DNA of 64,000 nt, taken from Pseudooceanicola antarcticus. Lineage in GTDB: Bacteria > Pseudomonadota > Alphaproteobacteria > Rhodobacterales > Rhodobacteraceae. The first letter of the stretch is position 1, and every line of letters begins with the position of its first letter. The stretch covers positions 496,001-560,000 of the forward strand of contig NZ_OBEA01000001.1 of the NCBI RefSeq assembly GCF_900215355.1, in the 5' to 3' direction. Below, in pieces: positions 1-64,000 of the stretch. The translations under genes and the position numbers were made by a program. The notes beneath the pieces were generated by a model that saw only the letters and a list, made by a program, of their open reading frames with translations, had not been told where the DNA came from and searched no databases.

Positions 1-346
1 TGAAATCTCGAACGATTACAGGCAGTTCGTGCAGTTGCGCCCGCTGCGAGGCGCGCCAGCGGCGTTCACCGGCGACGATCTCGAACTTGCCCTCCACACC
101 GGGCTTCGGACGCACGATCAGCGGCTGAATCACGCCCTTTTCACGGATCGAGGCTGTCAGCTCGTCCAGCTGGCCCTCGGTGAAGGTGCGGCGCGGCTGA
201 TCGGGGTTCGGGACCACGTTCTCGATCGGCACCATCATGTCGGGACGGCGCCCCGACCCGCCGGTGGCGGCTGCGGGCTGTTCCTGAACATCTGCCATGA
301 GGGCCGACAATCCGCGGCCAAGACCACGGGTTTTCTTCTTGTCCAT
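1..346 (-). CDS. parB: Chromosome partitioning protein ParB (5' part, cut by window edge)
   Basis: This is the N-terminal 115 residues of ParB, the CTP-dependent clamp that loads at parS and works with ParA to segregate the origin. The start reads MDKKKTRGLGRGLSALMADV, the RGLGRGL motif typical of chromosomal ParB and the ParA-contacting tail. It is followed by the ParB/Srx domain with PNPDQPRRTF near residue 47, the IREKGVIQPLIV segment and the nucleotide-binding GERRWRA motif near residue 94. AGGAGA precedes the ATG at a good spacing. The gene begins 17 bp after parA stops, so the two form one operon. The DNA-binding helix-turn-helix and C-terminal dimer domain lie outside the window. Identification is secure. 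Confidence 0.96.
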   Translation of the reverse strand, partial: MDKKKTRGLGRGLSALMADVQEQPAAATGGSGRRPDMMVPIENVVPNPDQPRRTFTEGQLDELTASIREKGVIQPLIVRPKPGVEGKFEIVAGERRWRASQRAQLHELPVIVRDF

Positions 347-363
347 GCTGCTCTCCTGTCGCC

Positions 364-1173
364 TCAGGCGGCGAGTGCTTCGTATTTCTTCAGGATTTCG
401 ATGGCCAGGTCACGATAGGCCTTGGCCCCTTTCGAGGCCGTATCGAACTCCAGCACCGGAACCGAGAAGGACGGCGCCTCGGAAACGCGGACGTTTCGCG
501 GAATGATCGTGTTGAAGACCAGCTCGCCCAGGTTCTCGCGCGCATCATCCTCGACCTGCTGAGAGAGGTTGTTGCGGCTGTCGTACATGGTCAGCACGAT
601 GCCCTCGATCCGCAGATCCGGATTGGCGCTCTGGCGGACCTCGCGGATGGTCAGCATCAGCTGCGACAGGCCTTCCAGGGCGAAAAATTCGCTCTGCAGC
701 GGCACCAGCACGGAATGCGAGGCCACCATGGCGTTGACGGTCAGCAGGTTCAGCGACGGCGGGCAGTCGATCAGGACGAAATCATACTCGAATTTGTCCA
801 TAGCGGGCTGGCGCAGCGCGTCATGCAGCAGGAAAGAGCGTTTTTCGTTGGAAATCAGCTCGATATCCGCCGAGGACAGGTCGACCGTGGCGGGCACGAT
901 GTCCAGGTTCTCGATCTGGCTGCGCATGATGATCTGGTCGAGCGGTGCATCGTCCAGCATCAGCTCGTAAGTGGTGTTTTCGCGGTCCTCGGGCTCGATC
1001 CCAAGCCCGGTAGAGGCATTGCCCTGCGGGTCGAAGTCGATCAGCAGCACACGGCAGCCCTGCTCGACCAGCGCGGCACCAAGGTTGATCGCGGTGGTGG
1101 TCTTGCCCACACCGCCCTTCTGGTTCGCAATGGCGACGATCCGCGGCCCCTGTGCCGAGAGCAGGTTAGACAC
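364..1173 (-). CDS. parA: Chromosome partitioning ATPase ParA
   Basis: A ParA/Soj-type ATPase of 269 residues that forms an ATP-dependent gradient on the nucleoid and moves ParB-parS complexes. The deviant Walker A motif KGGVGKTT is at residues 19-26. The Walker B region reads DFVLIDCPPSL near residue 130, and LIDFDPQGNAS near residue 44 is also typical. The length fits the chromosomal, helix-turn-helix-lacking class, as opposed to the longer plasmid ParA proteins. The start is a GTG that overlaps the end of rsmG by 8 bp, so translation is probably coupled. The order mnmE-mnmG-rsmG-parA-parB is the ancestral bacterial origin cluster. Confidence 0.97.
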   Translation of the reverse strand: MSNLLSAQGPRIVAIANQKGGVGKTTTAINLGAALVEQGCRVLLIDFDPQGNASTGLGIEPEDRENTTYELMLDDAPLDQIIMRSQIENLDIVPATVDLSSADIELISNEKRSFLLHDALRQPAMDKFEYDFVLIDCPPSLNLLTVNAMVASHSVLVPLQSEFFALEGLSQLMLTIREVRQSANPDLRIEGIVLTMYDSRNNLSQQVEDDARENLGELVFNTIIPRNVRVSEAPSFSVPVLEFDTASKGAKAYRDLAIEILKKYEALAA

Positions 1174-1777
1174 GTTCGATTCCTCCGATTTTCAGGATCA
1201 CAGCCTCTGACTCGGTTGTACTCGGCACGGGTTCGCAGTGAAAGCGCCAATGGGCCTCGGCGGCGGTAACTTCCTGTTTCCACCGCGCGCCCTTTGGCAA
1301 AAGGGCAACGCCTTCGGGCTTCAGGTGCCGTTCTGCAAATCCAAGCAGCAGATCCAGGCTGGCCAGCGCCCGCGCAGAGAGCACATCCGCCCCCTGGGGC
1401 TCTGCGGATTCGATCCTCTGGGCCAGAATCGCCGGTTTCATCCCGCATTCCCGCGCCACCTGGCGCAAGAAAGCGCATTTGCGCTGATCCGATTCGATCA
1501 ACGTAAAGCGTGCCTCAGGGCGGGTTTCCGCCGCGAGGATCGCCACCACCAGGCCGGGGAAACCCCCGCCGCTGCCCAGGTCGACCCAATGGGCAAAAGC
1601 CGGCGCCTGGTCCAGAACCTGGGTGGAATCCAGCAGATGACGCGTCCAAAGCTCTGGAATCGTGGACTTCGAGACCAGGTTGATCTTCGGATTCCACTTC
1701 TCAAGCAGCGCGGCGTAGGTCTCCAGCCGCTCGAATGTTTCACGTGAAACATTGGCGGCGAGTATTTCCCGGCTCAC
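1166..1777 (-). CDS. rsmG: 16S rRNA (guanine-N7)-methyltransferase RsmG (GidB)
   Basis: A 203-residue class I SAM methyltransferase that makes m7G527 of 16S rRNA; loss of the family gives low-level streptomycin resistance. The SAM-binding loop [10 protein letters not shown] is at residues 66-75, and [10 protein letters not shown] near residue 27 is the family signature. The GTG start overlaps the mnmG stop codon as GTGA, indicating translational coupling. Codons 9-15 (NVSRETF) are dictated by a perfect parS palindrome embedded in the reading frame, so this stretch is under dual selection. An ATG on the same strand at 1752 is in another frame and is not used. Confidence 0.96.
1736..1751. promoter_or_regulatory. 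parS: parS centromere site 1 (inside rsmG)
   Basis: TGTTTCACGTGAAACA matches the universal ParB-binding parS consensus perfectly. The palindrome extends to 20 bp (1734-1753). It lies within the rsmG coding sequence about 1.4 kb from parB and 5 kb from the origin candidate, the usual place for a ParB nucleation site. Confidence 0.93.
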
Positions 1778-3651
1778 GCGGATTTTTCCTTTTGATCGCG
1801 GTTGATACGCGACAGGATCAGCGCCAGAGCCGCGGGGGTCATGCCTTCGATCCGCCCGGCCTGGGCCAGGTTCGACGGCCGGATGCGCAGCAGCTTCGAC
1901 TTAAGCTCGTTTGACAGCCCGTCGAGCCGGTCGTAGTCGAAATCACCGGGAATGCCGCGCGCCTCGTCCTTCTGCAGCGCCTGGGCATCGTTCTGCTGGC
2001 GCTGGATATAGGTGGCGTAGAGCGCATCGCGGCGCAGCTGGACCTGTGTTTCATCGTCGAGATCCGCCAGAGCAGGCGCCAGGGGCACAAGATCTGCCAC
2101 TGAAGTCTCGGGGAACGCCAAGACCTGGTAGAGCGTGCGCTGCTTGCCGTCTTCACCGACGCGGATACCGGCGGTGTTCAGCTGCTTCGGGGTCACCGTT
2201 GTGGCGTCGAGGATCGCCCGCCCTGCCCCGATCCGCTCCATCTTAGCGTCGAAGGCGGCGCGGCGGGTGTCGCCAACGAGGCCCGCTTCGATCCCCTTGG
2301 GGGTCAGGCGCTGGTCCGCGTTGTCGGCGCGCAGCGACAGCCGGTATTCGGCGCGCGAGGTGAACATGCGGTAGGGTTCCGACACGCCACGGGTCGTCAG
2401 GTCGTCGACCATGACGCCGATATAGCTGTCTGTGCGGCTGAAGATCACCGGATCCTGGCCCATGGCCTCTTTCGCGGCGTTCAGACCGGCAACCAGACCC
2501 TGGGCGGCGGCCTCTTCATAGCCCGTCGTACCGTTGATCTGGCCCGCCAGGTACAGCCCCGGCACGTCGCGCAGCGCAAGGCGCATGTCCAGCGCACGCG
2601 GATCGACGTAATCGTACTCGATGGCATAGCCGGGCTGCAGGATCTCGACCTGTTCCAACCCTTTCATCGAGCGCACGTAGTCGTGCTGCACATCCTCGGG
2701 CAGAGAGGTTGAGATTCCGTTGGGATAGACCGTGTCATCCCCCAGCCCCTCAGGCTCGAGGAATACCTGATGGCTCTCCTTGTCGGCGAAACGCACCACC
2801 TTGTCCTCGATCGAGGGGCAATAGCGCGGCCCTACCCCGTCGATATGGCCACCATACATGGCGGAGCGAGAGAGATTCTCGCGGATAATGTCGTGGGTCT
2901 TTGTGTTGGTATGGGTGATACCGCAGCTCACCTGGCGCAGGTTCAGCCCCTTGGACAGGAACGAGAACAGCACAGGCTCATCGTCGCCCGGTTGCTCTTC
3001 CAGGATATCCCAGTTGATTGTCTTGCCGTTCAGCCGCGGCGGGGTGCCCGTCTTCAGCCGGCCAAGGGGCAGGCCGAAGCCATCCATCCGCTCGCCCAGC
3101 TTGTTGGCGGCATTGTCGCCCATGCGACCGCCCGCGTAAGAGACATCTCCGATATGGATCAAGCCGCGCAGGAAGGTGCCGGTGGTCAGCACCACGGCCT
3201 TCGCATGCACTTCAGAGCCATCGGCCAGCACGATCCCGGCCACGCGGTCGCCCTGCATGATGAAATCGGTGACTTCTCCGGTCAGCACCTCAAGGCCGGG
3301 GCAGCTGGTCATCTCGCGCAGCATCTCGGCACGGTAGACGGCGCGGTCGGCCTGGGCGCGCGGGCCTTGCACGGCAGGGCCCTTGCGGCGGTTCAGCAGG
3401 CGGAACTGGATGCCGGCCAGGTCGGCAACGCGGCCCATGACCCCATCCAGCGCATCGATCTCGCGCACCAGGTGGCCTTTGCCAAGGCCCCCGATCGCCG
3501 GATTGCAGGACATCACGCCGATGCCCTCCATCTTCAGGGTGACCAGCGCAGTGCGGGCCCCTGCCCGCGCCGCCGCATGTGCGGCATCGCAACCGGCATG
3601 ACCACCGCCAACGACGACAACATCAAACTCAGATTGTTTCACGTGAAACAT
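1774..3651 (-). CDS. mnmG: tRNA uridine-5-carboxymethylaminomethyl modification enzyme MnmG (GidA)
   Basis: The 625-residue FAD protein that, with MnmE, installs the carboxymethylaminomethyl group at U34 of certain tRNAs. The FAD-binding motif [14 protein letters not shown] is at residues 11-24. [20 protein letters not shown] near residue 43 and [20 protein letters not shown] near residue 430 are family signatures. The C-terminal helical domain that contacts MnmE is complete. The first codons (MFHVKQ) are formed by a parS palindrome that covers the start codon. No good Shine-Dalgarno sequence is visible, because the region upstream is the mnmE stop codon 3 bp away; coupling to mnmE may supply ribosomes. 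Confidence 0.97.
3635..3650. promoter_or_regulatory. parS: parS centromere site 2 (across the mnmG start codon)
   Basis: A second perfect TGTTTCACGTGAAACA. Its last two bases form part of the mnmG start codon (3649-3651), and the rest encodes residues 2-5 of MnmG. It sits 1.9 kb from site 1. Confidence 0.93.
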
Positions 3652-3654
3652 CCC

Positions 3655-4938
3655 TCACTTGCCGATGCAGAAGGACGAGAAGATCTCGTCCAGCAGGTTT
3701 TCGACGTCCACGATGCCTACCAGAGAATCGAGCGCCCGAATAGCCGAGCGCAGTTCTTCGGCGATCAGGTCCTCGGTGTAAACGGGATTCGCCAGCATCT
3801 CGCGCGCCTGTGAAAGGTCACCAAGGGCGCGCAGGATGGCAAGGCGGTGGCGTTCGCGGGTGGCGGTGGCGACCAGGCTGGTGCGTTCGGCGAAATAGGT
3901 GCTGAGGCGAGAGATCAGCTGATCGACCCCCTGCCCCGTGGCGCCGCTGATTCCCTGCGGATCGCCGGTCTCATCGGCCTTGCCGCGCAGCACGATATCC
4001 TCGGGGCGCAGCTCGATCCGTGGTGCTTCCTCTCCGGGTTCCAGCAGGTAGATGCGCAGGTCCGACAGCTCGGCCCGTTCACGGGCGCGAGCGATGCCGA
4101 TGGCTTCGACCTCGTCTTCGGTTTCGCGCAGCCCGGCGGTGTCCAGCAGCGTCACCGGCAGGCCGCGCAGGTCCATGCGCACCTCGATCACGTCGCGGGT
4201 GGTGCCGGCGACATTCGAGGTGATGGCCGCCTCGCGCCCGGCGAGGAAGTTCAGCAGAGTGGATTTCCCGGCATTGGGCGCGCCAAGGATGGCAACCTCG
4301 AAACCCTGGCGAACCCGCTCGGCGACCTCTGCCCCCCTGGCCTGGGCCTCGAGTGACGTCGAAACCCCGTCCAGCAGCTCGATCACCTCGGGGCGCACAT
4401 CGATGGGCACCTCTTCATCGGCGAAGTCGATCACAGCTTCCAGCAGCGCCGCGGCGCGGATCAGGTCACGGCGCCAGCCCTGCACCACCTCGCCCAGCTT
4501 GCCCGAGAAGACCCGCTGCGCCTGGCGGCGCTGTGCCTCGGTCTCGGAATCGATGAGGTCGGCAAGCCCTTCCACCTGCGCCAGGTCCATCTTGGAGTTC
4601 TCGAGAGCGCGGCGGGTGAACTCCCCCGGCTCGGCCATGCGCAGCCCGTCGACCTCGCCCAGGATACGCAGCGTCGAGGCGACGATGGCGGGCGAGCCGT
4701 GCAGATGCAGCTCCACCACGTCCTCGCCGGTGAAACTGGCAGGACCGGCGAAGGCCAGCAGCAGCGCCTGGTCCAGCACCTCGTCCCCGTCGCGCAGCAG
4801 GCGCAGGGCCGCCGCGCGCGGTTCGGGCGCTGTCAGGCCGAAACGCGCAAGGGCCGGGAATGCTCCCGGCCCTGAGATCCTGATGACGGAGACGCCTGCC
4901 CGGCCGGGGGCCGAAGCAAGCGCAAAGATCGTGTCCAT
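3655..4938 (-). CDS. mnmE: tRNA modification GTPase MnmE (TrmE)
   Basis: A potassium-activated GTPase and partner of MnmG in U34 tRNA modification; 427 residues, slightly short for the family. It has the N-terminal formyl-THF-binding domain ([13 protein letters not shown] near residue 12), the helical domain and an inserted G domain. G1 is GAPNAGKST at 219-227, the switch I threonines are in GTTRDV near 245, and G3 is DTAG at 266-269. The invariant C-terminal FCIGK (423-427), with the catalytic cysteine, is present. The gene starts 8 bp after rho ends and stops 3 bp before mnmG, so all are probably co-transcribed. Confidence 0.97.
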
Positions 4939-4945
4939 TGGACCC

Positions 4946-6217
4946 TCAGGTGTTCATCGAATCGAAGAATTCGGAGTTGGTCTTGGTCTGCTTCAGCTTC
5001 GAGATCAGGAACTCGATGGCATCGGTGGTGCCCATCGGGTTCAGGATGCGGCGCAGCACGAAGGTCTTCTGCAGGTCCACCTTGTCGACCAGCAGATCCT
5101 CTTTCCGGGTGCCGGACTTGAGGATGTCCATCGCCGGGTAGACGCGCTTGTCCGCGATCTTGCGATCCAGGACGATTTCGCTGTTACCCGTGCCCTTGAA
5201 TTCTTCGAAGATCACTTCGTCCATGCGCGAGCCGGTGTCGATCAGCGCGGTGGCGATGATGGTGAGCGAGCCACCCTCTTCGATGTTCCGCGCTGCGCCG
5301 AAGAAGCGCTTCGGACGCTGCAGGGCGTTGGCGTCGACACCGCCGGTCAGCACCTTGCCCGAAGAGGGCACGACGGTGTTGAAGGCACGACCAAGTCTTG
5401 TGATCGAATCGAGAAGGATCACCACATCTCGTTTGTGCTCGACCAGGCGCTTGGCCTTTTCGATGACCATTTCCGACACGGCCACGTGGCGCGTCGCGGG
5501 TTCGTCGAAGGTCGAGGAGATCACCTCGCCCTTCACCGAACGCTGCATGTCGGTCACTTCTTCCGGGCGTTCGTCGATCAGCAGGACGATCAGGTAGCAC
5601 TCGGGGTGGTTCTTCTCGATCGAGGCGGCGATGTTCTGCAGCAGCACCGTCTTACCCGTCCGCGGCGGCGCGACGATCAGCGAACGCTGGCCCTTGCCGA
5701 TCGGAGAGACCAGGTCGATGATCCGGGCCGAGCGGTCCTTGATGGTGGGGTCCTCGACCTCCATCTTCAGGCGCTCATCGGGATAGAGCGGGGTCAGGTT
5801 GTCGAAGGCGATCTTGTGCTTCGCCTTCTCGGGTTCCTGGAAGTTGATCGAGCTGACGGTGGTCAGGGCGAAGTAACGCTCGTTGTCGTCGGGCGCCTTC
5901 ATCAGGCCTTCGACCGTGTCGCCGGTGCGCAGCGAGAACTGGCGGATCATGTCGGGCGAGACGTAGATGTCATCGGGACCCGGCAGGTAGTTGGCTTCCG
6001 GCGAGCGCAGGAAGCCAAAGCCGTCCTGAAGCACTTCCAGCACGCCATCGCCGCCGACCTGCCAATCGTCATCGGCCAGTTCGCGCAGGATCTGGAACAT
6101 CATCTCGCCCTTGCGCATGGTCGAGGCGTTCTCGATCTCGAGCTCCTCTGCCATGGCCAGCAGATCCTTCGGGCTCTTGGCCTTGAGATCGGAAAGGTTC
6201 AGACGGTTCTCTGTCAT
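4946..6217 (-). CDS. rho: Transcription termination factor Rho
   Basis: The hexameric RNA-dependent ATPase that terminates transcription of untranslated RNA; 423 residues, the standard length. It has the N-terminal Rho_N helices ([19 protein letters not shown]), the cold-shock-like primary RNA-binding domain ([16 protein letters not shown] near residue 58), Walker A APPRTGKT at 183-190, and the Q-loop and R-loop region around [20 protein letters not shown]. It is the upstream member of the leftward rho-mnmE-mnmG-rsmG-parA-parB series. The 161 bp between its start and hemJ probably holds its promoter, although I could not assign one; autogenous attenuation in this leader is common for the family. 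Confidence 0.97.
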
Positions 6218-6378
6218 GAAAATAGGGTCCTTCGTCCGGCCCCTCGGGGGGCACGCGGTACGGTATCTGTCTGGAGAATGGACTCACCCGGACGGGCGGC
6301 TTGGCTCGCTAGATAGGGACTCGTTTCACGCGAGTCAACGAAATCACGCTTTCTCTGCCCCTGAGCGTCGTTTCGGCC

Positions 6379-6825
6379 TCAGAACTTCACCACCACCGAG
6401 GCGACGATGACGACCATCAGCAGGGTCGGCACCTCGTTCATCATCCGGTAGGTGCGGCCGGTCCTGGTGTTCTGCCCGGCGGCGAAATCCTTGCGCCGTT
6501 TCGCCAGCCATTGATGGAAAACCGTCATGGCGATGACAGAGGCCCCCTTGGTCCAGGGCCAGACATCGCTCCAGACCACGATTCCAGGCGTCAGGAGAAG
6601 CATGATGCCGAAAACCCAGGTGGCGATCATGGCCGGGTTCATGATGCCCCTCAGCAGCCGCCTTTCCATGGTCTGGAACATCTCGTCCGTCTTCGGATCG
6701 GTCACCTGCTCTGCGTGATAGACGAAGAGACGGGGCAGATAGAAGATTCCGGCCATCCAGGAGATCACCGAGACGATGTGCAGGACCAGTGTCCAGGGAT
6801 AGGCGAGGGCAAGTAGGTCGAACAT
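6379..6825 (-). CDS. hemJ: HemJ-type protoporphyrinogen IX oxidase (small membrane protein)
   Basis: A 148-residue membrane protein of the HemJ/UPF0093 family, which oxidises protoporphyrinogen IX to protoporphyrin IX in heme synthesis where HemY or HemG oxidases are absent. There are four hydrophobic helices. The family signature includes LHIVSVISWMAGIFYLPRLF near residue 15, with a conserved histidine, and a later MNPAMIATWVFG segment. The frame is open for a further 116 codons upstream, but the ATG at 6825 with GGAG about 10 nt before it gives the canonical family start, and the extension would run through the origin. Note that the gene called hemY at 56 kb is an unrelated TPR protein, so HemJ is the likely oxidase. 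Confidence 0.9.
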   Translation of the reverse strand: MFDLLALAYPWTLVLHIVSVISWMAGIFYLPRLFVYHAEQVTDPKTDEMFQTMERRLLRGIMNPAMIATWVFGIMLLLTPGIVVWSDVWPWTKGASVIAMTVFHQWLAKRRKDFAAGQNTRTGRTYRMMNEVPTLLMVVIVASVVVKF

Positions 6826-6853
6826 CCGGGAACTCCGCTGAGACCCTACCCCT

Positions 6854-6897
6854 CTATCAATTAAATAAAAGAAATAGAAAGATTGTTGTTTGATGTA
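6854..6897. other. A+T-rich tract, candidate DNA-unwinding element of oriC
   Basis: About four fifths A+T in a genome near 65% G+C. It runs from the end of a pyrimidine-rich stretch to just before the first DnaA-box-like motif. An IHF-like motif lies within it (6855-6867). Its edge position relative to the boxes is typical of an unwinding element. Confidence 0.55.
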
Positions 6898-6911
6898 GGC
6901 AGCTCTCTCCC

Positions 6912-6920
6912 TGTGGATTA
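6912..6920 (-). promoter_or_regulatory. DnaA box, one mismatch
   Basis: TGTGGATTA on the plus strand, reading TAATCCACA on the minus strand, differs from TTATCCACA at one position. It flanks the A+T-rich tract. Confidence 0.6.
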
Positions 6921-6937
6921 TCGAATCCTCCACCGAC

Positions 6938-6946
6938 TTATCCCCA
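6938..6946 (+). promoter_or_regulatory. DnaA box, one mismatch
   Basis: TTATCCCCA differs from TTATCCACA at one position. A reversed weaker box (TGTGAATAT, 6947-6955) follows directly, making a back-to-back pair. Confidence 0.6.
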
Positions 6947-7251
6947 TGTGAATATCTCTGGGACGAATCGGGAGCGAATCGGTGATAACTTCGCGCCAGA
7001 TTCCGAAAGTTCTTCGATTCCAGCGGTTTGGTCCGGGAAAATCCTGTGTGTAAGTGACTCCGCCCTGTGGGGATCGAATCCGGGGAATCCGGTGGGTCCG
7101 CGTTTTCCCGGTTTTCCTTATCCCTCGGTGGGAGTCTTTCTAACTGCTGTGCGGGACTCGGGGGGATACGCACAGCCCTTGCCGGGGACTTGCGTCAAGC
7201 CGTGATTTTTCCCAGAAGTATCGGCAAGTCATCATCCTGTTCTGCACTGAT

Positions 7252-7260
7252 TTATCCACA
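7252..7260 (+). promoter_or_regulatory. Perfect DnaA box at the maf start codon
   Basis: TTATCCACA is an exact high-affinity DnaA box. Its last base is the first base of the maf start codon, so DnaA bound here could also affect maf expression. Confidence 0.85.
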
Positions 7261-7859
7261 TGCCCGCTTCCATCCTCCTTGCCTCCGGTTCCGAAATCCG
7301 GGCAGAGCTCCTGCGGCGCGCCGCCGTGCCCTTCGAGGTGCAGAAAGCGCGCGTCGATGAAGAGGCGATCCAGCAGGCCCTTCTGGCCGAGGGGGAAAGC
7401 CCGCGCGACATCGCCGATGCCCTGGCAGAGGCGAAGGCCGCGAAGGTGGGTCGCAAGCATCCCGAGAGCTTCGTCATCGGCTGCGATCAGACCTGTGATA
7501 TCGAAGGCCAGCTCCTGGGAAAGCCCGAAAGCCCCGACGCCGCGCGGGAACAGATCATGTTGCTGGCCGGGCGCAGCCACAAGCTGCACTCGGCCGCGGT
7601 CATCTTTCACAAGGGCAAGCCGGTCTGGCGCAAGCTCTCGACCGTGAAGCTGACCATGCGCATCCCCTCGCCCGAATATCTTGACGATTACATCACCCGG
7701 AACTGGCCCGAAATCGGCTGGTCCTGCGGCGCCTACCAGCTGGAAGCCGAGGGCGCGCGGCTGATGACCAGGGTCGAGGGCGATTACTTCGCCGTCCTGG
7801 GTCTGCCGCTGCTGGAAATCCTGGACTACCTGGCGCTGAGAGGAGCCATTGCCTCATGA
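7260..7859 (+). CDS. maf: Maf-like nucleoside triphosphate pyrophosphatase
   Basis: A 199-residue Maf/Ham1-fold house-cleaning enzyme that hydrolyses non-canonical or modified nucleoside triphosphates to monophosphates. The N-terminal ILLASGSEIRAELLRR (residues 4-19) is the Maf signature, here with GSEIR where SxSPRR is more usual. GCDQTCDIEGQLLGKP near residue 74 holds the metal-binding acid. The family is linked to division and the origin region in many bacteria. It starts at the edge of oriC and overlaps aroE by ATGA, and it heads the maf-aroE-coaE-dnaQ operon. No Shine-Dalgarno sequence is obvious, so an internal start is possible but would cut the motif. Confidence 0.9.
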   Translation: MPASILLASGSEIRAELLRRAAVPFEVQKARVDEEAIQQALLAEGESPRDIADALAEAKAAKVGRKHPESFVIGCDQTCDIEGQLLGKPESPDAAREQIMLLAGRSHKLHSAAVIFHKGKPVWRKLSTVKLTMRIPSPEYLDDYITRNWPEIGWSCGAYQLEAEGARLMTRVEGDYFAVLGLPLLEILDYLALRGAIAS

Positions 7860-8689
7860 GCCTCGACAATATCCCCCTGGCCGGTGTCATCGGTCGCCCC
7901 ATCGTTCATTCCAAGTCGCCGCAACTGCATGGCCACTGGCTGAAGACCATGGGTCTGCCGGGGCGCTATATCCCCATGGAAGTGGCGCCCGAGGATCTGG
8001 AACAGGTGCTGCGCGCCCTGCCCAAGGCCGGTTTCGTCGGCGTCAACATCACCATTCCGCACAAGGAAGCGGTGCTTGAGATCGCCGACCTCGTGACCGA
8101 TCGCGCGACGCTGATCGGGGCTGCCAATACCCTGATCTTCCGCGCCGACGGCAAGATTCATGCCGACAATACAGATGGTTACGGCTTCATCGAGAACCTG
8201 CGCCAGAATGCGCCCGGCTGGGACCCGAAGTCCGGCCCCGCCGCGCTTCTGGGCGCGGGTGGTGCGGCGCGGGCCGTCATCACCTCGCTGCTCGAGGCCG
8301 GCGTGCCCGAGATCTTCATCTCGAACCGCACCCGGTCCCGCGCCGAGGCGCTGCACAATGAATTCGGCCGCCGCCTGACCGTCGTCGAATGGGTCCAGGC
8401 CGGCAACATGATCGAGGACGCGGCGACCGTGGTGAACACCACCTCTCTCGGCATGCTGGGCAAGCCCGAGCTGCGGGTGCCGCTGGACGGTCTGCGGCGT
8501 GGCCAGGTGGTGACCGATCTGGTCTACAATCCCCTGCAGACCCCCCTTCTCGCCGCCGCCGAAGCCGCGGGGGCGACGACGGTCGACGGACTGGGCATGT
8601 TGCTGCACCAGGCCGTGCCCGGTTTCGAGCGCTGGTTCGGCAAACGCCCCGAAGTCACCGAAGAGGCCCGCGCGGCAGCCCTGGCATGA
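7856..8689 (+). CDS. aroE: Shikimate dehydrogenase (NADP+)
   Basis: The 277-residue enzyme that reduces 3-dehydroshikimate to shikimate in aromatic amino acid synthesis. The substrate site SKSPQLHG starts at residue 19. NITIPHKE carries the catalytic lysine near residue 67, NTDGYG the paired aspartate near residue 104, and LLGAGGAARAV starts the NADP-binding fold near residue 126. The length is normal. It overlaps maf by 4 bp (ATGA) and coaE by 4 bp, so the genes are translationally coupled. Confidence 0.96.
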   Translation: MSLDNIPLAGVIGRPIVHSKSPQLHGHWLKTMGLPGRYIPMEVAPEDLEQVLRALPKAGFVGVNITIPHKEAVLEIADLVTDRATLIGAANTLIFRADGKIHADNTDGYGFIENLRQNAPGWDPKSGPAALLGAGGAARAVITSLLEAGVPEIFISNRTRSRAEALHNEFGRRLTVVEWVQAGNMIEDAATVVNTTSLGMLGKPELRVPLDGLRRGQVVTDLVYNPLQTPLLAAAEAAGATTVDGLGMLLHQAVPGFERWFGKRPEVTEEARAAALA

Positions 8690-9276
8690 GCTTCATTCTC
8701 GGCCTCACCGGCTCTATCGGCATGGGCAAGTCGACCACGGCGCAGATGTTCGCCGAGGAAGGCTGCGCGCTCTGGGATGCCGATGCGGCGGTGCACCGCC
8801 TTTACGGGCCGGGCGGCGCGGCGGTGGCCCCGCTTGGTGCGCTCTTCCCCGAGGCCGTTGCCGAGGGCCATGTTTCACGTGAAGCACTGAAGGCGATCAT
8901 CGCCGCCGATCCCGGCGCGCTGCGGCAGATCGAAGCCGTGGTGCATCCGCTGGTGGCCGAAGATCGTGCCGCCTTCATCGCGGCGACCACCGCTGATATC
9001 GTGGTGCTGGACATCCCGCTGCTCTTCGAGGGCGGGGCGAAGGGCGTCGATGCCACGGTGGTGGTTTCGGCCCCCGCCGAGGTCCAGCGCGCCCGCGTGC
9101 TGGCGCGCGGCACCATGAGCGAGGCGCAGTTCGAGATGATCCTTGCCAAGCAGATGCCCGACGCCGAAAAGCGGGCCCGCGCGGATTACATCGTTTCGAG
9201 CGACACGCTGGAGAACGCGCGGCAGCAAGTGCATGAAATCGTTAAGGATATCAGGGGTAAGATCGAAAATGCGTGA
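8686..9276 (+). CDS. coaE: Dephospho-CoA kinase
   Basis: A 196-residue P-loop kinase that phosphorylates the ribose 3'-hydroxyl in the last step of coenzyme A synthesis. The P-loop GSIGMGKS is at residues 9-16, and the DADAAVHRLYGPGGAAV segment (near residue 31) and HPLVAEDR (near residue 87) are typical. The ATG overlaps the aroE stop codon. A near-parS sequence lies inside at 8871-8886. The 3' end overlaps dnaQ by 8 bp. Confidence 0.95.
   Translation: MSFILGLTGSIGMGKSTTAQMFAEEGCALWDADAAVHRLYGPGGAAVAPLGALFPEAVAEGHVSREALKAIIAADPGALRQIEAVVHPLVAEDRAAFIAATTADIVVLDIPLLFEGGAKGVDATVVVSAPAEVQRARVLARGTMSEAQFEMILAKQMPDAEKRARADYIVSSDTLENARQQVHEIVKDIRGKIENA
8871..8886. promoter_or_regulatory. Near-parS site (one mismatch) inside coaE
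   Basis: TGTTTCACGTGAAGCA differs from the parS consensus only at the third base from the end. It is the only such site to the right of oriC in this window and lies 1.6 kb from the origin. Single-mismatch sites often still bind ParB, but occupancy is unproven. Confidence 0.55.
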
Positions 9277-9958
9277 GATTGTTCTTGATACCGAGACCAC
9301 CGGCTTCGAGCCCGAACAGGGCGACCGCCTGGTCGAGATCGGCGGGGTCGAGCTTTATAACCACGTCCCCACGGGCGAGACCTACCACGTCTATATCAAC
9401 CCCGAACGCGAAGTGCCCGAAGAGGCCTTCAAGGTGCACGGGCTGAACTACGAATTCCTGCGCGACAAGCCGGTGTTCCGCGACGTGGCGCAGGGCTTCC
9501 TGGATTTCGTCGGTGATGCGAAGCTGGTGATCCACAACGCCGCCTTCGACATGAAATTCCTCAACGCCGAGCTGGGCTGGCTGGGTCTGCCGCAGCTGCC
9601 CTGGGAACAGGCGCTGGATACGCTGGCCATCGCGCGGAAGAAATTCCCCGGCTCGCCGGCGTCGCTGGATGCGCTTTGCCGACGCTTCGGCATCGACAAC
9701 TCGGCCCGGACGCTGCACGGCGCGCTGCTCGACTCCGAGATCCTGGCCGAGGTCTACCTCGAGCTCATCGGCGGTCGGCAGCCGGGCCTGGTGCTGGCCT
9801 CGGGCCGCCGTGGCGGCGGTACGGCGCAAGAGGACGAGGACTGGCGCCCCCGGCCGCGTCCCAACCCCCTGCCCTCGCGGATCACCGACGAGGAGCGCGC
9901 GGCGCATGAGGCCTTCGTCGAGAAGATGGGGGAAAGCGCGCTCTGGAAGCGGTTCTGA
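9269..9958 (+). CDS. dnaQ: DNA polymerase III epsilon subunit (3'-5' proofreading exonuclease)
   Basis: The 229-residue DEDDh exonuclease that proofreads for the replicative polymerase. Exo I is VLDTETTG, with the metal-binding D7 and E9. Exo II is VIHNAAFDMKFLN, with its aspartate near residue 98. Exo III epsilon is TLHGALLDSE, with the catalytic histidine and aspartate near residues 152-157. The C-terminal tail after residue 180 is charged and proline-rich and should hold the contact to the polymerase alpha subunit. The ATG overlaps the end of coaE by 8 bp. Confidence 0.96.
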   Translation: MREIVLDTETTGFEPEQGDRLVEIGGVELYNHVPTGETYHVYINPEREVPEEAFKVHGLNYEFLRDKPVFRDVAQGFLDFVGDAKLVIHNAAFDMKFLNAELGWLGLPQLPWEQALDTLAIARKKFPGSPASLDALCRRFGIDNSARTLHGALLDSEILAEVYLELIGGRQPGLVLASGRRGGGTAQEDEDWRPRPRPNPLPSRITDEERAAHEAFVEKMGESALWKRF

Positions 9959-9964
9959 CACGGA

Positions 9965-9992
9965 AAAGGCGCGTACCGCAGCACGCGCCTTT
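9965..9992 (+). terminator. Hairpin terminator after dnaQ
   Basis: AAAGGCGCGT and ACGCGCCTTT form a perfect 10-bp stem with an 8-nt loop just after the dnaQ stop codon, between convergent dnaQ and secB. The A and T flanks suit either strand, so it may serve both genes. Confidence 0.7.
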
Positions 9993-10036
9993 CCCTTGAA
10001 GCCTGGCAGGGCGGGATTTCACCCCGCCACCTGCGC

Positions 10037-10540
10037 TCAGTTGGTCAGCGTATCCGCCGGAGCGGCCTGGGCCGCGGCGCGACGCTGGATCTCGGCGCGG
10101 TAGAGCTGCACGAAGTCGATGGTCTCCAGGTTCAGCGGCGGGAAGCCACCGTCGCGGGTCACGTCCGACACGATGCGACGGGCGAAGGGGAACAGCATGC
10201 GGGGGCATTCGATCAGCAGGAAGGGGTGGATCTGGTCGTCCGGCACACCTTCGATGTTGAACAGGCCGACGTATTCCAGCTCCATCAGGAACAGGGCGTC
10301 GCCGCTTTCCTTGTTGTTCGAGGTGATGGTCAGCTTCAGCAGCACTTCGTACTGGTTGGCCGCTTCACGCTTCTTGGCGTCCAGCGCCACCTGGACCTTC
10401 ATGTCCGGCTGCACGTTGCCCGACGCGGGCTTGCGGGCCAGGATGTTCTCGAAGGACATGTCCCGGATGTACTGGGACAGGACGTTCATCTTCACTTGCG
10501 GCTGTTGCTGCGGGGCAGCGCCATTGGTTTCCTCGGCCAT
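10037..10540 (-). CDS. secB: Protein-export chaperone SecB
   Basis: A 167-residue tetrameric chaperone that keeps precursors unfolded and hands them to SecA. The conserved core is present: QYIRDMSFENILA near residue 22, the beta-sheet region with LLKLTIT, and LLIECPRMLFPFARRIVSDV near residue 106. This start is chosen because GAGGAGG lies 7-8 nt upstream; an ATG six codons earlier has no such signal. The C-terminal tail is alanine-rich, as in alphaproteobacterial SecB. Location beside dnaQ on the opposite strand is conserved in the class. Confidence 0.96.
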   Translation of the reverse strand: MAEETNGAAPQQQPQVKMNVLSQYIRDMSFENILARKPASGNVQPDMKVQVALDAKKREAANQYEVLLKLTITSNNKESGDALFLMELEYVGLFNIEGVPDDQIHPFLLIECPRMLFPFARRIVSDVTRDGGFPPLNLETIDFVQLYRAEIQRRAAAQAAPADTLTN

Positions 10541-10618
10541 CGGGCCCTCCTCGGTCAATCTTTGTCGAACGTCCTAGCAGCTTGGCCGAGGGGTCTCAAC
10601 GGGCAAGCCTGCCAAGCC

Positions 10619-11125
10619 TCAGTGGCGGGTCCAGCCCGAGGGGTGGGTCGGTCGTTTTCCGGGCTCCAGCTCCTGGAAGTCTCCGTCGATCACCTCTCCG
10701 TCACCGGCATCACGGCCGCGGTCGGGACCGGGCCTGCCGTGGCGGCCATCGAAGCCGGACGAGGCCGAGAAGCTCTGCACCTTCACCCGCTTGCGCAGCC
10801 AGAGGAAGGCCATGCGGCGGAAGGCCGGGGTCAGCAGGGCGAAGCCGAGCGCATCGGTGAAGAAGCCCGGTGTCAGCAGCAGCGCGCCGGAAAACAGGAT
10901 CATCGCCCCGTCCGCCAGCGGCCCCGACGGGTCCGACAGCTCCGAGAAGCTGCGTTGGATATTTGCAAGCGCCTGACGGCCCTGCATTTTCACCAGGTAG
11001 GTGCCCAGCACCGCCGTCAGCAGCACCACGGCAAGGGTCCAGCCCAGGCCGATCAGCCCGCCGACCTTGATGAATAGCGCGATCTCGATCATCGGCACCG
11101 CGATGAACGCCAGAAGCAACCACAT
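10619..11125 (-). CDS. fxsA: FxsA family membrane protein
   Basis: A 168-residue FxsA-domain protein. E. coli FxsA suppresses F exclusion of phage T7; the housekeeping role is unknown. Hydrophobic segments occupy about residues 2-20, 24-45 and 70-100, with the family motif LFSGALLLTPGFFTDALGF near residue 74. The C-terminal third is a charged, disordered tail. Two in-frame ATGs compete; the one at 11125 is preferred because AAAGGAG ends 9 nt before it, whereas it abuts the ATG at 11134. Confidence 0.85.
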   Translation of the reverse strand: MWLLLAFIAVPMIEIALFIKVGGLIGLGWTLAVVLLTAVLGTYLVKMQGRQALANIQRSFSELSDPSGPLADGAMILFSGALLLTPGFFTDALGFALLTPAFRRMAFLWLRKRVKVQSFSASSGFDGRHGRPGPDRGRDAGDGEVIDGDFQELEPGKRPTHPSGWTRH

Positions 11126-11232
11126 GTCCGTCATCTCCTTTCGTGGCAAGGTAGACTTGGCCCTGCCTAGCACCTACATAGGGACCAGACCCGGTGGATA
11201 CCAAGCCCCGAGGCCCAAGAGGAGTTCCGAAC

Positions 11233-11889
11233 TTGCCCCTAATCCAGCTTTTGGTCCTTGCTGGCATCGCCCTTTTCCTGATCCTGCGCCTGAAGAACGT
11301 GCTGGGAACACGAGAGGGGTTCGAGAAGCCGCCCGTGACCGGACAGCCCCGTCCCGATGCGCTTGAGCGCTCCGGTTTCGAGGTGATCGAGGGCGGTCCC
11401 GATCCCGACATTACCGATCATGTTGCCGAAGACAGCCCTGCAGCCCAGGCGCTGGCGGGCATGAAGCGCGCCGAACCCAGCTTCTCGGTTTCCGAGTTCC
11501 TCGGCGGGGCGCGCCAGGCCTACGAGATGATCCTGATGGGTTTCGAGCGCGGCGAGCTGGCCGAGATCAAGCCCTTCCTGTCGGAAGATGTCTACGACAG
11601 CTTCGCGCAGGTGGTCTCGGACCGCGACGCGCAGGGGCTGACCATCGAGGCCGAGTTCATCGGCCTGCGTGAGCTTTCGCTGGCCGACGCCACCTATGAC
11701 CCCGACACCGGCATTGCCGAGCTGACCGTGCGCTACGTCGGCCAGCTGACCCAGGTGGTCTACGACCGCTCCGGCGACGTGGTCGAGGGCGAGCCCGGCA
11801 AGGTGAAAACCCAGAAGGACAGCTGGACCTTCGAGCGCCGCATGGGCTCGGACGACCTGAACTGGCAGCTGGTCGCAACCGGAGAGTAA
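11233..11889 (+). CDS. Tim44-like membrane-anchored protein
   Basis: A 218-residue protein with an N-terminal membrane helix (LIQLLVLAGIALFLILRLK) followed by a linker and a C-terminal Tim44/mL45-like alpha-beta domain, including FLGGARQAYEMILMGFERGE and a KDSWTFERRM strand. Alphaproteobacterial relatives are the ancestors of the mitochondrial import subunit Tim44 and associate with the inner membrane. I chose the TTG at 11233 because GAGGAG precedes it by 8 nt and the protein then begins at the membrane helix; a GTG at 11194 would add 13 residues. It is divergent from fxsA and upstream of mltA, a common alphaproteobacterial arrangement. Confidence 0.85.
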   Translation: MPLIQLLVLAGIALFLILRLKNVLGTREGFEKPPVTGQPRPDALERSGFEVIEGGPDPDITDHVAEDSPAAQALAGMKRAEPSFSVSEFLGGARQAYEMILMGFERGELAEIKPFLSEDVYDSFAQVVSDRDAQGLTIEAEFIGLRELSLADATYDPDTGIAELTVRYVGQLTQVVYDRSGDVVEGEPGKVKTQKDSWTFERRMGSDDLNWQLVATGE

Positions 11890-11897
11890 TCGGGCCG

Positions 11898-12962
11898 ATG
11901 GCAGGGCGTGGGATCGCGGCATATCTGACGCTGGCGCTCCTGTCGCTCGCCCCGCCCGGAACGGCGCAGGAGATCCCGGCCGAGGGGCCAGTGATCTCGG
12001 TCCTGGATTTCGACGATCTGAATGGCTGGGCCGCGGATGATCATGCCGCGGCCCTTGCCACGTTCCGCAACACATGCGGCGACATGCGCGACCCCGACTG
12101 GCGCGCCATCTGCGCGCTCGCCAAGGCGCAACCGCTTGAAAACGCCCGCACCTTCTTCGAGCTCTTCTTCACCCCCGTGCTGATCCAGGACGGCACCCCC
12201 ACCCTCTTCACCGGCTATTACGAGCCCGAGCTCAAGGGCTCTCTCACCCGGACCGAGACCTATCGCTACCCGGTCTACCGGATGCCGAAGGAGGCCGAGG
12301 TCAACCGCCCCTGGCTGACCCGCGCCCAGATCGAACAGGGCACCGGCATTGCCGGGCGCGGTCTCGAGATCGCCTGGGTGGATGATCCGGTGGCGCTGAT
12401 GTTCCTGCAGATCCAGGGCTCGGGCCGTATCCTGCTGCCCGACGGCAGCCATATCCGCATCGGCTATCGCGGCGACAACGGCCATGAGTATCGCTCGATC
12501 GGTCAGGAAATGGTCAGGCGCGGCATCTACAAGGCGCACCAGGTCTCGGCCAAGGTGATCTCGAACTGGGTCCGGCGCAATCCGGTGGAAGGGGCTGCGC
12601 TGCTGCGGCATAACCCCTCCTATGTCTTCTTCCGTGAACTCCGCGATGTCTCGCCCGAAGCCGGGCCGAAGGGAGCGATGAACCGCTCTCTGACCCCGAC
12701 CCGTTCGGTTGCCATCGACCCCGCCTATGTGCCCCTTGGTGCCCCCGTCTGGATCGAGAAGACGGGCTTTCGCGGCATGCGGCGGCTGATGGTCGGGCAG
12801 GATACCGGCTCGGCCATCAAGGGGCCGCAGCGGGCGGATGTCTTCATGGGGTCCGGCCCCGGCGCCGGCAAGGAAGCGGCGAAGATCAAGGATGGCGGGC
12901 GGCTGGTCGTGCTGCTGCCGATCCAGCGCGCCTATGCGATGCTGATCGAGGACGACACATGA
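11898..12962 (+). CDS. mltA: Membrane-bound-type lytic murein transglycosylase A
   Basis: A 354-residue MltA-family enzyme that cleaves peptidoglycan glycan strands with formation of 1,6-anhydromuramic acid. A signal peptide (residues 1-23, ending GTAQ) lacks a lipobox cysteine, so unlike E. coli MltA this protein is probably soluble in the periplasm. The MltA domain includes FTGYYEPELKGS near residue 101 and FLQIQGSGRILL near residue 170. The C-terminal 3D domain has VGQDTGSAIKGPQRADVF near residue 299, containing the catalytic aspartates. It lies 8 bp after the Tim44-like gene and overlaps the Smr gene by ATGA. Confidence 0.95.
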   Translation: MAGRGIAAYLTLALLSLAPPGTAQEIPAEGPVISVLDFDDLNGWAADDHAAALATFRNTCGDMRDPDWRAICALAKAQPLENARTFFELFFTPVLIQDGTPTLFTGYYEPELKGSLTRTETYRYPVYRMPKEAEVNRPWLTRAQIEQGTGIAGRGLEIAWVDDPVALMFLQIQGSGRILLPDGSHIRIGYRGDNGHEYRSIGQEMVRRGIYKAHQVSAKVISNWVRRNPVEGAALLRHNPSYVFFRELRDVSPEAGPKGAMNRSLTPTRSVAIDPAYVPLGAPVWIEKTGFRGMRRLMVGQDTGSAIKGPQRADVFMGSGPGAGKEAAKIKDGGRLVVLLPIQRAYAMLIEDDT

Positions 12963-13564
12963 GCCGCCGTCGCAAGCTGCGCCCCGAAGAGATGGAGCTC
13001 TGGGAGAAGGTCGCCGGCAGCACCGACCGGATGCACCCGGAAAAGCGCGTCCTGGCCCGGCCCGCCAAGAAGGTCGAGAAGAAGCCGATTGCTCAGCGCG
13101 ACCCCGAGCCCGCCCCCATTCCCACCTTCCGGCTGGGCGAGAAGGCCAAGGGCAGGGACAGTGGCATCTCGCGCGATGTGCTGGCGCCGATCCACGAGCG
13201 GCTGCACCAGGCGCCGCTGCGCATGGACAAGAAGACCCACGGCAAGATGACCCGCGGCAAGATGAGCCCCGAGGCCCGCATCGACCTGCACGGCATGACC
13301 GTCGAGCGCGCGCATCGCGCCCTGACCGGCTTCATCCTGCGCTGTGTTTCCGAAGATCTGCGGCTGGTGCTGGTGATCACGGGAAAGGGCCGCCGCCCGG
13401 AAGACGACGGCCCCATTCCGGTGCGTCACGGTATCCTGCGCCACCAGCTGCCGCATTGGCTGTCGATGCCGCCGCTCAGCCAGGTGGTGCTTCAGGTGAC
13501 CTCGGCCCACCAGAAACATGGCGGGACCGGGGCCTATTACGTCTACCTCAGGCGAACCGGCTAG
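12959..13564 (+). CDS. Smr domain protein
   Basis: A 201-residue protein with a basic, proline-rich N-terminal half and a C-terminal Smr (small MutS-related) domain. The domain starts with ARIDLHGMTVERAHRAL (about residues 106-122) and has the ITGKGRR loop near residue 141. Smr domains bind and cleave branched DNA or structured RNA; recent bacterial members act on mRNA of collided ribosomes, but which applies here cannot be read from sequence. The ATG overlaps the mltA stop codon. It is convergent with the MFS gene, with 3 bp between them. Confidence 0.92.
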   Translation: MSRRRKLRPEEMELWEKVAGSTDRMHPEKRVLARPAKKVEKKPIAQRDPEPAPIPTFRLGEKAKGRDSGISRDVLAPIHERLHQAPLRMDKKTHGKMTRGKMSPEARIDLHGMTVERAHRALTGFILRCVSEDLRLVLVITGKGRRPEDDGPIPVRHGILRHQLPHWLSMPPLSQVVLQVTSAHQKHGGTGAYYVYLRRTG

Positions 13565-13567
13565 GGC

Positions 13568-15046
13568 TCAGTGCCCCTGCGGTGCCGCGCCCGGAGCATC
13601 CGGGGGGCGGCGCACGAAGAAGCCCGCAACAATCAGCAGAAGCGAAATCGTCGCTGCCAGGGTGAAGGCCTGGTGCAGGCCTGCGGCCATGGCGGGGACC
13701 ATCTCGGCTCCGGCCGCGGTCTCGCGGCCGATGCGCAGCGACATGACCGAGACGAAGATCGCGATACCGGCGGCGCCGGCCACCTGCTGCACGGTGCCGA
13801 TCACGGCCGAGCCGTGCGAGTAGAGATGCGGCGGCAGCGACCCCAGGGACGAGGTGAAGAGCGGGGTAAAGAGCATGGCCAGCCCGACGCTCAGCAGCAT
13901 GTGCGAGCCGAGGACGAGGAACATGGTCGACTCGGGCGTCAGCAGCGTCATGCACCAGAGGCCGGCGCTGACGATGGTGCCGCCGGGAATGACCAGCTTG
14001 CGCGCGCCGACCCGGTCGAAGAGCCGCCCCACGATGGGAGAGGATATCCCCATCAGCAGCCCGCCGGGCAGCATCAGCAGGCCCGCATGCAGTGTGGAAT
14101 AGCCCAGCACGTTCTGCACGAAGAGCGGCAGCAGCATGATCATCCCGAAGAGCGCCATCATCGCCAGGCCCATCATGATAACCGAGACGGTGAAGACCCG
14201 CACGCCCAGCGTCCGCAGATCCAGCAGCGCGCGTTCCTGCGGGCCCAGCTTCAGCTGACGCCAGACGAAGGCCACAAGCACCACCGCGCCGATGGCGATC
14301 GGCAGCCACAGCGGCATCGGGCCGCCCTCGCCATGGCCTTCGCCGATGGCCGAGAACCCGTAGACCAGCCCGCCGAAGGCGACCGCGGCCAGCGGCACCG
14401 AGATCACGTCCAGCTTGCGCTCGGACAGCTCGCTGACATTGACCAGGCGGAAGTAGCCGATGGTGAGAGAGCCGATGGCAATCGGCAGCATCATGACGAA
14501 CATCCAGCGCCACTCGAAGTATTGCAGGATGAAGCCCGACAGGGTCGGCCCGATGGCCGGCGCCACCGAGATCACGATCGAGATATTGCCCATGGTCTTG
14601 CCACGGCTCTGCGGCGGCACCAGCGCCATGACGGTGGTCATCAGCAGCGGCATCATGATCGCCGTGCCAACGGCCTGGATCACCCGCCCCGCGATCAGCG
14701 GCGGCAGCGTCGGCGAGATGGCGCAGACGAAGGTGCCCAGGGTGAAGAAGCTCATCGCCATCAGGAAGACCCGCCGCGTCGGCAGCCGCTGCAGCAGGAA
14801 GCCGGTGATCGGGATCACCACGGCCATGGTCAGCAGGAAGGCGGTGGTCAGCCATTGCGCGGCATTGGCGGTGACGCCCAGGTCGCTCATCAGCCGGGGC
14901 AGGGCCACCGACATCAGCGTCTCGTTCAGGATCACCGTGAAGGTCGAGATCATCAGCAGGCCGATGACCAGGCGGTTGCGGGTTGCGGTTGCGGCGTCGG
15001 GCGCCGGGCTGGCCCCGGGGGCCATCTGGCTGTCGTCTGCGTGCAT
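13568..15046 (-). CDS. MFS multidrug efflux transporter, DHA2 family
   Basis: A 492-residue major facilitator with about 14 predicted membrane segments, as in the DHA2 (EmrB/QacA) drug:proton antiporters. After a short cytoplasmic leader, the first helix has the motif LNETLMSVALPRLMSDL (family D1-type motif). GRVIQAVGTAIMMPL (near residue 116) corresponds to motif B with its arginine, and SVAPAIGPTLSGFIL to motif C of exporters. I chose the ATG at 15046, which has AAGGA 7-8 nt upstream; a TTG 11 codons earlier lacks one. No membrane-fusion partner is adjacent. Substrate unknown. Confidence 0.9.
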   Translation of the reverse strand: MHADDSQMAPGASPAPDAATATRNRLVIGLLMISTFTVILNETLMSVALPRLMSDLGVTANAAQWLTTAFLLTMAVVIPITGFLLQRLPTRRVFLMAMSFFTLGTFVCAISPTLPPLIAGRVIQAVGTAIMMPLLMTTVMALVPPQSRGKTMGNISIVISVAPAIGPTLSGFILQYFEWRWMFVMMLPIAIGSLTIGYFRLVNVSELSERKLDVISVPLAAVAFGGLVYGFSAIGEGHGEGGPMPLWLPIAIGAVVLVAFVWRQLKLGPQERALLDLRTLGVRVFTVSVIMMGLAMMALFGMIMLLPLFVQNVLGYSTLHAGLLMLPGGLLMGISSPIVGRLFDRVGARKLVIPGGTIVSAGLWCMTLLTPESTMFLVLGSHMLLSVGLAMLFTPLFTSSLGSLPPHLYSHGSAVIGTVQQVAGAAGIAIFVSVMSLRIGRETAAGAEMVPAMAAGLHQAFTLAATISLLLIVAGFFVRRPPDAPGAAPQGH

Positions 15047-15403
15047 CACGAAGTCCTTGTCGAAAGGCGGCGGCGTCAAGCGGCGGCGGGAAAAATCCGG
15101 GAAAGAGCGTCAATACATGCGCCGATCCAATACGTGCGGCAATCAAGCTTTCTGCGGGTGCAAAGTCAAGGGACAGCGCCTGCCAAAGCGCCTGTTGATC
15201 CGTTCACCTTGCACGAAGTGGTTGCGCACGGATGAACAATAGGCCGAAGGCAGCCAGATAGGCCAGCCTGTGCCGATCCGGCAAACCCCTGTTCCGGGGG
15301 GGCGTCAGAAAGGTGAAGGGAAGGTTGCGGAGGGGGCCGCGAAAATGCTTCCCAAGCCGTGGCGATCTGCCTAGGTTAGAACCATTCCAAAGCGAGAGAT
15401 CCC
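15047..15403. other. Intergenic region between divergent MFS and VIT genes
   Basis: These 357 bp carry no convincing gene. On the minus strand, TTGACT (15164-15169) and TTGATT (15141-15146) are spaced by 17 bp and could be a weak promoter for the MFS gene. GAGAGAT just before 15404 is the ribosome site of the plus-strand gene. No operator or repeat was recognised. Confidence 0.4.
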
Positions 15404-16117
15404 ATGACCGCCCAGCCCCAGCCCTCTGCCCATATGGACGACCCGCATTTCATGACCCGCTCGAACTGGCTGCGCGCCGCGGTTCTGGGGGCCAATGACG
15501 GTATCGTCTCGGTCTCGGCGATCATCGTCGGTGTCGCCGCCGCAGATCCCGACCCGCGCGCCGTTGCCATTGCCGGGGTGGCGGGCCTTGCCGCCGGGGC
15601 GATGTCGATGGCGGCGGGGGAATATGTCTCGGTCTCTTCGCAATCCGATACCGAGCGCGCCGACATGGCCCGCGAGGCCGCCGCCCTGAAGGCCGATCCC
15701 GACGGCGAGATGGCCGAACTGGCCGAGATCTGGGAGGCGCGCGGCCTGACAGCTGAAACCGCCGCGCAGGTGGCGCAGGAGCTGCACGACCACGATGCGC
15801 TCGGCGCCCATATGCGGGACGAGATCGGCGTCACCGAGGTCTCTTCGGCCAATCCCCTGCAGGCGGCGGGGGCCTCCGGGCTGACCTTCTCGATCGCGGC
15901 GGCGGTGCCGGTCGCGGCGGCGCTGCTGGCGCCGGCGGGCACGGTAATCCCGGCGGTGCTGGTGGTGACGCTGATCGCGCTGGCGGTGCTGGGCGCGCTT
16001 GGCGCCTGGGCGGGCGGCGCCCCGAAGGGCCCCGCCGTGTTGCGTGTCGTGCTCTGGGGCGCCTTCGCCATGGCGGTCACCGCGGGCGTCGGCAAGCTCT
16101 TCGGCGTGGCGGTCTGA
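15404..16117 (+). CDS. VIT1/CCC1 family transporter
   Basis: A 237-residue membrane protein of the vacuolar iron transporter (VIT1/CCC1) family, whose characterised eukaryotic members move Fe2+ or Mn2+. The first helix carries NWLRAAVLGANDGIVSVSAI (residues 21-40), and the second SMAAGEYVSVSSQSDTERAD (near residue 68), the two signatures of the family. A hydrophilic, acidic segment (residues 85-150) corresponds to the metal-binding domain. Two or three further helices follow. A substrate of iron or manganese is inferred from family only. It is convergent with rpiB. Confidence 0.9.
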   Translation: MTAQPQPSAHMDDPHFMTRSNWLRAAVLGANDGIVSVSAIIVGVAAADPDPRAVAIAGVAGLAAGAMSMAAGEYVSVSSQSDTERADMAREAAALKADPDGEMAELAEIWEARGLTAETAAQVAQELHDHDALGAHMRDEIGVTEVSSANPLQAAGASGLTFSIAAAVPVAAALLAPAGTVIPAVLVVTLIALAVLGALGAWAGGAPKGPAVLRVVLWGAFAMAVTAGVGKLFGVAV

Positions 16118-16135
16118 CCGCCACGGCGCAGGGGA

Positions 16136-16582
16136 TCAGGCTTCCAGCGCCTTGATCATGTCGACGCGGGTGGCGTGACGGCCGCCCTCGAACTCTGCGC
16201 CCAGGAAGGCCTCGACGATCTCCAGCGCCAGGCTCTCGCCCACCACGCGGGCACCGATGGACAGCATGTTGGCGTCGTTGTGCTGGCGGATCATCCGGGC
16301 CGAGAAGCCCTCGGAGCAGACGCCGCAGCGAATGCCCTTCACCTTGTTGGCGGCCATCATGATCCCCTGCCCGGTGCCGCAGAGCACGATGCCGAAACGG
16401 CAATCGCCCGAGGCCACCAGCTGCGCCGCCTCGGCGCCGCGCTCGGGATAGGGCGTGCTTTCGGGGGTGGTGGGGCCGACATCGACGGCCTCCCAGCCAA
16501 GCGAGGCGATATGGGCGGCCACCTTCTGGCGCAGCTCGATGGCGGCGTGGTCGGAAGACAGGGCGATGCGTTTGCTGGTCAT
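16136..16582 (-). CDS. rpiB: Ribose-5-phosphate isomerase B
   Basis: A 148-residue RpiB/LacAB isomerase interconverting ribose 5-phosphate and ribulose 5-phosphate. ALSSDHAAIELR (residues 6-17) has the phosphate-binding histidine. GIVLCGTGQGIMMAANKV (near residue 64) contains the catalytic cysteine. The SARMIRQHNDANMLSIGARV motif is conserved. The start at 16582 gives the canonical MTSKRIALSSDHA; 15 more in-frame codons upstream are not family-like. Confidence 0.95.
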   Translation of the reverse strand: MTSKRIALSSDHAAIELRQKVAAHIASLGWEAVDVGPTTPESTPYPERGAEAAQLVASGDCRFGIVLCGTGQGIMMAANKVKGIRCGVCSEGFSARMIRQHNDANMLSIGARVVGESLALEIVEAFLGAEFEGGRHATRVDMIKALEA

Positions 16583-16671
16583 TGGAGCGGTCCGGAAGCA
16601 GGGAAACTTGCCCCCATGTCCCCGCAATGGGCCGGGCCGTCAAGGTGATCCCCACGGCGGCGGCAATGGAA

Positions 16672-16701
16672 AGGGCCCCCGCAGTCGCCTGCAGGGGCCC
16701 T
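16672..16701 (-). terminator. Rho-independent terminator of hslU
   Basis: On the minus strand AGGGCCCCTGCAG pairs with CTGCGGGGGCCCT (12 of 13 pairs, 4-nt loop), followed by TTTCC. It lies 23 bp after the hslU stop codon. Confidence 0.75.
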
Positions 16702-16723
16702 GTTCCAGGACGGAATGCGGTGC

Positions 16724-18025
<1,302 letters not shown>

Positions 18026-18064
18026 ATTGGTCTCCTTGCGCCCGGATCTGCCGGGCGGGCCCGG

Positions 18065-19159
18065 TCAGGCGGGCACTTCGGTGGTGTTCTTGTAAGGCGG
18101 CAGGCGGTCCTTGCCGGGGAAGTCCGGCAGGGCGCGCATGATGCGGCCGCGGGCTTCGATCCAGAAGCTGCCCAGAAGGGTCAGCAGCAGGCCGGTGCCG
18201 AGAAGGACGAAGATCCAGCTCTTGCCCTCGCCCGAGCGGTCGGTGAGGTAGATCAGCAGGAAGATCAGGTAGCCTATGCCCGCCGTCAGGAAGCTGCGGC
18301 GGTCCAGCACCACGGCCAGCAGGGTGACCAGGACAAGCGCCAGGGCCATCAGCCCGTAGCCAAGCCCCGGCCCCATCACCAGGAAGGTCTGGGCGATGGT
18401 GTTGACCAGCGCAGGCGCGGCCACCAGATGCAGCCAGAAGCCCGAGGAGCTGAGACGCCCCAGCCGGTGCGGGTCGCGCATGTCGAACCAGATGCCCCCG
18501 GCCAGCGCCGCGAGGCCAAGCACCAGGGTGCCCCAGGCCATGGCCGAGCCTTCGATCAGGTTGAAGGGATTGTCGCCGTCGTAGCCTGCGCTCATGGTCA
18601 GGGCGATCACCAGTCCGAAGCCGGTCAGGCCGATCAGGAACATGGTGAAGGGCACGCGGAAGGTACGGAACCACAGGCCAAGAGCCGCCGCCGTGATGGC
18701 GGCAATGGCCACCGCATGGACCACGTCGAAGACCGGATCGAAACGCGAGTAGCTGTAGCCTGCGATCGTGCTCTCCTGGTACCATTCGACGCTCAGCAGA
18801 TCCGCCGCGACCATCAGCACGGCGGTGCCGAAGGCGGTGACAAGCAGGATCGAGGGCAGCATCATCCGCCGGGTCAGGGTGAAATAGCGCGCCAGGAAAT
18901 AGAGCGCGACAATCGCCACCCCCATCACCACGGGGATGGAGGTCGCAATGGCCAGCCCGAAGGCACCCGTCAGCAGGATGCCCAGACCCACGGTCACGAA
19001 GATTTCCGAAAAGCCACGGAAGAGCTCGAAGGGCTCGTCCTCGGCCTGGCGCATGCCTGCGCGCGTCTCGGCCAGGGTCTTCAGCCCGGCGGCCTGCGCC
19101 TCGGTCAGCTGACCGGCGGCCACGGCGGCGCGCAGGTCCTCGGCGGTGATATCAGCCAT
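18065..19159 (-). CDS. Uncharacterised polytopic membrane protein between hslV and hslU
   Basis: A 364-residue protein not confidently assigned. The first 45 residues are soluble and helical, including a repeat-like pattern of small acidic helices ([19 protein letters not shown]). This is followed by about ten hydrophobic segments and a short charged tail ending [12 protein letters not shown]. The architecture resembles DUF2157-type membrane proteins (soluble N-terminal helix pair plus 8-10 helices), but I see no decisive motif. It overlaps hslV by 8 bp and is followed after 39 bp by hslU, so it is co-expressed with the protease. A heat-shock or membrane-stress role is conceivable but unproven. 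Confidence 0.75.
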
Positions 19160-19709
19160 CTATGACCTCGACCGTCAGCTTGCCGTTGGTATAGACGCAG
19201 ATGTCGCTGGCGATATCCATCGCGCGGCGGGCGATCTGCTCGGCGTCGTCCACGTGATCGTAGAGGCCGCGCGCGGCGGCCAGGGCAAAGTTCCCGCCCG
19301 AGCCGATGGCGGCGATGTCATTCTCGGGCTCCAGCACGTCACCGGCGCCGGTGATCACGAACAGGTCCTTGCCGTCGGTGACGATCAGCATCGCTTCCAG
19401 CTTTTGCAGGTACTTGTCGGTGCGCCAGTCCTTGGCCAGCTCGACGCTTGCGCGGGCCAGCTGGCCGGGCGTGGCCTCCAGCTTTGTTTCCAGCCGCTCC
19501 AGCAGGGTGAAGGCATCGGCGGTCGAGCCCGCGAAGCCGCAAACCACGTCGTAGCCGCCGGGGCTGAGACGGCGTACCTTCTTCGCCGTGCCCTTGATCA
19601 CCGTCTGCCCAAGAGAGACCTGGCCGTCGCCCGCCACCACCACGCGCCCGCCCTTGCGAACGCCGATGATCGTGGTGCCGTGCCAGCCGGGAAAGTCGCT
19701 TTCTGCCAT
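19152..19709 (-). CDS. hslV: ATP-dependent protease peptidase subunit HslV
   Basis: A 185-residue proteasome-like threonine protease that forms the double hexamer of HslVU. The catalytic threonine is T12 in [14 protein letters not shown], so an 11-residue propeptide must be removed, typical of alphaproteobacteria; E. coli loses only the initiator methionine. [16 protein letters not shown] with the conserved lysine and [15 protein letters not shown] near residue 137 are signatures. It is preceded by a heat-shock-like promoter and overlaps the next gene by 8 bp. Confidence 0.97.
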
Positions 19710-19736
19710 GTCTCACTCCTTTGGTCTGACAGGCTA

Positions 19737-19764
19737 TATGAGGGCCATGGCCCTTCGGGGCAAG
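19737..19764 (-). promoter_or_regulatory. Candidate sigma-32 (RpoH) heat-shock promoter of hslV
   Basis: On the minus strand CTTGCCC (19764-19758) and CCCTCATA (19744-19737) are separated by 13 bp, close to the RpoH consensus CTTGAAA-N11-16-CCCCATNT. It is placed 28-55 bp before the hslV start codon. hslVU is a classic RpoH target. Confidence 0.5.
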
Positions 19765-19811
19765 GCGGGCCGCCCCTTGCCCGCGTTTCCCCGCCAGCCT
19801 AGCGTGGCGGA

Positions 19812-20765
19812 ATGGAGCCGTCCCGTGACTTTCGTCTTTACCTTTCCCATCCGCTGATCCGGGGCACCGAGGCCGGGACCCATGGCTTCCTGACCCGTCT
19901 CTGCCGCGTGCTCGAGGCGCATGGGCACCGGGTGGAGTTGCTGCGCACCGGCCCCGAGGCGCGGGCCCATGCCCATGAGCATCCGGGCTGGGCGATGTTT
20001 CACATGGAACACCCGACCCACCAGCAGGCGCTGGTCTTCCGCAAGGTCTACCACGCGCCCTTCTGGGCCATCGAGCGCGTCGCCGAGCGCTGGCGCTGGC
20101 CCGTCGCCGATGCCCGCTTCCCGCGCCGCAAGGTGGACGCCAGGGAGGCCGCCCGCTTCTACGCGCGCTGGCAACGCAAGCTCTTCGGAAAGCTGCCGCA
20201 GCAGGCCAGCCGCGAGGGCTTTGTATATATCCCCCTGCAGGGCCGCCTGCTGGATCACCGCAGCTTCCAGGACCGCTCTCCGATCGAGATGCTGGAATGG
20301 ACGCTGGAGCGTGAGAAAACCCGCCCCCTGCTGGCCACCCTGCATCCGAAGGAAAGCTACACCCCCGAAGAGCTGACCGCGCTCGAGGATCTCTGCCGCC
20401 GCTTTCCCCGCCTGCAGCTGGTCGAGCGCCCGATGGAGCAGATGTTGCAGCGCTGCGACTACGTGGTGACGCAGAACAGCTCGGCCGCGTTCTTTGGTTT
20501 CTTCTTCGGGAAGCCGGCGGTCACCTTCGCGCAGATCGACTTCCACCACATCTGCCTCGGCCCCTGGGCCTTTGACTGGGCGGCGGAATATGCCCCCGCT
20601 TATGACCGCTACATCTGGTGGTTCTGGCAGCAGAACTGCATAAATACGGGCGCTCCCGATGCCGAGCAGCAGATTGCGGCGCGGCTGGCGCGCTGCGGTG
20701 TCGAGATGTCCCTGCCAGAGGCGGCAAAGCAAAAGGGCGCCCCGCATGGGACGCCCTCTGCCTAA
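19812..20765 (+). CDS. Uncharacterised protein, possibly glycosyltransferase- or capsule-synthesis-like
   Basis: A 317-residue soluble protein without signal peptide or membrane segment. Two halves can be seen. The first has an N-terminal beta-alpha unit (FRLYLSHPLIRGTEAGTHGF) and many aromatic and basic residues. The second has LLATLHPKESYTPEE followed by CDYVVTQNSSAAFFGFFFGK and PAVTF, a pattern seen in the C-terminal domain of GT-B and KpsC/KpsS capsule proteins (a buried strand, an N-S-S turn, then G-K-P). This resemblance is my inference; no catalytic residue is certain. It is convergent with trxA, whose terminator overlaps its last codons. Confidence 0.6.
   Translation: MEPSRDFRLYLSHPLIRGTEAGTHGFLTRLCRVLEAHGHRVELLRTGPEARAHAHEHPGWAMFHMEHPTHQQALVFRKVYHAPFWAIERVAERWRWPVADARFPRRKVDAREAARFYARWQRKLFGKLPQQASREGFVYIPLQGRLLDHRSFQDRSPIEMLEWTLEREKTRPLLATLHPKESYTPEELTALEDLCRRFPRLQLVERPMEQMLQRCDYVVTQNSSAAFFGFFFGKPAVTFAQIDFHHICLGPWAFDWAAEYAPAYDRYIWWFWQQNCINTGAPDAEQQIAARLARCGVEMSLPEAAKQKGAPHGTPSA
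20731..20757 (-). terminator. Rho-independent terminator of trxA
   Basis: On the minus strand AGGGCGTCCC and GGGGCGCCCT pair around a 4-nt loop (ATGC), followed by TTTT. It lies inside the last codons of the convergent plus-strand gene. Confidence 0.75.
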
Positions 20766-20784
20766 AGTCCGGAAACCGTCAGGC

Positions 20785-21105
20785 TCAGATCGACTCGTCG
20801 ATCCAGCTCTGCAGCGCGGCCTTGGGGGCGGCGCCGGTGCGGTTGGAAACGATCTCGCCATCCTTGAAGATGAACAGCGCGGGAATGCCGCGCACGCCCA
20901 TGGACATCACGGAGTTCGGGTTGCTGTCGGCGTCGACTTTCACGACCTTCAGCTTGCCCGCCATCTCTTCCGAGATCTCTTCGAGCGCCGGCCCGATCTG
21001 CTTGCAGGGGCCGCACCATTCGGCCCAGATATCCACCAGCACAGGGCCTTCGGCGTTCTTCACTTCGGCTTCAAAAGTCTCATCGGTAACGGCAACGGTA
21101 GCCAT
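20785..21105 (-). CDS. trxA: Thioredoxin
   Basis: A 106-residue cytoplasmic thioredoxin. The redox motif WCGPC is at residues 30-34, with the preceding VDIWAEW strand and the cis-proline loop GIPALF near residue 73. The length is standard and there is no signal peptide. It follows addA by 57 bp; the addB-addA-trxA order is frequent in Rhodobacteraceae. Confidence 0.97.
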
Positions 21106-21162
21106 AATCTCGTCTCCATCGAGGGAATGTTGAACCGAAACTAGGTATCCCCCGAGGCCGGG

Positions 21163-24100
21163 TCAAGCGGGGGGCGTGCGACGCAAGGCAGCCATGACGA
21201 GATCGTCAGGCAGTGACGTCAGGGAAGCGTTCCGCGTCCACAGCAGCCCGGTGCGGATGCGATGGTCAGGATAGATCTGCCTGAGCGCTGCCAGATAGGC
21301 GCCCATCTGCCGTTTCAGCCCTTCCGGCACCTCTTCGGGCGTCGCGGGGATGGTGACGTTGGTCTTGAAGTCCACCGCCCAGATTTCCTCCGGGGTGACG
21401 ATCAGCCGGTCGATGATGCCGTGGATGCGTCGGCCGCCCAGCTCTTCCAGCGGGGCCGAGATGCTGACCTCGGCCAGGGCCTCTCCGGTGAAGAACCGCG
21501 CGGTGGCTGGGCCGGTCAGCACGTTCTGGGCCTCGGCCAGCAGCAGGGCGATCTCGGCCGGTTCGGCCCGGTCGGGCCCCTGCGACAGCAGGGCCTCGGC
21601 TATGGCGGGGCGGTCGGTCTCGGCCAGATCGGCCAGGTGTTCCAGCAGCAGGTGGACCTGCCGCCCGCGCCGCTTGGCGGCGTCTTCGTCCAGCCCCTCT
21701 TCGCCGGGCAGTGCCTTGGCGCCTTCCAACTGAGAGGGCGAAAGCGTCTGTTCCGGCCCCTCGGCATGGGGCGCATGGGCCTCGGCCCAGCCGGGCAGCG
21801 CGGGCAGGCTCTCCGCCGGGGGCAGGTTGCCGGTCATCTCGAGGCCCGCCCAATCGCCGTTCTCCAGCCGCAGGCCATCGCCGCCGGGCATCGGCGCGAC
21901 CTCTGCGCCCATCTCCTGCATCTGCTCGGCGATGCGGGCGTACCAGTCGCTGTTGTCCTTGGCGATCTTGCCGGCGCCACAGACGATCAGCCATTTCTCG
22001 GCCCGCGTCATGGCGACGTAGAGCAGCCGGTCCAGCTCTTCGGCCCGGCGTTCGGCGCGGATGTCGCGGGCGTCGCGCAGGGCCTGCGGCTCCTCGTCCT
22101 TCGACATGGCCCAAAGCGGTTGGTCATCGGTCGGCACGACCTTGGTGCGGTCCTGCGCAGGCGAGTTCAGGCTGTCGGGCAGGATCACCACCGGGCTTTC
22201 CAGGCCCTTGGCGCCATGCACCGTCATCACCCGGATCTGGTCCGACGCGCTGTCGGCCTGCCGCTTGATCTGCAGCTCGTCCGCCTCCATCCACACCAGG
22301 AAGCCGGTCAGGCTGGGGATCTCGGTCTGCTCGTAAATCAGCGCCTGGTCCAGCAGGGCGTCCAGACCATCCTCGGCCTCGCTCCCCAGCCGTCCCAACA
22401 GGCGGCGCCGTCCCTCGTGGCGGGTCAGCAGCCGTTCGATCAGGTCGTAGGGGCGCAGGAAGTCGGCATTGTCGCGCATGTCGCGCAGCAGGGCGATCTC
22501 GGTCGCGTAGCGCTGGGGCGCGGCCTCCATCGCCTCCCAGAGGGTACTACGCCCCCTGCCCTGCGCCAGGTCGAAGAGCCGCTGCTCGTCCCAGCCGAAG
22601 AGCGGCGATTTCAGCACGGCGGCAAGGCTCAGATCATCCTGCGGCAGGGCGAGGAAGTTGAGCAGCGCGGTGACATCGCGCACCGCCAGTTCGGCGGCGA
22701 CCTTCAGGCGGTCGGCCCCGGCGATCGGCAGGCCCAGCTCCTTGCAGGCGGCGATGATATGGGGGAAGGCGCCCGAACGTCGGCGCACCAGGATCATGAT
22801 ATCGCCGGGCCGCAGGGGGCGGGCGTTGTAGCTGCCGCTATGGCCGATTTCCTGCGGGATCGGCGTGCCCTCGTCCAGCATCCGCTTGATTTCACTGGCG
22901 ATCTGGCGGGCCAGCAGGACGTTGTGGTTGTTCTGGCCGGGCTTGTCGACCGGGTCCCACCAATCCTCTTTCTCTTCCTTGCCGGGCTTCTCGACCAGCG
23001 GCCAGAGATCCACCCGCCCCGGCATCCGGTCCTTGAAGGCCTTGTGGCGCTGGTCGGTGGTGAAGCCCGCCGCCTCGCGCCCGTCGAAGACGCGGTCGAC
23101 CAACGTCAGGATCGAATGGGCAGAGCGGAAGGAATATTCCAGCTCCAGCACCTGCAGCGGTTGCCCCGTCTCGGCCAGCTGCGCCCCGAAGCCGTCGCGC
23201 ATGCGGTCGAAGCCCGAGGGGTCGGCCCCCTGGAACGAGTAGATCGACTGCTTCTTGTCGCCCACCACGAAGATCGTCCGCGTCACGTCATCCCGCGCGC
23301 CGGAGCCCGAGGTGAACTCGCGCGCCAGGGCGGAAATCACCTGCCATTGCACCGGGCTGGTGTCCTGGGCCTCGTCCACCAGGATGTGGTCGATGCCGCC
23401 ATCCAGCCGCCAGAGCACCCATTGCGAGACCATGGTGTCGGTCAGCAGGTCGCGGGTCTTCAGGATCAGGTCGTCGAAATCCAGCCAGCCGCGCGCCTCC
23501 TTCGCCGCCGCGTAGCGTGGCAGGAAGGCGCGGGCGAAATCATGCAGCACCACGGCGCGGTCACGGGCCAGCAGGCCGACCCGCAGGGCGCGCACCTCGG
23601 CGACACGGGTCTGCCAATCCTCGAGCTCGGGCATCAGGTGGGCATGGGCCTTCTTCACCGCCGCACCGGGGAAGCGGGACGAGGGGCTGTAGGGCTCTTT
23701 CGCGCCCGATCCGGTGAGGAAGACATCTTCCAGCACCGCCAGCGCAGCAAGACCCGGCCCGTCGATCCCCTGCAACTTCTGCCGCGCGGTCTCGTCGCCC
23801 TTGGTGGTGCCAGAGCGCAGGGCCTCAAGAAGCCGGGGCAGCAGGTCCATGTCCTGCGGGGTGAAGGCCTGGGCCAGCAGGTCCTCGGCGGTCAGGCCCG
23901 CGGGCAGGCCTAGCTGGGCCTCAAGCGCGGAGGCATCGAAGGGCGCATCGAAGAGGTCACGGTGCTTGGCGATCTCGGCGGAAAGGTCGCGGAAGTTCTC
24001 ATCCGTCATCATCAGCGCGGCGCGTTCCAGCACCTGCGCCTCTGCGCTGTCCGAGATCTGCTCGACCACGGCGTCGCGCAGGATCAGGGCGTTGCGGTCG

Positions 24101-24543
24101 TCGACCTCCTGGAACTGCGGAGACACCCCGGCTTCCAGCGGGAAGCGCCGCAGCAGCGCGGCGCAGAACGAGTGGATGGTCTGGATCTTCAGCCCGCCCG
24201 GCGTCTCGATGGCGCTGGCAAAGAGCGTGCGCGCCTGGGCCAGGCGCGCACCGTCGATGACATCCTCGACGCCAAGCCGCTGCAAGGCCTCGCGCAGGGC
24301 GGCATCGTCCAGCATCGCCCATTCGCCGAGGCGCTGGAACAGCCGGTTCTGCATCTCGGAGGCCGCTGCCTTGGTATAGGTCAGGCACAGGATGTTCTGC
24401 GGCGAGACCCCGCCCAGCAGAAGCCGCGCCACGCGGTCGGTCAGCACGCGGGTCTTGCCCGAGCCCGCATTGGCCGACAGCCAGGTCGAGCGCAGCGGTT
24501 CCGCCGCGCGGATCTGCCGGTCGGAGGCCGGATCACGCTTCAT
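21163..24543 (-). CDS. addA: Double-strand break repair helicase-nuclease AddA
   Basis: A 1126-residue UvrD-type helicase fused to a RecB-type nuclease, the alphaproteobacterial counterpart of RecB. Walker A ANAGSGKT is at residues 24-31. FDDLILKTRDLL and HILVDEAQDTSPVQWQVI (helicase motif II) and VMTVHGAKGLESPVVILPD (motif V) follow in order. The C-terminal PD-(D/E)XK nuclease has GIIDRLIVTPEEIWAVDFKTN near residue 1065. The ATG at 24543 is preferred over a TTG two codons upstream because GGAG lies 7 nt before it. It overlaps the end of addB by 11 bp, as expected for stoichiometric synthesis. Confidence 0.95.
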   Translation of the reverse strand: MKRDPASDRQIRAAEPLRSTWLSANAGSGKTRVLTDRVARLLLGGVSPQNILCLTYTKAAASEMQNRLFQRLGEWAMLDDAALREALQRLGVEDVIDGARLAQARTLFASAIETPGGLKIQTIHSFCAALLRRFPLEAGVSPQFQEVDDRNALILRDAVVEQISDSAEAQVLERAALMMTDENFRDLSAEIAKHRDLFDAPFDASALEAQLGLPAGLTAEDLLAQAFTPQDMDLLPRLLEALRSGTTKGDETARQKLQGIDGPGLAALAVLEDVFLTGSGAKEPYSPSSRFPGAAVKKAHAHLMPELEDWQTRVAEVRALRVGLLARDRAVVLHDFARAFLPRYAAAKEARGWLDFDDLILKTRDLLTDTMVSQWVLWRLDGGIDHILVDEAQDTSPVQWQVISALAREFTSGSGARDDVTRTIFVVGDKKQSIYSFQGADPSGFDRMRDGFGAQLAETGQPLQVLELEYSFRSAHSILTLVDRVFDGREAAGFTTDQRHKAFKDRMPGRVDLWPLVEKPGKEEKEDWWDPVDKPGQNNHNVLLARQIASEIKRMLDEGTPIPQEIGHSGSYNARPLRPGDIMILVRRRSGAFPHIIAACKELGLPIAGADRLKVAAELAVRDVTALLNFLALPQDDLSLAAVLKSPLFGWDEQRLFDLAQGRGRSTLWEAMEAAPQRYATEIALLRDMRDNADFLRPYDLIERLLTRHEGRRRLLGRLGSEAEDGLDALLDQALIYEQTEIPSLTGFLVWMEADELQIKRQADSASDQIRVMTVHGAKGLESPVVILPDSLNSPAQDRTKVVPTDDQPLWAMSKDEEPQALRDARDIRAERRAEELDRLLYVAMTRAEKWLIVCGAGKIAKDNSDWYARIAEQMQEMGAEVAPMPGGDGLRLENGDWAGLEMTGNLPPAESLPALPGWAEAHAPHAEGPEQTLSPSQLEGAKALPGEEGLDEDAAKRRGRQVHLLLEHLADLAETDRPAIAEALLSQGPDRAEPAEIALLLAEAQNVLTGPATARFFTGEALAEVSISAPLEELGGRRIHGIIDRLIVTPEEIWAVDFKTNVTIPATPEEVPEGLKRQMGAYLAALRQIYPDHRIRTGLLWTRNASLTSLPDDLVMAALRRTPPA

Positions 24544-27487
24544 GGCCAAACTCCATGCTCAGGGGCCGTAGGTCCGGCGCATCGCTGTCTTCCCATTCGC
24601 CATGGCGCGACAGCTGGTCGTAATCGCCGGCGCGGTTCATCTCTTCCATGGCGCGGCGCGCGGTGTAGCCGCGTTCAGGCTCAAGCCAGGCGCGGGCGAG
24701 CTCGGTGAAGTTTTCCCAGACGGTGCCGGGGGGCTCGTCGCCGAGGGGGGCGGGCACCTCCTTGGGGTTGGTGCCAAGGCCGATGTAGACCGCCTGCGCC
24801 ACGGGACGGGGGCCGAGGTCGCCGAAACCCGCGCGCTCGGCGATGGCGGCTTCCAGCAGCAGCTGCTTGTCGAAGGTCTTTTGCTGCGCCTCGCTGGGCG
24901 GCGTGCCGGTCTTGTAGTCGAACAGATGCACGCGGCCATGGGTGTCGAGGTCGACCCGGTCGGCCTTGGCGGACAGGGTGAAGCCCAGCTCGCGGATCTC
25001 GGCCTTGCCGGTCTTCTCGGTGAAGACCTGAAGCGCCTCGGCCTGCCGTGCCTCTTCGCCGCGCAGGAACCAGTCGGCGTTGCGATCCAGCCGCGCCCGC
25101 CAGAGCGCGCGGGCCTCGCCCCAGGGTACATCGCGGTCCAGCACCTCCGAGACCGTGGACAGCAGCGCCGCACGAGTCAGGCTGATCCTGCCCTCGTTGA
25201 CGCCCTGCACGAAGGTTTCGATGGCGGTATGCGAGACGATGCCCCGCATCATCGCATCCGGGTCGCGCATCAGCGGGTTGAGCCGCCGCAGCCGCAGGAT
25301 GCGCTTGGCGTAGATCGCGTAAGGGTCGCGGATCAGGGTGCGGATATCGGTCACCCAAAGCTCGCGCGGGCGCGCGGCGACGGGCGGCGCGGGGCTGGGC
25401 CTTGGCGCACGGGGGGCGGAGACCGGCGCCTCGACGCCACGCACCAGCCCCAGCCAATGGGCCCCGCGCGCCTCCATGGCGGCCAGGGCCCCTGGCCCGC
25501 CCTGCCCCGGCAGGCCCGAAAGCAGGTTGGTCAGGCGGTTCAGCCAGCGCGAGGGCACCGTCTCGGCATCCTGGTTGCGCAGGGCGCGGGTCAGCCAGAC
25601 CTCTTTCGCCGCGACCGCCTGCTGGAAGTCATGCGCCGAGAGGCCGATCTTGCGCTCGGGCAGAAGCAGGCCCGCATCCTTGCGCATCTGCCGGTTCAGC
25701 CAGGGGTCGGGCTGGGTCGCCTCGGGCCAGGAGCCCTCGTTCAGGCCACCCAGGATCACCACGTCGGCGCCCTGCACGCGGGCCTCCAGCGTGCCCCAGA
25801 TCAGCACGCGGGGGTGGGGCTCATCGGGGTTGCGCACCTCTTCGGTGCCCAGGATCGCGCTGGCCAGGTCGCCGTAGTCGCGGGCGGTGAAGACATCGCC
25901 ATGGGGGGCGTCCTGGGCCAGTTTCTCCATCACCCTGAGGGCGGCGGTGCCTTCGTCCTTGTCCCAGAGCGCGCCTGTGCCCTCGGGCGCGGTACCGCGT
26001 GACAGGGTCTCGGCCAGGGCGCGGTGCTGGGCCACGCGGGTTTCCAGCGCCACCGGGCCGGGCTCGGCCGTGGTGAAGGCCCATTGGCACAGCCAGTCGG
26101 CCCAGGGTTCGGCCAGCGGCAGATGCTGCCTTTCGACGAAGGCGCGGATGTCCTCTGGGCCGGGATGGGGGCGGGCCTCGCGGCGCAGGTAAAGCTCCAG
26201 CCGCCGGGTCAGTTCCAGGTGGGGGCCGCGATCCTGGCCGGTATGGGTCAGCGGATGTTTCAGCAATGCCAACATCTTGACCGCTGTCGGGGGCGCGTCG
26301 AACAGATCCGCCACTTGCCGCAGCAACCGCCCCGGGGGCGTGGTCTGCAAGGGCGTCCCGGCGGAGTCATCGGGCAGGATCCCCCAGCGGGTCAGCGCGG
26401 CCGAGACCTGCCGGGTCAGGCTGCGGTCCGGGGTGATCAGCGCGGCGACCTCGCCGCTTTCGGCGGCATGGCGCAGGCGCAGGGCGATGGCCATGGCCTC
26501 GGCCCGCGGGCCGGGCGCCTTGATCAGCGTGACCCCTTCAAGCGGCGGCTCCAGCGCACCGAGGCCGGGGCCTTCCTCGAGCCATTGGTGGGTCACCGGC
26601 GCCGGGCGCATCGCCAGCGAGACCAGGCGGTTGCGCGCCGGGTGGCAGGCGGCCTCGGCCCAGGGCCGCACGTCAGAGGGCTCAAGCCCCAGGCCCAGCA
26701 TCAGCTTGCGGAAGCGGAACTGGGGGTGGTCCTCGCCGGTCAGCGGATCGTCCAGCTGTTCCCAGATCGCCTGCGGCAGGTCGAAGTCGAAACCGGGCAG
26801 CAGCACCGCGCCTTGCGGCAGCCGCGCCACGGCCTGCATCAGCAGGTGCGTGGCCCCACGAGAGCCGGTGGAGCCCGCAAGGATCACCGGGTGCTGCGGC
26901 GGCGCGGCGTCCCATTCGGCGATGAGCGTTTCCACCACGCGGCGCTGGCGTTCCTCGGGGTCGGGCAGGTCATCGGCGCGCGGCACCTGGCCGACGATCT
27001 CGAGGAAGCGTTGTGCCCGCGCCCAGTGGCCGGAGAGGTCCGAGACATCGAGCGCCGCGATATCTTCCAGCGTCACCCGCTCGCCCTGCATCTCGTCCAG
27101 CAGCCGGGCGAGGCTGTCGGCCAGGTCATAGAGCGCGGCGCGCGGCGCCAGGTCGGGCTCGGCATCCAGCAGGGCCGAGATCAGGCGGATGAGCTCCAGC
27201 CGCCTGCGGATCGCAGAGACCGAGGGCGGTATGGGGGCGCGGCAATCCAGGTCGGTCAGCAGGTCGACGCGGGGCAGGAGGCCCGCCGGGCCGGTGTCGA
27301 AGATCCGCCGGATGCGGCGGCGCATCCGCTGGGTGTTGACGATGATCTGCACCCGCGCGCGCTGGTGCGGCGGGGCATCGCCAAGCCGTGCCTCCAGCCC
27401 GGCCAGCAGGTCGGCGGGGAAGTCCGAGCCCGGCGGCAGGCCGAAAAGGCGCGGGCCGGGGGTGTCGAAGAGGCGCAGGTCAGTCAT
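24533..27487 (-). CDS. addB: Double-strand break repair protein AddB
   Basis: A 984-residue partner of AddA. The N-terminal half is a degenerate helicase fold (VILAGSTGSRGATHLL near residue 226). The middle contains VILGGLNEGSWPEATQPDPW, a strongly conserved AddB motif. The C-terminal nuclease has LSAKADRVD and HLFDYKTGTPPSEAQ with the acidic and lysine residues of the PD-(D/E)XK site. No cysteine occurs in the C-terminal half, so the iron-sulfur staple of Bacillus AddB is absent, as I would expect for the alphaproteobacterial form. The start chosen gives MTDLRLFDTPGPRLFGLPPG and overlaps the nucleotidyltransferase gene by 8 bp. Confidence 0.94.
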   Translation of the reverse strand: MTDLRLFDTPGPRLFGLPPGSDFPADLLAGLEARLGDAPPHQRARVQIIVNTQRMRRRIRRIFDTGPAGLLPRVDLLTDLDCRAPIPPSVSAIRRRLELIRLISALLDAEPDLAPRAALYDLADSLARLLDEMQGERVTLEDIAALDVSDLSGHWARAQRFLEIVGQVPRADDLPDPEERQRRVVETLIAEWDAAPPQHPVILAGSTGSRGATHLLMQAVARLPQGAVLLPGFDFDLPQAIWEQLDDPLTGEDHPQFRFRKLMLGLGLEPSDVRPWAEAACHPARNRLVSLAMRPAPVTHQWLEEGPGLGALEPPLEGVTLIKAPGPRAEAMAIALRLRHAAESGEVAALITPDRSLTRQVSAALTRWGILPDDSAGTPLQTTPPGRLLRQVADLFDAPPTAVKMLALLKHPLTHTGQDRGPHLELTRRLELYLRREARPHPGPEDIRAFVERQHLPLAEPWADWLCQWAFTTAEPGPVALETRVAQHRALAETLSRGTAPEGTGALWDKDEGTAALRVMEKLAQDAPHGDVFTARDYGDLASAILGTEEVRNPDEPHPRVLIWGTLEARVQGADVVILGGLNEGSWPEATQPDPWLNRQMRKDAGLLLPERKIGLSAHDFQQAVAAKEVWLTRALRNQDAETVPSRWLNRLTNLLSGLPGQGGPGALAAMEARGAHWLGLVRGVEAPVSAPRAPRPSPAPPVAARPRELWVTDIRTLIRDPYAIYAKRILRLRRLNPLMRDPDAMMRGIVSHTAIETFVQGVNEGRISLTRAALLSTVSEVLDRDVPWGEARALWRARLDRNADWFLRGEEARQAEALQVFTEKTGKAEIRELGFTLSAKADRVDLDTHGRVHLFDYKTGTPPSEAQQKTFDKQLLLEAAIAERAGFGDLGPRPVAQAVYIGLGTNPKEVPAPLGDEPPGTVWENFTELARAWLEPERGYTARRAMEEMNRAGDYDQLSRHGEWEDSDAPDLRPLSMEFGHEA

Positions 27488-28193
27488 GGGGCACCTTCTC
27501 GGCCAGCATGTCTTCGGCAAGGGTGATGCTGTCGGGCTGGCCGACATCGCACCAGAGGCCGGGATAGGCGGCAAGGTAGAGCGTGCCGCGGTCGATCATC
27601 CGCCGCCAGGCCTCGGTCAGCGAAAAGGCCGGGGCGTCGATCTCGCCCAGGGTTTCTGGCTTCAGGATCTGCGCGCCTGTGTAGATCGCGCCGGGGCCGG
27701 GCCTGCCGCGGCCCTGCGCGTCAGAGAGGAAATCCCCCTGCCCCGCATGGCCAAGCGCGCGCTCCGGCGGGATGCAGAGCAACAGCGCCTCCATGCGCGC
27801 CGGGTCCCAGTGGCGGGCCAGCAGCGGCAGGGCAGCGGGTCCCTGCCAGACCGCATCCGTGTTCAGGGTGAAGACCGGGCCGGGGCCCAGCAGGGGCAGC
27901 GCGGCGCGCAGGCCGCCTCCGGTGTCCAGCAGCTGCTCTTCGCGGCTGAGGGTGACATCACCGCCCTGCAGATGCGCGGCCAGTTGATCGGCGCGGTAGT
28001 GGGCATTGGCAACGCAGCGCAGCGGCAGCGTGCCGCGCTGGTCCAGCGCATGGTCGATCAGGGCCCGGCCCGCCACCTTGATCAGCGGTTTCGGCCGGCT
28101 GTCGCTGAGCGGGCGCATCCTTGTGCCCAGCCCGGCGGCGAAGAGCATCAGGGCAGAGGGTTGCGCCGGGGCCGTGGCGGCCACAGCGCTCAT
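27480..28193 (-). CDS. Sugar-1-phosphate nucleotidyltransferase (MurU-like)
   Basis: A 237-residue NTP_transferase protein. The nucleotide-binding signature LFAAGLGTRMRPLSDSRPKP is at residues 17-36, followed by LLDTGGGLRAALPLLGPGPVFTLNTDAVW near residue 87, with the metal aspartate. The closest characterised relatives are MurU enzymes, which make UDP-MurNAc from MurNAc-1-phosphate in peptidoglycan recycling. MurU normally works with the kinase AmgK, often encoded between tsaE and murU; here the ATG overlaps the tsaE stop codon and no kinase gene is present. Substrate is therefore less certain. Confidence 0.85.
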   Translation of the reverse strand: MSAVAATAPAQPSALMLFAAGLGTRMRPLSDSRPKPLIKVAGRALIDHALDQRGTLPLRCVANAHYRADQLAAHLQGGDVTLSREEQLLDTGGGLRAALPLLGPGPVFTLNTDAVWQGPAALPLLARHWDPARMEALLLCIPPERALGHAGQGDFLSDAQGRGRPGPGAIYTGAQILKPETLGEIDAPAFSLTEAWRRMIDRGTLYLAAYPGLWCDVGQPDSITLAEDMLAEKVPHD

Positions 28194-28663
28194 GCCAGCA
28201 CCCCGGACAGCCTTTCGCCCCAGGCCCCCGAGCCGCTGATCCGCAGCAGGCGGGTATCGCCCGCACCCTCGGGCGTCAGCTCGAGCGAGAGCGCGCCGGG
28301 CGGGGTCAGATCGGCCAGCCGGTCGGGCCACTCGACAAGGCAGATGGCCTCCGAGAAGGCCTCTTCCAGCCCCAGTTCGACCACCTCCAGCGGGTCCGAC
28401 AGTCGGTAGAGATCCGCATGCCAGAGCGGGCCCGCCGTGGTGTCGTATTCCTGCACCAGCGTGAAGGTCGGAGAGGGCACGTCCTCGGGTTCGGCCAGCA
28501 GGGACTGGATCAGGGCGCGGGCGAAATGGGTCTTGCCGGCGCCGATCCCGCCCGAGAGCAGCAGCACGTCACCGGGGCGCAGCAAGGCGCCGAGGCGCAC
28601 CGCAAGGGCCGAGGTGTGCTCTGCCGAGGCAAGCGTGGTCTCTGTCTGGAAAGGCTGGGTCAT
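28190..28663 (-). CDS. tsaE: tRNA threonylcarbamoyladenosine synthesis ATPase TsaE
   Basis: A 157-residue P-loop ATPase required with TsaB, TsaC and TsaD for t6A37 modification of ANN-decoding tRNAs. The P-loop is SGGIGAGKTHFARAL (about residues 37-51). SPTFTLVQEY and LWHADLYRL follow, the Sw1 and Walker B-like motifs of the family, and ICLVEWPD is conserved. tsaD is in this window at 52.7-53.8 kb. It overlaps the nucleotidyltransferase by 4 bp. Confidence 0.95.
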   Translation of the reverse strand: MTQPFQTETTLASAEHTSALAVRLGALLRPGDVLLLSGGIGAGKTHFARALIQSLLAEPEDVPSPTFTLVQEYDTTAGPLWHADLYRLSDPLEVVELGLEEAFSEAICLVEWPDRLADLTPPGALSLELTPEGAGDTRLLRISGSGAWGERLSGVLA

Positions 28664-28736
28664 GGCAGGACATTACCGTCCCATGGCCCGCCCGCAAGGG
28701 TGATCTGGCCAGAGCGCGCGCCGCTCCGCCGGCGTC

Positions 28737-30353
28737 TCAGCCAGAGCTGGCGATGCGATGTCTCGGCAGCCTTGGCCGGGTCTCGAGGGGGATCGGCAGG
28801 GAGGCGCGCTGGCCGCCGAAGGTGACCATCCGCGCGCCGCCGATCAGGGGCAGCACGCTGCAGGTGACCTCGCCCATGCGGTGCAGTTGCAGCACGTGGC
28901 GCGTGGCCTCGCGGCCCGGACGGGTCGAGACCAGCTGCGCCAGCACCTCGTCCAGCCCGAGCGGCGAAAGCGCCTGGCGGGTCCAGCTTTCATGGGCCTC
29001 GCGCGCGGTCAGCTCTTGCAGGTCGGCGGCTTCCTGGTCGGGGATATCGGCGTGGAAGAGCTCCCGGTAGGTCTGGTTGCAATGGCTCATCACCCCGTCC
29101 CTGTCGAAGATCGCGATGGCATCGGTGAAGGCATCCAGCACCGACTGGCTGAGTGAAAGCTGCTGGCGGAAGCGCCGGGTCATGGCGATATGGTCGGTGA
29201 TATCCTCGAAGAGGAAGGCCACGGCGCCATTGGGATGGGGCCGTCCCGTGACCCGGTAGGTGGCCCCGCTGGCAAGGCTCCATGTCTCCTGGTAGCGGCC
29301 ATCGGCGGCGGCGCTGACCAGGGCGTTCAACTGTTCGCGCCAGGAGGTATAGTCCTTGGGCTCTGGCATGATCTGGCGGTCGCGCAGGTGGTCGAAGAAA
29401 TGCGACAGCGCGGGCCGCGAGGCCAGGAACTCCGGGCTGAGCTGGGTCAGGTCCAGCAGCGCCGGGTTGAAGAGGATCAGCTGCCGGTCGCGGTCGAAGA
29501 TCGCCAGCCCGGTGGACAGCTGGGCGAAGGTCTTGGTCAGGGTCTGCACGAAGTTGCGCTGGGCCAGCTCTGCCTTGACCAGGTCCGAGACATCCAGCGC
29601 CGCGCAATCCCAGGCACCCCCGGCCCGCCGCGCCGAGACATCGACCCAGGTTTCCGCCTGCCGGTCCATGGCCGGCAGCAGGGCGCGATAGGTGAAGCCG
29701 GGCCGCCCCTCGGATTGGTCATCGCTGCGCAGTAGCGGCGCCACGGCCTCGTCCGAGGCGGCGAAACGGTCGCCGATACTGCGGAAGGCCGCGTTGCCCG
29801 AGGTCACCACCCCGCCGTTGCCCATGGTCCAGACCGGGATCGGCAGATGCTCCAGCCGGTCTTCCAGGACGCCCTGGGCCTGGCGTGCATGCAGCGCGGC
29901 GTAGCGGTCTGTCAGCCCGGCGGGGCGGGTTTCGGTCAGGGTGACCGTCAGCTGGTCGCGGCGGCGGCGCAGATGCAGCAGCGCGGGGTCGGTCGTCGAG
30001 GCCGCGGCCAGGCGCATGGGCGGTCCCGAGATCTGTGTCACCGCCGGTGGCACCCCCTGGAACCGGGTCGAGAGCACCTCGCGGAAGCACTGCCAGTCGC
30101 TGGCCTCTCCCTGTTGCCGCAGCAGGTCGCGCCAGCCCTCGGGCGCCTCGACAAGCTCTTCGCCGACAAAGACAAAGCGGGCCTCCAGGGCCGATCGTCC
30201 GCGCCGCGTCCGGGGCCGCACCAGCCGCTCCGGCAGGCGGGGCACCAGCAGGAGGAGCAGGCAGGTGCCGGTCAGCGCGATGCTGAGCAGCAGCGCCAGG
30301 GACAACTCGTAAATCGTTAACTCTTTCAAGGGGATGGCGTTAATCAGCGTCAC
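28737..30353 (-). CDS. Membrane-anchored PAS-domain protein without kinase domain
   Basis: A 538-residue protein with one N-terminal membrane helix (about residues 17-38: LSLALLLSIALTGTCLLLLLV) followed by an arginine-rich cytoplasmic linker. At least two or three PAS domains follow: around LPIPVWTMGNGGVVTSGNAAF (170-190), FAQLSTGLAIFDRDRQLILFN (280-300) and VLDAFTDAIAIFDRDGVMSHCN (410-430). No DHp helix, H-box or ATP-binding motif follows, and the protein ends after a strand-rich tail. It may sense a signal and pass it to another protein by contact. Start GTG with AAGGAG 7 nt upstream. It lies between regB and tsaE on the same strand. Function unknown. Confidence 0.8.
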   Translation of the reverse strand: MTLINAIPLKELTIYELSLALLLSIALTGTCLLLLLVPRLPERLVRPRTRRGRSALEARFVFVGEELVEAPEGWRDLLRQQGEASDWQCFREVLSTRFQGVPPAVTQISGPPMRLAAASTTDPALLHLRRRRDQLTVTLTETRPAGLTDRYAALHARQAQGVLEDRLEHLPIPVWTMGNGGVVTSGNAAFRSIGDRFAASDEAVAPLLRSDDQSEGRPGFTYRALLPAMDRQAETWVDVSARRAGGAWDCAALDVSDLVKAELAQRNFVQTLTKTFAQLSTGLAIFDRDRQLILFNPALLDLTQLSPEFLASRPALSHFFDHLRDRQIMPEPKDYTSWREQLNALVSAAADGRYQETWSLASGATYRVTGRPHPNGAVAFLFEDITDHIAMTRRFRQQLSLSQSVLDAFTDAIAIFDRDGVMSHCNQTYRELFHADIPDQEAADLQELTAREAHESWTRQALSPLGLDEVLAQLVSTRPGREATRHVLQLHRMGEVTCSVLPLIGGARMVTFGGQRASLPIPLETRPRLPRHRIASSG

Positions 30354-30464
30354 GACACTACTCCTTCCGGCACGGCGGAAGGATGGTGAACCATGGGTAA
30401 ATAAACCTTTAAGTCGTGGGCATGCGGACAGGTTTTTTCCGCCGCCCCGATGCCGGCCTCGGGA

Positions 30465-31889
30465 TCAGGTGAAGGGCAGGTTCTGACCGGGCTGCAGCGC
30501 GTTGCGGCCCTGGCGCGCGTCGATGGTGCTGCGCGGCCATGTGACCTCGACGATGGCGCCGGTGACACCGGGATGACCGGACCAGCCCTCGGCACCCTCG
30601 ATGTCGTTACCATTGGCGAAGATCAGCTCGGCCCCGCTGCGCTCCAGCAGGGTCTTGGCGATGAAGAGCCCCAGGCCCATGCCCTCGTAGCCCGGCCGCT
30701 CGCTGCCTTCCGAGAAGGACCAGCGGCGGTGCATGAAGGGGTCACCGATGCGGCCCAGGTCGGCGGGGCTGAAGCCACGGCCGTCGTCCATGATGCGGAT
30801 CGAGATCCTCTCGTCGTCCCATCGGCTTTCCACGCGGACCTCGCTCTTGGCGAAATCGACGGCGTTCTGCACCAGGTTGCGCAGCCCGTGGATCAGCTCG
30901 GGCCGGCGCAGGATCGAGGGCGGGGCCGAGCTGCCGTCGCCATGCTGGAAATGCAGCGCCACGCCGCGCTGGCCATGGGGTTCGGCGGCCTCTTCCAGCA
31001 CCGCCGACAGCGGTGCCTGGTGCAGGTGCAGGTCGTCCTTCCCGGCCCGCCCCATCGAGCGCAGGATATCGCGGCAGCGGTCGGCCTGGTCACGGATCAG
31101 CCGGGCGTCCTCGACCAGGTCGGGGTCGAGCTCGGGGTGATCGCCCAGGTCCTCGATCAGCTCTGACGAGGTGAGCTTGATGGTGGCCAGGGGCGTGCCC
31201 AGCTCATGGGCGGCGGCGGCGACCACGCCGCCCAGGTCCGACAGCCGCTGTTCCCGTGCCAGCGCCATTTGCGTGGCCTGCAGCGCATCGGACATCGAAT
31301 GCATCTCGTTGACGATCCAGCGCGAGTAGATGCCCAGGAAGAGCACCGCGATGACGATGGCCAGCCAATTGCCGAAGAGAAAGACCTCTGCCACCTCCAG
31401 CACCTGGCCTTCGGCGGTGCGCAGCGGCAGGTGGAACTCGGCCAGCAGGGTGACCAGCACGATGGCGGTAGAGCCGACGAAAAGCGTGATCCGCGACGAA
31501 AGCGCCAGGGCCGAGACCGTGGCGGGGCCGACGATGAGGATCGAGAAGGGATTGTGCAGCCCGCCCGTCAGATAGAGCAGCGCGCCCAGTTGCAGCAGGT
31601 CGAAGAGCACCATGGCGAGGTTCTCGACCTCGTTCAGGCGCTTGCTTTCGGGGAAGATGAAGCTGGCGATCAGATTGGCGATCACCGAGAGGCCGACCAC
31701 GAAGAGGCAGGGGGCGTATTCCAGTTGCAGCCCGTAGACCTGCGCCGCCACGATCAGCGCCGAAAGCTGGCCGGTGATGGCGAACCAGCGCAGCAGGATC
31801 AGCGTGCGCAGCCGGATCCAGTTGCCACGGTACTGGCCCTGGTTGACCGGAAAGTCGGTCTCGGGAACGGCTTTGTCCTGTTGCACCAT
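30465..31889 (-). CDS. regB: Redox sensor histidine kinase RegB/PrrB/ActS
   Basis: A 474-residue membrane kinase that controls photosynthesis, CO2 and N2 fixation, respiration and hydrogen genes in response to redox. Six membrane helices span about residues 28-190. The ubiquinone-binding heptad GGLHNPF is at residues 109-115. The phosphorylated H228 sits in AAAHELGTPLATIKL. The redox-active cysteine of RegB is conserved as C272 in ADRCRDILRSMGRAGKDDL. N and G boxes (NLVQNAVDFA, DDGRGFSP, GMGLGLFIAKTLLERSG) complete the catalytic domain. Start at 31889 with GAGG upstream. Divergent from regA. Confidence 0.96.
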   Translation of the reverse strand: MVQQDKAVPETDFPVNQGQYRGNWIRLRTLILLRWFAITGQLSALIVAAQVYGLQLEYAPCLFVVGLSVIANLIASFIFPESKRLNEVENLAMVLFDLLQLGALLYLTGGLHNPFSILIVGPATVSALALSSRITLFVGSTAIVLVTLLAEFHLPLRTAEGQVLEVAEVFLFGNWLAIVIAVLFLGIYSRWIVNEMHSMSDALQATQMALAREQRLSDLGGVVAAAAHELGTPLATIKLTSSELIEDLGDHPELDPDLVEDARLIRDQADRCRDILRSMGRAGKDDLHLHQAPLSAVLEEAAEPHGQRGVALHFQHGDGSSAPPSILRRPELIHGLRNLVQNAVDFAKSEVRVESRWDDERISIRIMDDGRGFSPADLGRIGDPFMHRRWSFSEGSERPGYEGMGLGLFIAKTLLERSGAELIFANGNDIEGAEGWSGHPGVTGAIVEVTWPRSTIDARQGRNALQPGQNLPFT

Positions 31890-32006
31890 GAGGCCTCGCG
31901 CGGTGGTCTTTCCGATTGATAGGTCCCTGCCCGCGGCAAGGCAATCGTGCCGGCCATGGCGCCCCGCGGGGCCTGTGGTCGCATGCGGCATAGTGTTCCG
32001 CCCGGT

Positions 32007-32035
32007 TTGACGACCTACATGGTCCACACTAATAC
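32007..32035 (+). promoter_or_regulatory. Sigma-70-type promoter of regA
   Basis: TTGACG (32007-32012) and TAATAC (32030-32035) are separated by 17 bp, a near-consensus housekeeping promoter. Transcription would start near 32042, leaving a leader of about 60 nt before the regA ATG. Confidence 0.6.
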
Positions 32036-32101
32036 TTACCGAGGCCCGCAAATGGTGCCCCCGAGACATAGCATTTGGGTTACAGGATTGGAGAAGCAGG
32101 C

Positions 32102-32650
32102 ATGACGGAACTCCGCGAGATCGGCCCGGACCGGACGCTGCTTCTGCTCGACGATGACGAGCCCTTCCTGAAGCGGCTTGCCAAGGCGATGGAGAAACGC
32201 GGCTTCGAGGTGGAAACCGCCGAGAGCGTCGCCGCCGGCACCGCCATCGCCACCGCCCGCCCGCCGGCCTACGCGGTCTGCGACCTGCGGCTCGAGGACG
32301 GCAACGGGCTGGACGTGGTCGAGGTGCTGCGCGAGAAGCGCCCGGATTGCCGCATCGTCGTGCTGACCGGCTATGGGGCCATCGCCACCGCCGTGGCCGC
32401 GGTGAAGGTGGGCGCCACCGACTACCTGGCCAAGCCCGCCGATGCGACGGATATCGTCAACGCCCTGCTGGCCCATGACGACACCCTGCCCCCGCCGCCC
32501 GAGAACCCGATGAGCGCCGACCGCGTCCGCTGGGAACATATCCAGCGCGTCTACGAGCTGTGCGACCGCAATGTCAGCGAGACCGCGCGGCGTCTGAACA
32601 TGCACCGGCGCACCCTGCAGCGCATTCTGGCCAAACGCTCTCCGCGCTGA
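32102..32650 (+). CDS. regA: Global redox response regulator RegA/PrrA/ActR
   Basis: A 182-residue response regulator paired with RegB. The acidic pocket is DDDEPF (17-22) and the phosphoacceptor is D61 in AVCDLRLEDGNGL. A proline stretch (DTLPPPPENP) links the receiver to a Fis-type helix-turn-helix, NVSETARRLNMHRRTLQRIL, in the last 26 residues; this C-terminus is nearly invariant in RegA. GGAG lies 8 nt before the chosen ATG. In Rhodobacter senC/prrC lies between regB and regA; here only 212 bp separate them. Confidence 0.97.
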   Translation: MTELREIGPDRTLLLLDDDEPFLKRLAKAMEKRGFEVETAESVAAGTAIATARPPAYAVCDLRLEDGNGLDVVEVLREKRPDCRIVVLTGYGAIATAVAAVKVGATDYLAKPADATDIVNALLAHDDTLPPPPENPMSADRVRWEHIQRVYELCDRNVSETARRLNMHRRTLQRILAKRSPR

Positions 32651-32728
32651 TCGGGGTCTATACGGCTTTCGTCGCAGTCTGGGTAAACAGGCGTGACAAA
32701 TAGGGGGGCGCGCCGCAGTATCCAGTGC

Positions 32729-33391
32729 ATGGCAGCGTTAGAGAGCATCAGGAAAGCCCGCCGCGCCGATGGCAAGGTGACCCAGGCACGAATTCTGACT
32801 TCGGCCGAGTATGCCTTTTCGACGGCGCCCTATGATGCGATTTCCCTGCGCAAGATCACCAGCGAGGCCGACGTCAACCTGGCGCTGGTGAAGTACTATT
32901 TCAACTCGAAGGAAAACCTCTACACCGCCGTGGTGACGCGCCGCGCGACCGAGCTGCGTGTCCGCCGGCTGGAGATGCTGGAGGCGCTGCCGGGGGACCG
33001 GCCGCCGAAGGTGGAAGAGGTGCTGAACGCCTTCATGCGCCCGCTGCTGGACAAGGTGCTGTCCGGCGATCCGGCCTGGTATTGCTACCTGCGAATCCTG
33101 GGCTTCATGGGCACGGACGAGCGGTTCGACGGTCTCATGGCCGAGCTCTTCGATCCGACCGCCAAGGTCTTCTTCGCCGCGCTCAGGGATGCGCTGCCCG
33201 AGGCCGATCCGGCGGACCTGGCCCATGGCATGAGTTTCGTCATCCTGCTGATGCTGCGCGCCCTGGTGAAGGAGGGCCGGACTCCGATCCTGCTGGGTGA
33301 GCCCGGCGCCAATGATGATCTGGAAGCGGTCTATGCGCGCCTCCTGCCGTTCTGCGCGGCCGGGGTCAGGGAAGCCGCCCGCCCGCGCTGA
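32729..33391 (+). CDS. TetR/AcrR family transcriptional regulator
   Basis: A 220-residue TetR-type repressor. The N-terminal helix-turn-helix comprises ILTSAEYAFSTAPYDAISLRKITSEADVN and ALVKYYFNSKENLY (about residues 22-65). The rest is all-helical with a C-terminal regulator domain similar to the group with PF17939-like tails. It lies convergent to fghA and 78 bp after regA, with no obvious divergent target, so its regulon is not apparent. A GTG 12 codons upstream (32693) is an alternative start; neither has a strong ribosome site. Confidence 0.85.
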   Translation: MAALESIRKARRADGKVTQARILTSAEYAFSTAPYDAISLRKITSEADVNLALVKYYFNSKENLYTAVVTRRATELRVRRLEMLEALPGDRPPKVEEVLNAFMRPLLDKVLSGDPAWYCYLRILGFMGTDERFDGLMAELFDPTAKVFFAALRDALPEADPADLAHGMSFVILLMLRALVKEGRTPILLGEPGANDDLEAVYARLLPFCAAGVREAARPR

Positions 33392-33395
33392 GGTC

Positions 33396-34235
33396 TCAGC
33401 CCTTCAGACGGGCCGCGTGCCAGTCCAGGTGGTCACCCATGAAGGTCGAGATGAAGTAATAGGAGTGGTCATAGCCCTCCTGCATGCGCAGGGTCAGGGG
33501 CTGGCCCGCCGCCTCGCAGGTCTTCACCAGCAGTTCCGGCTTCAGCTGACCTTCCAGGAAGCCATCCGCATCGCCCTGGTCGACCAGCAGGTCGGCGACG
33601 CGGGCACCATCCTCGATCAGCGCACAGGCATCGTACTCGCGCCAGCTCGCGCGGTCCGAGCCGATGTAGCCGCTCAGCGCCTTCTCGCCCCAGGGGCAGT
33701 TCAGCGGGCTGACGATCGGGGCGAAGGCCGACACCGCCTTGAAGCGATCGGCATTGCGCAGCCCGATGGTCAGGGCGCCATGGCCGCCCATGGAGTGGCC
33801 CATGATGCCCTGGCGCGACATGTCGGCGGGGAACTCGGCGCCGATCAGCGCCGGCAGCTCCTCTTCGATATAGGCGCGCATGCGGTAATGGGCGGCGAAG
33901 GGCTCTTGGGTGGCATTGACGTAGAAGCCGGCGCCGAGGCCGAAGTCATAGGCTCCTTCCGCGTCATCCGCGACACCCTCGCCACGGGGGCTGGTATCGG
34001 GGGCGACGAAGATCAGGCCATGCCGGGCGCAATGGGCGCGGAACTCGCCCTTGTCGGTGACATTGGCATGGGTGCAGGTCAGGCCCGAAAGATACCAGAC
34101 CACCGGCAGGGTTTCCCCCTCCGCGTGTTCGGGCACGAAGACCGAGAATGTCATCTCGGTCCCCGTCTCCGTCGAGACATGCTTGTAGACGCCCTGGGTG
34201 CCCCCGAAGGCCCGGCTGGTGCTGACGGTCTCCAT
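33396..34235 (-). CDS. fghA: S-formylglutathione hydrolase
   Basis: A 279-residue alpha/beta-hydrolase of the esterase D family that splits S-formylglutathione to formate and glutathione, the step after FrmA in formaldehyde detoxification. The nucleophile S148 is in GIMGHSMGGHGAL. The acid lies in LVDQGDADGF and the histidine in EGYDHSYYFI near the C-terminus. YLSGLTCTHANVTDKGEFRAH is a family signature. The ATG overlaps the frmA stop codon by one base, so the pair is coupled. Confidence 0.95.
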   Translation of the reverse strand: METVSTSRAFGGTQGVYKHVSTETGTEMTFSVFVPEHAEGETLPVVWYLSGLTCTHANVTDKGEFRAHCARHGLIFVAPDTSPRGEGVADDAEGAYDFGLGAGFYVNATQEPFAAHYRMRAYIEEELPALIGAEFPADMSRQGIMGHSMGGHGALTIGLRNADRFKAVSAFAPIVSPLNCPWGEKALSGYIGSDRASWREYDACALIEDGARVADLLVDQGDADGFLEGQLKPELLVKTCEAAGQPLTLRMQEGYDHSYYFISTFMGDHLDWHAARLKG

Positions 34236-35344
34236 CAGAAGACCACCACGCTCCGGATGGATTCGCCGGCGTGCATCAGGTCGAAGCCCTTGTTGATCTC
34301 TTCCAGCTTCAGCACGTGGGTGATCATCGGGTCGATCTCGATCTTGCCGTTCATGTACCAGTCGACGATCTTCGGCACCTCGGTGCGGCCCTTCATGCCG
34401 CCGAAGGCAGACCCCTGCCAGACACGGCCGGTGACCAGCTGGAACGGACGGGTCGAGATTTCCTTGCCGGCCTCGGCGACGCCGATCACGGTCGAGACAC
34501 CCCAGCCGCGGTGGCAGGCTTCCAGCGCCTGGCGCATCACCAGGGTGTTGCCGGTGCAGTCGAAGGTGTAGTCGCCGCCGCCGTCGGTCAGCTCGATCAG
34601 GTGCTGCACGATGTCGCCGTCGATCTTGCTGGGGTTCACGAAGTCGGTCATGCCGAACTTGCGGCCCCACTCGGCCTTGGCGTCATTGAGGTCGACACCG
34701 ATGATCTTGTCCGCACCGACCATGCGGGCGCCCTGGATCACGTTCAGGCCGATGCCGCCCAGGCCGAAGACGATGACGTTGGAACCGGGCGTCACCTTGG
34801 CGGTGTTGGTCACCGCGCCGACGCCGGTGGTCACGCCGCAGCCGCAGTAGCAGGCCTTGTCGAAGGGCGCATCCTCGCGGATCTTCGCCACGGCGATCTC
34901 GGGCACCACGATGAAGTTCGAGAAGGTCGAGCAGCCCATGTAGTGGTAGATCGCCTCGCCCTTGTAGGACATGCGCGTGGTCCCGTCGGGCATGACGCCC
35001 TTGCCCTGCGTGGCGCGGATCGCGGTGCAGAGGTTGGTCTTGCCCGAGAGGCACGACTTACACTGGCGGCATTCCGGCGTGTAGAGCGGGATCACATGGT
35101 CGTCCTGCTTCACGGATTTCACGCCCGGACCCACGGCCCGGATGATGCCGGCGCCCTCGTGGCCCAGCACCGAGGGGAAGATCCCTTCGCTGTCCAGCCC
35201 GTCCAGGGTGTAGGCGTCGGTGTGGCAGATGCCGGTGGCCATGATCTCGACCAGGACCTCGCCCTCCTTCGGGCCTTCCAGGTCAAGCTCGACGATTTCC
35301 AGGGGTTTCTTCGCCTCGAAGGCGACGGCTGCACGGGTTTTCAT
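34235..35344 (-). CDS. frmA: S-(hydroxymethyl)glutathione dehydrogenase / class III alcohol dehydrogenase
   Basis: A 369-residue zinc-dependent dehydrogenase that oxidises the glutathione adduct of formaldehyde to S-formylglutathione. Catalytic zinc ligands include C40 and H62 (GHEGAG). The structural zinc is bound by C92, C95, C98 and C106 in [32 protein letters not shown] is the NAD-binding loop. The MKTRAAVAF start has GAGGA 7 nt upstream. With fghA it forms the glutathione-dependent formaldehyde pathway, which roseobacters use for methanol, methylated amine and DMSP-derived formaldehyde. Confidence 0.96.
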
Positions 35345-35448
35345 GGGGAAGTCCTCACTGGTCACTTTGTCCCTGACTAACCATAGCAGAGGCCATGGCG
35401 GAAGACATATTGCGGCGAAAATTGCCCTTGTCGCGACCTCGGGCAGAA

Positions 35449-35676
35449 GGGGGCCTTGCCCCCTCGGCCGCCTGCGGCGCCCTCACCCCCAGAGTATTTT
35501 CAGCCTTGTGATGCGCGCATGGGGTCTGTCCGTTGCTTGACCTACTTCTGCAGCAGGGGCGTGGCACGCTCCTGGCTGGGAAGGAGGCCGCCTCCAAGTC
35601 GCGGTCCCACTGCATCATCACCAGGCTGAAAATACTCCGGGGGAGTCTCCGGTACGGAGACGGGGGCAGCGCCCCC
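35449..35676. repeat. Dispersed inverted-repeat element, copy A
   Basis: A 228-bp element bounded by GGGGGC/GCCCCC hairpins (35449-35463 and 35662-35676). Inside each lie inverted arms: CAGAGTATTTTCAGCCTTGT near 35490 and its complement ending GAAAATACTCCGGGG near 35627-35643. A core shares GCAGGGGCGTGGCACGCTCC and TCCCACTGCATCATCACCAG with copy B. It fills most of the 399-bp gap between frmA and pcaF (35345-35743), in which I see no gene. Confidence 0.8.
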
Positions 35677-35743
35677 GCCCGGCTCGCCCAAAGCGGAAAG
35701 GGCGCCACGAGGGCGCCCGTTCACATTGATGTGAAGCCCTGGC

Positions 35744-36940
<1,197 letters not shown>

Positions 36941-37081
36941 GAGATCCTCCTGTCGGACGATCAAGCGTCCGATTGTGATGTCCCGCCCGGCTGCCCCTGG
37001 GTCAGGGCGCAGCCGGGGCAGATATCGTAGGGTGGATGCCGATCCACCTTCCCCGAGTGCCCGCAGGCCCTCGGGATGGGC

Positions 37082-37756
37082 TCAGAGCTCGGGTACCGAC
37101 AGCTCGCCGACAGAGCCCTCGACATGCAGCGGCGCGCCGGTCAGCGACTGCAGCTCTTCCATCGACATGCCCGCCAGCTTCTCGCGCAGCACGAAGCGGC
37201 CATCCTCGATGTCGACCACCGCCAGCGAGGTATAGACACGGGTCACGCAGCCCACGCCGGTCAGCGGGAAAGAGCATTCCTCGACCAGCTTAGGCGCCCC
37301 GTTCTTGGCCACGTGGTCGGTCAGCACGGCGACGCGCTTGGCGCCATGCACCAGGTCCATGGCACCGCCGACGGCCGGAACACCCTTGTTGCCGACGCGC
37401 CAGTTGGCCAGGTCACCGTTCTGCGCCACCTGCAGCGCGCCCAGGATGGCCACGTCCAGGTGACCACCGCGCACGATGCCGAAGCTGTCGGCCTGGTGGA
37501 AGAACGAGGCACCGGGCTTCAGCGTCACGGCCTTCTTGCCGGCGTTGATCAGGTCCCAGTCCTCGTCGCCGGGCGCGGGCGCCGGGCCGAAGTTCAGGAT
37601 GCCGTTCTCGGTGTGGAAGACCGGCGTGCGTCCCTCGACGGTGTATTGGGCCACCATCTCGGGGAAGCCGATGCCGAGGTTCACATAGGCGCCGTCTTCG
37701 ATGTCCTGCGCCGCGCGCCAGGCGATCTGGGCGTTGGAAAGCTTAAGCTCGCTCAT
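37082..37756 (-). CDS. pcaJ: 3-oxoadipate CoA-transferase subunit B
   Basis: A 224-residue beta subunit of the succinyl-CoA:3-oxoadipate CoA-transferase. The catalytic glutamate is E50 in VFHTENGIL, and GVPAVGGAMDLVHGAKRV is a conserved subunit B motif. CAGGAG precedes the ATG. It overlaps pcaI by 14 bp, giving coupled synthesis of the two subunits. Subunits of acetoacetate CoA-transferase look similar, but the context (pcaF, pcaR) favours 3-oxoadipate. Confidence 0.93.
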   Translation of the reverse strand: MSELKLSNAQIAWRAAQDIEDGAYVNLGIGFPEMVAQYTVEGRTPVFHTENGILNFGPAPAPGDEDWDLINAGKKAVTLKPGASFFHQADSFGIVRGGHLDVAILGALQVAQNGDLANWRVGNKGVPAVGGAMDLVHGAKRVAVLTDHVAKNGAPKLVEECSFPLTGVGCVTRVYTSLAVVDIEDGRFVLREKLAGMSMEELQSLTGAPLHVEGSVGELSVPEL

Positions 37757-38456
37757 AGACTGCTCCTGCACGGATAAGGGCCTCTTCCTGCTGCGGCTCG
37801 GCAACCTCGACGATGTGATTGACGAAGATGCCGGGGGTGTGGACCTGCTCGGGGTCGATACCGCCGGGCTCCAGCACCTTGGTGGCCTGGACGATGGTGG
37901 TCTCGGCCGCCATGGCCATCAGCGGAGAGAAGTTCCGCCCCGCCATGCGATAGGTCAGGTTGCCATGGGTATCGGCCAGCTCGGCCTTCACCAGGGCGAA
38001 ATCGGCCTTCAGCCAGCGTTCCTGGACGTAGTGCTTGCCGTCGAACTCGGCGACCGGCTTGCCCTCCGCCAGCTCTGTGCCGTAGCTCGCGGGCGTGTAG
38101 AAGGCGGGGATGCCGGCGCCACCGGCGCGGATACGCTCGGCCAGGGTGCCCTGGGGCACCAGCTCCAGCTCGATCTCGCCGGCCATGTAGCGGTCGGTGA
38201 AGGCGCGCGGATCGCTCGACTTGGGGAAGGAGCAGATCATCTTCTTCACCATGCCGGCGTCGATCATCGCGGCGATGCCGATCTTGCCGTTGCCGGCATT
38301 GTTGTTGATCACGGTCAGGTCCTTGGGGCCTGCGTCGATCAGCGCGTGTACCAGCTCGATCGGGTTACCCGAGCCTCCGAAGCCACCGATCATCACCGTG
38401 GCGCCGTCCTTGATCCCGGAAACGGCCTCTGCAAGGCCGGGGAGTCTCTTGTCCAT
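37743..38456 (-). CDS. pcaI: 3-oxoadipate CoA-transferase subunit A
   Basis: A 237-residue alpha subunit. The CoA-binding loop VMIGGFGGSGNPIELVHAL (residues 21-39) and LTVINNNAGNGKIGIAAMI are family features, with a terminal IVEVAEPQQEEA. It is the first gene of the leftward pcaI-pcaJ-pcaF operon, whose promoter must lie in the 130 bp shared with divergent pcaR. The upstream genes for protocatechuate ring cleavage (pcaGH, B, C, D) are not in the window. Confidence 0.93.
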   Translation of the reverse strand: MDKRLPGLAEAVSGIKDGATVMIGGFGGSGNPIELVHALIDAGPKDLTVINNNAGNGKIGIAAMIDAGMVKKMICSFPKSSDPRAFTDRYMAGEIELELVPQGTLAERIRAGGAGIPAFYTPASYGTELAEGKPVAEFDGKHYVQERWLKADFALVKAELADTHGNLTYRMAGRNFSPLMAMAAETTIVQATKVLEPGGIDPEQVHTPGIFVNHIVEVAEPQQEEALIRAGAVYERA

Positions 38457-38515
38457 GCGGATCCTCCTTTGCTGGCCGGAGTCTTACGCGGCGAGGGGGA
38501 TCGACGTCTATCAGG

Positions 38516-38554
38516 TTTGTGCGCTATGCTCCATTTGTACGGATATCGCACAAA
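38516..38554. promoter_or_regulatory. Candidate PcaR operator (three half-sites)
   Basis: TTTGTGCG (38516-38523), a 10-bp spacer, TTTGTACG (38534-38541), a 5-bp spacer and the inverted CGCACAAA (38547-38554). One palindrome plus one direct repeat spaced by 10 bp is the architecture described for IclR-type PcaU in Acinetobacter. It lies between divergent pcaI and pcaR, 32 bp before the pcaR start. Confidence 0.7.
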
Positions 38555-38586
38555 TACGGCGCGGCAGAGAACCGGCGGGGGAAGCA

Positions 38587-39342
38587 GTGAACCAGAAGGA
38601 CATGATCGCGGGCCTGGCCAAGGGGCTGAGGGTGATCGAGGGTTTCACGGCGGACCATCCCCGCCAGTCGATCAGCGACGTGGCCGAGGCGACCGGGCTC
38701 GATCGCGCCACCGCGCGGCGCTGCCTGCTGACCCTGGCCGAGCTGGGCTATGCTGCCCATGACGGCAAGTACTTCACCCTGACCCCCCGTGTCCTGCGCC
38801 TGGGCACCGCCTGCCTGGCCACCCTGCCGCTGGCGCAGATGGTGCAACCCTGGCTGGATCAGCTGTCGGAAGAGCTGGGCGAAAGCTCCTCCGTCTCGGT
38901 GCTGGACGAGGGAGAGGTCGTCTATGTCGCCCGCGCCGCGCAGCGCAAGGTGATGTCCATCGCGCTGATGCCCGGATCGCGCCTGCCGGCCTATTGCACC
39001 TCGATGGGCCGCGTCCTGCTGGCCGCCCTGCCCGAAGACCAGGCCCGCGCCCGCCTCGCGGCCATGGCGCTGGAGGCGCGCACCCCCCTGACGGTCACCG
39101 ACCCGGAGGCACTGATGGCACGGCTTTCCGTGGTGCGGGCGCAGGGCTACGAGGTGATCGACCAGGAGGTGGAAATGGGCCTGCGCTCCATCGCGGTGCC
39201 GCTCCTGGATGCCCATGGCCGCACCATCGCGGCACTCAACCTGGGCCTGCCGGTGCGCGATACCCCGCTGGAAGAGATCCCCGCCCGATACCTTCCCGCG
39301 CTGGAACGCCTGCAGGCAGAGCTGAAACGGGTGCTCAGGTAG
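38587..39342 (+). CDS. pcaR: IclR family pca regulator PcaR
   Basis: A 251-residue IclR-type regulator that responds to beta-ketoadipate or protocatechuate. The winged helix (QSISDVAEATGLDRATARRCLLTLAELGY) is at residues 28-56. The effector domain has GSRLPAYCTSMGRVLLAAL near residue 130, the signature of PcaR/PcaU/PobR. The start is the GTG at 38587, preceded by GGGGAAG; an ATG five codons later is possible. It is divergent from pcaIJF over a three-half-site operator and should control that operon and itself. Its stop codon abuts repeat copy B. Confidence 0.93.
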   Translation: MNQKDMIAGLAKGLRVIEGFTADHPRQSISDVAEATGLDRATARRCLLTLAELGYAAHDGKYFTLTPRVLRLGTACLATLPLAQMVQPWLDQLSEELGESSSVSVLDEGEVVYVARAAQRKVMSIALMPGSRLPAYCTSMGRVLLAALPEDQARARLAAMALEARTPLTVTDPEALMARLSVVRAQGYEVIDQEVEMGLRSIAVPLLDAHGRTIAALNLGLPVRDTPLEEIPARYLPALERLQAELKRVLR

Positions 39343-39563
39343 GGGGCGCTGCCCCCCGGACGTGTGCGACGCCCTCCCCCCGGAGTACTTTCAGCCTGGT
39401 GATGAGATGGGTCATCGCCGATGAATTGGCCCACTTCCCTTGCAGGGGCGTGGCACGCTCCCGGTCGAGACGGAGGCCGCCATAAAGGCGCTGTCCCACT
39501 GCATCATCACCAGGCTGAAAGTACTCCGGGGGAATCTCCGCAGGAGATGGGGGCAGCGCCCCC
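39342..39563. repeat. Dispersed inverted-repeat element, copy B
   Basis: A 222-bp element with GGGGGC-N3-GCCCCC hairpins at both ends (39342-39356 and 39549-39563). Nearly perfect inverted arms of about 27 bp lie inside them (CGGAGTACTTTCAGCCTGGT near 39380; complement near 39507-39530). The core is alignable with copy A over about 75 bp. It begins at the pcaR stop codon and occupies most of the 333-bp gap up to the Lrp gene; no gene was seen there. Confidence 0.82.
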
Positions 39564-39675
39564 TTCCACCGTCGTCAGATGCGCTTTCCCCGGATAGGCG
39601 GAGCGAGGTCACACCTGACCGCTGCGTCTCGCGTCGAGGGCATTGTCACAACCGTTGAACGGACCCCCTGCCCCG

Positions 39676-40143
39676 TTACGGGGTCAGCGCCGAGGCTTCC
39701 ACCACCGCTTCCATCGCCACGTAGGTCGAGGTTGATGCCATGTAAGGCAGGGCCGAGATCACGTCGGCCATGATTTGCCGGTAATGGGTCATGTCGCGCG
39801 AGCGCACCTTGATCAGGTAGTCGAATCCCCCGGCGATCATGTAGCATTCCTCTATCTCCGAGACCCGGCGCACGGCCGCGTTGAACTCTTCCAGCGCCTT
39901 CTGGCGGGTGTCGGACAGACGCACCTCGACGAAGCTGACATGGGTCAGCCCCAGCTTTATCGGCGAGAGGCTGGCGCGGTAGCCGGTGATCACCCCGCTT
40001 TCCTCCAGCGCCTTCAGACGCGCCGCGACCGGGGTTTTCGACAAGCCGACCTTGCGGGCCAGCTCGGTCACCGGAATCCGGGCGTTTCCGGTAAGCTCGG
40101 CCAAGATCTTTCGGTCCACGGAATCCAGTTCTTCTGTGCTCAT
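39676..40143 (-). CDS. putR: Lrp/AsnC family regulator, probable proline-catabolism activator
   Basis: A 155-residue Lrp-type regulator. The helix-turn-helix is NARIPVTELARKVGLSKTPVAARLKAL (about residues 20-46), followed by a RAM effector domain (SFVEVRLSDTRQ to TYVAMEAVVE). It is divergent from putA with 110 bp between. In alphaproteobacteria the Lrp-type PutR activates putA in response to proline, replacing the DNA-binding function that enterobacterial PutA carries itself. The name is inferred from this context. Confidence 0.88.
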   Translation of the reverse strand: MSTEELDSVDRKILAELTGNARIPVTELARKVGLSKTPVAARLKALEESGVITGYRASLSPIKLGLTHVSFVEVRLSDTRQKALEEFNAAVRRVSEIEECYMIAGGFDYLIKVRSRDMTHYRQIMADVISALPYMASTSTYVAMEAVVEASALTP

Positions 40144-40253
40144 CGTCTATCATCCTGGCTCAATTAAGTCTGAACGCCCTCATTAATAGGCCTGTTTGGG
40201 AAAACCGGCCAGATCCGATTTGATAGAAGGTGCCAACCCAGAGGGAGACCAGA

Positions 40254-43200
40254 ATGCAGGACCAGACCACCCCCCGCCGTTTCGATGCGCTGGAAGGCCA
40301 TGCCAAGCACGCTGACGAGGCCGCGCTGAGCGCCACCCTGGTTGAGCAGGCCGGTCTCGGTGATGCGGCGCGGGCGATGATCTCGCATCGGGCCGCGGAC
40401 CTGGTGCGCCGCATCCGTGGCTCGCAGAAGCCCACCCTGATGGAGCATTTCCTGGGGGAATATGGCCTCTCGACCCGCGAGGGCGTGGCGCTGATGTGCC
40501 TGGCCGAGGCCATGTTGCGGGTACCCGACAAGCTGACCATCGACGCGCTGATCGAGGACAAGATCGCGCCGTCGGACTGGTCCAGCCATGTCGGCCGGGC
40601 TTCCTCTCCGCTGGTCAATGCCTCGACCTGGGCGCTGATGCTGACCGGGCGCGTGCTGGACGACGAAGGCCCCCGCATCGCCGCCACCCTGCGCGGCGCC
40701 GTCAAGCGGCTGGGCGAGCCGGTGATCCGCACCGCCGTCGGTCGCGCCATGAAGGAGATGGGCCGCCAGTTCGTGCTGGGCGAGACCATCGAGAAGGCCA
40801 TGGACCGCGCCCGCTCGCGCGAGGCCGAGGGCTATTCCTACAGCTACGACATGCTGGGCGAAGCCGCGATGACCGCCGGTGACGCCGCCCGCTATGCCCG
40901 CGACTATGCCCAGGCCATCGAGGCCATCGCCAAGGGCTGCACCAAGGGCAGCGTCAAGGACAACCCCGGCATCTCGATCAAGCTCTCTGCCCTGCACCCC
41001 CGTTACGAGGTCGCCAAGGAAGAGCGCGTCATGGCCGAGCTGGTGCCCGTGGTCACCAGGCTGGCCCGCGCCGCCCGTGCCGCCGGCATGGGGCTGAACA
41101 TCGACGCCGAGGAGCAGGACCGGCTGGTCCTCTCGCTGAAGGTGATCGAGGCGGTGATCGCCGATCCGCAGCTGGCGGGCTGGGACGGGTTCGGGGTCGT
41201 CGTGCAGGCCTATGGCAAGCGCGCGGGCGCCACCATCGACTGGCTCTACCGGACCGCCGAGGCTCATGACCGCCGCATCATGGTGCGCCTGGTGAAGGGC
41301 GCCTACTGGGATACCGAGATGAAGCTGGCGCAGGTCGAAGGCCTGGCGGACTTCCCGCTCTTCACCTCGAAGATCGCCACCGATGTCTCCTACATCGCCA
41401 ATGCCAGGAAGCTGATCGGCTATGCCGACCGTATCTATCCGCAGTTCGCCACCCACAACGCCCATACCGTCGCCGCCATTCTCGAGATGGCCGGGGGGAT
41501 CGAGTACGAATTCCAGCGCCTGCATGGCATGGGCGAGCGCCTGCATGACATCGTGATCAAGGAGGGCAGCGGCCGCTGCCGCATCTACGCCCCCGTCGGC
41601 GCCCACAAGGACCTGCTGGCCTACCTGGTGCGCCGCCTGCTGGAGAACGGGGCCAACAGCTCCTTCGTCAACCAGATCGTCGACGAGGATGTCTCGCCCG
41701 AGGAAATCGCCCGCGATCCCTTCGCGGCGCTGGCCGAGGCCCATGCCCCCGCCGGGCTGGTCAAACCCGCCGAGATCTTCGGCGCGGGTCGTCTGAACTC
41801 GCGCGGGTTCGACCTGACCGATACGCGCATGCTGGCCACCATCGAGGCGGCGCGCGATGTTGAGATCCCCGATGCCGGGCCGCTGGTCGCGGGTGCGGTC
41901 TCGGGCCGCTCGCGCGAGGTGATGAACCCCGCCCATCGTACGGTCATCGCCCGCGTGGTCGAGGCCGACCAGGCCTGTGTGGAAGGTGCCATCGCCGCCG
42001 CCGCCCCCTGGCAGGCCTCTCCGCAAGAGCGGGCCGAGGTGCTGCGCCGTGTCGCCGATCTTTACGAGGCCAACTTCGGCCTCTTCTTCGCCGTGCTGTC
42101 GCGCGAGGCGGGCAAGACGCTGAACGATTGCGTGGGCGAGCTGCGCGAGGCCGTCGACTTCCTGCGCTTCTATGCCGACGAGGGCGCCCGGCGCGAGGAT
42201 GCCGCCCGCGGGATCTTCACCGCCATCAGCCCCTGGAACTTCCCGCTGGCCATCTTCACCGGCCAGATTGCCGCCGCGCTGGCGGCGGGCAATGGGGTGC
42301 TGGCCAAGCCCGCCGAGCAGACCTGCCTGACCGCCGCCATCGCCGTGCGCCTGCTGCACGAGGCCGGCGTTCCGGTCACCGCGCTGCAGTTGCTGCCGGG
42401 GGACGGCAAGGTCGGTGCCATGCTGACCGCATCGGACAAGGTGCAGGGCGTGGCCTTCACCGGCTCGACCGAAACCGCCCGCATCATCCGTCGTGCCATG
42501 TCGCAGAGCATGGACCCCGGCGCGCCGCTGATCGCCGAGACCGGCGGCCTGAACGCGATGATCGTCGACAGCACCGCCCTGCCCGAACAGGCGGTCCGCG
42601 ATATCGTCGCCTCGTCCTTCCAGTCGGCGGGCCAGCGCTGCTCGGCGCTGCGCTGCCTCTACCTGCAAGAGGACATCGCCCCGCATATGATCGAGATGAT
42701 CAAGGGCGCCATGGACGAGCTGCACGTCGGTGACCCCTGGCTGCTGTCCACCGACGTGGGCCCGGTGATCGACGAAGAGGCGCGCGCGGGCATCGCCGAT
42801 TACATCGCCGAGGCGCGCCGCGAGGGGCGGTTGCTGCATGAGCTTGCCGCGCCCGAGGCGGGCACCTTCATCGCCCCCACCCTGCTCGAGGTGCCGGGCA
42901 TCGAGGCGATGGAGCGCGAGGTCTTCGGCCCGGTGCTGCACGTGGCCACCTTCAAGGGTCGCGACCTGCACCGGGTAATCGGGGCGATCAATGCCACCGG
43001 CTACGGGCTGACCTTCGGGCTGCACACCCGCATCGACACCCGCGTGCAGGAGGTGACCGAGGCGATCCACGCCGGCAACCTCTACGTCAACCGCAACCAG
43101 ATCGGCGCCATCGTCGGCTCTCAGCCCTTCGGCGGCGAGGGGCTGTCGGGCACCGGCCCGAAGGCGGGTGGCCCGAACTACCTCGACCGCTTCCGCGCCG

Positions 43201-43682
43201 CGCCCGCGCCGATGACCGGCGAGGTCGACGGGCCGGTGTCGGCCGACCGCCTGGCGGAAAAGCTGAAGGGCTTCTCCGAGGGGGCCCCGGTCAGCGAGGA
43301 CCTGCTGCCCGGCCCGACCGGAGAGCTGAACCGTCTCGCCGCCTACCAGCGCGCGCCGCTTCTCTGCATGGGCCCCGGTTCCGAGGCCGAGGCGGCGCAG
43401 CTTGCCGCGATCGAGGCCCTGGGTGGTCAGGGCCTGGCCGCGGGCGGAGTGCCCGAGGCGCAGGTGCTGACCGGGCTTGCCGGGATCTCTGGCGCGCTCT
43501 GGTGGGGCGATGCCGAGGCCGCGCGGGGCTTTGCCCAGGCGCTGGCCGAACGCGACGGGCCGATCCTGCCGCTGGTCACCGGCCTGCCCGACCGCGGACA
43601 TGCGCTGCATGAACGCCATCTGTGCGTCGACACGACGGCCGCGGGGGGCAATGCCGCCCTGTTGGCCGGCGCAGGGGAATAG
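40254..43682 (+). CDS. putA: Bifunctional proline dehydrogenase / L-glutamate gamma-semialdehyde dehydrogenase PutA
   Basis: A 1142-residue enzyme that oxidises proline to glutamate with channelling of the intermediate. The FAD-dependent proline dehydrogenase barrel has YSYSYDMLGEAAMT, ISIKLSALHPRYE and RLVKGAYWDTEMKLAQVEG within residues 190-370. The aldehyde dehydrogenase has FTGSTETARII, AETGGLNAMIVDS and the catalytic cysteine in FQSAGQRCSALRC near residue 800. The C-terminal 120 residues are the conserved tail of long PutA proteins. No ribbon-helix-helix domain exists at the N-terminus, consistent with control by the divergent Lrp gene. GAGGGAG precedes the ATG. Confidence 0.97.
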   Translation: MQDQTTPRRFDALEGHAKHADEAALSATLVEQAGLGDAARAMISHRAADLVRRIRGSQKPTLMEHFLGEYGLSTREGVALMCLAEAMLRVPDKLTIDALIEDKIAPSDWSSHVGRASSPLVNASTWALMLTGRVLDDEGPRIAATLRGAVKRLGEPVIRTAVGRAMKEMGRQFVLGETIEKAMDRARSREAEGYSYSYDMLGEAAMTAGDAARYARDYAQAIEAIAKGCTKGSVKDNPGISIKLSALHPRYEVAKEERVMAELVPVVTRLARAARAAGMGLNIDAEEQDRLVLSLKVIEAVIADPQLAGWDGFGVVVQAYGKRAGATIDWLYRTAEAHDRRIMVRLVKGAYWDTEMKLAQVEGLADFPLFTSKIATDVSYIANARKLIGYADRIYPQFATHNAHTVAAILEMAGGIEYEFQRLHGMGERLHDIVIKEGSGRCRIYAPVGAHKDLLAYLVRRLLENGANSSFVNQIVDEDVSPEEIARDPFAALAEAHAPAGLVKPAEIFGAGRLNSRGFDLTDTRMLATIEAARDVEIPDAGPLVAGAVSGRSREVMNPAHRTVIARVVEADQACVEGAIAAAAPWQASPQERAEVLRRVADLYEANFGLFFAVLSREAGKTLNDCVGELREAVDFLRFYADEGARREDAARGIFTAISPWNFPLAIFTGQIAAALAAGNGVLAKPAEQTCLTAAIAVRLLHEAGVPVTALQLLPGDGKVGAMLTASDKVQGVAFTGSTETARIIRRAMSQSMDPGAPLIAETGGLNAMIVDSTALPEQAVRDIVASSFQSAGQRCSALRCLYLQEDIAPHMIEMIKGAMDELHVGDPWLLSTDVGPVIDEEARAGIADYIAEARREGRLLHELAAPEAGTFIAPTLLEVPGIEAMEREVFGPVLHVATFKGRDLHRVIGAINATGYGLTFGLHTRIDTRVQEVTEAIHAGNLYVNRNQIGAIVGSQPFGGEGLSGTGPKAGGPNYLDRFRAAPAPMTGEVDGPVSADRLAEKLKGFSEGAPVSEDLLPGPTGELNRLAAYQRAPLLCMGPGSEAEAAQLAAIEALGGQGLAAGGVPEAQVLTGLAGISGALWWGDAEAARGFAQALAERDGPILPLVTGLPDRGHALHERHLCVDTTAAGGNAALLAGAGE

Positions 43683-43697
43683 CCAGAATTCCCCGAG

Positions 43698-43730
43698 CAC
43701 CCGGAGCCTCAATCCCCGCGGCTCCGGGTG
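43698..43730. terminator. Bidirectional hairpin between putA and the LysE gene
   Basis: CACCCGGAGC and GCTCCGGGTG form a perfect 10-bp stem with a 13-nt loop, 16 bp after the putA stop codon and 5 bp before the stop codon of the convergent gene. No T-run follows. Confidence 0.6.
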
Positions 43731-43734
43731 ACTC

Positions 43735-44361
43735 CTATCCCATCATCAGCCTGAGCGCCGAGGCCAGGGCCCAGAGCCCGAACCCCGCCAGCATCAGCGC
43801 TGAAAGCCGCGACACCCAGGTCGCAAAGCCCTGCGGCAGGCGATGGCGGCACAGCGCCACGCCGCCCGACAGCAGGCACCACCACAGCATCGAGCCGGCG
43901 AAAACCCCCGCCGTGACCAGCGCCGCTTCGGCCAGGCTGGTCTCTGCCGCCAGCCCCAGACCGGCGAAGAGCGCCGCGAAACTGAGGATGGTCGAGGGGT
44001 TGGCCATGGTCAGCAGGAAGGTTGCCGCCACCGTGCCCGCCAGGTCCCGCGCCCCGATCTGCGCCGCCCGGCGTGGCGGTCCGGCGTGCAGGCCCTTCCA
44101 GGCCAGCCAGAGCATGAAGGCCCCGCCCAGCACCCGCAGCGGCAGGTCGACCAGCCCCAGCACCGAGGCAAAGGCCGCAAAGCCCGCCGCCGCCATGGCC
44201 GCGTAGCTGGCATCGGCCAGCGCGGTGCCCAGCCCTCCGGCCAGCCCGGCGGCAAAGCCGCGCTCCAGGGTGCGCGTGATGCAGAGCGCTCCGATGGGGC
44301 CGAGCGGCGCGGCGACGGCCAGCCCCAGGCCCATGGCCTTCAGGAGCAGGACGAGGCTCAT
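43735..44361 (-). CDS. LysE family amino acid exporter
   Basis: A 208-residue membrane protein with six hydrophobic segments and the LysE/RhtB signature GLGLAVAAPLGPIGALCITRTL near residue 11, followed by GFAAGLAGGLGTALADASYA. NPSTILSFAALFAGLG in the middle is also conserved. The family exports amino acids or related metabolites by exchange with protons. The ATG overlaps the stop codon of the upstream Lrp-type regulator, a pairing typical of exporters induced by their own amino acid substrate. Substrate unknown. Confidence 0.9.
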   Translation of the reverse strand: MSLVLLLKAMGLGLAVAAPLGPIGALCITRTLERGFAAGLAGGLGTALADASYAAMAAAGFAAFASVLGLVDLPLRVLGGAFMLWLAWKGLHAGPPRRAAQIGARDLAGTVAATFLLTMANPSTILSFAALFAGLGLAAETSLAEAALVTAGVFAGSMLWWCLLSGGVALCRHRLPQGFATWVSRLSALMLAGFGLWALASALRLMMG

Positions 44362-44801
44362 CGCGGGATCATCCCGCTGTCCTTGGCCGCCGAAAGCGCG
44401 ATCACCGTCTCGCTGCGCCCCAGGAAGCGCTGCGCCTTGATCTCGTCCAGCAGCGGCTCGATGGCGCCGATATCGGGCAGGCGGACCCTGGCCAGGTAGG
44501 ACCACTGGCCGGTCACGTGATGACATTCCTCAATGGCGGGATGGGCACTGGCGAAGGCGCGGAAGGCGGCCTCGTCCGCGTCTTCGCGCAAGCCGATCCA
44601 GAGAAAGACCAGCACCGGCAGGTCCAGCGCCTCGGGTGCGGCCTCGACCGTGAAGCGCCGGATCGCCCCCGAGGCGGTGAGCCGCCGGATACGTTCGTTC
44701 ACCGCAGAGGGCGAAAGGCCGACGCGGGTGCCGATATCGGAAAGCGCCCGGCGGGCGTCCTTGGCCAGAAGGCTGATGATTTTGCGGTCTGTACTATCCA
44801 T
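44358..44801 (-). CDS. Lrp/AsnC family regulator of the LysE exporter
   Basis: A 147-residue Lrp-type protein. The helix-turn-helix is DARRALSDIGTRVGLSPSAVNERIRRL (about residues 15-41) and the RAM domain follows (VLVFLWIGLREDADEA to GRSETVIALSAAKD). Its stop codon overlaps the LysE-family start by ATGA, so it is most likely the amino-acid-responsive regulator of that exporter. It is distinct from the PutR-like protein 4 kb away. Confidence 0.9.
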   Translation of the reverse strand: MDSTDRKIISLLAKDARRALSDIGTRVGLSPSAVNERIRRLTASGAIRRFTVEAAPEALDLPVLVFLWIGLREDADEAAFRAFASAHPAIEECHHVTGQWSYLARVRLPDIGAIEPLLDEIKAQRFLGRSETVIALSAAKDSGMIPR

Positions 44802-44854
44802 GGCCGCAGATTATGCGGGCAGATAGGGATTCGACAAGGGATATGCCCCCTGCC

Positions 44855-45343
44855 CTAATCCAGATCGTAGCGCTTCAGGACCTTGTCGAAGACGCTGCCA
44901 TCGGCCAGCACCTTGCCGTCGATCCGCCCGTAATCCTCGAAGCCACGCGACTGGTAATAGGTCAGGCCAGAGCCGTTGTCCGCCCGGATCTCGGCATTGA
45001 TCCAGGCGTAGCCCCCGTCCCTTGCCGCCCGCTTCGTCGCCTCGAAGAGCTTCGATCCGATCCCCAGCCCGGTCCGCCCGACCCTGGCGAAGGTGGCGAT
45101 ATTCGCAACCTCAGGGCCATGTTGCCGATGCGGCTCGACATACTGGAACCCCAGGATCTGCCCGCCGTCATCCTCGGCCACATGCCAGATGGCGCGCGGA
45201 TCGCCTTGCAGCCAATCCGCCAGCTCGTCGCCGGTGACGGGCCGGGTCATGGCGGTGGTGCCGCCGATCTCGATGATCTCGTTCAGCAATTCGGCCATCT
45301 GCGCGCAATCAAGCCGCCCGGCGCGGCGGATATGGAGGCTCAT
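44855..45343 (-). CDS. GNAT family N-acetyltransferase
   Basis: A 162-residue GNAT protein. The acetyl-CoA binding segment reads VGRTGLGIGSKLFEATKRAARD near residue 88, a variant of Q/RxxGxG/A. The N-terminus LHIRRAGRLDCAQMAELLNEI is typical of GNAT strand 1 and helix 1. YYQSRGFEDYGRI near the end is the substrate-proximal beta-alpha unit. Substrate unknown. It overlaps the HD-domain gene by ATGA and follows it in one operon. Confidence 0.88.
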   Translation of the reverse strand: MSLHIRRAGRLDCAQMAELLNEIIEIGGTTAMTRPVTGDELADWLQGDPRAIWHVAEDDGGQILGFQYVEPHRQHGPEVANIATFARVGRTGLGIGSKLFEATKRAARDGGYAWINAEIRADNGSGLTYYQSRGFEDYGRIDGKVLADGSVFDKVLKRYDLD

Positions 45344-45933
45344 GGCAGCGCCCTCAGCAGCTCCGCGTGGCGCGCGGTGAACTCGTTGCGGGCTTCGACC
45401 GGCGGGCGCAACACGATGTCCAGGCCCTCGATCAGCTCGGGCGCGGGGCGGCCGAAGAAGCGGGTGGCCTCGGTCTCGGAGAAGCCGGCGATCTGGGTGG
45501 CCTCCATCCAGGCCGAGACCTTGTCGGCCCTCTTGATCCGCTGCTTCAGGCGCACCGGCGTCTTGGCGGGCAGGCCGAAGCGGATGTGGATGGCGGCGGT
45601 CAGGCGTTCATCAAGGGCGCCGTAGTCCGGGCCGACGGCGGCTTTCACCGGGCTGATCATGTCTCCGATCACGTATTCGGGGGCATCATGCAGCAGCGCG
45701 GCCAGCAGTTCGGCAGGCTTGGCCGAGGGATACATGCGGCGGAAGAGCGCCTCGACCAGCAGCGAATGCTCGGCCACGGAATAGGCGTAGTCGCCCCGCG
45801 TCTGCCCGTTCCAGCGCGCCACGAAGGCCAGGCCATGGGCGATGTCCTCGACCTCGATATCCATCGGCGTGGGGTCCAGCAGGTCCAGCCTGCGACCCGA
45901 AAGCATCCTTTGCCAGGCGCGCGGTTGTTTCAT
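45340..45933 (-). CDS. HD-domain phosphohydrolase (YfbR-like)
   Basis: A 197-residue HD-superfamily metal hydrolase. [13 protein letters not shown] supplies the first metal histidine and [22 protein letters not shown] (about residues 90-112) the HD pair. This layout matches YfbR-type 5'-nucleotidases and related phosphohydrolases (COG1896), though nucleotidase activity is inferred. The N-terminus [21 protein letters not shown] is conserved in relatives. The ATG at 45933 has AAAGGAG at about 9 nt; the open frame extends 72 codons further but without a start signal. Confidence 0.85.
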
Positions 45934-46244
45934 CGGCGGGGCTCCTTTCGTCTGATGCCCTAGGCCGCGCCGCGGGGCCTGTAAACCGGCAAGCGCCGCC
46001 GGGGTTCGGCTGGGCGGAAGGAAGCTTCTGCAAATCCAAGGGCTTGCCCGACGCGCTCTGGCCGCTTTGCCGATCAAGGTTAATTTCTCACCGGGAGGTG
46101 CCAAGTCTTCCATCGCGGAACGCTGATTTTCAACGCTCCACAAGGTCACTCGGGTCCTGCCATTGTTCCTTTACACGGGCGCTGTTAAGCACGTCACAAC
46201 CTTTGTACCTAAAAGATCCCGCCAAGCTGCAAGGAGCGAAACGG
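45934..46244. other. Intergenic region upstream of ahcY
   Basis: This 311-bp gap separates divergent HD-domain gene and ahcY. I looked for an SAH or SAM riboswitch, which often precedes ahcY, and found no matching conserved core. AAGGAG before 46245 is the ahcY ribosome site. No repeat, small gene or confident promoter was identified. Confidence 0.4.
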
Positions 46245-47633
46245 ATGACTCAGGACTACATCGTCAAGGATATCTCGCTGGCTGACTACGGCCGCAAGGA
46301 GCTGGATATCGCGGAAACCGAGATGCCCGGCCTGATGGCCCTGCGCGCCGAATTCGGCGAGAGCAAGCCCCTGAAGGGCGCGCGTATCGTCGGCTCCCTG
46401 CACATGACGATCCAGACCGCCTGCCTGATCGAGACCCTGGTCGCCCTGGGCGCCGATGTCCGCTGGGCGTCGTGCAACATCTTCTCGACCCAGGACCACG
46501 CTGCCGCGGCCATCGCCGCCGCCGGTGTGCCGGTCTTCGCCATCAAGGGCCAGAGCCTGGAAGAGCACTGGGATTACCTGGACAAGTCCTTCCTCTTCGA
46601 CGAAGGCCCGAACATGATCCTGGACGATGGCGGCGACGCGACGCTCTACATCCTGCTGGGCGCCCGTGCCGAGGCCGGTGAAGACATCATCCCCGTGCCG
46701 ACCTCCGAGGAAGAGGCCGTGATCAAGGCGCAGATCGCCAAGCGCATGGAAGCGAGCCCCGGCTGGTTCACCAAGATGCGCGACCAGATCGTCGGCGTCT
46801 CGGAAGAGACCACCACCGGCGTGCATCGTCTCTACGAGCTGCACAAGCAGGGCCAGCTGCCCTTCCCGGCGATCAACGTCAATGACTCCGTCACCAAGTC
46901 GAAGTTCGACAACAAGTATGGCTGCAAGGAATCGCTGGTCGACGGTATCCGCCGTGCCACCGACGTGATGATGGCCGGCAAGGTCGCCGTGGTCTGCGGC
47001 TATGGTGACGTGGGCAAGGGCTCTGCCGCCTCGCTGGCCGGTGCCGGCGCCCGCGTGAAGGTGACCGAGGCCGACCCGATCTGCGCCCTGCAGGCCGCCA
47101 TGGACGGCTTCGAGGTCGTGCTGCTGGAAGACGTGATTTCCGACGTGGATATCGTCATCACCACCACCGGCAACAAGGACATCGTCCGGATCGAGCACAT
47201 GCGCGCGATGAAGGACATGGCGATCCTCGGCAACATCGGCCACTTCGACAACGAGATCCAGGTTGCCGCGCTGAAGAACCACAAGTGGACCAACATCAAG
47301 GACCAGGTGGACATGATCGAGATGCCCTCGGGCAACCGCATCATCCTGCTCTCGGAAGGTCGCCTGCTGAACCTCGGCAATGCCACCGGCCACCCCTCCT
47401 TCGTGATGTCGGCGTCGTTCACCAACCAGGTTCTGGCGCAGATCGAGCTCTGGACCCGTGGCGACAACTACGAGAACCAGGTCTACATCCTGCCCAAGCA
47501 TCTCGACGAGAAGGTCGCGGCCCTGCACCTGGAGAAGGTCGGCGCCAAGCTGACCAAGCTGACCGCGGAACAGGCCGCCTATATCGGCGTCGCGCCGGAA
47601 GGCCCCTACAAGCCGGAACACTACCGCTACTGA
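46245..47633 (+). CDS. ahcY: Adenosylhomocysteinase (SAH hydrolase)
   Basis: A 462-residue NAD-dependent enzyme that cleaves S-adenosylhomocysteine to adenosine and homocysteine, keeping methyltransferases free of product inhibition. Signatures include [16 protein letters not shown] (near residue 49), [16 protein letters not shown], the NAD-binding [15 protein letters not shown] (near residue 250) and the C-terminal KPEHYRY. The insert of about 40 residues near position 150, absent in the shortest forms, is present as in most bacteria. The ATG has AAGGAG at 8-9 nt. A terminator follows. Confidence 0.97.
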
Positions 47634-47664
47634 TCTCCCGGTACCGGTCGTTGAAACGCATGCA

Positions 47665-47690
47665 GGCGCGGGGATTTTTCCCGCGCCTTC
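47665..47690 (+). terminator. Rho-independent terminator of ahcY
   Basis: GGCGCGGG and CCCGCGCC form an 8-bp stem with a 7-nt loop, followed by TTCTTCTTT. It lies about 30 bp after the ahcY stop codon. Confidence 0.75.
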
Positions 47691-47802
47691 TTCTTTCGGT
47701 CCGCGGTTCACGGCGGAGGCGACTAGCTGGTACGGGCGGGGGCTCTGGGGCGGGTCGTGGCCCGGGTACTGGGCCCTGCTCGGGGGCCTGAGGGACACGT
47801 GA

Positions 47803-47832
47803 AAAGGGCCCCGGTCTGCACCGGGGCCCTTT
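47803..47832 (-). terminator. Rho-independent terminator of the symporter gene
   Basis: AAAGGGCCCCGGT and ACCGGGGCCCTTT form a perfect 13-bp stem with a 4-nt loop. On the minus strand a T-run follows (CCCTTTTC). It lies 20 bp after the stop codon of the AGCS gene. Confidence 0.85.
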
Positions 47833-47851
47833 CCGTGTCGCCTGTCGCGCC

Positions 47852-49393
<1,542 letters not shown>

Positions 49394-49403
49394 GAAGCTC
49401 TCC

Positions 49404-49841
49404 TCAGGGCACGATGACGGTGGGCACGGGGGCGATCTGCGCCAGTCCCAGCGGGACCGAGCCGAAGACCCTTGCAGCCATGGAATTGCTGCCCGAGCGG
49501 CCGACGAAGATCATCGCGGCGGATTTCGCCGTGGCGATCTCGGCGATCAGCTCGACCACCTGGCCATAGCGCATCTCGCCGCTGGCGGTGACACCGGCGG
49601 CCGAGGCCTTGTCGATCGCGGGGTCGATGATGGCGCTCTTGGCGCGGGCCAGTTCCTCCTTGCGGCGGGCGTGGCGCTCTTCCACTTCCTGGGGGGTGAG
49701 GAAGGAGTAGGGGGACCACTCGAGCACATGCACGATGTGCAGCGCGGCCCCTTCCTTCGTGGCCCGCGCGATCGCGTAGTCGAGCAGGCTGCCGGAGTCG
49801 TCATCACCTTCATAGGCCACGACGAAGAGTTCCTGTGACAT
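49404..49841 (-). CDS. Universal stress protein (UspA family)
   Basis: A 145-residue single-domain UspA protein. It begins [21 protein letters not shown]. The ATP-binding signature appears near the C-terminus as [21 protein letters not shown], followed by APVPTVIVP; this corresponds to G-2x-G-9x-G(S/T). It lies directly upstream of the AGCS symporter. Universal stress proteins next to transporters often bind them or report energy state; here this is inference from position only. Confidence 0.92.
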
Positions 49842-50094
49842 CTTTCATCTCCCTGTTCCAGCCCCGTCGTTGGTGATTGCTGCGGGGCCACTTTCTGCGC
49901 GGTCAATGGCCGCTGGGATCAGCCTGACCAAGGCTGACCCGAAAGTCATTTCATTTTTTACATTGTTTCTCTGCATTCCCGGACGGATTGGAGCAATTCC
50001 GCGTATTCGGAGAATAAGTTCCTGCACTTTCCGAAATTGGGGTTAGGCTGAGAGGGTGCCACGAGGGCACCAGCCGCAACATATGGAGAGTTCA

Positions 50095-50436
50095 ATGGGT
50101 AAGAGAGACGATCTGATCGCCAAGTATGCTGCCGATCTGAAAGAGAAATGCGGCGTCACGCCGGACATGGACCTGCTGACCAAGGTCACCATCGGATGTG
50201 GGCCGGCGATCTACAACGCCGATGCCTCGACCGTGGCGGCCAGCCAGCCTGCGGAGCTTGAGACGGTGAAGACCAACTTCCTGATGAAGAAGCTGGGTCT
50301 GGCCGACAGCCCCGAGCTGGACGCCGCCATTGCCAAGGCAATCGAGACCTACGGCAGCTCCGAGCGCAACAAGTATCGGGTCGTGATCTATTACCTTTTG
50401 GTAACCCATTTCGGGAAGGAAAGCGTTTACAGCTGA
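50095..50436 (+). CDS. DUF2853 family protein
   Basis: A 113-residue soluble, mostly helical protein of the DUF2853 family, which has no known function. Conserved segments are KRDDLIAKYAADLKEKCGVT, IGCGPAIYNADASTVAASQ, TNFLMKKLGL and RNKYRVVIYYLLVTHFGKE. GGAGAG precedes the ATG at 50095 by 5 nt; an ATG four codons upstream overlaps that ribosome site and is rejected. It is transcribed away from the usp gene across a 253-bp A+T-richer gap that should hold both promoters. Confidence 0.88.
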   Translation: MGKRDDLIAKYAADLKEKCGVTPDMDLLTKVTIGCGPAIYNADASTVAASQPAELETVKTNFLMKKLGLADSPELDAAIAKAIETYGSSERNKYRVVIYYLLVTHFGKESVYS

Positions 50437-50610
50437 ACGGGCGGTATGGAACGCATTTGATCTATTCGGGATTTCCCTTCTCCCGCGAGAAATGCTATTC
50501 CCCGGGCAAGGCCAGTAAGGCCCGGACCTTTCAAAGATCACGTGTGGTGCTTAGGGAGCACGTGGGGTAACGGAGGGTTCGGTCTTGGCCAACCCTCCGT
50601 TTTTGTTTTA
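50437..50610 (+). ncRNA. Possible structured RNA or long 3' UTR ending in a strong terminator
   Basis: After the DUF2853 stop codon there are about 130 nt with no reading frame before a strong terminator. The stretch contains several nested palindromes: CCGGGC with GCCCGG around 50501-50525, and CACGTG repeated on both sides of a GTGCT-AGCAC hairpin (50540-50563). It could be a 3' UTR-derived small RNA. No known family was recognised. Confidence 0.3.
50569..50606 (+). terminator. Strong Rho-independent terminator
   Basis: ACGGAGGGTT and AACCCTCCGT form a perfect 10-bp stem (50570-50579 with 50591-50600) and an 11-nt loop, followed by TTTTTGTTTTATT. This is the strongest intrinsic terminator in the window. 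Confidence 0.88.
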
Positions 50611-50667
50611 TTATTTCGGTAATAGAGATTGGGGAATTGGCCGATAATATTGTTTCGTGCCGCCAAT

Positions 50668-50937
50668 TCAGAAGCGCCCCAGCACCAGCCCGATCACGCC
50701 GCATCCCAGCACGGAATAGCCACCTACCAGCAGCGCCAGTTTCATCGGCCGCTGCGCATAGGTGTTGGTCCTCGTCACCCAGGGGGTGATGAGGAAACAG
50801 CCCACGCCTAGGCCGACCAGCAGGCTTTTCCCGGCGCTCTCGATCCCGGCCATGGACAGGATGTGACGCATCATCCCGGCGACCAGCAGCATGGCGATGA
50901 AGGCGATGACGAAGGGCAGGGGGGGGGTGTGCCCGGG
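50668..50937 (-). pseudogene. DUF1761 membrane protein, 5'-truncated remnant
   Basis: The last 82 codons encode a clear C-terminal part of a DUF1761 membrane protein: PFVIAFIAMLLVAGMMRHIL, GKSLLVGLGVGCFLITPWV and LLVGGYSVLGCGVIGLVLGRF, three hydrophobic helices. The family's N-terminal helix (an aromatic W-Y motif region) is missing. Upstream there is a nine-G run (on the plus strand, near 50919-50927), then repeat-rich sequence and repeat copy C. No start codon fits a normal protein. I read it as a gene that lost its 5' end, possibly through repeat activity. Alternatively a short protein could start at an internal ATG. Confidence 0.6.
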
Positions 50938-51024
50938 CCGTCTGCCCGTCGCCGGAGGCGACAATGGAAAGGAAGCGGGGGGCTCTGCCCAGCCGTCGCG
51001 GCAAGCGACAAACAAAAGAAGTAG

Positions 51025-51085
51025 GGGGGCGCTGCCCCCCGCCCTGCGGGCTCCCCCCGGAGTACTTTCAGCCTGGTGATGATAT
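51025..51085. repeat. Dispersed inverted-repeat element, half copy C
   Basis: A GGGGGC-N3-GCCCCC hairpin (51025-51039) followed by CGGAGTACTTTCAGCCTGGT and GATGAT, identical to the left arm of copy B. There is no core or right arm. It lies between the EVE gene's stop codon and the truncated DUF1761 remnant. A related GGGGGCTCTGCCC segment lies just before it. Confidence 0.75.
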
Positions 51086-51089
51086 GGGC

Positions 51090-51512
51090 TCAGTCCGGGT
51101 CGGTCTCGCCCAGGGCGCAGACGCGGCGCCATTCGGCTTCGGTGACAGGCTGCACCGAGAGGCGGGAGTTCTTCACCAGCACCATCTCGGACAGGCTCTC
51201 GTCGGCCTTGATCTGGTCGAGCGTGACGGGCCGGGTGAAGGGGCGCACGGCCTTGATGTCGACGCATTCCCAGCGGGGGTCGTCGGTCTTGCTGTCGGGG
51301 TGGGCCTCGGCGATGACCTCGACAATGCCCACCACCTGTTTCTCGTTCACCGAGTGGTAGAAGAAGCCCCGGTCGCCCAGGGCCATCTCGCGCATGAAGT
51401 TGCGGGCCTGGTAGTTGCGCACGCCGTCCCATTCCTCGCCCGCGTCACCCTTGGCGACCTGGGCATCCCAGCCCCAGGTCGCGGGTTCGGATTTGAACAG
51501 CCAGTAGCGCAT
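51090..51512 (-). CDS. EVE domain protein
   Basis: A 140-residue EVE (PUA-like) domain protein. YWLFKSEPATWGWD at the N-terminus and WDGVRNYQARNFMREMALGDRGFFYHS (residues 28-54) form the pocket of the family, which recognises modified bases in DNA or RNA. The specific ligand is unknown. It overlaps the YciI gene by one base, in the tsaD-gpsA-yciI-EVE operon. Confidence 0.93.
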   Translation of the reverse strand: MRYWLFKSEPATWGWDAQVAKGDAGEEWDGVRNYQARNFMREMALGDRGFFYHSVNEKQVVGIVEVIAEAHPDSKTDDPRWECVDIKAVRPFTRPVTLDQIKADESLSEMVLVKNSRLSVQPVTEAEWRRVCALGETDPD

Positions 51513-51787
51513 CAGAGCCCCACCACCTGCTTGAAGCCCTTGATCTCGACCGAGGCGAAGAGACCGGCCTTGGCGTAGGGGTCATTCGCGGCCCAGGCCT
51601 CGGCGGCGGCCATGTCGGGCACATCGAGCACCAGCATCGAGCCGCACATGTTGCCCTCGGCGTCCAGCATCGGGCCACCGAAGGTGCCGACGTCGGTTTC
51701 TTTCAGGTAGGCCAGGTGGGCGTCGCGGTTGGCCTTGCGGATCTCGAGCGCGCCGGGCTTGTCATGGGCGATCAGGATGAATGTCAC
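51512..51787 (-). CDS. YciI-like protein
   Basis: A 91-residue YCII-domain protein with a ferredoxin-like fold. [20 protein letters not shown] supplies the conserved histidine-aspartate pair, and [20 protein letters not shown] follows. The biochemical role of most members is unknown. It overlaps gpsA by ATGA and EVE by one base. Confidence 0.92.
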
Positions 51788-52746
51788 GGGGTTTCCTCCT
51801 TCAGGGGGCGCGCAAGAAGTTGCGCCATGGCAGTTTTCACATCAAGGCGGGCGTCGACAAGTCCCGCGACGACGGCGGTGATCGGCAGGTCCCAGCCTTC
51901 CGCCTGTGCCAGCGCATGGGTGGCGCGGGCAGTGGCGGCGCCTTCGACGGTGACGGCGGGGTCGAATGGCTCGCCGCGCCCGATGGCGAGGCCGAGGCGG
52001 AAGTTGCGCGAGCCTTCCGAGGTGCAGGTGAGCGCCAGGTCTCCGAAGCCGGAAAGCCCGGCCAGGGTCTCGGGGCGGGCGCCGAGGGCGGCGGCCATGC
52101 GCGACATCTCGGCATAGCCACGGGTCATCAGCGCGGCGCGGGCGCTGTCGCCCAGCCCGGCGCCGATAGCGGCCCCGCAGGCGATGGCCATGACGTTCTT
52201 CAGCGCGCCGCCAAGCTCTGCCCCGGTGACATCGGTCGAGCGGTAGAGGCGCAGGTGCGGCGCGATCAGCTGTTGTTGCAGGCGCTTCGCCTCACCCTCA
52301 TCCGCGCAGGCGAGCGTCAGGGCGGTCGGCAGCCCACGGGCGATATCGGCGGCGAAGCTGGGCCCGGTGAGCACGGCGATCCGCGCGTCGGGCAGCGTCT
52401 GCGCCAGCACCTGCGAGGGGCGCAGCCCGGTGGAGAGCTCGATCCCCTTGCAGCAGAGCACCAGGGTTCGGTGGGCGAGCTGCGCGGCGAAGGAGGTGGT
52501 CACGGCGCGCAGGGTCTGCATGGGGACCGCCAGAAGCACCGGGCCCTCGGCGGGCAGATCATTGATATCGCTGGAACATGTCAGGGCAGGGGCCAGGGTC
52601 GCGCCGGGCAGGCGGGGGCAGCTGCGCTCGATCTGCATCCCGGCCATGACCTCGGCGTTGCGGCCCCAGAGCCAGACCGGCGCATTGGCCGCGAAGGAGG
52701 TGGCCAGGGCGGTGCCGAAGGCGCCTGCGCCGAGAACAGAGATCAT
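51784..52746 (-). CDS. gpsA: Glycerol-3-phosphate dehydrogenase [NAD(P)+]
   Basis: A 320-residue enzyme that reduces dihydroxyacetone phosphate to sn-glycerol 3-phosphate for phospholipid synthesis. The NAD(P)-binding loop [17 protein letters not shown] is at residues 3-19. [31 protein letters not shown] and [21 protein letters not shown] with the catalytic lysine (near residue 183) are family motifs. It overlaps tsaD and yciI by 4 bp each. Confidence 0.96.
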
Positions 52747-53834
52747 GCCTTGGCCCCTTTCTTGCCCGAGCCCAGCAGGGCGGGGGCCGTCTTGTCGAGC
52801 GGCCAGCGTGGGCGGGCCGAGAGGGTCATGTCGTCACGTTGCCCGGCGGCGAACCGCTCCAGCCCCGCATAGGCGATCATCGCGCCATTGTCGGTGCAAA
52901 GGGCTAGCGGCGGCGCGGTGAACTGCACGCCGCGTTCGGCGCAGAGCGCGGTCAGGGCGTTGCGGATCGGGGTATTGGCGGCGACACCGCCGGCGACGGC
53001 GATGGTCGGCGTGGCGGGGGCCTCGGCCAGGTAGAGATCCAGCGCGCGGGCGGTCTTCTCGCGCAGCACGTCGACCACGGCCTGCTGGAAGGCGGCGCAG
53101 AGGTCGGCACGCTCGGTGGCGCGCAGCGCATTGTCCTGCAGCAGCCCGTCGCGTTCGCGCAGCAGGGCGGTCTTCAGCCCCGAGAAGGACATGTCGCAGC
53201 CGGGACGATCCAGCAGCGGGCGGGGCAGGCGGAAGCGTTTGGCATCGCCGTCGCGGGCGCAGGCCTCGACCGCCGGGCCGCCGGGCTGGGGCAGGGCGAG
53301 CAGGCGGGCGGCCTTGTCGAAGGCCTCTCCGGGGGCGTCGTCGATGGTGCCGCCGAGGCGGGTGAATTGCTCGGGTCCATGCACCAGCAGGAACTGGCAA
53401 TGCCCGCCCGAGACCAGCAGCATCAGGTAGGGGAAGGCGGTGCCATCGGTCAGCCGGGGCGTCAGCGCGTGGCCCGCGAGGTGGTTCACCCCGACCAGCG
53501 GCTTGCCGGTGGCCACCGAAAGCCCCTTGGCGCACATGACACCCGACAGCACGCCGCCGATCAGGCCGGGTCCGGCGGTGACGGCGATGGCGTCGATCTC
53601 CTGCAGGGTGACACCGGCGCTGTCCAGCGCGCGGGCGACCACCTGGTCCAGCTGCTCGGCATGGGCGCGGGCGGCGATCTCGGGGACGACGCCGCCGAAG
53701 GCCGCGTGCAGATCGGCCTGGCCCTGGACCTCGGAGGACAGGACCTGCGCCGCACCGGGCGTGCCGCGCACCACTGCCGCGCCGGTGTCGTCGCAGCTGC
53801 TTTCGATGCCAAGTAGGGTAAGGGGTGTGCCCAT
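52743..53834 (-). CDS. tsaD: tRNA threonylcarbamoyladenosine synthase TsaD
   Basis: A 363-residue ASKHA-fold enzyme that transfers the threonylcarbamoyl group to A37 of tRNA, working with TsaB and Tsa[17 protein letters not shown] is at residues 7-22. The metal-binding histidines are in [14 protein letters not shown] near residue 112. [12 protein letters not shown] and [15 protein letters not shown] are nucleotide-binding motifs. The start at 53834 gives the conserved N-terminus; 18 in-frame codons upstream do not resemble the family. Divergent from hemD. Confidence 0.96.
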
Positions 53835-53915
53835 GCCCGCTCCGTTGAAATGTCGTTCTGCCGCAGGTAACACCGGGGAGGCGCGCAAACAATGCCGCCC
53901 GCGTCAGGAGCGCCC

Positions 53916-54629
53916 ATGCCCATCGTCCTGATCACCCGCCCCGAACCCGAGGGCAGCGCCATGGCCGTGGCCGTGGCCGAGCGCTTTCCGGGCGTGCGCT
54001 GCCTGCTGTCGCCCCTGCAGGAGATCCGGTTTCACCAGCTGAACCTGCCCGAGGCAGAGCCGGTCTTCACCTCTCGCAACGGGGTGCGGGCCTGGCAGCG
54101 GGCGGGCGGAGCCGGGGGGCGGGCCTATTGCGTGGGCGATGCCACCGCGCAGCTAGCCCGCGCGGCGGGGTTGGAGGCGATCTCGGCCGGGGGCGATGCA
54201 GAGGCGCTGGTGCGGATGCTGCTGGAGCTGCGCCCCGAGGGCCCTCTGGTGCATCTGCGTGGCGCCCAGCACCGGGGCAGTCTGGCCGAGAGGCTGCGGG
54301 CCGAGGGGCTGAAAATCAAAGCGCTCGAGGCCTATGCCCAGGTGCCTGTGCCGCTGAATGCAGAGGCGCTGGCAGCCGGGCAGGGTCATGCGCCTGTCAT
54401 CGTGCCGCTCTATTCCCCCGGTGCCGCCCGTCGCTTCGCCGAGCAATGGCACGGCACCGCGCCGCTGCTGCTGGGGGCGATCAGCCAGGCTGCCCTGGCC
54501 CCTGTGGAGCATATGGAAACCTTTCATCGCTCTCATGCCGCACAGCCAGACGGCGAATCCATGCTGATGCTTCTCTCTGGACTTATCGCCGCAGCGCATC
54601 AGCTTGAGGCAGAGAGGGGCGGCGACTAA
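53916..54629 (+). CDS. hemD: Uroporphyrinogen-III synthase
   Basis: A 237-residue two-domain HemD-fold protein that cyclises hydroxymethylbilane with inversion of ring D. The family is poorly conserved. Here LITRPEPEGSAMAVAV (residues 4-19), PVFTSRNGVRAWQRA, AYCVGDATAQLARAAGLEAISA and PLYSPGAARRFAEQ are recognisable. CAGGAG lies 5 nt before the chosen ATG. It is divergent from tsaD and upstream of the mitofilin-like gene; hemC is not present next to it. Confidence 0.85.
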   Translation: MPIVLITRPEPEGSAMAVAVAERFPGVRCLLSPLQEIRFHQLNLPEAEPVFTSRNGVRAWQRAGGAGGRAYCVGDATAQLARAAGLEAISAGGDAEALVRMLLELRPEGPLVHLRGAQHRGSLAERLRAEGLKIKALEAYAQVPVPLNAEALAAGQGHAPVIVPLYSPGAARRFAEQWHGTAPLLLGAISQAALAPVEHMETFHRSHAAQPDGESMLMLLSGLIAAAHQLEAERGGD

Positions 54630-54677
54630 GTTGAACTGGAACGCCGCGTGTTGCGGCAGAATCGAAGGGGTTGAGCA

Positions 54678-55988
54678 TTGGCCAGGACCAAAGATGACGA
54701 CAAGACGGAGCTCACCCGGACCGAGACCACGCCAGAGGTGGACGCAGAGGAAAGCCTGACGCAGGCCGGAAGCGATGCCGGACCGACCGCGGAGGCCGAT
54801 CTGAGCCCCGATTCGATCCCAGAATCGAGCGCCGGGGCAGGGCCCTCGGAGGCACCGCTGACCGCACCCGAGCATGATCCGCGCGACGAGGCCCCCGAGG
54901 AGGTTCTGGCGGTGCCCGAACATGACCCGTCAGGGGACGAGGACAGCCTGCTGGACCCGGACGAGGAAAGCCCGATGGCCGCCGGCGACGACGTGCTCGA
55001 GGCCGAAGAGCCCGCAGCGGCCCCGACGGCCAGCCATGATGCCGTCAATCCCGCACCGGCCCGCCGCAATACCTTCCTGCCCGCGCTTCTGGGCGGTGTG
55101 GTTGCCGCCGGCCTGGGCTTCGGCGCGGCGATGATCGCCTTCCCACCTGTCGACAGCACCGCCCTGGAAGAGACCCAGGACGCGCAGCAGGCACAGCTTC
55201 AGGACCTCTCCGCGCAGCTCGAGGACGGCCCGGATCTTTCGCAGCTGGAAGACGGTCTTTCGGGCGTCCAGGGCGATCTTGGCGCCCTGCAGACCAGCCT
55301 TGGCACCCTGACCGAGCAGCTGGACGGCCTCTCTGCCCGTGTCGAGGAGCTTGAGAAACAGCCGCTGGCCGAAAACGTCTCGGATGCGGCGATTGCCGCC
55401 TACGAAGACGAGCTGGCCGCGCTGCAACAGGCCATGCAGGACCAGCGCGCCGAGATCGAGCAGATGGTGGAGGACAGCCAGTCCCTGCGCGCCGATGCCG
55501 CCGCCACCGCCCGCGACACCCAGGTCCGCGCCGCGCAGGTGCGTCTGAACGGGTCGCTCTCGGATGGCTCGTCCTTCGAGGCGCCGCTGAAGACGCTGTC
55601 GGAACTGGGGCTCGAGATCCCCGCCGCGCTCGAGGCCAATGCCGCCGCCGGGGTGCCGACCCTGGCCCGGCTGCGCAACGATTTCCCCGAAGCCGCCCGC
55701 GCCGCGCTCTCGGCGACGCGCGATGGCAGCCTTGGTGGCTCTTTCGGGGACTTCCTGAAGAACCAGCTGGGCGCGCGCTCGCTGACACCGCAGGAAGGGG
55801 ACGATCCCGACGCCATCCTGTCCCGCGCCGAGGCCAGCCTGAACGACGGCGATCTCGGCCAGGTGCTGGTCGAGCTCGACGGGCTGCCCGAAGCGGCCCT
55901 GGCCGCGATGGACGACTGGATGACCCTCGCCCGGACCCGTGCCGAAACGCTGGACGCCGCCGAGACCCTCTCGGCGCAGACGAAGTAA
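54678..55988 (+). CDS. Mitofilin/Mic60-like membrane protein
   Basis: A 436-residue protein with the Mic60 layout. A long acidic, disordered N-terminus (residues 1-125, with PEHDP occurring twice, near 64 and 80) is followed by one membrane helix (about 132-154, LPALLGGVVAAGLGFGAAMI), a coiled coil (about 163-280) and a C-terminal mitofilin signature domain. Alphaproteobacterial Mic60 shapes intracytoplasmic membranes and is the ancestor of the crista-junction protein. It starts at a TTG with AAGGGG upstream. Location between hemD and hemY is the known alphaproteobacterial synteny. Confidence 0.88.
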   Translation: MARTKDDDKTELTRTETTPEVDAEESLTQAGSDAGPTAEADLSPDSIPESSAGAGPSEAPLTAPEHDPRDEAPEEVLAVPEHDPSGDEDSLLDPDEESPMAAGDDVLEAEEPAAAPTASHDAVNPAPARRNTFLPALLGGVVAAGLGFGAAMIAFPPVDSTALEETQDAQQAQLQDLSAQLEDGPDLSQLEDGLSGVQGDLGALQTSLGTLTEQLDGLSARVEELEKQPLAENVSDAAIAAYEDELAALQQAMQDQRAEIEQMVEDSQSLRADAAATARDTQVRAAQVRLNGSLSDGSSFEAPLKTLSELGLEIPAALEANAAAGVPTLARLRNDFPEAARAALSATRDGSLGGSFGDFLKNQLGARSLTPQEGDDPDAILSRAEASLNDGDLGQVLVELDGLPEAALAAMDDWMTLARTRAETLDAAETLSAQTK

Positions 55989-55997
55989 GGAACACCC

Positions 55998-57530
55998 ATG
56001 CTCTGGTCGCTTGTTAAGATCCTCGTCTTCGTTACCCTCATCGGGGCCGCTACCTTCGGCGCCTCCTACCTGCTGGAGCTCGAGGGCGGCGTCCGCATCG
56101 CCCTCGGCGCGACCGAGTTCAACCTGACCCCGATCCGCGCCGTCATCGGCCTGATCCTGCTGGTGCTGGTGATCTGGCTGCTGATGAAGCTGGCCGGTCT
56201 GCTGATCGCGGTGCTGCGCTTCATCAACGGCGATGAGACCGCGCTCAGCCGCTATTTCGACCGCAACCGCGAACGCAAGGGCTTCAACGCGCTCAGCGAC
56301 AGCCTGATGGCCCTGGCCTCGGGCGAGGGGCGGCTGGCGATGTCGAAGGCGCAGAAGGCCGAGAAGTTCCTGGATCGCACCGACCTGACCACCCTGGTCA
56401 TCGCCCAGGCCGCCGAGGTCGCTGGCGACAAGCGCCGCGCCGAAGAGGCCTACAAGAAGCTGGTCACCGACGAGCGCACCCGCTTCGTCGGCGTCCGCGG
56501 GCTGATGAAGCAGAAGCTGGCCGAGGGCGACACCGACAAGGCGATGAAGCTGGCCGAGAAGGCCTTTGCGCTGAAGCCGCAGCATGTCGAGGTGCAGGAT
56601 ACGCTGCTGAAACTGCAGGCCGCCAATGCCGACTGGAAAGGCGCGCGCGGCACGCTGAAGGCCAAGCTGCGCCATGGCGCCCTGCCGCGTGATGTCCACA
56701 AGCGCCGCGATGCGGTGCTGGCCCTGTCGGAAGCCAAGACCGTGCTGGCCGAGGACAGCTCGATCGAGATGCGCGAAGCGGCCATCGAGGCCAACCGCCT
56801 GTCGCCCGACCTGATCCCCGCCGCGGTCTTCGCCGCCCGCGCCTATGCCGAGCAGGGCAAGCCCAAGTATGCCACCCGCGTGCTGAAGAAGGCCTGGGAG
56901 GCCTCTCCGCATCCGGACCTTGCCGCCGCCTTCGCCGCGCTGGAGCCCGATGAAACCCCCGAAGAGCGGCTGAAGCGCTTCAAGGTTCTGACCCGCATCC
57001 ACCCCGAGCACCGCGAGACCCGCCTGCTGCTGGCCGAGCTGCTGATCGGCGCCGAGGATTACCCCGCCGCCCGCCGCGCCCTGGGCGACCTGGCGGTGAC
57101 TGCCCCCGATGCCCGCGCGCTGACCATCATGGCCGCCGTGGAACGCGGAGAGGGCGCGCCCGATGCCATCGTGAAGGGCTGGCTGACACGCGCCGTCTCG
57201 GCGCCGCGCGGCCCGCAGTGGACCTGCGAGAACTGCCACCACATCCACTCGGAATGGACCCCGGTCTGCGACCACTGCCAGGCCTTCGACACCCTCGCCT
57301 GGCGCGATGCGCCGGCAGGCGACTACCAGACGCCGATGTCGCAGCAGATGCTGCCGCTGATCGTCGGCCGGGTCGACGAGGGGGGCTCGAACCTGCCCAT
57401 GGCCACGACACCGGCAGAGACCGGCGACATGGCCCCGGACGCCGGGGTCGACACCCCGGAGGGCGCCGCATCCGAGATCCCCGAGGCCGAGGTCCTGCCG
57501 CCCGAGGAAACCCCCGGTCGCAGCAGCTGA
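55998..57530 (+). CDS. hemY: HemY-type TPR membrane protein with C-terminal zinc ribbon
   Basis: A 510-residue protein with two N-terminal membrane helices (about residues 5-25 and 46-70), the HemY_N domain and a tetratricopeptide-like helical array (about 110-390). The cysteines C410, C413, C424 and C427 in QWTCENCHHIHSEWTPVCDH form a rubredoxin-like metal site as in LapB/YciM. The tail is acidic and disordered. Despite the name it is not the oxygen-dependent protoporphyrinogen oxidase; its role in heme or envelope homeostasis is unproven. It follows the Mic60 gene by 9 bp. Confidence 0.87.
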   Translation: MLWSLVKILVFVTLIGAATFGASYLLELEGGVRIALGATEFNLTPIRAVIGLILLVLVIWLLMKLAGLLIAVLRFINGDETALSRYFDRNRERKGFNALSDSLMALASGEGRLAMSKAQKAEKFLDRTDLTTLVIAQAAEVAGDKRRAEEAYKKLVTDERTRFVGVRGLMKQKLAEGDTDKAMKLAEKAFALKPQHVEVQDTLLKLQAANADWKGARGTLKAKLRHGALPRDVHKRRDAVLALSEAKTVLAEDSSIEMREAAIEANRLSPDLIPAAVFAARAYAEQGKPKYATRVLKKAWEASPHPDLAAAFAALEPDETPEERLKRFKVLTRIHPEHRETRLLLAELLIGAEDYPAARRALGDLAVTAPDARALTIMAAVERGEGAPDAIVKGWLTRAVSAPRGPQWTCENCHHIHSEWTPVCDHCQAFDTLAWRDAPAGDYQTPMSQQMLPLIVGRVDEGGSNLPMATTPAETGDMAPDAGVDTPEGAASEIPEAEVLPPEETPGRSS

Positions 57531-57572
57531 TCTTCGGTCCAGGCGCTGCCATTTAGCGCTTTTCCAAGCCGC

Positions 57573-57594
57573 GCCGGGGTGCTATAGCCCCGGC
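57573..57594. terminator. G+C-rich hairpin between hemY and tRNA-Thr
   Basis: GCCGGGG and CCCCGGC form a 7-bp stem with an 8-nt loop. There is no T-run. It may stop hemY transcription or mark the tRNA promoter region; TATAGC lies within the loop side. Confidence 0.3.
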
Positions 57595-57629
57595 CCACGA
57601 GGCCCCCTCCGGGTGCCTCCCCAGGAAGT

Positions 57630-57705
57630 GCCGCTGTAGCTCAGCTGGTAGAGCACGTCATTCGTAATGATGGGGTCGGGGGTTCGAGTCCCTTCAGCGG
57701 CACCA
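57630..57705 (+). tRNA. tRNA-Thr (anticodon CGT)
   Basis: A complete 76-nt cloverleaf. The acceptor arm GCCGCTG pairs with CAGCGGC. The D arm GCTC-GAGC, the anticodon stem CGTCA/TGATG with loop TTCGTAA (anticodon CGT, codon ACG) and the T loop TTCGAGT are present. CCA is encoded. No transfer-related element sits next to its 3' end. Confidence 0.97.
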
Positions 57706-57827
57706 CTTCCTTCTCCGCACATTCAGCAGGCAGCGTCAGTCCCAGGTACCCGTGTACTCTGGTCATTCCGCATGGGTTGTGGATAGCCTTCGGCATACGA
57801 CCCCGATGATCTCGCCAGGCCTGCCGC

Positions 57828-58727
57828 ATGTTCCGAGCCCCCAAGGATTACGTCTATCTCGATGCGGTGGCCTCTGCCGGGTCGATCCGCAAGGCGGCCG
57901 CGCGGCTGCATGTGGCCTCGACCTCTCTGAACCGCAAGATCCTGGAAATCGAGGAAGAACTGGGCATGCCCCTGTTCGAGCGCCTGCCGCGCGGGGTACG
58001 GCTGACCTCGGCCGGAGAGGTCATCCTGACCGCGATCCGGCGCAATATCTCGGACGTGGAGACCGCCAATGCCCAGATCCGCCAGCTGCGCGGGCTGGTG
58101 CGGGGCAATGTCTCGATCGCGGTGGCGCATTCGGTGGCCAACGACTTCATCCAGGACGCGATCACCAGCTTCCAGGAGCATCACCCCGGCGTGCATTTCA
58201 AGCTGCTGGTCGGGGCCACCAGCGACCTCGTCCGCGCCCTGATGAGCGATGAGACCGACCTGCTGCTGGCCCATGATCCGGCGCCCGGCAAGGAGCTGGA
58301 CGAGATCGCCGTGGTGCCGCAGCCGCTCTTTGCGATGATGCGCCCCGATCATCCGCTGGCCAACCGCAGCAAGTTGCGGCTCAGCGATTGCCAGCCCTAT
58401 CCGCTGGCCATGGGGCCGCGCTCCTTCGGTGGGCGGGCGCTGCTGGAGGCGGTGATCGCGCGGCACCGGCTGGCGCTGAACGTGGTGCTCGAGGCCAATA
58501 CGATGCGGGCGCTGAAAGCCTATGCGCAGCGCACCGATGCGATCTGCTTCCAGTTCGAGGTGGGCACGCGGGAAGAGGCCGTGACGGGCGCGCTGAAGGC
58601 GATCCCGCTGGTCGACCCCGAGCTGCGCGGCGGCCGGCTGGTCTTTGCCGCCCGCAAGGACCGCAACCTGCCGCTGCCGACCATGAGCTTCATCGAAACG
58701 GTGAAGCAGTCGATGTCCCAGATCTGA
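57828..58727 (+). CDS. LysR family transcriptional regulator
   Basis: A 299-residue LysR regulator. The helix-turn-helix spans residues 10-45 (LDAVASAGSIRKAAARLHVA, then a recognition helix with STSLNRKILEIEEELGMPLF), followed by an effector domain with IAVAHSVANDFIQDAITSFQ and DLLLAHDPAPGK. It lies 115 bp upstream of the amidohydrolase operon in the same direction, so it is the likely regulator of that operon, with the ring compound or a breakdown product as effector. The target assignment is positional. Confidence 0.9.
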   Translation: MFRAPKDYVYLDAVASAGSIRKAAARLHVASTSLNRKILEIEEELGMPLFERLPRGVRLTSAGEVILTAIRRNISDVETANAQIRQLRGLVRGNVSIAVAHSVANDFIQDAITSFQEHHPGVHFKLLVGATSDLVRALMSDETDLLLAHDPAPGKELDEIAVVPQPLFAMMRPDHPLANRSKLRLSDCQPYPLAMGPRSFGGRALLEAVIARHRLALNVVLEANTMRALKAYAQRTDAICFQFEVGTREEAVTGALKAIPLVDPELRGGRLVFAARKDRNLPLPTMSFIETVKQSMSQI

Positions 58728-58842
58728 GGCGCTCGCAGTTCGAGTGCACACATTTTGCTCTCACCCATGGAGGAAATTGGTTCTATTCGCACTGCAGCAT
58801 TCTGCGCCAGTCTGGCGGCAACTGACCAGGAGTGAGGCTGCC

Positions 58843-59976
58843 GTGCAGGCCAAGGTGTACAGACTTTCGATGGCGCATCCCGGAGACCTTTCGGCGCTCG
58901 CAACCCTGCTTGCCGCAGGAGAGGTGCAGGCGCAGGAGGTGGTCGCCGTCATCGGCAAGACCGAGGGAAACGGCGGCGTGAATGACTTCACCCGTGGGTA
59001 TTTCACCGACCGGCTGATGAATTTGTTGGCAAGCTACCTGAACGAGGCGCCGGAAGAGATCGCCCGCAAGGTGCCCTGCATTCTGTCGGGCGGCACCGAG
59101 GGCGTGCTGTCGCCGCATTACACCGTGCTTTGCCGCAGTGCCGCGAAGGCCGCTACGAGCGAGAGCAAACCCGCACTGGCCATCGGTGCCTCCTGCTCGA
59201 TCGACATGCCGTTCGAGCTGGTCGGCACCCGTGGCCATGCGCAGATGGTGGCCGAGACCGTGCGCGCCGCAATGGAGGATGCCGGGATCACGGACCCCGC
59301 CGATCTGCACTTCGTTCAGGTCAAGGCGCCCTGCCTGACCTCGGACCGGATCGAGGCCCTGCGCGCCGAAGGCAAGACCGTGCCCGCGCCCAATGCCTCT
59401 GTCTCGATGGCCCGCGCTCGGGCGGCTGGGGCCCTGGGCGTTGCCATGGCGACCGGAGAGATCCCCTCCGAGCAGGTCTGCGACGACAGCTTCCTTGCCG
59501 ATTTCAACCTCTACAGCACCTGCGCCAGCATCTCTTCCGGCGTCGAGGTGCTGTGCAACGAGGTGGTGGTGCTGGGCATGAGCCCCGCGTGGTCCGGCCC
59601 GCTGCGCATTGCCCATCGGGCGATGCAGGATGCCATCGACCTGCCTTCGGTGCGCGGGGTCTTCAGCGATCTGGGCTTTGCCGAGGGCGCACAGGTCGCC
59701 GAGGCCGAGCGGGCGCGTCTCAGGGCGATCTTCGTGAAATGCGAACCGGATCAGAGCGGGCAGATCCACGGCGCGCGGCATACCATGCTGAACGACACGG
59801 ATATCGACCCGCAGCGGCATATCCGCGGCGCGGTCGGCGGGCTGGTCGCCGGGGTGGCGGGCGAGACGCGGATCTTCGTCTCGGGCGGGGCCGAACACCA
59901 GGGGCCCTTCGGCGGAGGGCTGATCGCCGTGATCGCAGAGACCGCGACGCGGCAGACGGAAGGACAGGACAGATGA
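58843..59976 (+). CDS. Ring-opening amidohydrolase, cyanuric acid amidohydrolase/barbiturase family
   Basis: A 377-residue protein of the AtzD/TrzD/barbiturase family (three-domain Toblerone fold), which hydrolyses cyclic imides such as cyanuric or barbituric acid. All three Lys-Ser pairs are visible at family spacing: K39/S82 (VIGKTEGNGG; ILSGGTEGVLSPH), K161/S232 (HFVQVKAPCL; CASISSGVE) and K299/S347 (IFVKCEPD; VSGGAEHQGPFGGG). RHTMLNDTDID is also conserved. I chose the GTG at 58843, with AGGAG upstream. It is first in a tight operon and overlaps the FAD monooxygenase by 4 bp. Which ring it opens cannot be read from the sequence. Confidence 0.9.
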   Translation: MQAKVYRLSMAHPGDLSALATLLAAGEVQAQEVVAVIGKTEGNGGVNDFTRGYFTDRLMNLLASYLNEAPEEIARKVPCILSGGTEGVLSPHYTVLCRSAAKAATSESKPALAIGASCSIDMPFELVGTRGHAQMVAETVRAAMEDAGITDPADLHFVQVKAPCLTSDRIEALRAEGKTVPAPNASVSMARARAAGALGVAMATGEIPSEQVCDDSFLADFNLYSTCASISSGVEVLCNEVVVLGMSPAWSGPLRIAHRAMQDAIDLPSVRGVFSDLGFAEGAQVAEAERARLRAIFVKCEPDQSGQIHGARHTMLNDTDIDPQRHIRGAVGGLVAGVAGETRIFVSGGAEHQGPFGGGLIAVIAETATRQTEGQDR

Positions 59977-61184
59977 AGATTGCCATCATCGGCGCCGGCG
60001 TGGCCGGCAGCATCATGGCGCGCGGCCTGGCGGATGTGCCGGGGCTCGAGGTGCATTGCCTGGAACGGATCGCGCCTGGCGAACACGCGGAATCCGGCAC
60101 CGGCCTGAACATCGGGCCGAACGCCGTGCAGGCGCTGCAGCAGACCGATCCCGAGCTGGCGCAGCGCGTCGCCGAGACCTCCTTCGGCTGGCGCAGCTGG
60201 CGGGTCTCGACCATGGGCGGGCAGGAGCTGATGAACCTGAAGCTGAAGGACATCGCCCCGGTGGACGGCTGGCGTCTGCGTTGGGCCGAGCTCTATCGCG
60301 TGCTGCGCGAGGCGGCCGGCGACAGCATCCGCTACAGCTGCACCATCGACGCGGTCACGCCGAAGCTCGACGGGTCGGGGCGTCTCGATATCGCTTTCAC
60401 CGAGGGCGGCCGCCGCAAGGCGCTGACCGATGTGGATCTGCTGGTCGCGGCGGACGGGCGTTTCTCGCAGGTGCGGACGCAGTTCCGTGGCCCGGTCAAT
60501 GCACGGCAGGTGGGGGTCGCCATCTTCCGGCTGCTGGTGCCCGACACCACCGGCGGCCTGATCGACGACTACGAGCAATGGTTCAACGGTCCCAACCGCC
60601 TGCTGGGCTACCGCGTGCCCGAGAACAGCATCTACATGTCCGGCACCTTCCCGATCCCCGTCGGCGGCGAGATCCCCGAAGAGATGAAGACCCCCGAGGC
60701 CCTGCGCCACGCCTTCACCCCCGCCGATGGCCAGCTCAGCGATCAGGGTCGCTGGCTGGTCGACCTGGTCTCTCACCCGGCGGTCGAGCTGCACTGGGCC
60801 CGGCTGCAGGAAAGCCCGCTCTGCCTCCGTGAAGAGGGGGTGAACCTCCTCTACCTGGGCGACAGCTCCAACGGCATGGTGCCGACCCTGGGCCAGGGCG
60901 CGACCCAGGCGGTGGAAAGCACCTGTGCCGCGGTCGAGATCATCCGCGCCCTGGCCGCAGCGGGGCAGCATGACCCGGCGCTCTGGCTGCAGGCGATCAC
61001 CCGTGCCCGCCAGGACCGGCTGCGTTTCGTGATGGATTTCTCGATGGAGGCCAGCGACACGCTGCTTGCGGGCGCCGATCCGGTGGCCGGCACGGCGAAG
61101 AAGACCGAGGCCCCGTTCCAGGCCAGCCTGGCGCGGCTCTACAACGACTACGGTGTTCCCGAGGGGCTTCTGGAGACCGTCTGA
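59973..61184 (+). CDS. FAD-dependent monooxygenase (aromatic-ring hydroxylase type)
   Basis: A 403-residue class A flavoprotein monooxygenase. The FAD dinucleotide fold IAIIGAGVAGSIMARGL is at residues 3-19 with the ribose acid in HCLER. VDLLVAADGRFSQVR is the DG motif near residue 160, and LLYLGDSSNGMVPTLGQGA (near residue 293) is the GD motif. Relatives include urate hydroxylase HpxO and 6-hydroxynicotinate 3-monooxygenase, which hydroxylate N-heterocycles using NAD(P)H. Its ATG overlaps the stop codon of the ring-opening amidohydrolase, so hydroxylation before hydrolytic ring opening is the natural inference. Substrate unknown. Confidence 0.9.
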   Translation: MKIAIIGAGVAGSIMARGLADVPGLEVHCLERIAPGEHAESGTGLNIGPNAVQALQQTDPELAQRVAETSFGWRSWRVSTMGGQELMNLKLKDIAPVDGWRLRWAELYRVLREAAGDSIRYSCTIDAVTPKLDGSGRLDIAFTEGGRRKALTDVDLLVAADGRFSQVRTQFRGPVNARQVGVAIFRLLVPDTTGGLIDDYEQWFNGPNRLLGYRVPENSIYMSGTFPIPVGGEIPEEMKTPEALRHAFTPADGQLSDQGRWLVDLVSHPAVELHWARLQESPLCLREEGVNLLYLGDSSNGMVPTLGQGATQAVESTCAAVEIIRALAAAGQHDPALWLQAITRARQDRLRFVMDFSMEASDTLLAGADPVAGTAKKTEAPFQASLARLYNDYGVPEGLLETV

Positions 61185-61243
61185 CAGCCCCTCATTCCTC
61201 CCCCAATAAAACCAAGAAACACTCACCAACAGGAGTATCCCCA

Positions 61244-62227
61244 ATGACTGACATTCGTCGCAAGATCCTCTCGGGCCTCGGCCAGCTGGGCCTCGGCCTG
61301 GCGCTGTCGACCGGCCTTGCCTTCTCTGCCGCCGCTGCCGACAAGGTGACCATCGGCGTCTTCGTCGCAGGTTCCGGCCTGCCCTATTACGTCGCCGAGA
61401 AGCGCGGCTACTTCGCCGAAGCCGACCTTGAGGTCGAGCCCGTCTTCATCGGCACCCACCCCCTGATCGTGCAGGCCATGGTGAGCGGCGACATCGACGC
61501 CGCCTCGAACCTGGTCACGCTGGAAGGTGCCAATATCAACGCGCTGCGCCCCGGCACGATGAAGTTCATCGCCCTCTACGGCCAGAACAGCGAATACGTG
61601 ATGGAGCAGTTCGTGGTGAAGCCCGACAGCACCGCCACCACCATCGCCGATCTGAAGGGCGCCAACCTGTTCTCGGCTCCCGGCCCGGCCAACCTTGGCG
61701 CGGCCAAGGCCAGCCTGATCGCTTCGGGCCTCGGCGAGGATGAGTTCGCCATCCAGGAGCAGGGCATGGGCAACCATATCGGCGCCATGCAGAGCGGCAA
61801 TTTCGACGGTGGCTTCACGCTTGAAGCGCTGGCTTCGATCATGGTCGACCGCGGCATCGCCAAGCGGCTGGAGACCGGCGTGATCGCCAAGTACCTGATG
61901 AAGGACGAAACCGCCGAGGCCTATGCCGCCGGTGCCGCGATCTCGGGCAAGCTGATGGAAGAGCGCCCCGACGTGGCCAAGCGCTTTGCCGCGGCCTGGG
62001 CCAAGGCCGTCAAGGACGCCAACGAGGACCCGACCGCCCGTGAGCTGCTGGTCGAGATGAAGGTGCCCGAGAACCTCACCGAAACCGTGCCGCTGGCGCA
62101 TTACAACATGGTCTCGGACATGAGCGAAGACGAGCTGGCCGACTTCCAGACCTTCCTCGATATCGGCGTCGACCTGGGCGTCGTCGCCAAGCCCATCGCC
62201 GTGGCCGATGTCGCGGAGGCGATGTGA
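61244..62227 (+). CDS. ABC transporter substrate-binding protein, NitT/TauT (SsuA/NMT1) type
   Basis: A 327-residue periplasmic binding protein. A signal peptide of about 32 residues (GLGLALSTGLAFSAAAA) precedes the mature domain. [31 protein letters not shown] (residues 36-66) is the characteristic SsuA/NMT1 opening, and GDIDAASNLVTLEGANI lines the cleft. Family ligands include sulfonates, nitrate and pyrimidine precursors or other small heterocycles. It starts 59 bp after the monooxygenase and overlaps the ATPase gene by GTGA. The ligand is inferred to be the ring compound degraded by the operon. Confidence 0.9.
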   Translation: MTDIRRKILSGLGQLGLGLALSTGLAFSAAAADKVTIGVFVAGSGLPYYVAEKRGYFAEADLEVEPVFIGTHPLIVQAMVSGDIDAASNLVTLEGANINALRPGTMKFIALYGQNSEYVMEQFVVKPDSTATTIADLKGANLFSAPGPANLGAAKASLIASGLGEDEFAIQEQGMGNHIGAMQSGNFDGGFTLEALASIMVDRGIAKRLETGVIAKYLMKDETAEAYAAGAAISGKLMEERPDVAKRFAAAWAKAVKDANEDPTARELLVEMKVPENLTETVPLAHYNMVSDMSEDELADFQTFLDIGVDLGVVAKPIAVADVAEAM

Positions 62228-63114
62228 ACTTGACCCGGCCCATTCCCCCCAAGGCCGATGGCGCCGACCTGTCCCCCCCTGCGGAGATCTCCGCGGGGGG
62301 GGATGCGCCCGCCGCATCGGGTGATCTTGCCGATCGCCTGCGCTGGTTCGCGCCCGGCACCCACATCACCATTCGCGGCCTGAACAAGACCTTCGCCGAC
62401 GGCACCGTGCTTTACCGCGATTTCGACCTCGACCTGCCGCGCGGCAAGGTGGTGTCGATCTTCGGCCCCAATGGCTGCGGCAAGTCCACGCTGATCAACA
62501 TGATCTCGGGCATCCTGGATTACGATTCGGGGCAGATCCTGTTCGACGGCAAGACGGCGCGCGAGACCAAGATCGGCTATGTCTTCCAGAACTACCGCGA
62601 AGCCGGCTTTCCCTGGCTGCGGGCCATCGACAATATCCGCTACCCGCTGAAGTTCCTGAAGCTGTCGCAGGCCGAAAAGGACGCCCGCGTCGAAAAGCTG
62701 CTGGCCAGCTTCAATGTCTCGATCGACCTGAACCGCTACCCCTACGAGCTGTCGGGCGGCCAGCAGCAGCTGGTCTCGATCATGCGGGCGCTGGTCATCG
62801 AACCCGAGGTGCTGTTCCTCGACGAGCCCTTCTCGGCGCTCGACTACGAGATGACCCTCTTCCTGCGCGACAAGCTGCAGTCGGTGCTGACCGAGATGCA
62901 GATCACCACGCTGCTGGTGTCCCATGACCTCGACGAGGCGGTGGAGCTGGCCGACGAGGTGCTGTTGCTGACCCGCAAGCCGACGTCCGTCGCCGCCCGT
63001 ATCCCCTTCACCGCGCCGCGTCCGCGCAACGCCGAGATCACCGTCACCCCGGAGTTCATCGACGTGAAGGCCCGGTCGCTGGAGATCTTCCAGAGAGAAG
63101 TGCGCAAGACATGA
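62224..63114 (+). CDS. ABC transporter ATP-binding protein, NitT/TauT type
   Basis: A 296-residue ABC ATPase. Walker A is FGPNGCGKST (about residues 80-89), the signature LSGGQQQ is near 177, Walker B VLFLDEPFSALD near 197, and the H-loop histidine is in LLVSHDLDEA. The first 45 residues form an unusual proline- and alanine-rich extension before the normal start of the domain (HITIRGLNKTFADG). The extension's DNA includes a 32-bp perfect-type palindrome. The start is the GTG that overlaps the binding-protein stop codon; no better in-frame start was found downstream of the palindrome. Confidence 0.92.
   Translation: MNLTRPIPPKADGADLSPPAEISAGGDAPAASGDLADRLRWFAPGTHITIRGLNKTFADGTVLYRDFDLDLPRGKVVSIFGPNGCGKSTLINMISGILDYDSGQILFDGKTARETKIGYVFQNYREAGFPWLRAIDNIRYPLKFLKLSQAEKDARVEKLLASFNVSIDLNRYPYELSGGQQQLVSIMRALVIEPEVLFLDEPFSALDYEMTLFLRDKLQSVLTEMQITTLLVSHDLDEAVELADEVLLLTRKPTSVAARIPFTAPRPRNAEITVTPEFIDVKARSLEIFQREVRKT
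62272..62303. repeat. Long palindrome inside the 5' end of the ATPase gene
   Basis: A 32-bp inverted repeat without loop: TCCCCCCCTGCGGAGA on the left and its complement on the right, centred on AGATCT. One T-G pair is the only mismatch. In RNA this is a very stable hairpin 45 bp after the binding-protein stop codon. Confidence 0.8.
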
Positions 63115-63890
63115 GTGACAAACTGACCAAGTACCTGCCCCGCATGGGGTGGATTCAGCCGGTGCTGGGCGCGCTCGCCCTGATCCTGCTCTGGGCCTTC
63201 GCCCATGTCGCCCAGCTGGTGGACCCGGTGCTGTTGCCCTCTCCGTTGGAGTCCTGGAACGCCTTCGTCGAGGGCATGACCGAGGGCACGCTGGGCCATG
63301 ACTTCTGGCGCACCATCGTGCGCACCATGCTGTCCTTCGCCATCGCGACGCTGATCGCCGTGCCTCTCGGGGTGGCGCTTGGATCTTCCAACAAGCTCTA
63401 TCGTTCGGTCGAGTTCCTGATCGACTTCTTCCGCTCGACCCCGGCCTCGGCCATGTTCCCGCTGTTCCTGGTCTTCTTCGGCATCGGTGAAGAGGCGAAG
63501 ATCGCCGTGGCGGCCTTCGGTGCGGCGCTGATCATCCTGTTCAACACCGCCTATGGGGTGATGAACGCCCGGCAGCTGCGCCAGCTCGCGGCGCGGGTGA
63601 TGGGGGCTTCCCGGACACGTATCCTCTGGGATGTGACGATCTGGGAGAGCCTGCCGCAGACCTTCATCGGGCTGCGCTCGGGGGTCTCCATGGCGCTGGT
63701 CATCGTCATCGTGGCCGAGATGTTCATCGGCTCGTCCGACGGTCTGGGCAAGCGGATCATCGACGCGCAGATGATCTTCAACATGCCCGAGATGTATGCC
63801 TCGATCTTCGCGGCGGGGGCCCTGGGCTATGTGATGAACATGCTCTTCACCCTGATCGAGGCGCGGTTTGTCCACTGGGGCGGAAAGTAG
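63111..63890 (+). CDS. ABC transporter permease, NitT/TauT type
   Basis: A 259-residue permease with six membrane segments and the BPD_transp_1 domain. The cytoplasmic EAA loop reads VMGASRTRILWDVTIWESLP near residue 164, and RSTPASAMFPLFLVFFGIGEEAKI near residue 104 is typical of the SsuC/TauC group. It overlaps the ATPase gene by ATGA and completes the importer. The following gene, a second amidohydrolase, starts 5 bp after its stop codon. Confidence 0.93.
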   Translation: MSDKLTKYLPRMGWIQPVLGALALILLWAFAHVAQLVDPVLLPSPLESWNAFVEGMTEGTLGHDFWRTIVRTMLSFAIATLIAVPLGVALGSSNKLYRSVEFLIDFFRSTPASAMFPLFLVFFGIGEEAKIAVAAFGAALIILFNTAYGVMNARQLRQLAARVMGASRTRILWDVTIWESLPQTFIGLRSGVSMALVIVIVAEMFIGSSDGLGKRIIDAQMIFNMPEMYASIFAAGALGYVMNMLFTLIEARFVHWGGK

Positions 63891-63895
63891 AGATC

Positions 63896-64000
63896 ATGGA
63901 AATCGGTGTGTTCAAGCTCGGCATGGCCTCGCCTGCCGATGTGTCGGAGTTGCAGGAGCTGATCGCGGGCGGCGGGCTCGATCCCGCCCAGGTGGTCGCC
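63896..64000 (+). CDS. Second ring-opening amidohydrolase, cyanuric acid amidohydrolase/barbiturase family (5' part)
   Basis: The 35 residues in the window align with the N-terminus of the 58.8-kb amidohydrolase: VFKLGMASPADVSELQELI and GLDPAQVVA correspond to VYRLSMAHPGDLSALATLL and AQEVVAV just before the first catalytic lysine motif. Identity is about 40%, so it is a divergent paralogue and not a duplication artefact. It begins 5 bp after the permease. The rest lies beyond the window. Assignment rests on a short stretch but in strong context. Confidence 0.72.
   Translation, partial: MEIGVFKLGMASPADVSELQELIAGGGLDPAQVVA

Follow-up and report, generated by a model that had tools for sequence, protein, structure and literature searches.

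Candidate N-heterocycle catabolic operon pairing a flavin monooxygenase with two divergent AtzD-family amidohydrolases

The genes that close the window (the whole 64,000-nucleotide stretch of Pseudooceanicola antarcticus DNA analysed) probably form, as judged from their sequences, an operon for the aerobic catabolism of an N-heterocycle; no description of such an operon came up in the open-access literature searched. A pyrimidine trione (barbiturate-like) or a hydroxypyridine imide are the favoured, though unproven, substrate classes. None of the titles or abstracts returned concerned an operon in which an FAD monooxygenase accompanies an AtzD-family gene. The known riboflavin/lumichrome route was considered and set aside; word searches of PMC12746152 turned up no barbiturase or cyanurate term. 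The original prediction of N-heterocycle breakdown is thus partly supported: the operon type, the presence of its own importer, the recurrent link between monooxygenase and amidohydrolase, and the lack of a full cyanurate or barbiturate signature all favour it, whereas its argument from missing amidase genes does not hold.

Organization and surroundings of the operon

The predicted tight packing of the regulator, first amidohydrolase (AHR1), monooxygenase (FMO), importer and start of a second amidohydrolase (AHR2) is confirmed by their coordinates (Table 1) and by overlaps at the AHR1/FMO, SBP/ATPase and ATPase/permease junctions, the FMO start overlapping the AHR1 end by ATGA. The remaining gaps measure 59 bp (FMO–SBP), 5 bp (permease–AHR2) and 1 bp (AHR2–amidase). 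AHR1 lies in a frame open from 58744, and the GTG start given in Table 1 is preferred because AGGAG is located immediately upstream. A search for a promoter-like site of the operon found none.

Table 1 Genes of the candidate operon
Feature	Coordinates	Strand	Basis
LysR-type regulator, probable operon regulator	57828..58727	+	Pfam HTH_1 and LysR_substrate
AHR1, AtzD/barbiturase (Toblerone) family ring-opening amidohydrolase, Gln321 class	58843..59976	+	PF09663, 429.7 bits
FMO, class A FAD monooxygenase, unnamed subfamily	59973..61184	+	Profile and fold matches
SBP, NMT1/SsuA-like periplasmic binding protein	61244..62227	+	Pfam NMT1, 55.2 bits (cut-off 20.5)
ABC transporter ATPase	62224..63114	+	Pfam ABC_tran, 111.4 bits
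ABC transporter permease	63111..63890	+	Pfam BPD_transp_1, 69.3 bits
AHR2, second Toblerone-family amidohydrolase, Glu321 class	63896..64954 (window part 63896..64000)	+	PF09663, 460.5 bits (full protein)
AMI, amidase-signature gene, beyond window	64956..66290		Pfam Amidase, 258.1 bits

Reading beyond 64 kb, as had been proposed, completes the gene order: LysR, AHR1, FMO, SsuABC-like importer, AHR2 and an amidase-signature hydrolase. That no biuret hydrolase or ureidomalonase genes were seen in the window had been taken to argue against known pathways, an argument that fails with the amidase gene directly following AHR2 past the window edge. This amidase nonetheless scores far below the cut-offs of the AtzE (TIGR02715; 143.8 versus 425.75 bits) and allophanate hydrolase (114.2 versus 511 bits) models. 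The SBP satisfies Pfam NMT1 and is below the cut-off of the SsuA family model TIGR01728 (39.3 versus 163.5 bits); the label ‘SsuABC-like’ does not imply sulfonate specificity.

A tRNA-Thr gene (57630–57705) lies just upstream of the operon, and homology with a genome of the same genus stops there (13 kb past it compared). A genomic island at this site was considered and rejected: no exact repeat of at least 14 bases of the tRNA-Thr 3′ end was found in 26 kb downstream, and the G+C content (0.676 versus 0.669 for the window) is not odd. The homology breakpoint itself stands.

Divergence of the amidohydrolases at proposed specificity and gate positions

AHR1 and AHR2 both match PF09663 (430 and 461 bits, respectively; cut-off 25), and both exceed the cut-off (360) of the NCBIfam equivalog model for cyanuric acid amidohydrolase, NF052395 (471 and 438 bits), which also matches all 36 scanned proteins of the Gln321 and Glu321 kinds. 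The three Lys–Ser dyads originally read in AHR1 are borne out and are retained in both proteins, together with the active-site residues Arg54, Arg195 and Arg325. As Arg195, Arg325, Gly345 and Gly346 are the same as in cyanurate hydrolases, the ring pocket itself is little altered.

By their sequences, both proteins diverge from known cyanurate hydrolases and from barbiturase at the positions proposed to govern specificity and substrate entry. Position 321, which PMC3758960 proposes as a specificity residue, is Thr in five of five reference cyanurate hydrolases and His in barbiturase, but Gln in AHR1 and Glu in AHR2. The cyanurate signature Arg195-Thr321-Arg325-Gly345-Gly346 is therefore incomplete (R-Q-R-G-G in AHR1, R-E-R-G-G in AHR2), and the barbiturase signature (Asn195, His321, Lys325, Val345, Ser/Ala346) is absent from both. 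The equivalent residue of TrzD, Thr326, has been proposed to control substrate entry (PMC5366886). Two further gate residues, Cys45 and Tyr188 in TrzD numbering (checked, like that of Thr326), are altered in AHR1 and replaced in AHR2 too; barbiturase and 8 of 34 Thr321 rows likewise have Gly in place of the gate cysteine.

In the tree, the AHR2 clade (branch support 99) carries Glu321, Lys191 and Asn188 in 7/7 rows, and all Gln321 rows, including AHR1, fall on one side of a single branch with weaker support (74). L177_8939, an over-long ORF, was excluded from the residue table and the tree, and L142 from the tree and the group counts. Counts are given by how rows were fetched, as an ‘AHR1-type’ grouping via residue 321 would be circular. 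Among 72 rows from FMO loci, position 321 is Gln in 66, Glu in 5 and Thr in 1; among 47 rows (46 stretches) fetched by amidohydrolase family alone, it is Thr in 33, His in 8, Gln in 1, Glu in 1 and another residue in 4, and the single Gln321 row of this set is the sole one for which an FMO was found close by. A Thr321 gene exists alongside the Gln321 gene in at least 10 of the 36 genomes inspected; the Gln321 enzyme is therefore probably not the cyanurate hydrolase. AHR1 and AHR2 thus appear, from these alignments, to be two kinds distinct from known cyanurate hydrolases, despite their database label. On the question of whether the operon combines two ordinary cyanurate hydrolases with an unrelated monooxygenase, the first part receives a split answer, database models lumping the proteins together and the tree separating them, and for the second the FMO proves to be regularly linked.

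Linkage of the monooxygenase and the amidohydrolase across genomes

Eighty loci, some cut by contig ends, were gathered by FMO similarity alone. An AtzD-family gene was detected by phmmer in 70 of these, within 2 kb of the FMO in 65 and within 100 bp in 41; blastp gave 71/80 and a threshold of at least 90 bits 69/80. The phmmer count includes a 92-residue fragment (L142) and two loci (L177 and L180) with gaps distorted by over-long ORFs. As just 22 of the 385 genomes surveyed from the class contain the family, the association is beyond chance. FMO and AHR1 distance matrices are correlated (r = 0.88 over 57 loci, inflated by relatedness; 0 of 2,000 permutations as high), and the pair is conserved across Alpha-, Beta- and Gammaproteobacteria. 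Other neighbors recur as well: relatives of the SBP (49 loci, at least 150 bits), ATPase (46, at least 250 bits), permease (46, at least 200 bits), amidase (40) and LysR regulator (23, at least 200 bits), and a VOC-fold protein (55). Synteny is full in Tropicimonas sediminicola (L104), where the LysR gene is read as two ORFs; the orthologues of AHR1, AHR2, the FMO and the amidase in T. sediminicola DSM 29339 share 72–81% identity with the proteins described here.

The VOC-fold protein (model pLDDT 80) was dropped as a pointer to the chemistry, its matches being general glyoxalase/FosA-like ones. It never occurs together with AHR2 in 39 genomes, and the two may therefore be alternatives. In one genome (G1026), AHR2, the amidase and the importer are present but AHR1 is not, and the 31 kb read showed no relative of the FMO; the operon may therefore consist of two modules.

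Ten of the 80 loci had no AtzD-family gene scored nearby. Two are short contigs (L173 and L175), four retain the importer and VOC genes (L155, L171, L174 and L183), L181 retains the VOC gene and L163 a LysR gene, and L154 and L179 retain nothing further. Nine of these ten genomes were searched: six have one AtzD-family gene elsewhere, invariably with Thr321, that of L175 has a fragment elsewhere, and those of L163 and L171 have none. The FMO can therefore be present where a Gln321 partner is not. As a test, co-occurrence across whole genomes is weak: the FMO was present in 3 of 385 genomes, and a hypergeometric value of 1.6e-4 for its occurrence with the AtzD family was withdrawn as evidence, since the search model had been built with sequences from two of these genomes (G000 and G594); in the third (G520), the FMO is on a contig without an AtzD-family gene.

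The FMO itself exceeds no NCBIfam model cut-off. It had been called HpxO-like; the likeness to HpxO is only distant (52 bits against model NF033623, cut-off 500). Among proteins of solved structure, 6-hydroxynicotinate 3-monooxygenase (NicC) comes closest to it by profile (94.9 bits, versus 75.5 bits for HpxO). The AlphaFold model (pLDDT 95.1) has the predicted fold of group A (PHBH-like) flavoprotein hydroxylases. Foldseek returned 878 matches in the PDB with E values of 0.001 or lower, with NicC first at ~20% identity; the 50 matches listed include NicC, HpxO, 3-hydroxybenzoate 6-hydroxylase and p-hydroxybenzoate hydroxylase. Across 49 sequences of the FMO family, the motif DDYxQW is invariant and HWARxQ nearly so. 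A plasmid origin of this family was rejected, as no orthologue was found at E 1e-30 among 72,556 plasmid records; at E 1e-5 there were 20 weak matches, with <30% identity in the ten listed.

Proposed pathway, competing readings and known systems

In the proposed pathway, the LysR protein would sense the compound or an intermediate, and the SsuABC-like importer would bring in an oxo-N-heterocycle. The FMO would hydroxylate an electron-rich ring carbon with NAD(P)H and O2, yielding a 5-hydroxybarbiturate if the substrate is a pyrimidine trione, and AHR1 would cleave an imide bond of a ring via a Ser–Lys mechanism; we infer this order, hydroxylation before ring opening. AHR2 may provide a second or alternative hydrolytic step, for which the VOC-fold protein may serve instead in many other loci, and the amidase would cleave the leftover linear amide or ureide, releasing ammonia together with a carbon skeleton that could enter central metabolism. 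More tentatively, and with slightly more doubt than belief, we suggest that this combination of flavin hydroxylation and Toblerone-fold ring opening is widespread, that Gln321 and Glu321 mark two new substrate classes, and that AHR2 and the VOC-fold protein are interchangeable at one step. If so, the automatic name cyanuric acid amidohydrolase is a misnomer for a large clade, and the genes point to a compound that many bacteria feed on. Because the gene set linking one clade with a flavin hydroxylase, an amidase and an importer is conserved, a few purified enzymes could put the question to the test.

Two of the competing readings are substrate versions of the main one, and their likelihoods overlap with it. 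In an oxidative pyrimidine variant, a uracil- or thymine-like compound would be degraded, with the AHRs acting as barbiturases on a substituted barbiturate, the amidase as ureidomalonase, and the FMO making or hydroxylating the barbiturate. Mo-hydroxylases are the enzyme class that converts uracil to barbiturate, and relatives of their large subunit occur in 34/80 FMO loci, but none was found in 20 kb from the operon’s upstream side (L003). The shared gate glycine and a barbiturase-type gene in another locus (L071; 502 bits to PDB 5hwe) also point this way: the latter adjoins an importer 44–61% identical to that of the window, an amidase (32%), another FAD monooxygenase and a cytosine-deaminase-like gene. 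Set against the missing barbiturase signature in both AHRs, this makes the variant possible but rather unlikely.

A hydroxypyridine pathway is doubtful. Here, a Mo-hydroxylase or deaminase encoded elsewhere would supply a dihydroxypyridine (a glutaconimide tautomer), the FMO would add a third hydroxyl, an AHR would open the ring to an oxo-dicarboxylic monoamide, and the amidase would release a TCA-cycle acid and ammonia. The conserved enzymes of the cluster would suffice for this route, and NicC leads both the profile and structural matches of the FMO, albeit at the low identity given above. To our knowledge, no AtzD-family enzyme opens pyridine imides, and in L071 the importer relatives adjoin a barbiturase-type gene.

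An ordinary cyanuric acid operon, with AHR1 and AHR2 as cyanurate hydrolases, the amidase as biuret hydrolase and the FMO as a passenger or triazine N-dealkylase, would agree with the NCBIfam scores and the conserved ring-pocket arginines and glycines. It is improbable in view of the replacement of Thr321 in both AHRs and their clades, the FMO linkage in 70/80 loci, the low AtzE score of the amidase, the quite different gene set of the Rhizobium leguminosarum 3841 cyanurate cluster, and the absence from the window’s own genome of an allophanate hydrolase reaching the cut-off. Least probable of all is a purine-type pathway in which the FMO, in the manner of HpxO, would hydroxylate a urate-like compound, with an AHR standing in for the enzyme that opens hydroxyisourate: urate-bound HpxO is a good structural match (TM 0.78/0.81; identity ~19–20%) and PuuE-like allantoinase genes occur in 13/80 FMO loci, but the FMO is far below the HpxO cut-off, the one PuuE-like protein scored fell just under the PuuE cut-off (401.6 versus 424.6), and no hydroxyisourate hydrolase or OHCU decarboxylase was recognized by eye in 60 gene clusters.

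AHR1 and AHR2 share with AtzD and TrzD the Toblerone family, the three Ser–Lys dyads, Arg54/195/325 and Gly345/346, but differ in Thr321 and the gate residues. In the R. leguminosarum 3841 cluster, atzD is surrounded by a BMP-type importer, a formamidase and cysteine hydrolases; the 17 kb shown carry no annotated FAD monooxygenase or amidase-signature gene (PLSDB gene tables being incomplete). The FMO has the fold of HpxO and NicC, but its own family motifs, and the last gene of the operon shares the Pfam Amidase family with AtzE and AtzF but falls well short of the cut-offs of the models for AtzE and allophanate hydrolase. Barbiturase (PDB 5hwe) belongs to the AHRs’ own family and has Gly at the gate, but differs in its Asn195/His321/Lys325/Val345 signature; the barbiturase-type locus L071, from the same class, combines relatives of the window’s importer with an amidase and a different FAD monooxygenase.

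Operon layout and protein families

The original prediction had proposed reading beyond 64 kb for further amidases. The window spans bases 496001-560000 on a contig of 931 kb, and the sequence past its end both completes the second amidohydrolase gene (AHR2) and adds an amidase-signature gene (AMI). From the first amidohydrolase gene (AHR1) to AMI, three junctions overlap and the remaining gaps are 1, 5 and 59 bp, with LysR set 115 bp before AHR1.

Features of the operon and its upstream flank
Feature	Position	Strand	Remark
tRNA-Thr(CGT)	57630-57705		upstream of operon
LysR	57828-58727	+	operon, first gene
AHR1	58843-59976	+	operon
FAD monooxygenase (FMO)	59973-61184	+	operon
Binding protein (SBP)	61244-62227	+	operon
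ABC ATPase	62224-63114	+	operon
Permease	63111-63890	+	operon
AHR2	63896-64954	+	operon, ends past window
Amidase AMI	64956-66290	+	operon, past window

Homology with a same-genus genome (G192:C2, L227) extends up to and including the tRNA gene and is lost beyond it, where the operon starts; a search of the 26 kb downstream for an exact repeat of at least 14 bases of the tRNA gene's 3' end found none. Downstream lie unrelated genes and then, about 4.5 kb past the operon, a NasT/NasS/NrtABC-like nitrate-assimilation cluster (L003:13822-20000), these being named by eye.

AHR1 and AHR2 are 45% identical, and both are covered by PF09663 (AtzD/barbiturase family). The NCBIfam equivalog model for cyanuric acid amidohydrolase (NF052395; cut-off 360) gives them 471 and 438 bits, respectively. 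The same model matches 36 of 36 chosen proteins with Gln or Glu at AtzD position 321 (counted at E <=0.001 rather than over the cut-off). It probably over-names the family. FMO reached no cut-off among the NCBIfam models; its nearest relative by profile, and first by fold, is NicC, with HpxO close. AMI scores far under the AtzE and allophanate hydrolase cut-offs, and the NMT1/SsuA-like importer does not reach that of SsuA.

Association of the monooxygenase with AtzD-family genes

A scan of the genome_contigs collection (one genome per species, 84,980 species) used as its sole query an alignment of the window FMO with a 47-48% identical FMO that adjoins a relative of AHR1 in a different family of the class. 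It returned 106 relatives, the best 80 of which were retained as loci, 11 of them <20 kb. An AtzD-family gene was found in 70 of these 80, at <=100 bp from FMO in 41 and <=2 kb in 65, on the same strand in 56 of the 70 and in many cases with AMI in between. As a base rate, AtzD-family members were present in 22/385 genomes of an even class sample, and in 10/394 at family and 14/398 at phylum level. FMO and AHR1 distances correlated with r 0.88 over 57 loci, a value that relatedness inflates and that 0 of 2000 permutations matched. FMO occurs in three of the 385 class-sample genomes, all carrying AtzD-family genes; this adds little, since two (G000 and G594) contributed sequences to the model, and G520, the third, has FMO on a different contig from its family proteins (L076, L088).

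The whole operon is present in Tropicimonas sediminicola (L104), with order kept and 72-89% identity, its LysR reading as two ORFs. At fixed bit thresholds, the 80 loci contain a VOC-fold protein (VOC) in 55, SBP in 49, ATPase and permease in 46 each, AMI in 40, a Mo-hydroxylase large subunit in 34, LysR in 23 and a PuuE-like protein in 13. No AtzD-family gene was scored in the other ten, some of which keep importer and VOC; in six of nine such genomes searched, the sole family gene lay elsewhere and had Thr321.

Position 321 and a possible AHR2-VOC exclusion

One study distinguishes cyanurate hydrolases from barbiturase by AtzD residues 195, 321, 325, 345 and 346, which read R, T, R, G, G in the former and N, H, K, V, S/A in the latter; it also assigns Thr321 and Tyr188 to one of the two cavities that lead to the active site (PMC3758960). 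Substrate entry has been proposed in another to be controlled by TrzD Cys45, Tyr188 and Thr326 (PMC5366886), whose correspondence to the alignment columns used here was checked. Position 321 is Thr in all five references. Among 73 aligned FMO-locus proteins it is Gln in 66, Glu in five and Thr in one (the second gene in L177), and the remaining one is a fragment (L142); among 47 fetched by family alone it is Thr in 33, His in eight, Asp in two, and Gln, Glu, Gly and Phe in one each. The window brings the totals to 68 Gln321 and seven Glu321 proteins. In all seven of the latter, Met191 is replaced by Lys and Tyr188 by Asn; the 68 have Gly or Leu in place of the gate Cys, and none has Tyr188. 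Because Gly also occupies the gate in 8 of 34 Thr321 proteins and in barbiturase, position 321 alone is diagnostic. Two proteins (L169, L178) have Val in place of Arg195, and one (L150) has Cys in place of Arg54.

In a quick-search tree of 126 proteins with SH-aLRT supports, one change accounts for the Gln321 proteins (support 74) and the Glu321 proteins form one clade (99). The sole Gln321 protein among the 47 (L063) is also the only one with FMO in the stretch read. At least 10 of 36 genomes, picked by hand from the 80, carry a Thr321 gene besides the Gln321 gene. Judged from these residues, Gln321 and Glu321 may represent new specificity classes of the AtzD family. Divergent members also occur: two from G520 have branch lengths of 2.9-3.6, one being without the second dyad serine, and seven others (L085, L086, L087, L228, L229, L230, L232) have altered dyad residues (for example, Lys42 changed to Gln, or Ser233 to Phe or Val) or unusual signature residues, and likely serve other functions.

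VOC was searched for in 39 genomes (36 of the 80, hand-picked, plus G000, G594 and G1026). Eight have AHR2, none of these with VOC (E 1e-80 or better); VOC occurs in 24 of the 31 without AHR2, and seven have neither. The hypergeometric probability, uncorrected for phylogeny and from non-random genomes, is 1e-4, or 2.7e-4 with two Methylobacterium collapsed. Of five further family matches typed later, one in a VOC genome (L230, G1121) has Glu321; it is 33% identical to AHR2 and was excluded from the count because it is divergent and lacks a dyad serine and other AHR2 marks. This pattern hints that AHR2 and VOC serve one and the same step, and invariant His14, His62, His85 and Glu131 suggest a metal site in VOC. 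Against this reading, AHR2 can be part of a separate module, as G1026 has AHR2, AMI and importer without AHR1 or, within the 31 kb read, an FMO relative.

Proposed pathway and related gene sets

The enzyme classes being established, we infer the order of steps and the substrate. After import, the substrate would be hydroxylated by FMO and opened as an imide by AHR1; AHR2 would carry out a second hydrolysis, and AMI would cleave an amide. A pyrimidine- or pyridine-type ring is favoured by the likeness to NicC and HpxO, by the gene set of L071 (below) and by the Mo-hydroxylase genes upstream of AHR1-FMO in many Bradyrhizobium loci. Conserved arginines in the three lobes would fit a ring substituted at positions 2, 4 and 6.

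Locus variants include the G594 cluster (L063:1615-2727 and 9381-10478), where a Rieske-type oxygenase adjoins FMO, together with a 2OG-Fe(II) oxygenase, a Thr321 amidohydrolase and a BMP-type importer. In Rhizobium BK313 and Devosia (L158:6554-7750, L220:11580-12893) the gene after the amidase encodes a short-chain dehydrogenase, and close by is one for a BhcA-like aminotransferase (439 of 650 bits in L158; by eye in L220). A second gene set, in L071, L102, L074 and L103, combines a barbiturase-type gene with an amidase, HyuA/HyuB, a cytosine-deaminase-like gene, a related importer of SsuABC-like type and an FAD monooxygenase, which in L074 is PRK07236-type. The L074 version seems fragmented, containing remnants of the importer and, by eye, genes resembling transposases.

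No title or abstract describing such an operon turned up in the open-access literature searched. The Rhizobium leguminosarum 3841 cyanurate cluster differs in that its 17 kb of annotation shows neither an FAD monooxygenase nor an amidase-signature gene. The L071 locus, whose barbiturase-type gene scores 502 bits to 5hwe, shares with the window a related importer; its FAD monooxygenase is other than FMO, and it carries the cytosine-deaminase-like gene.
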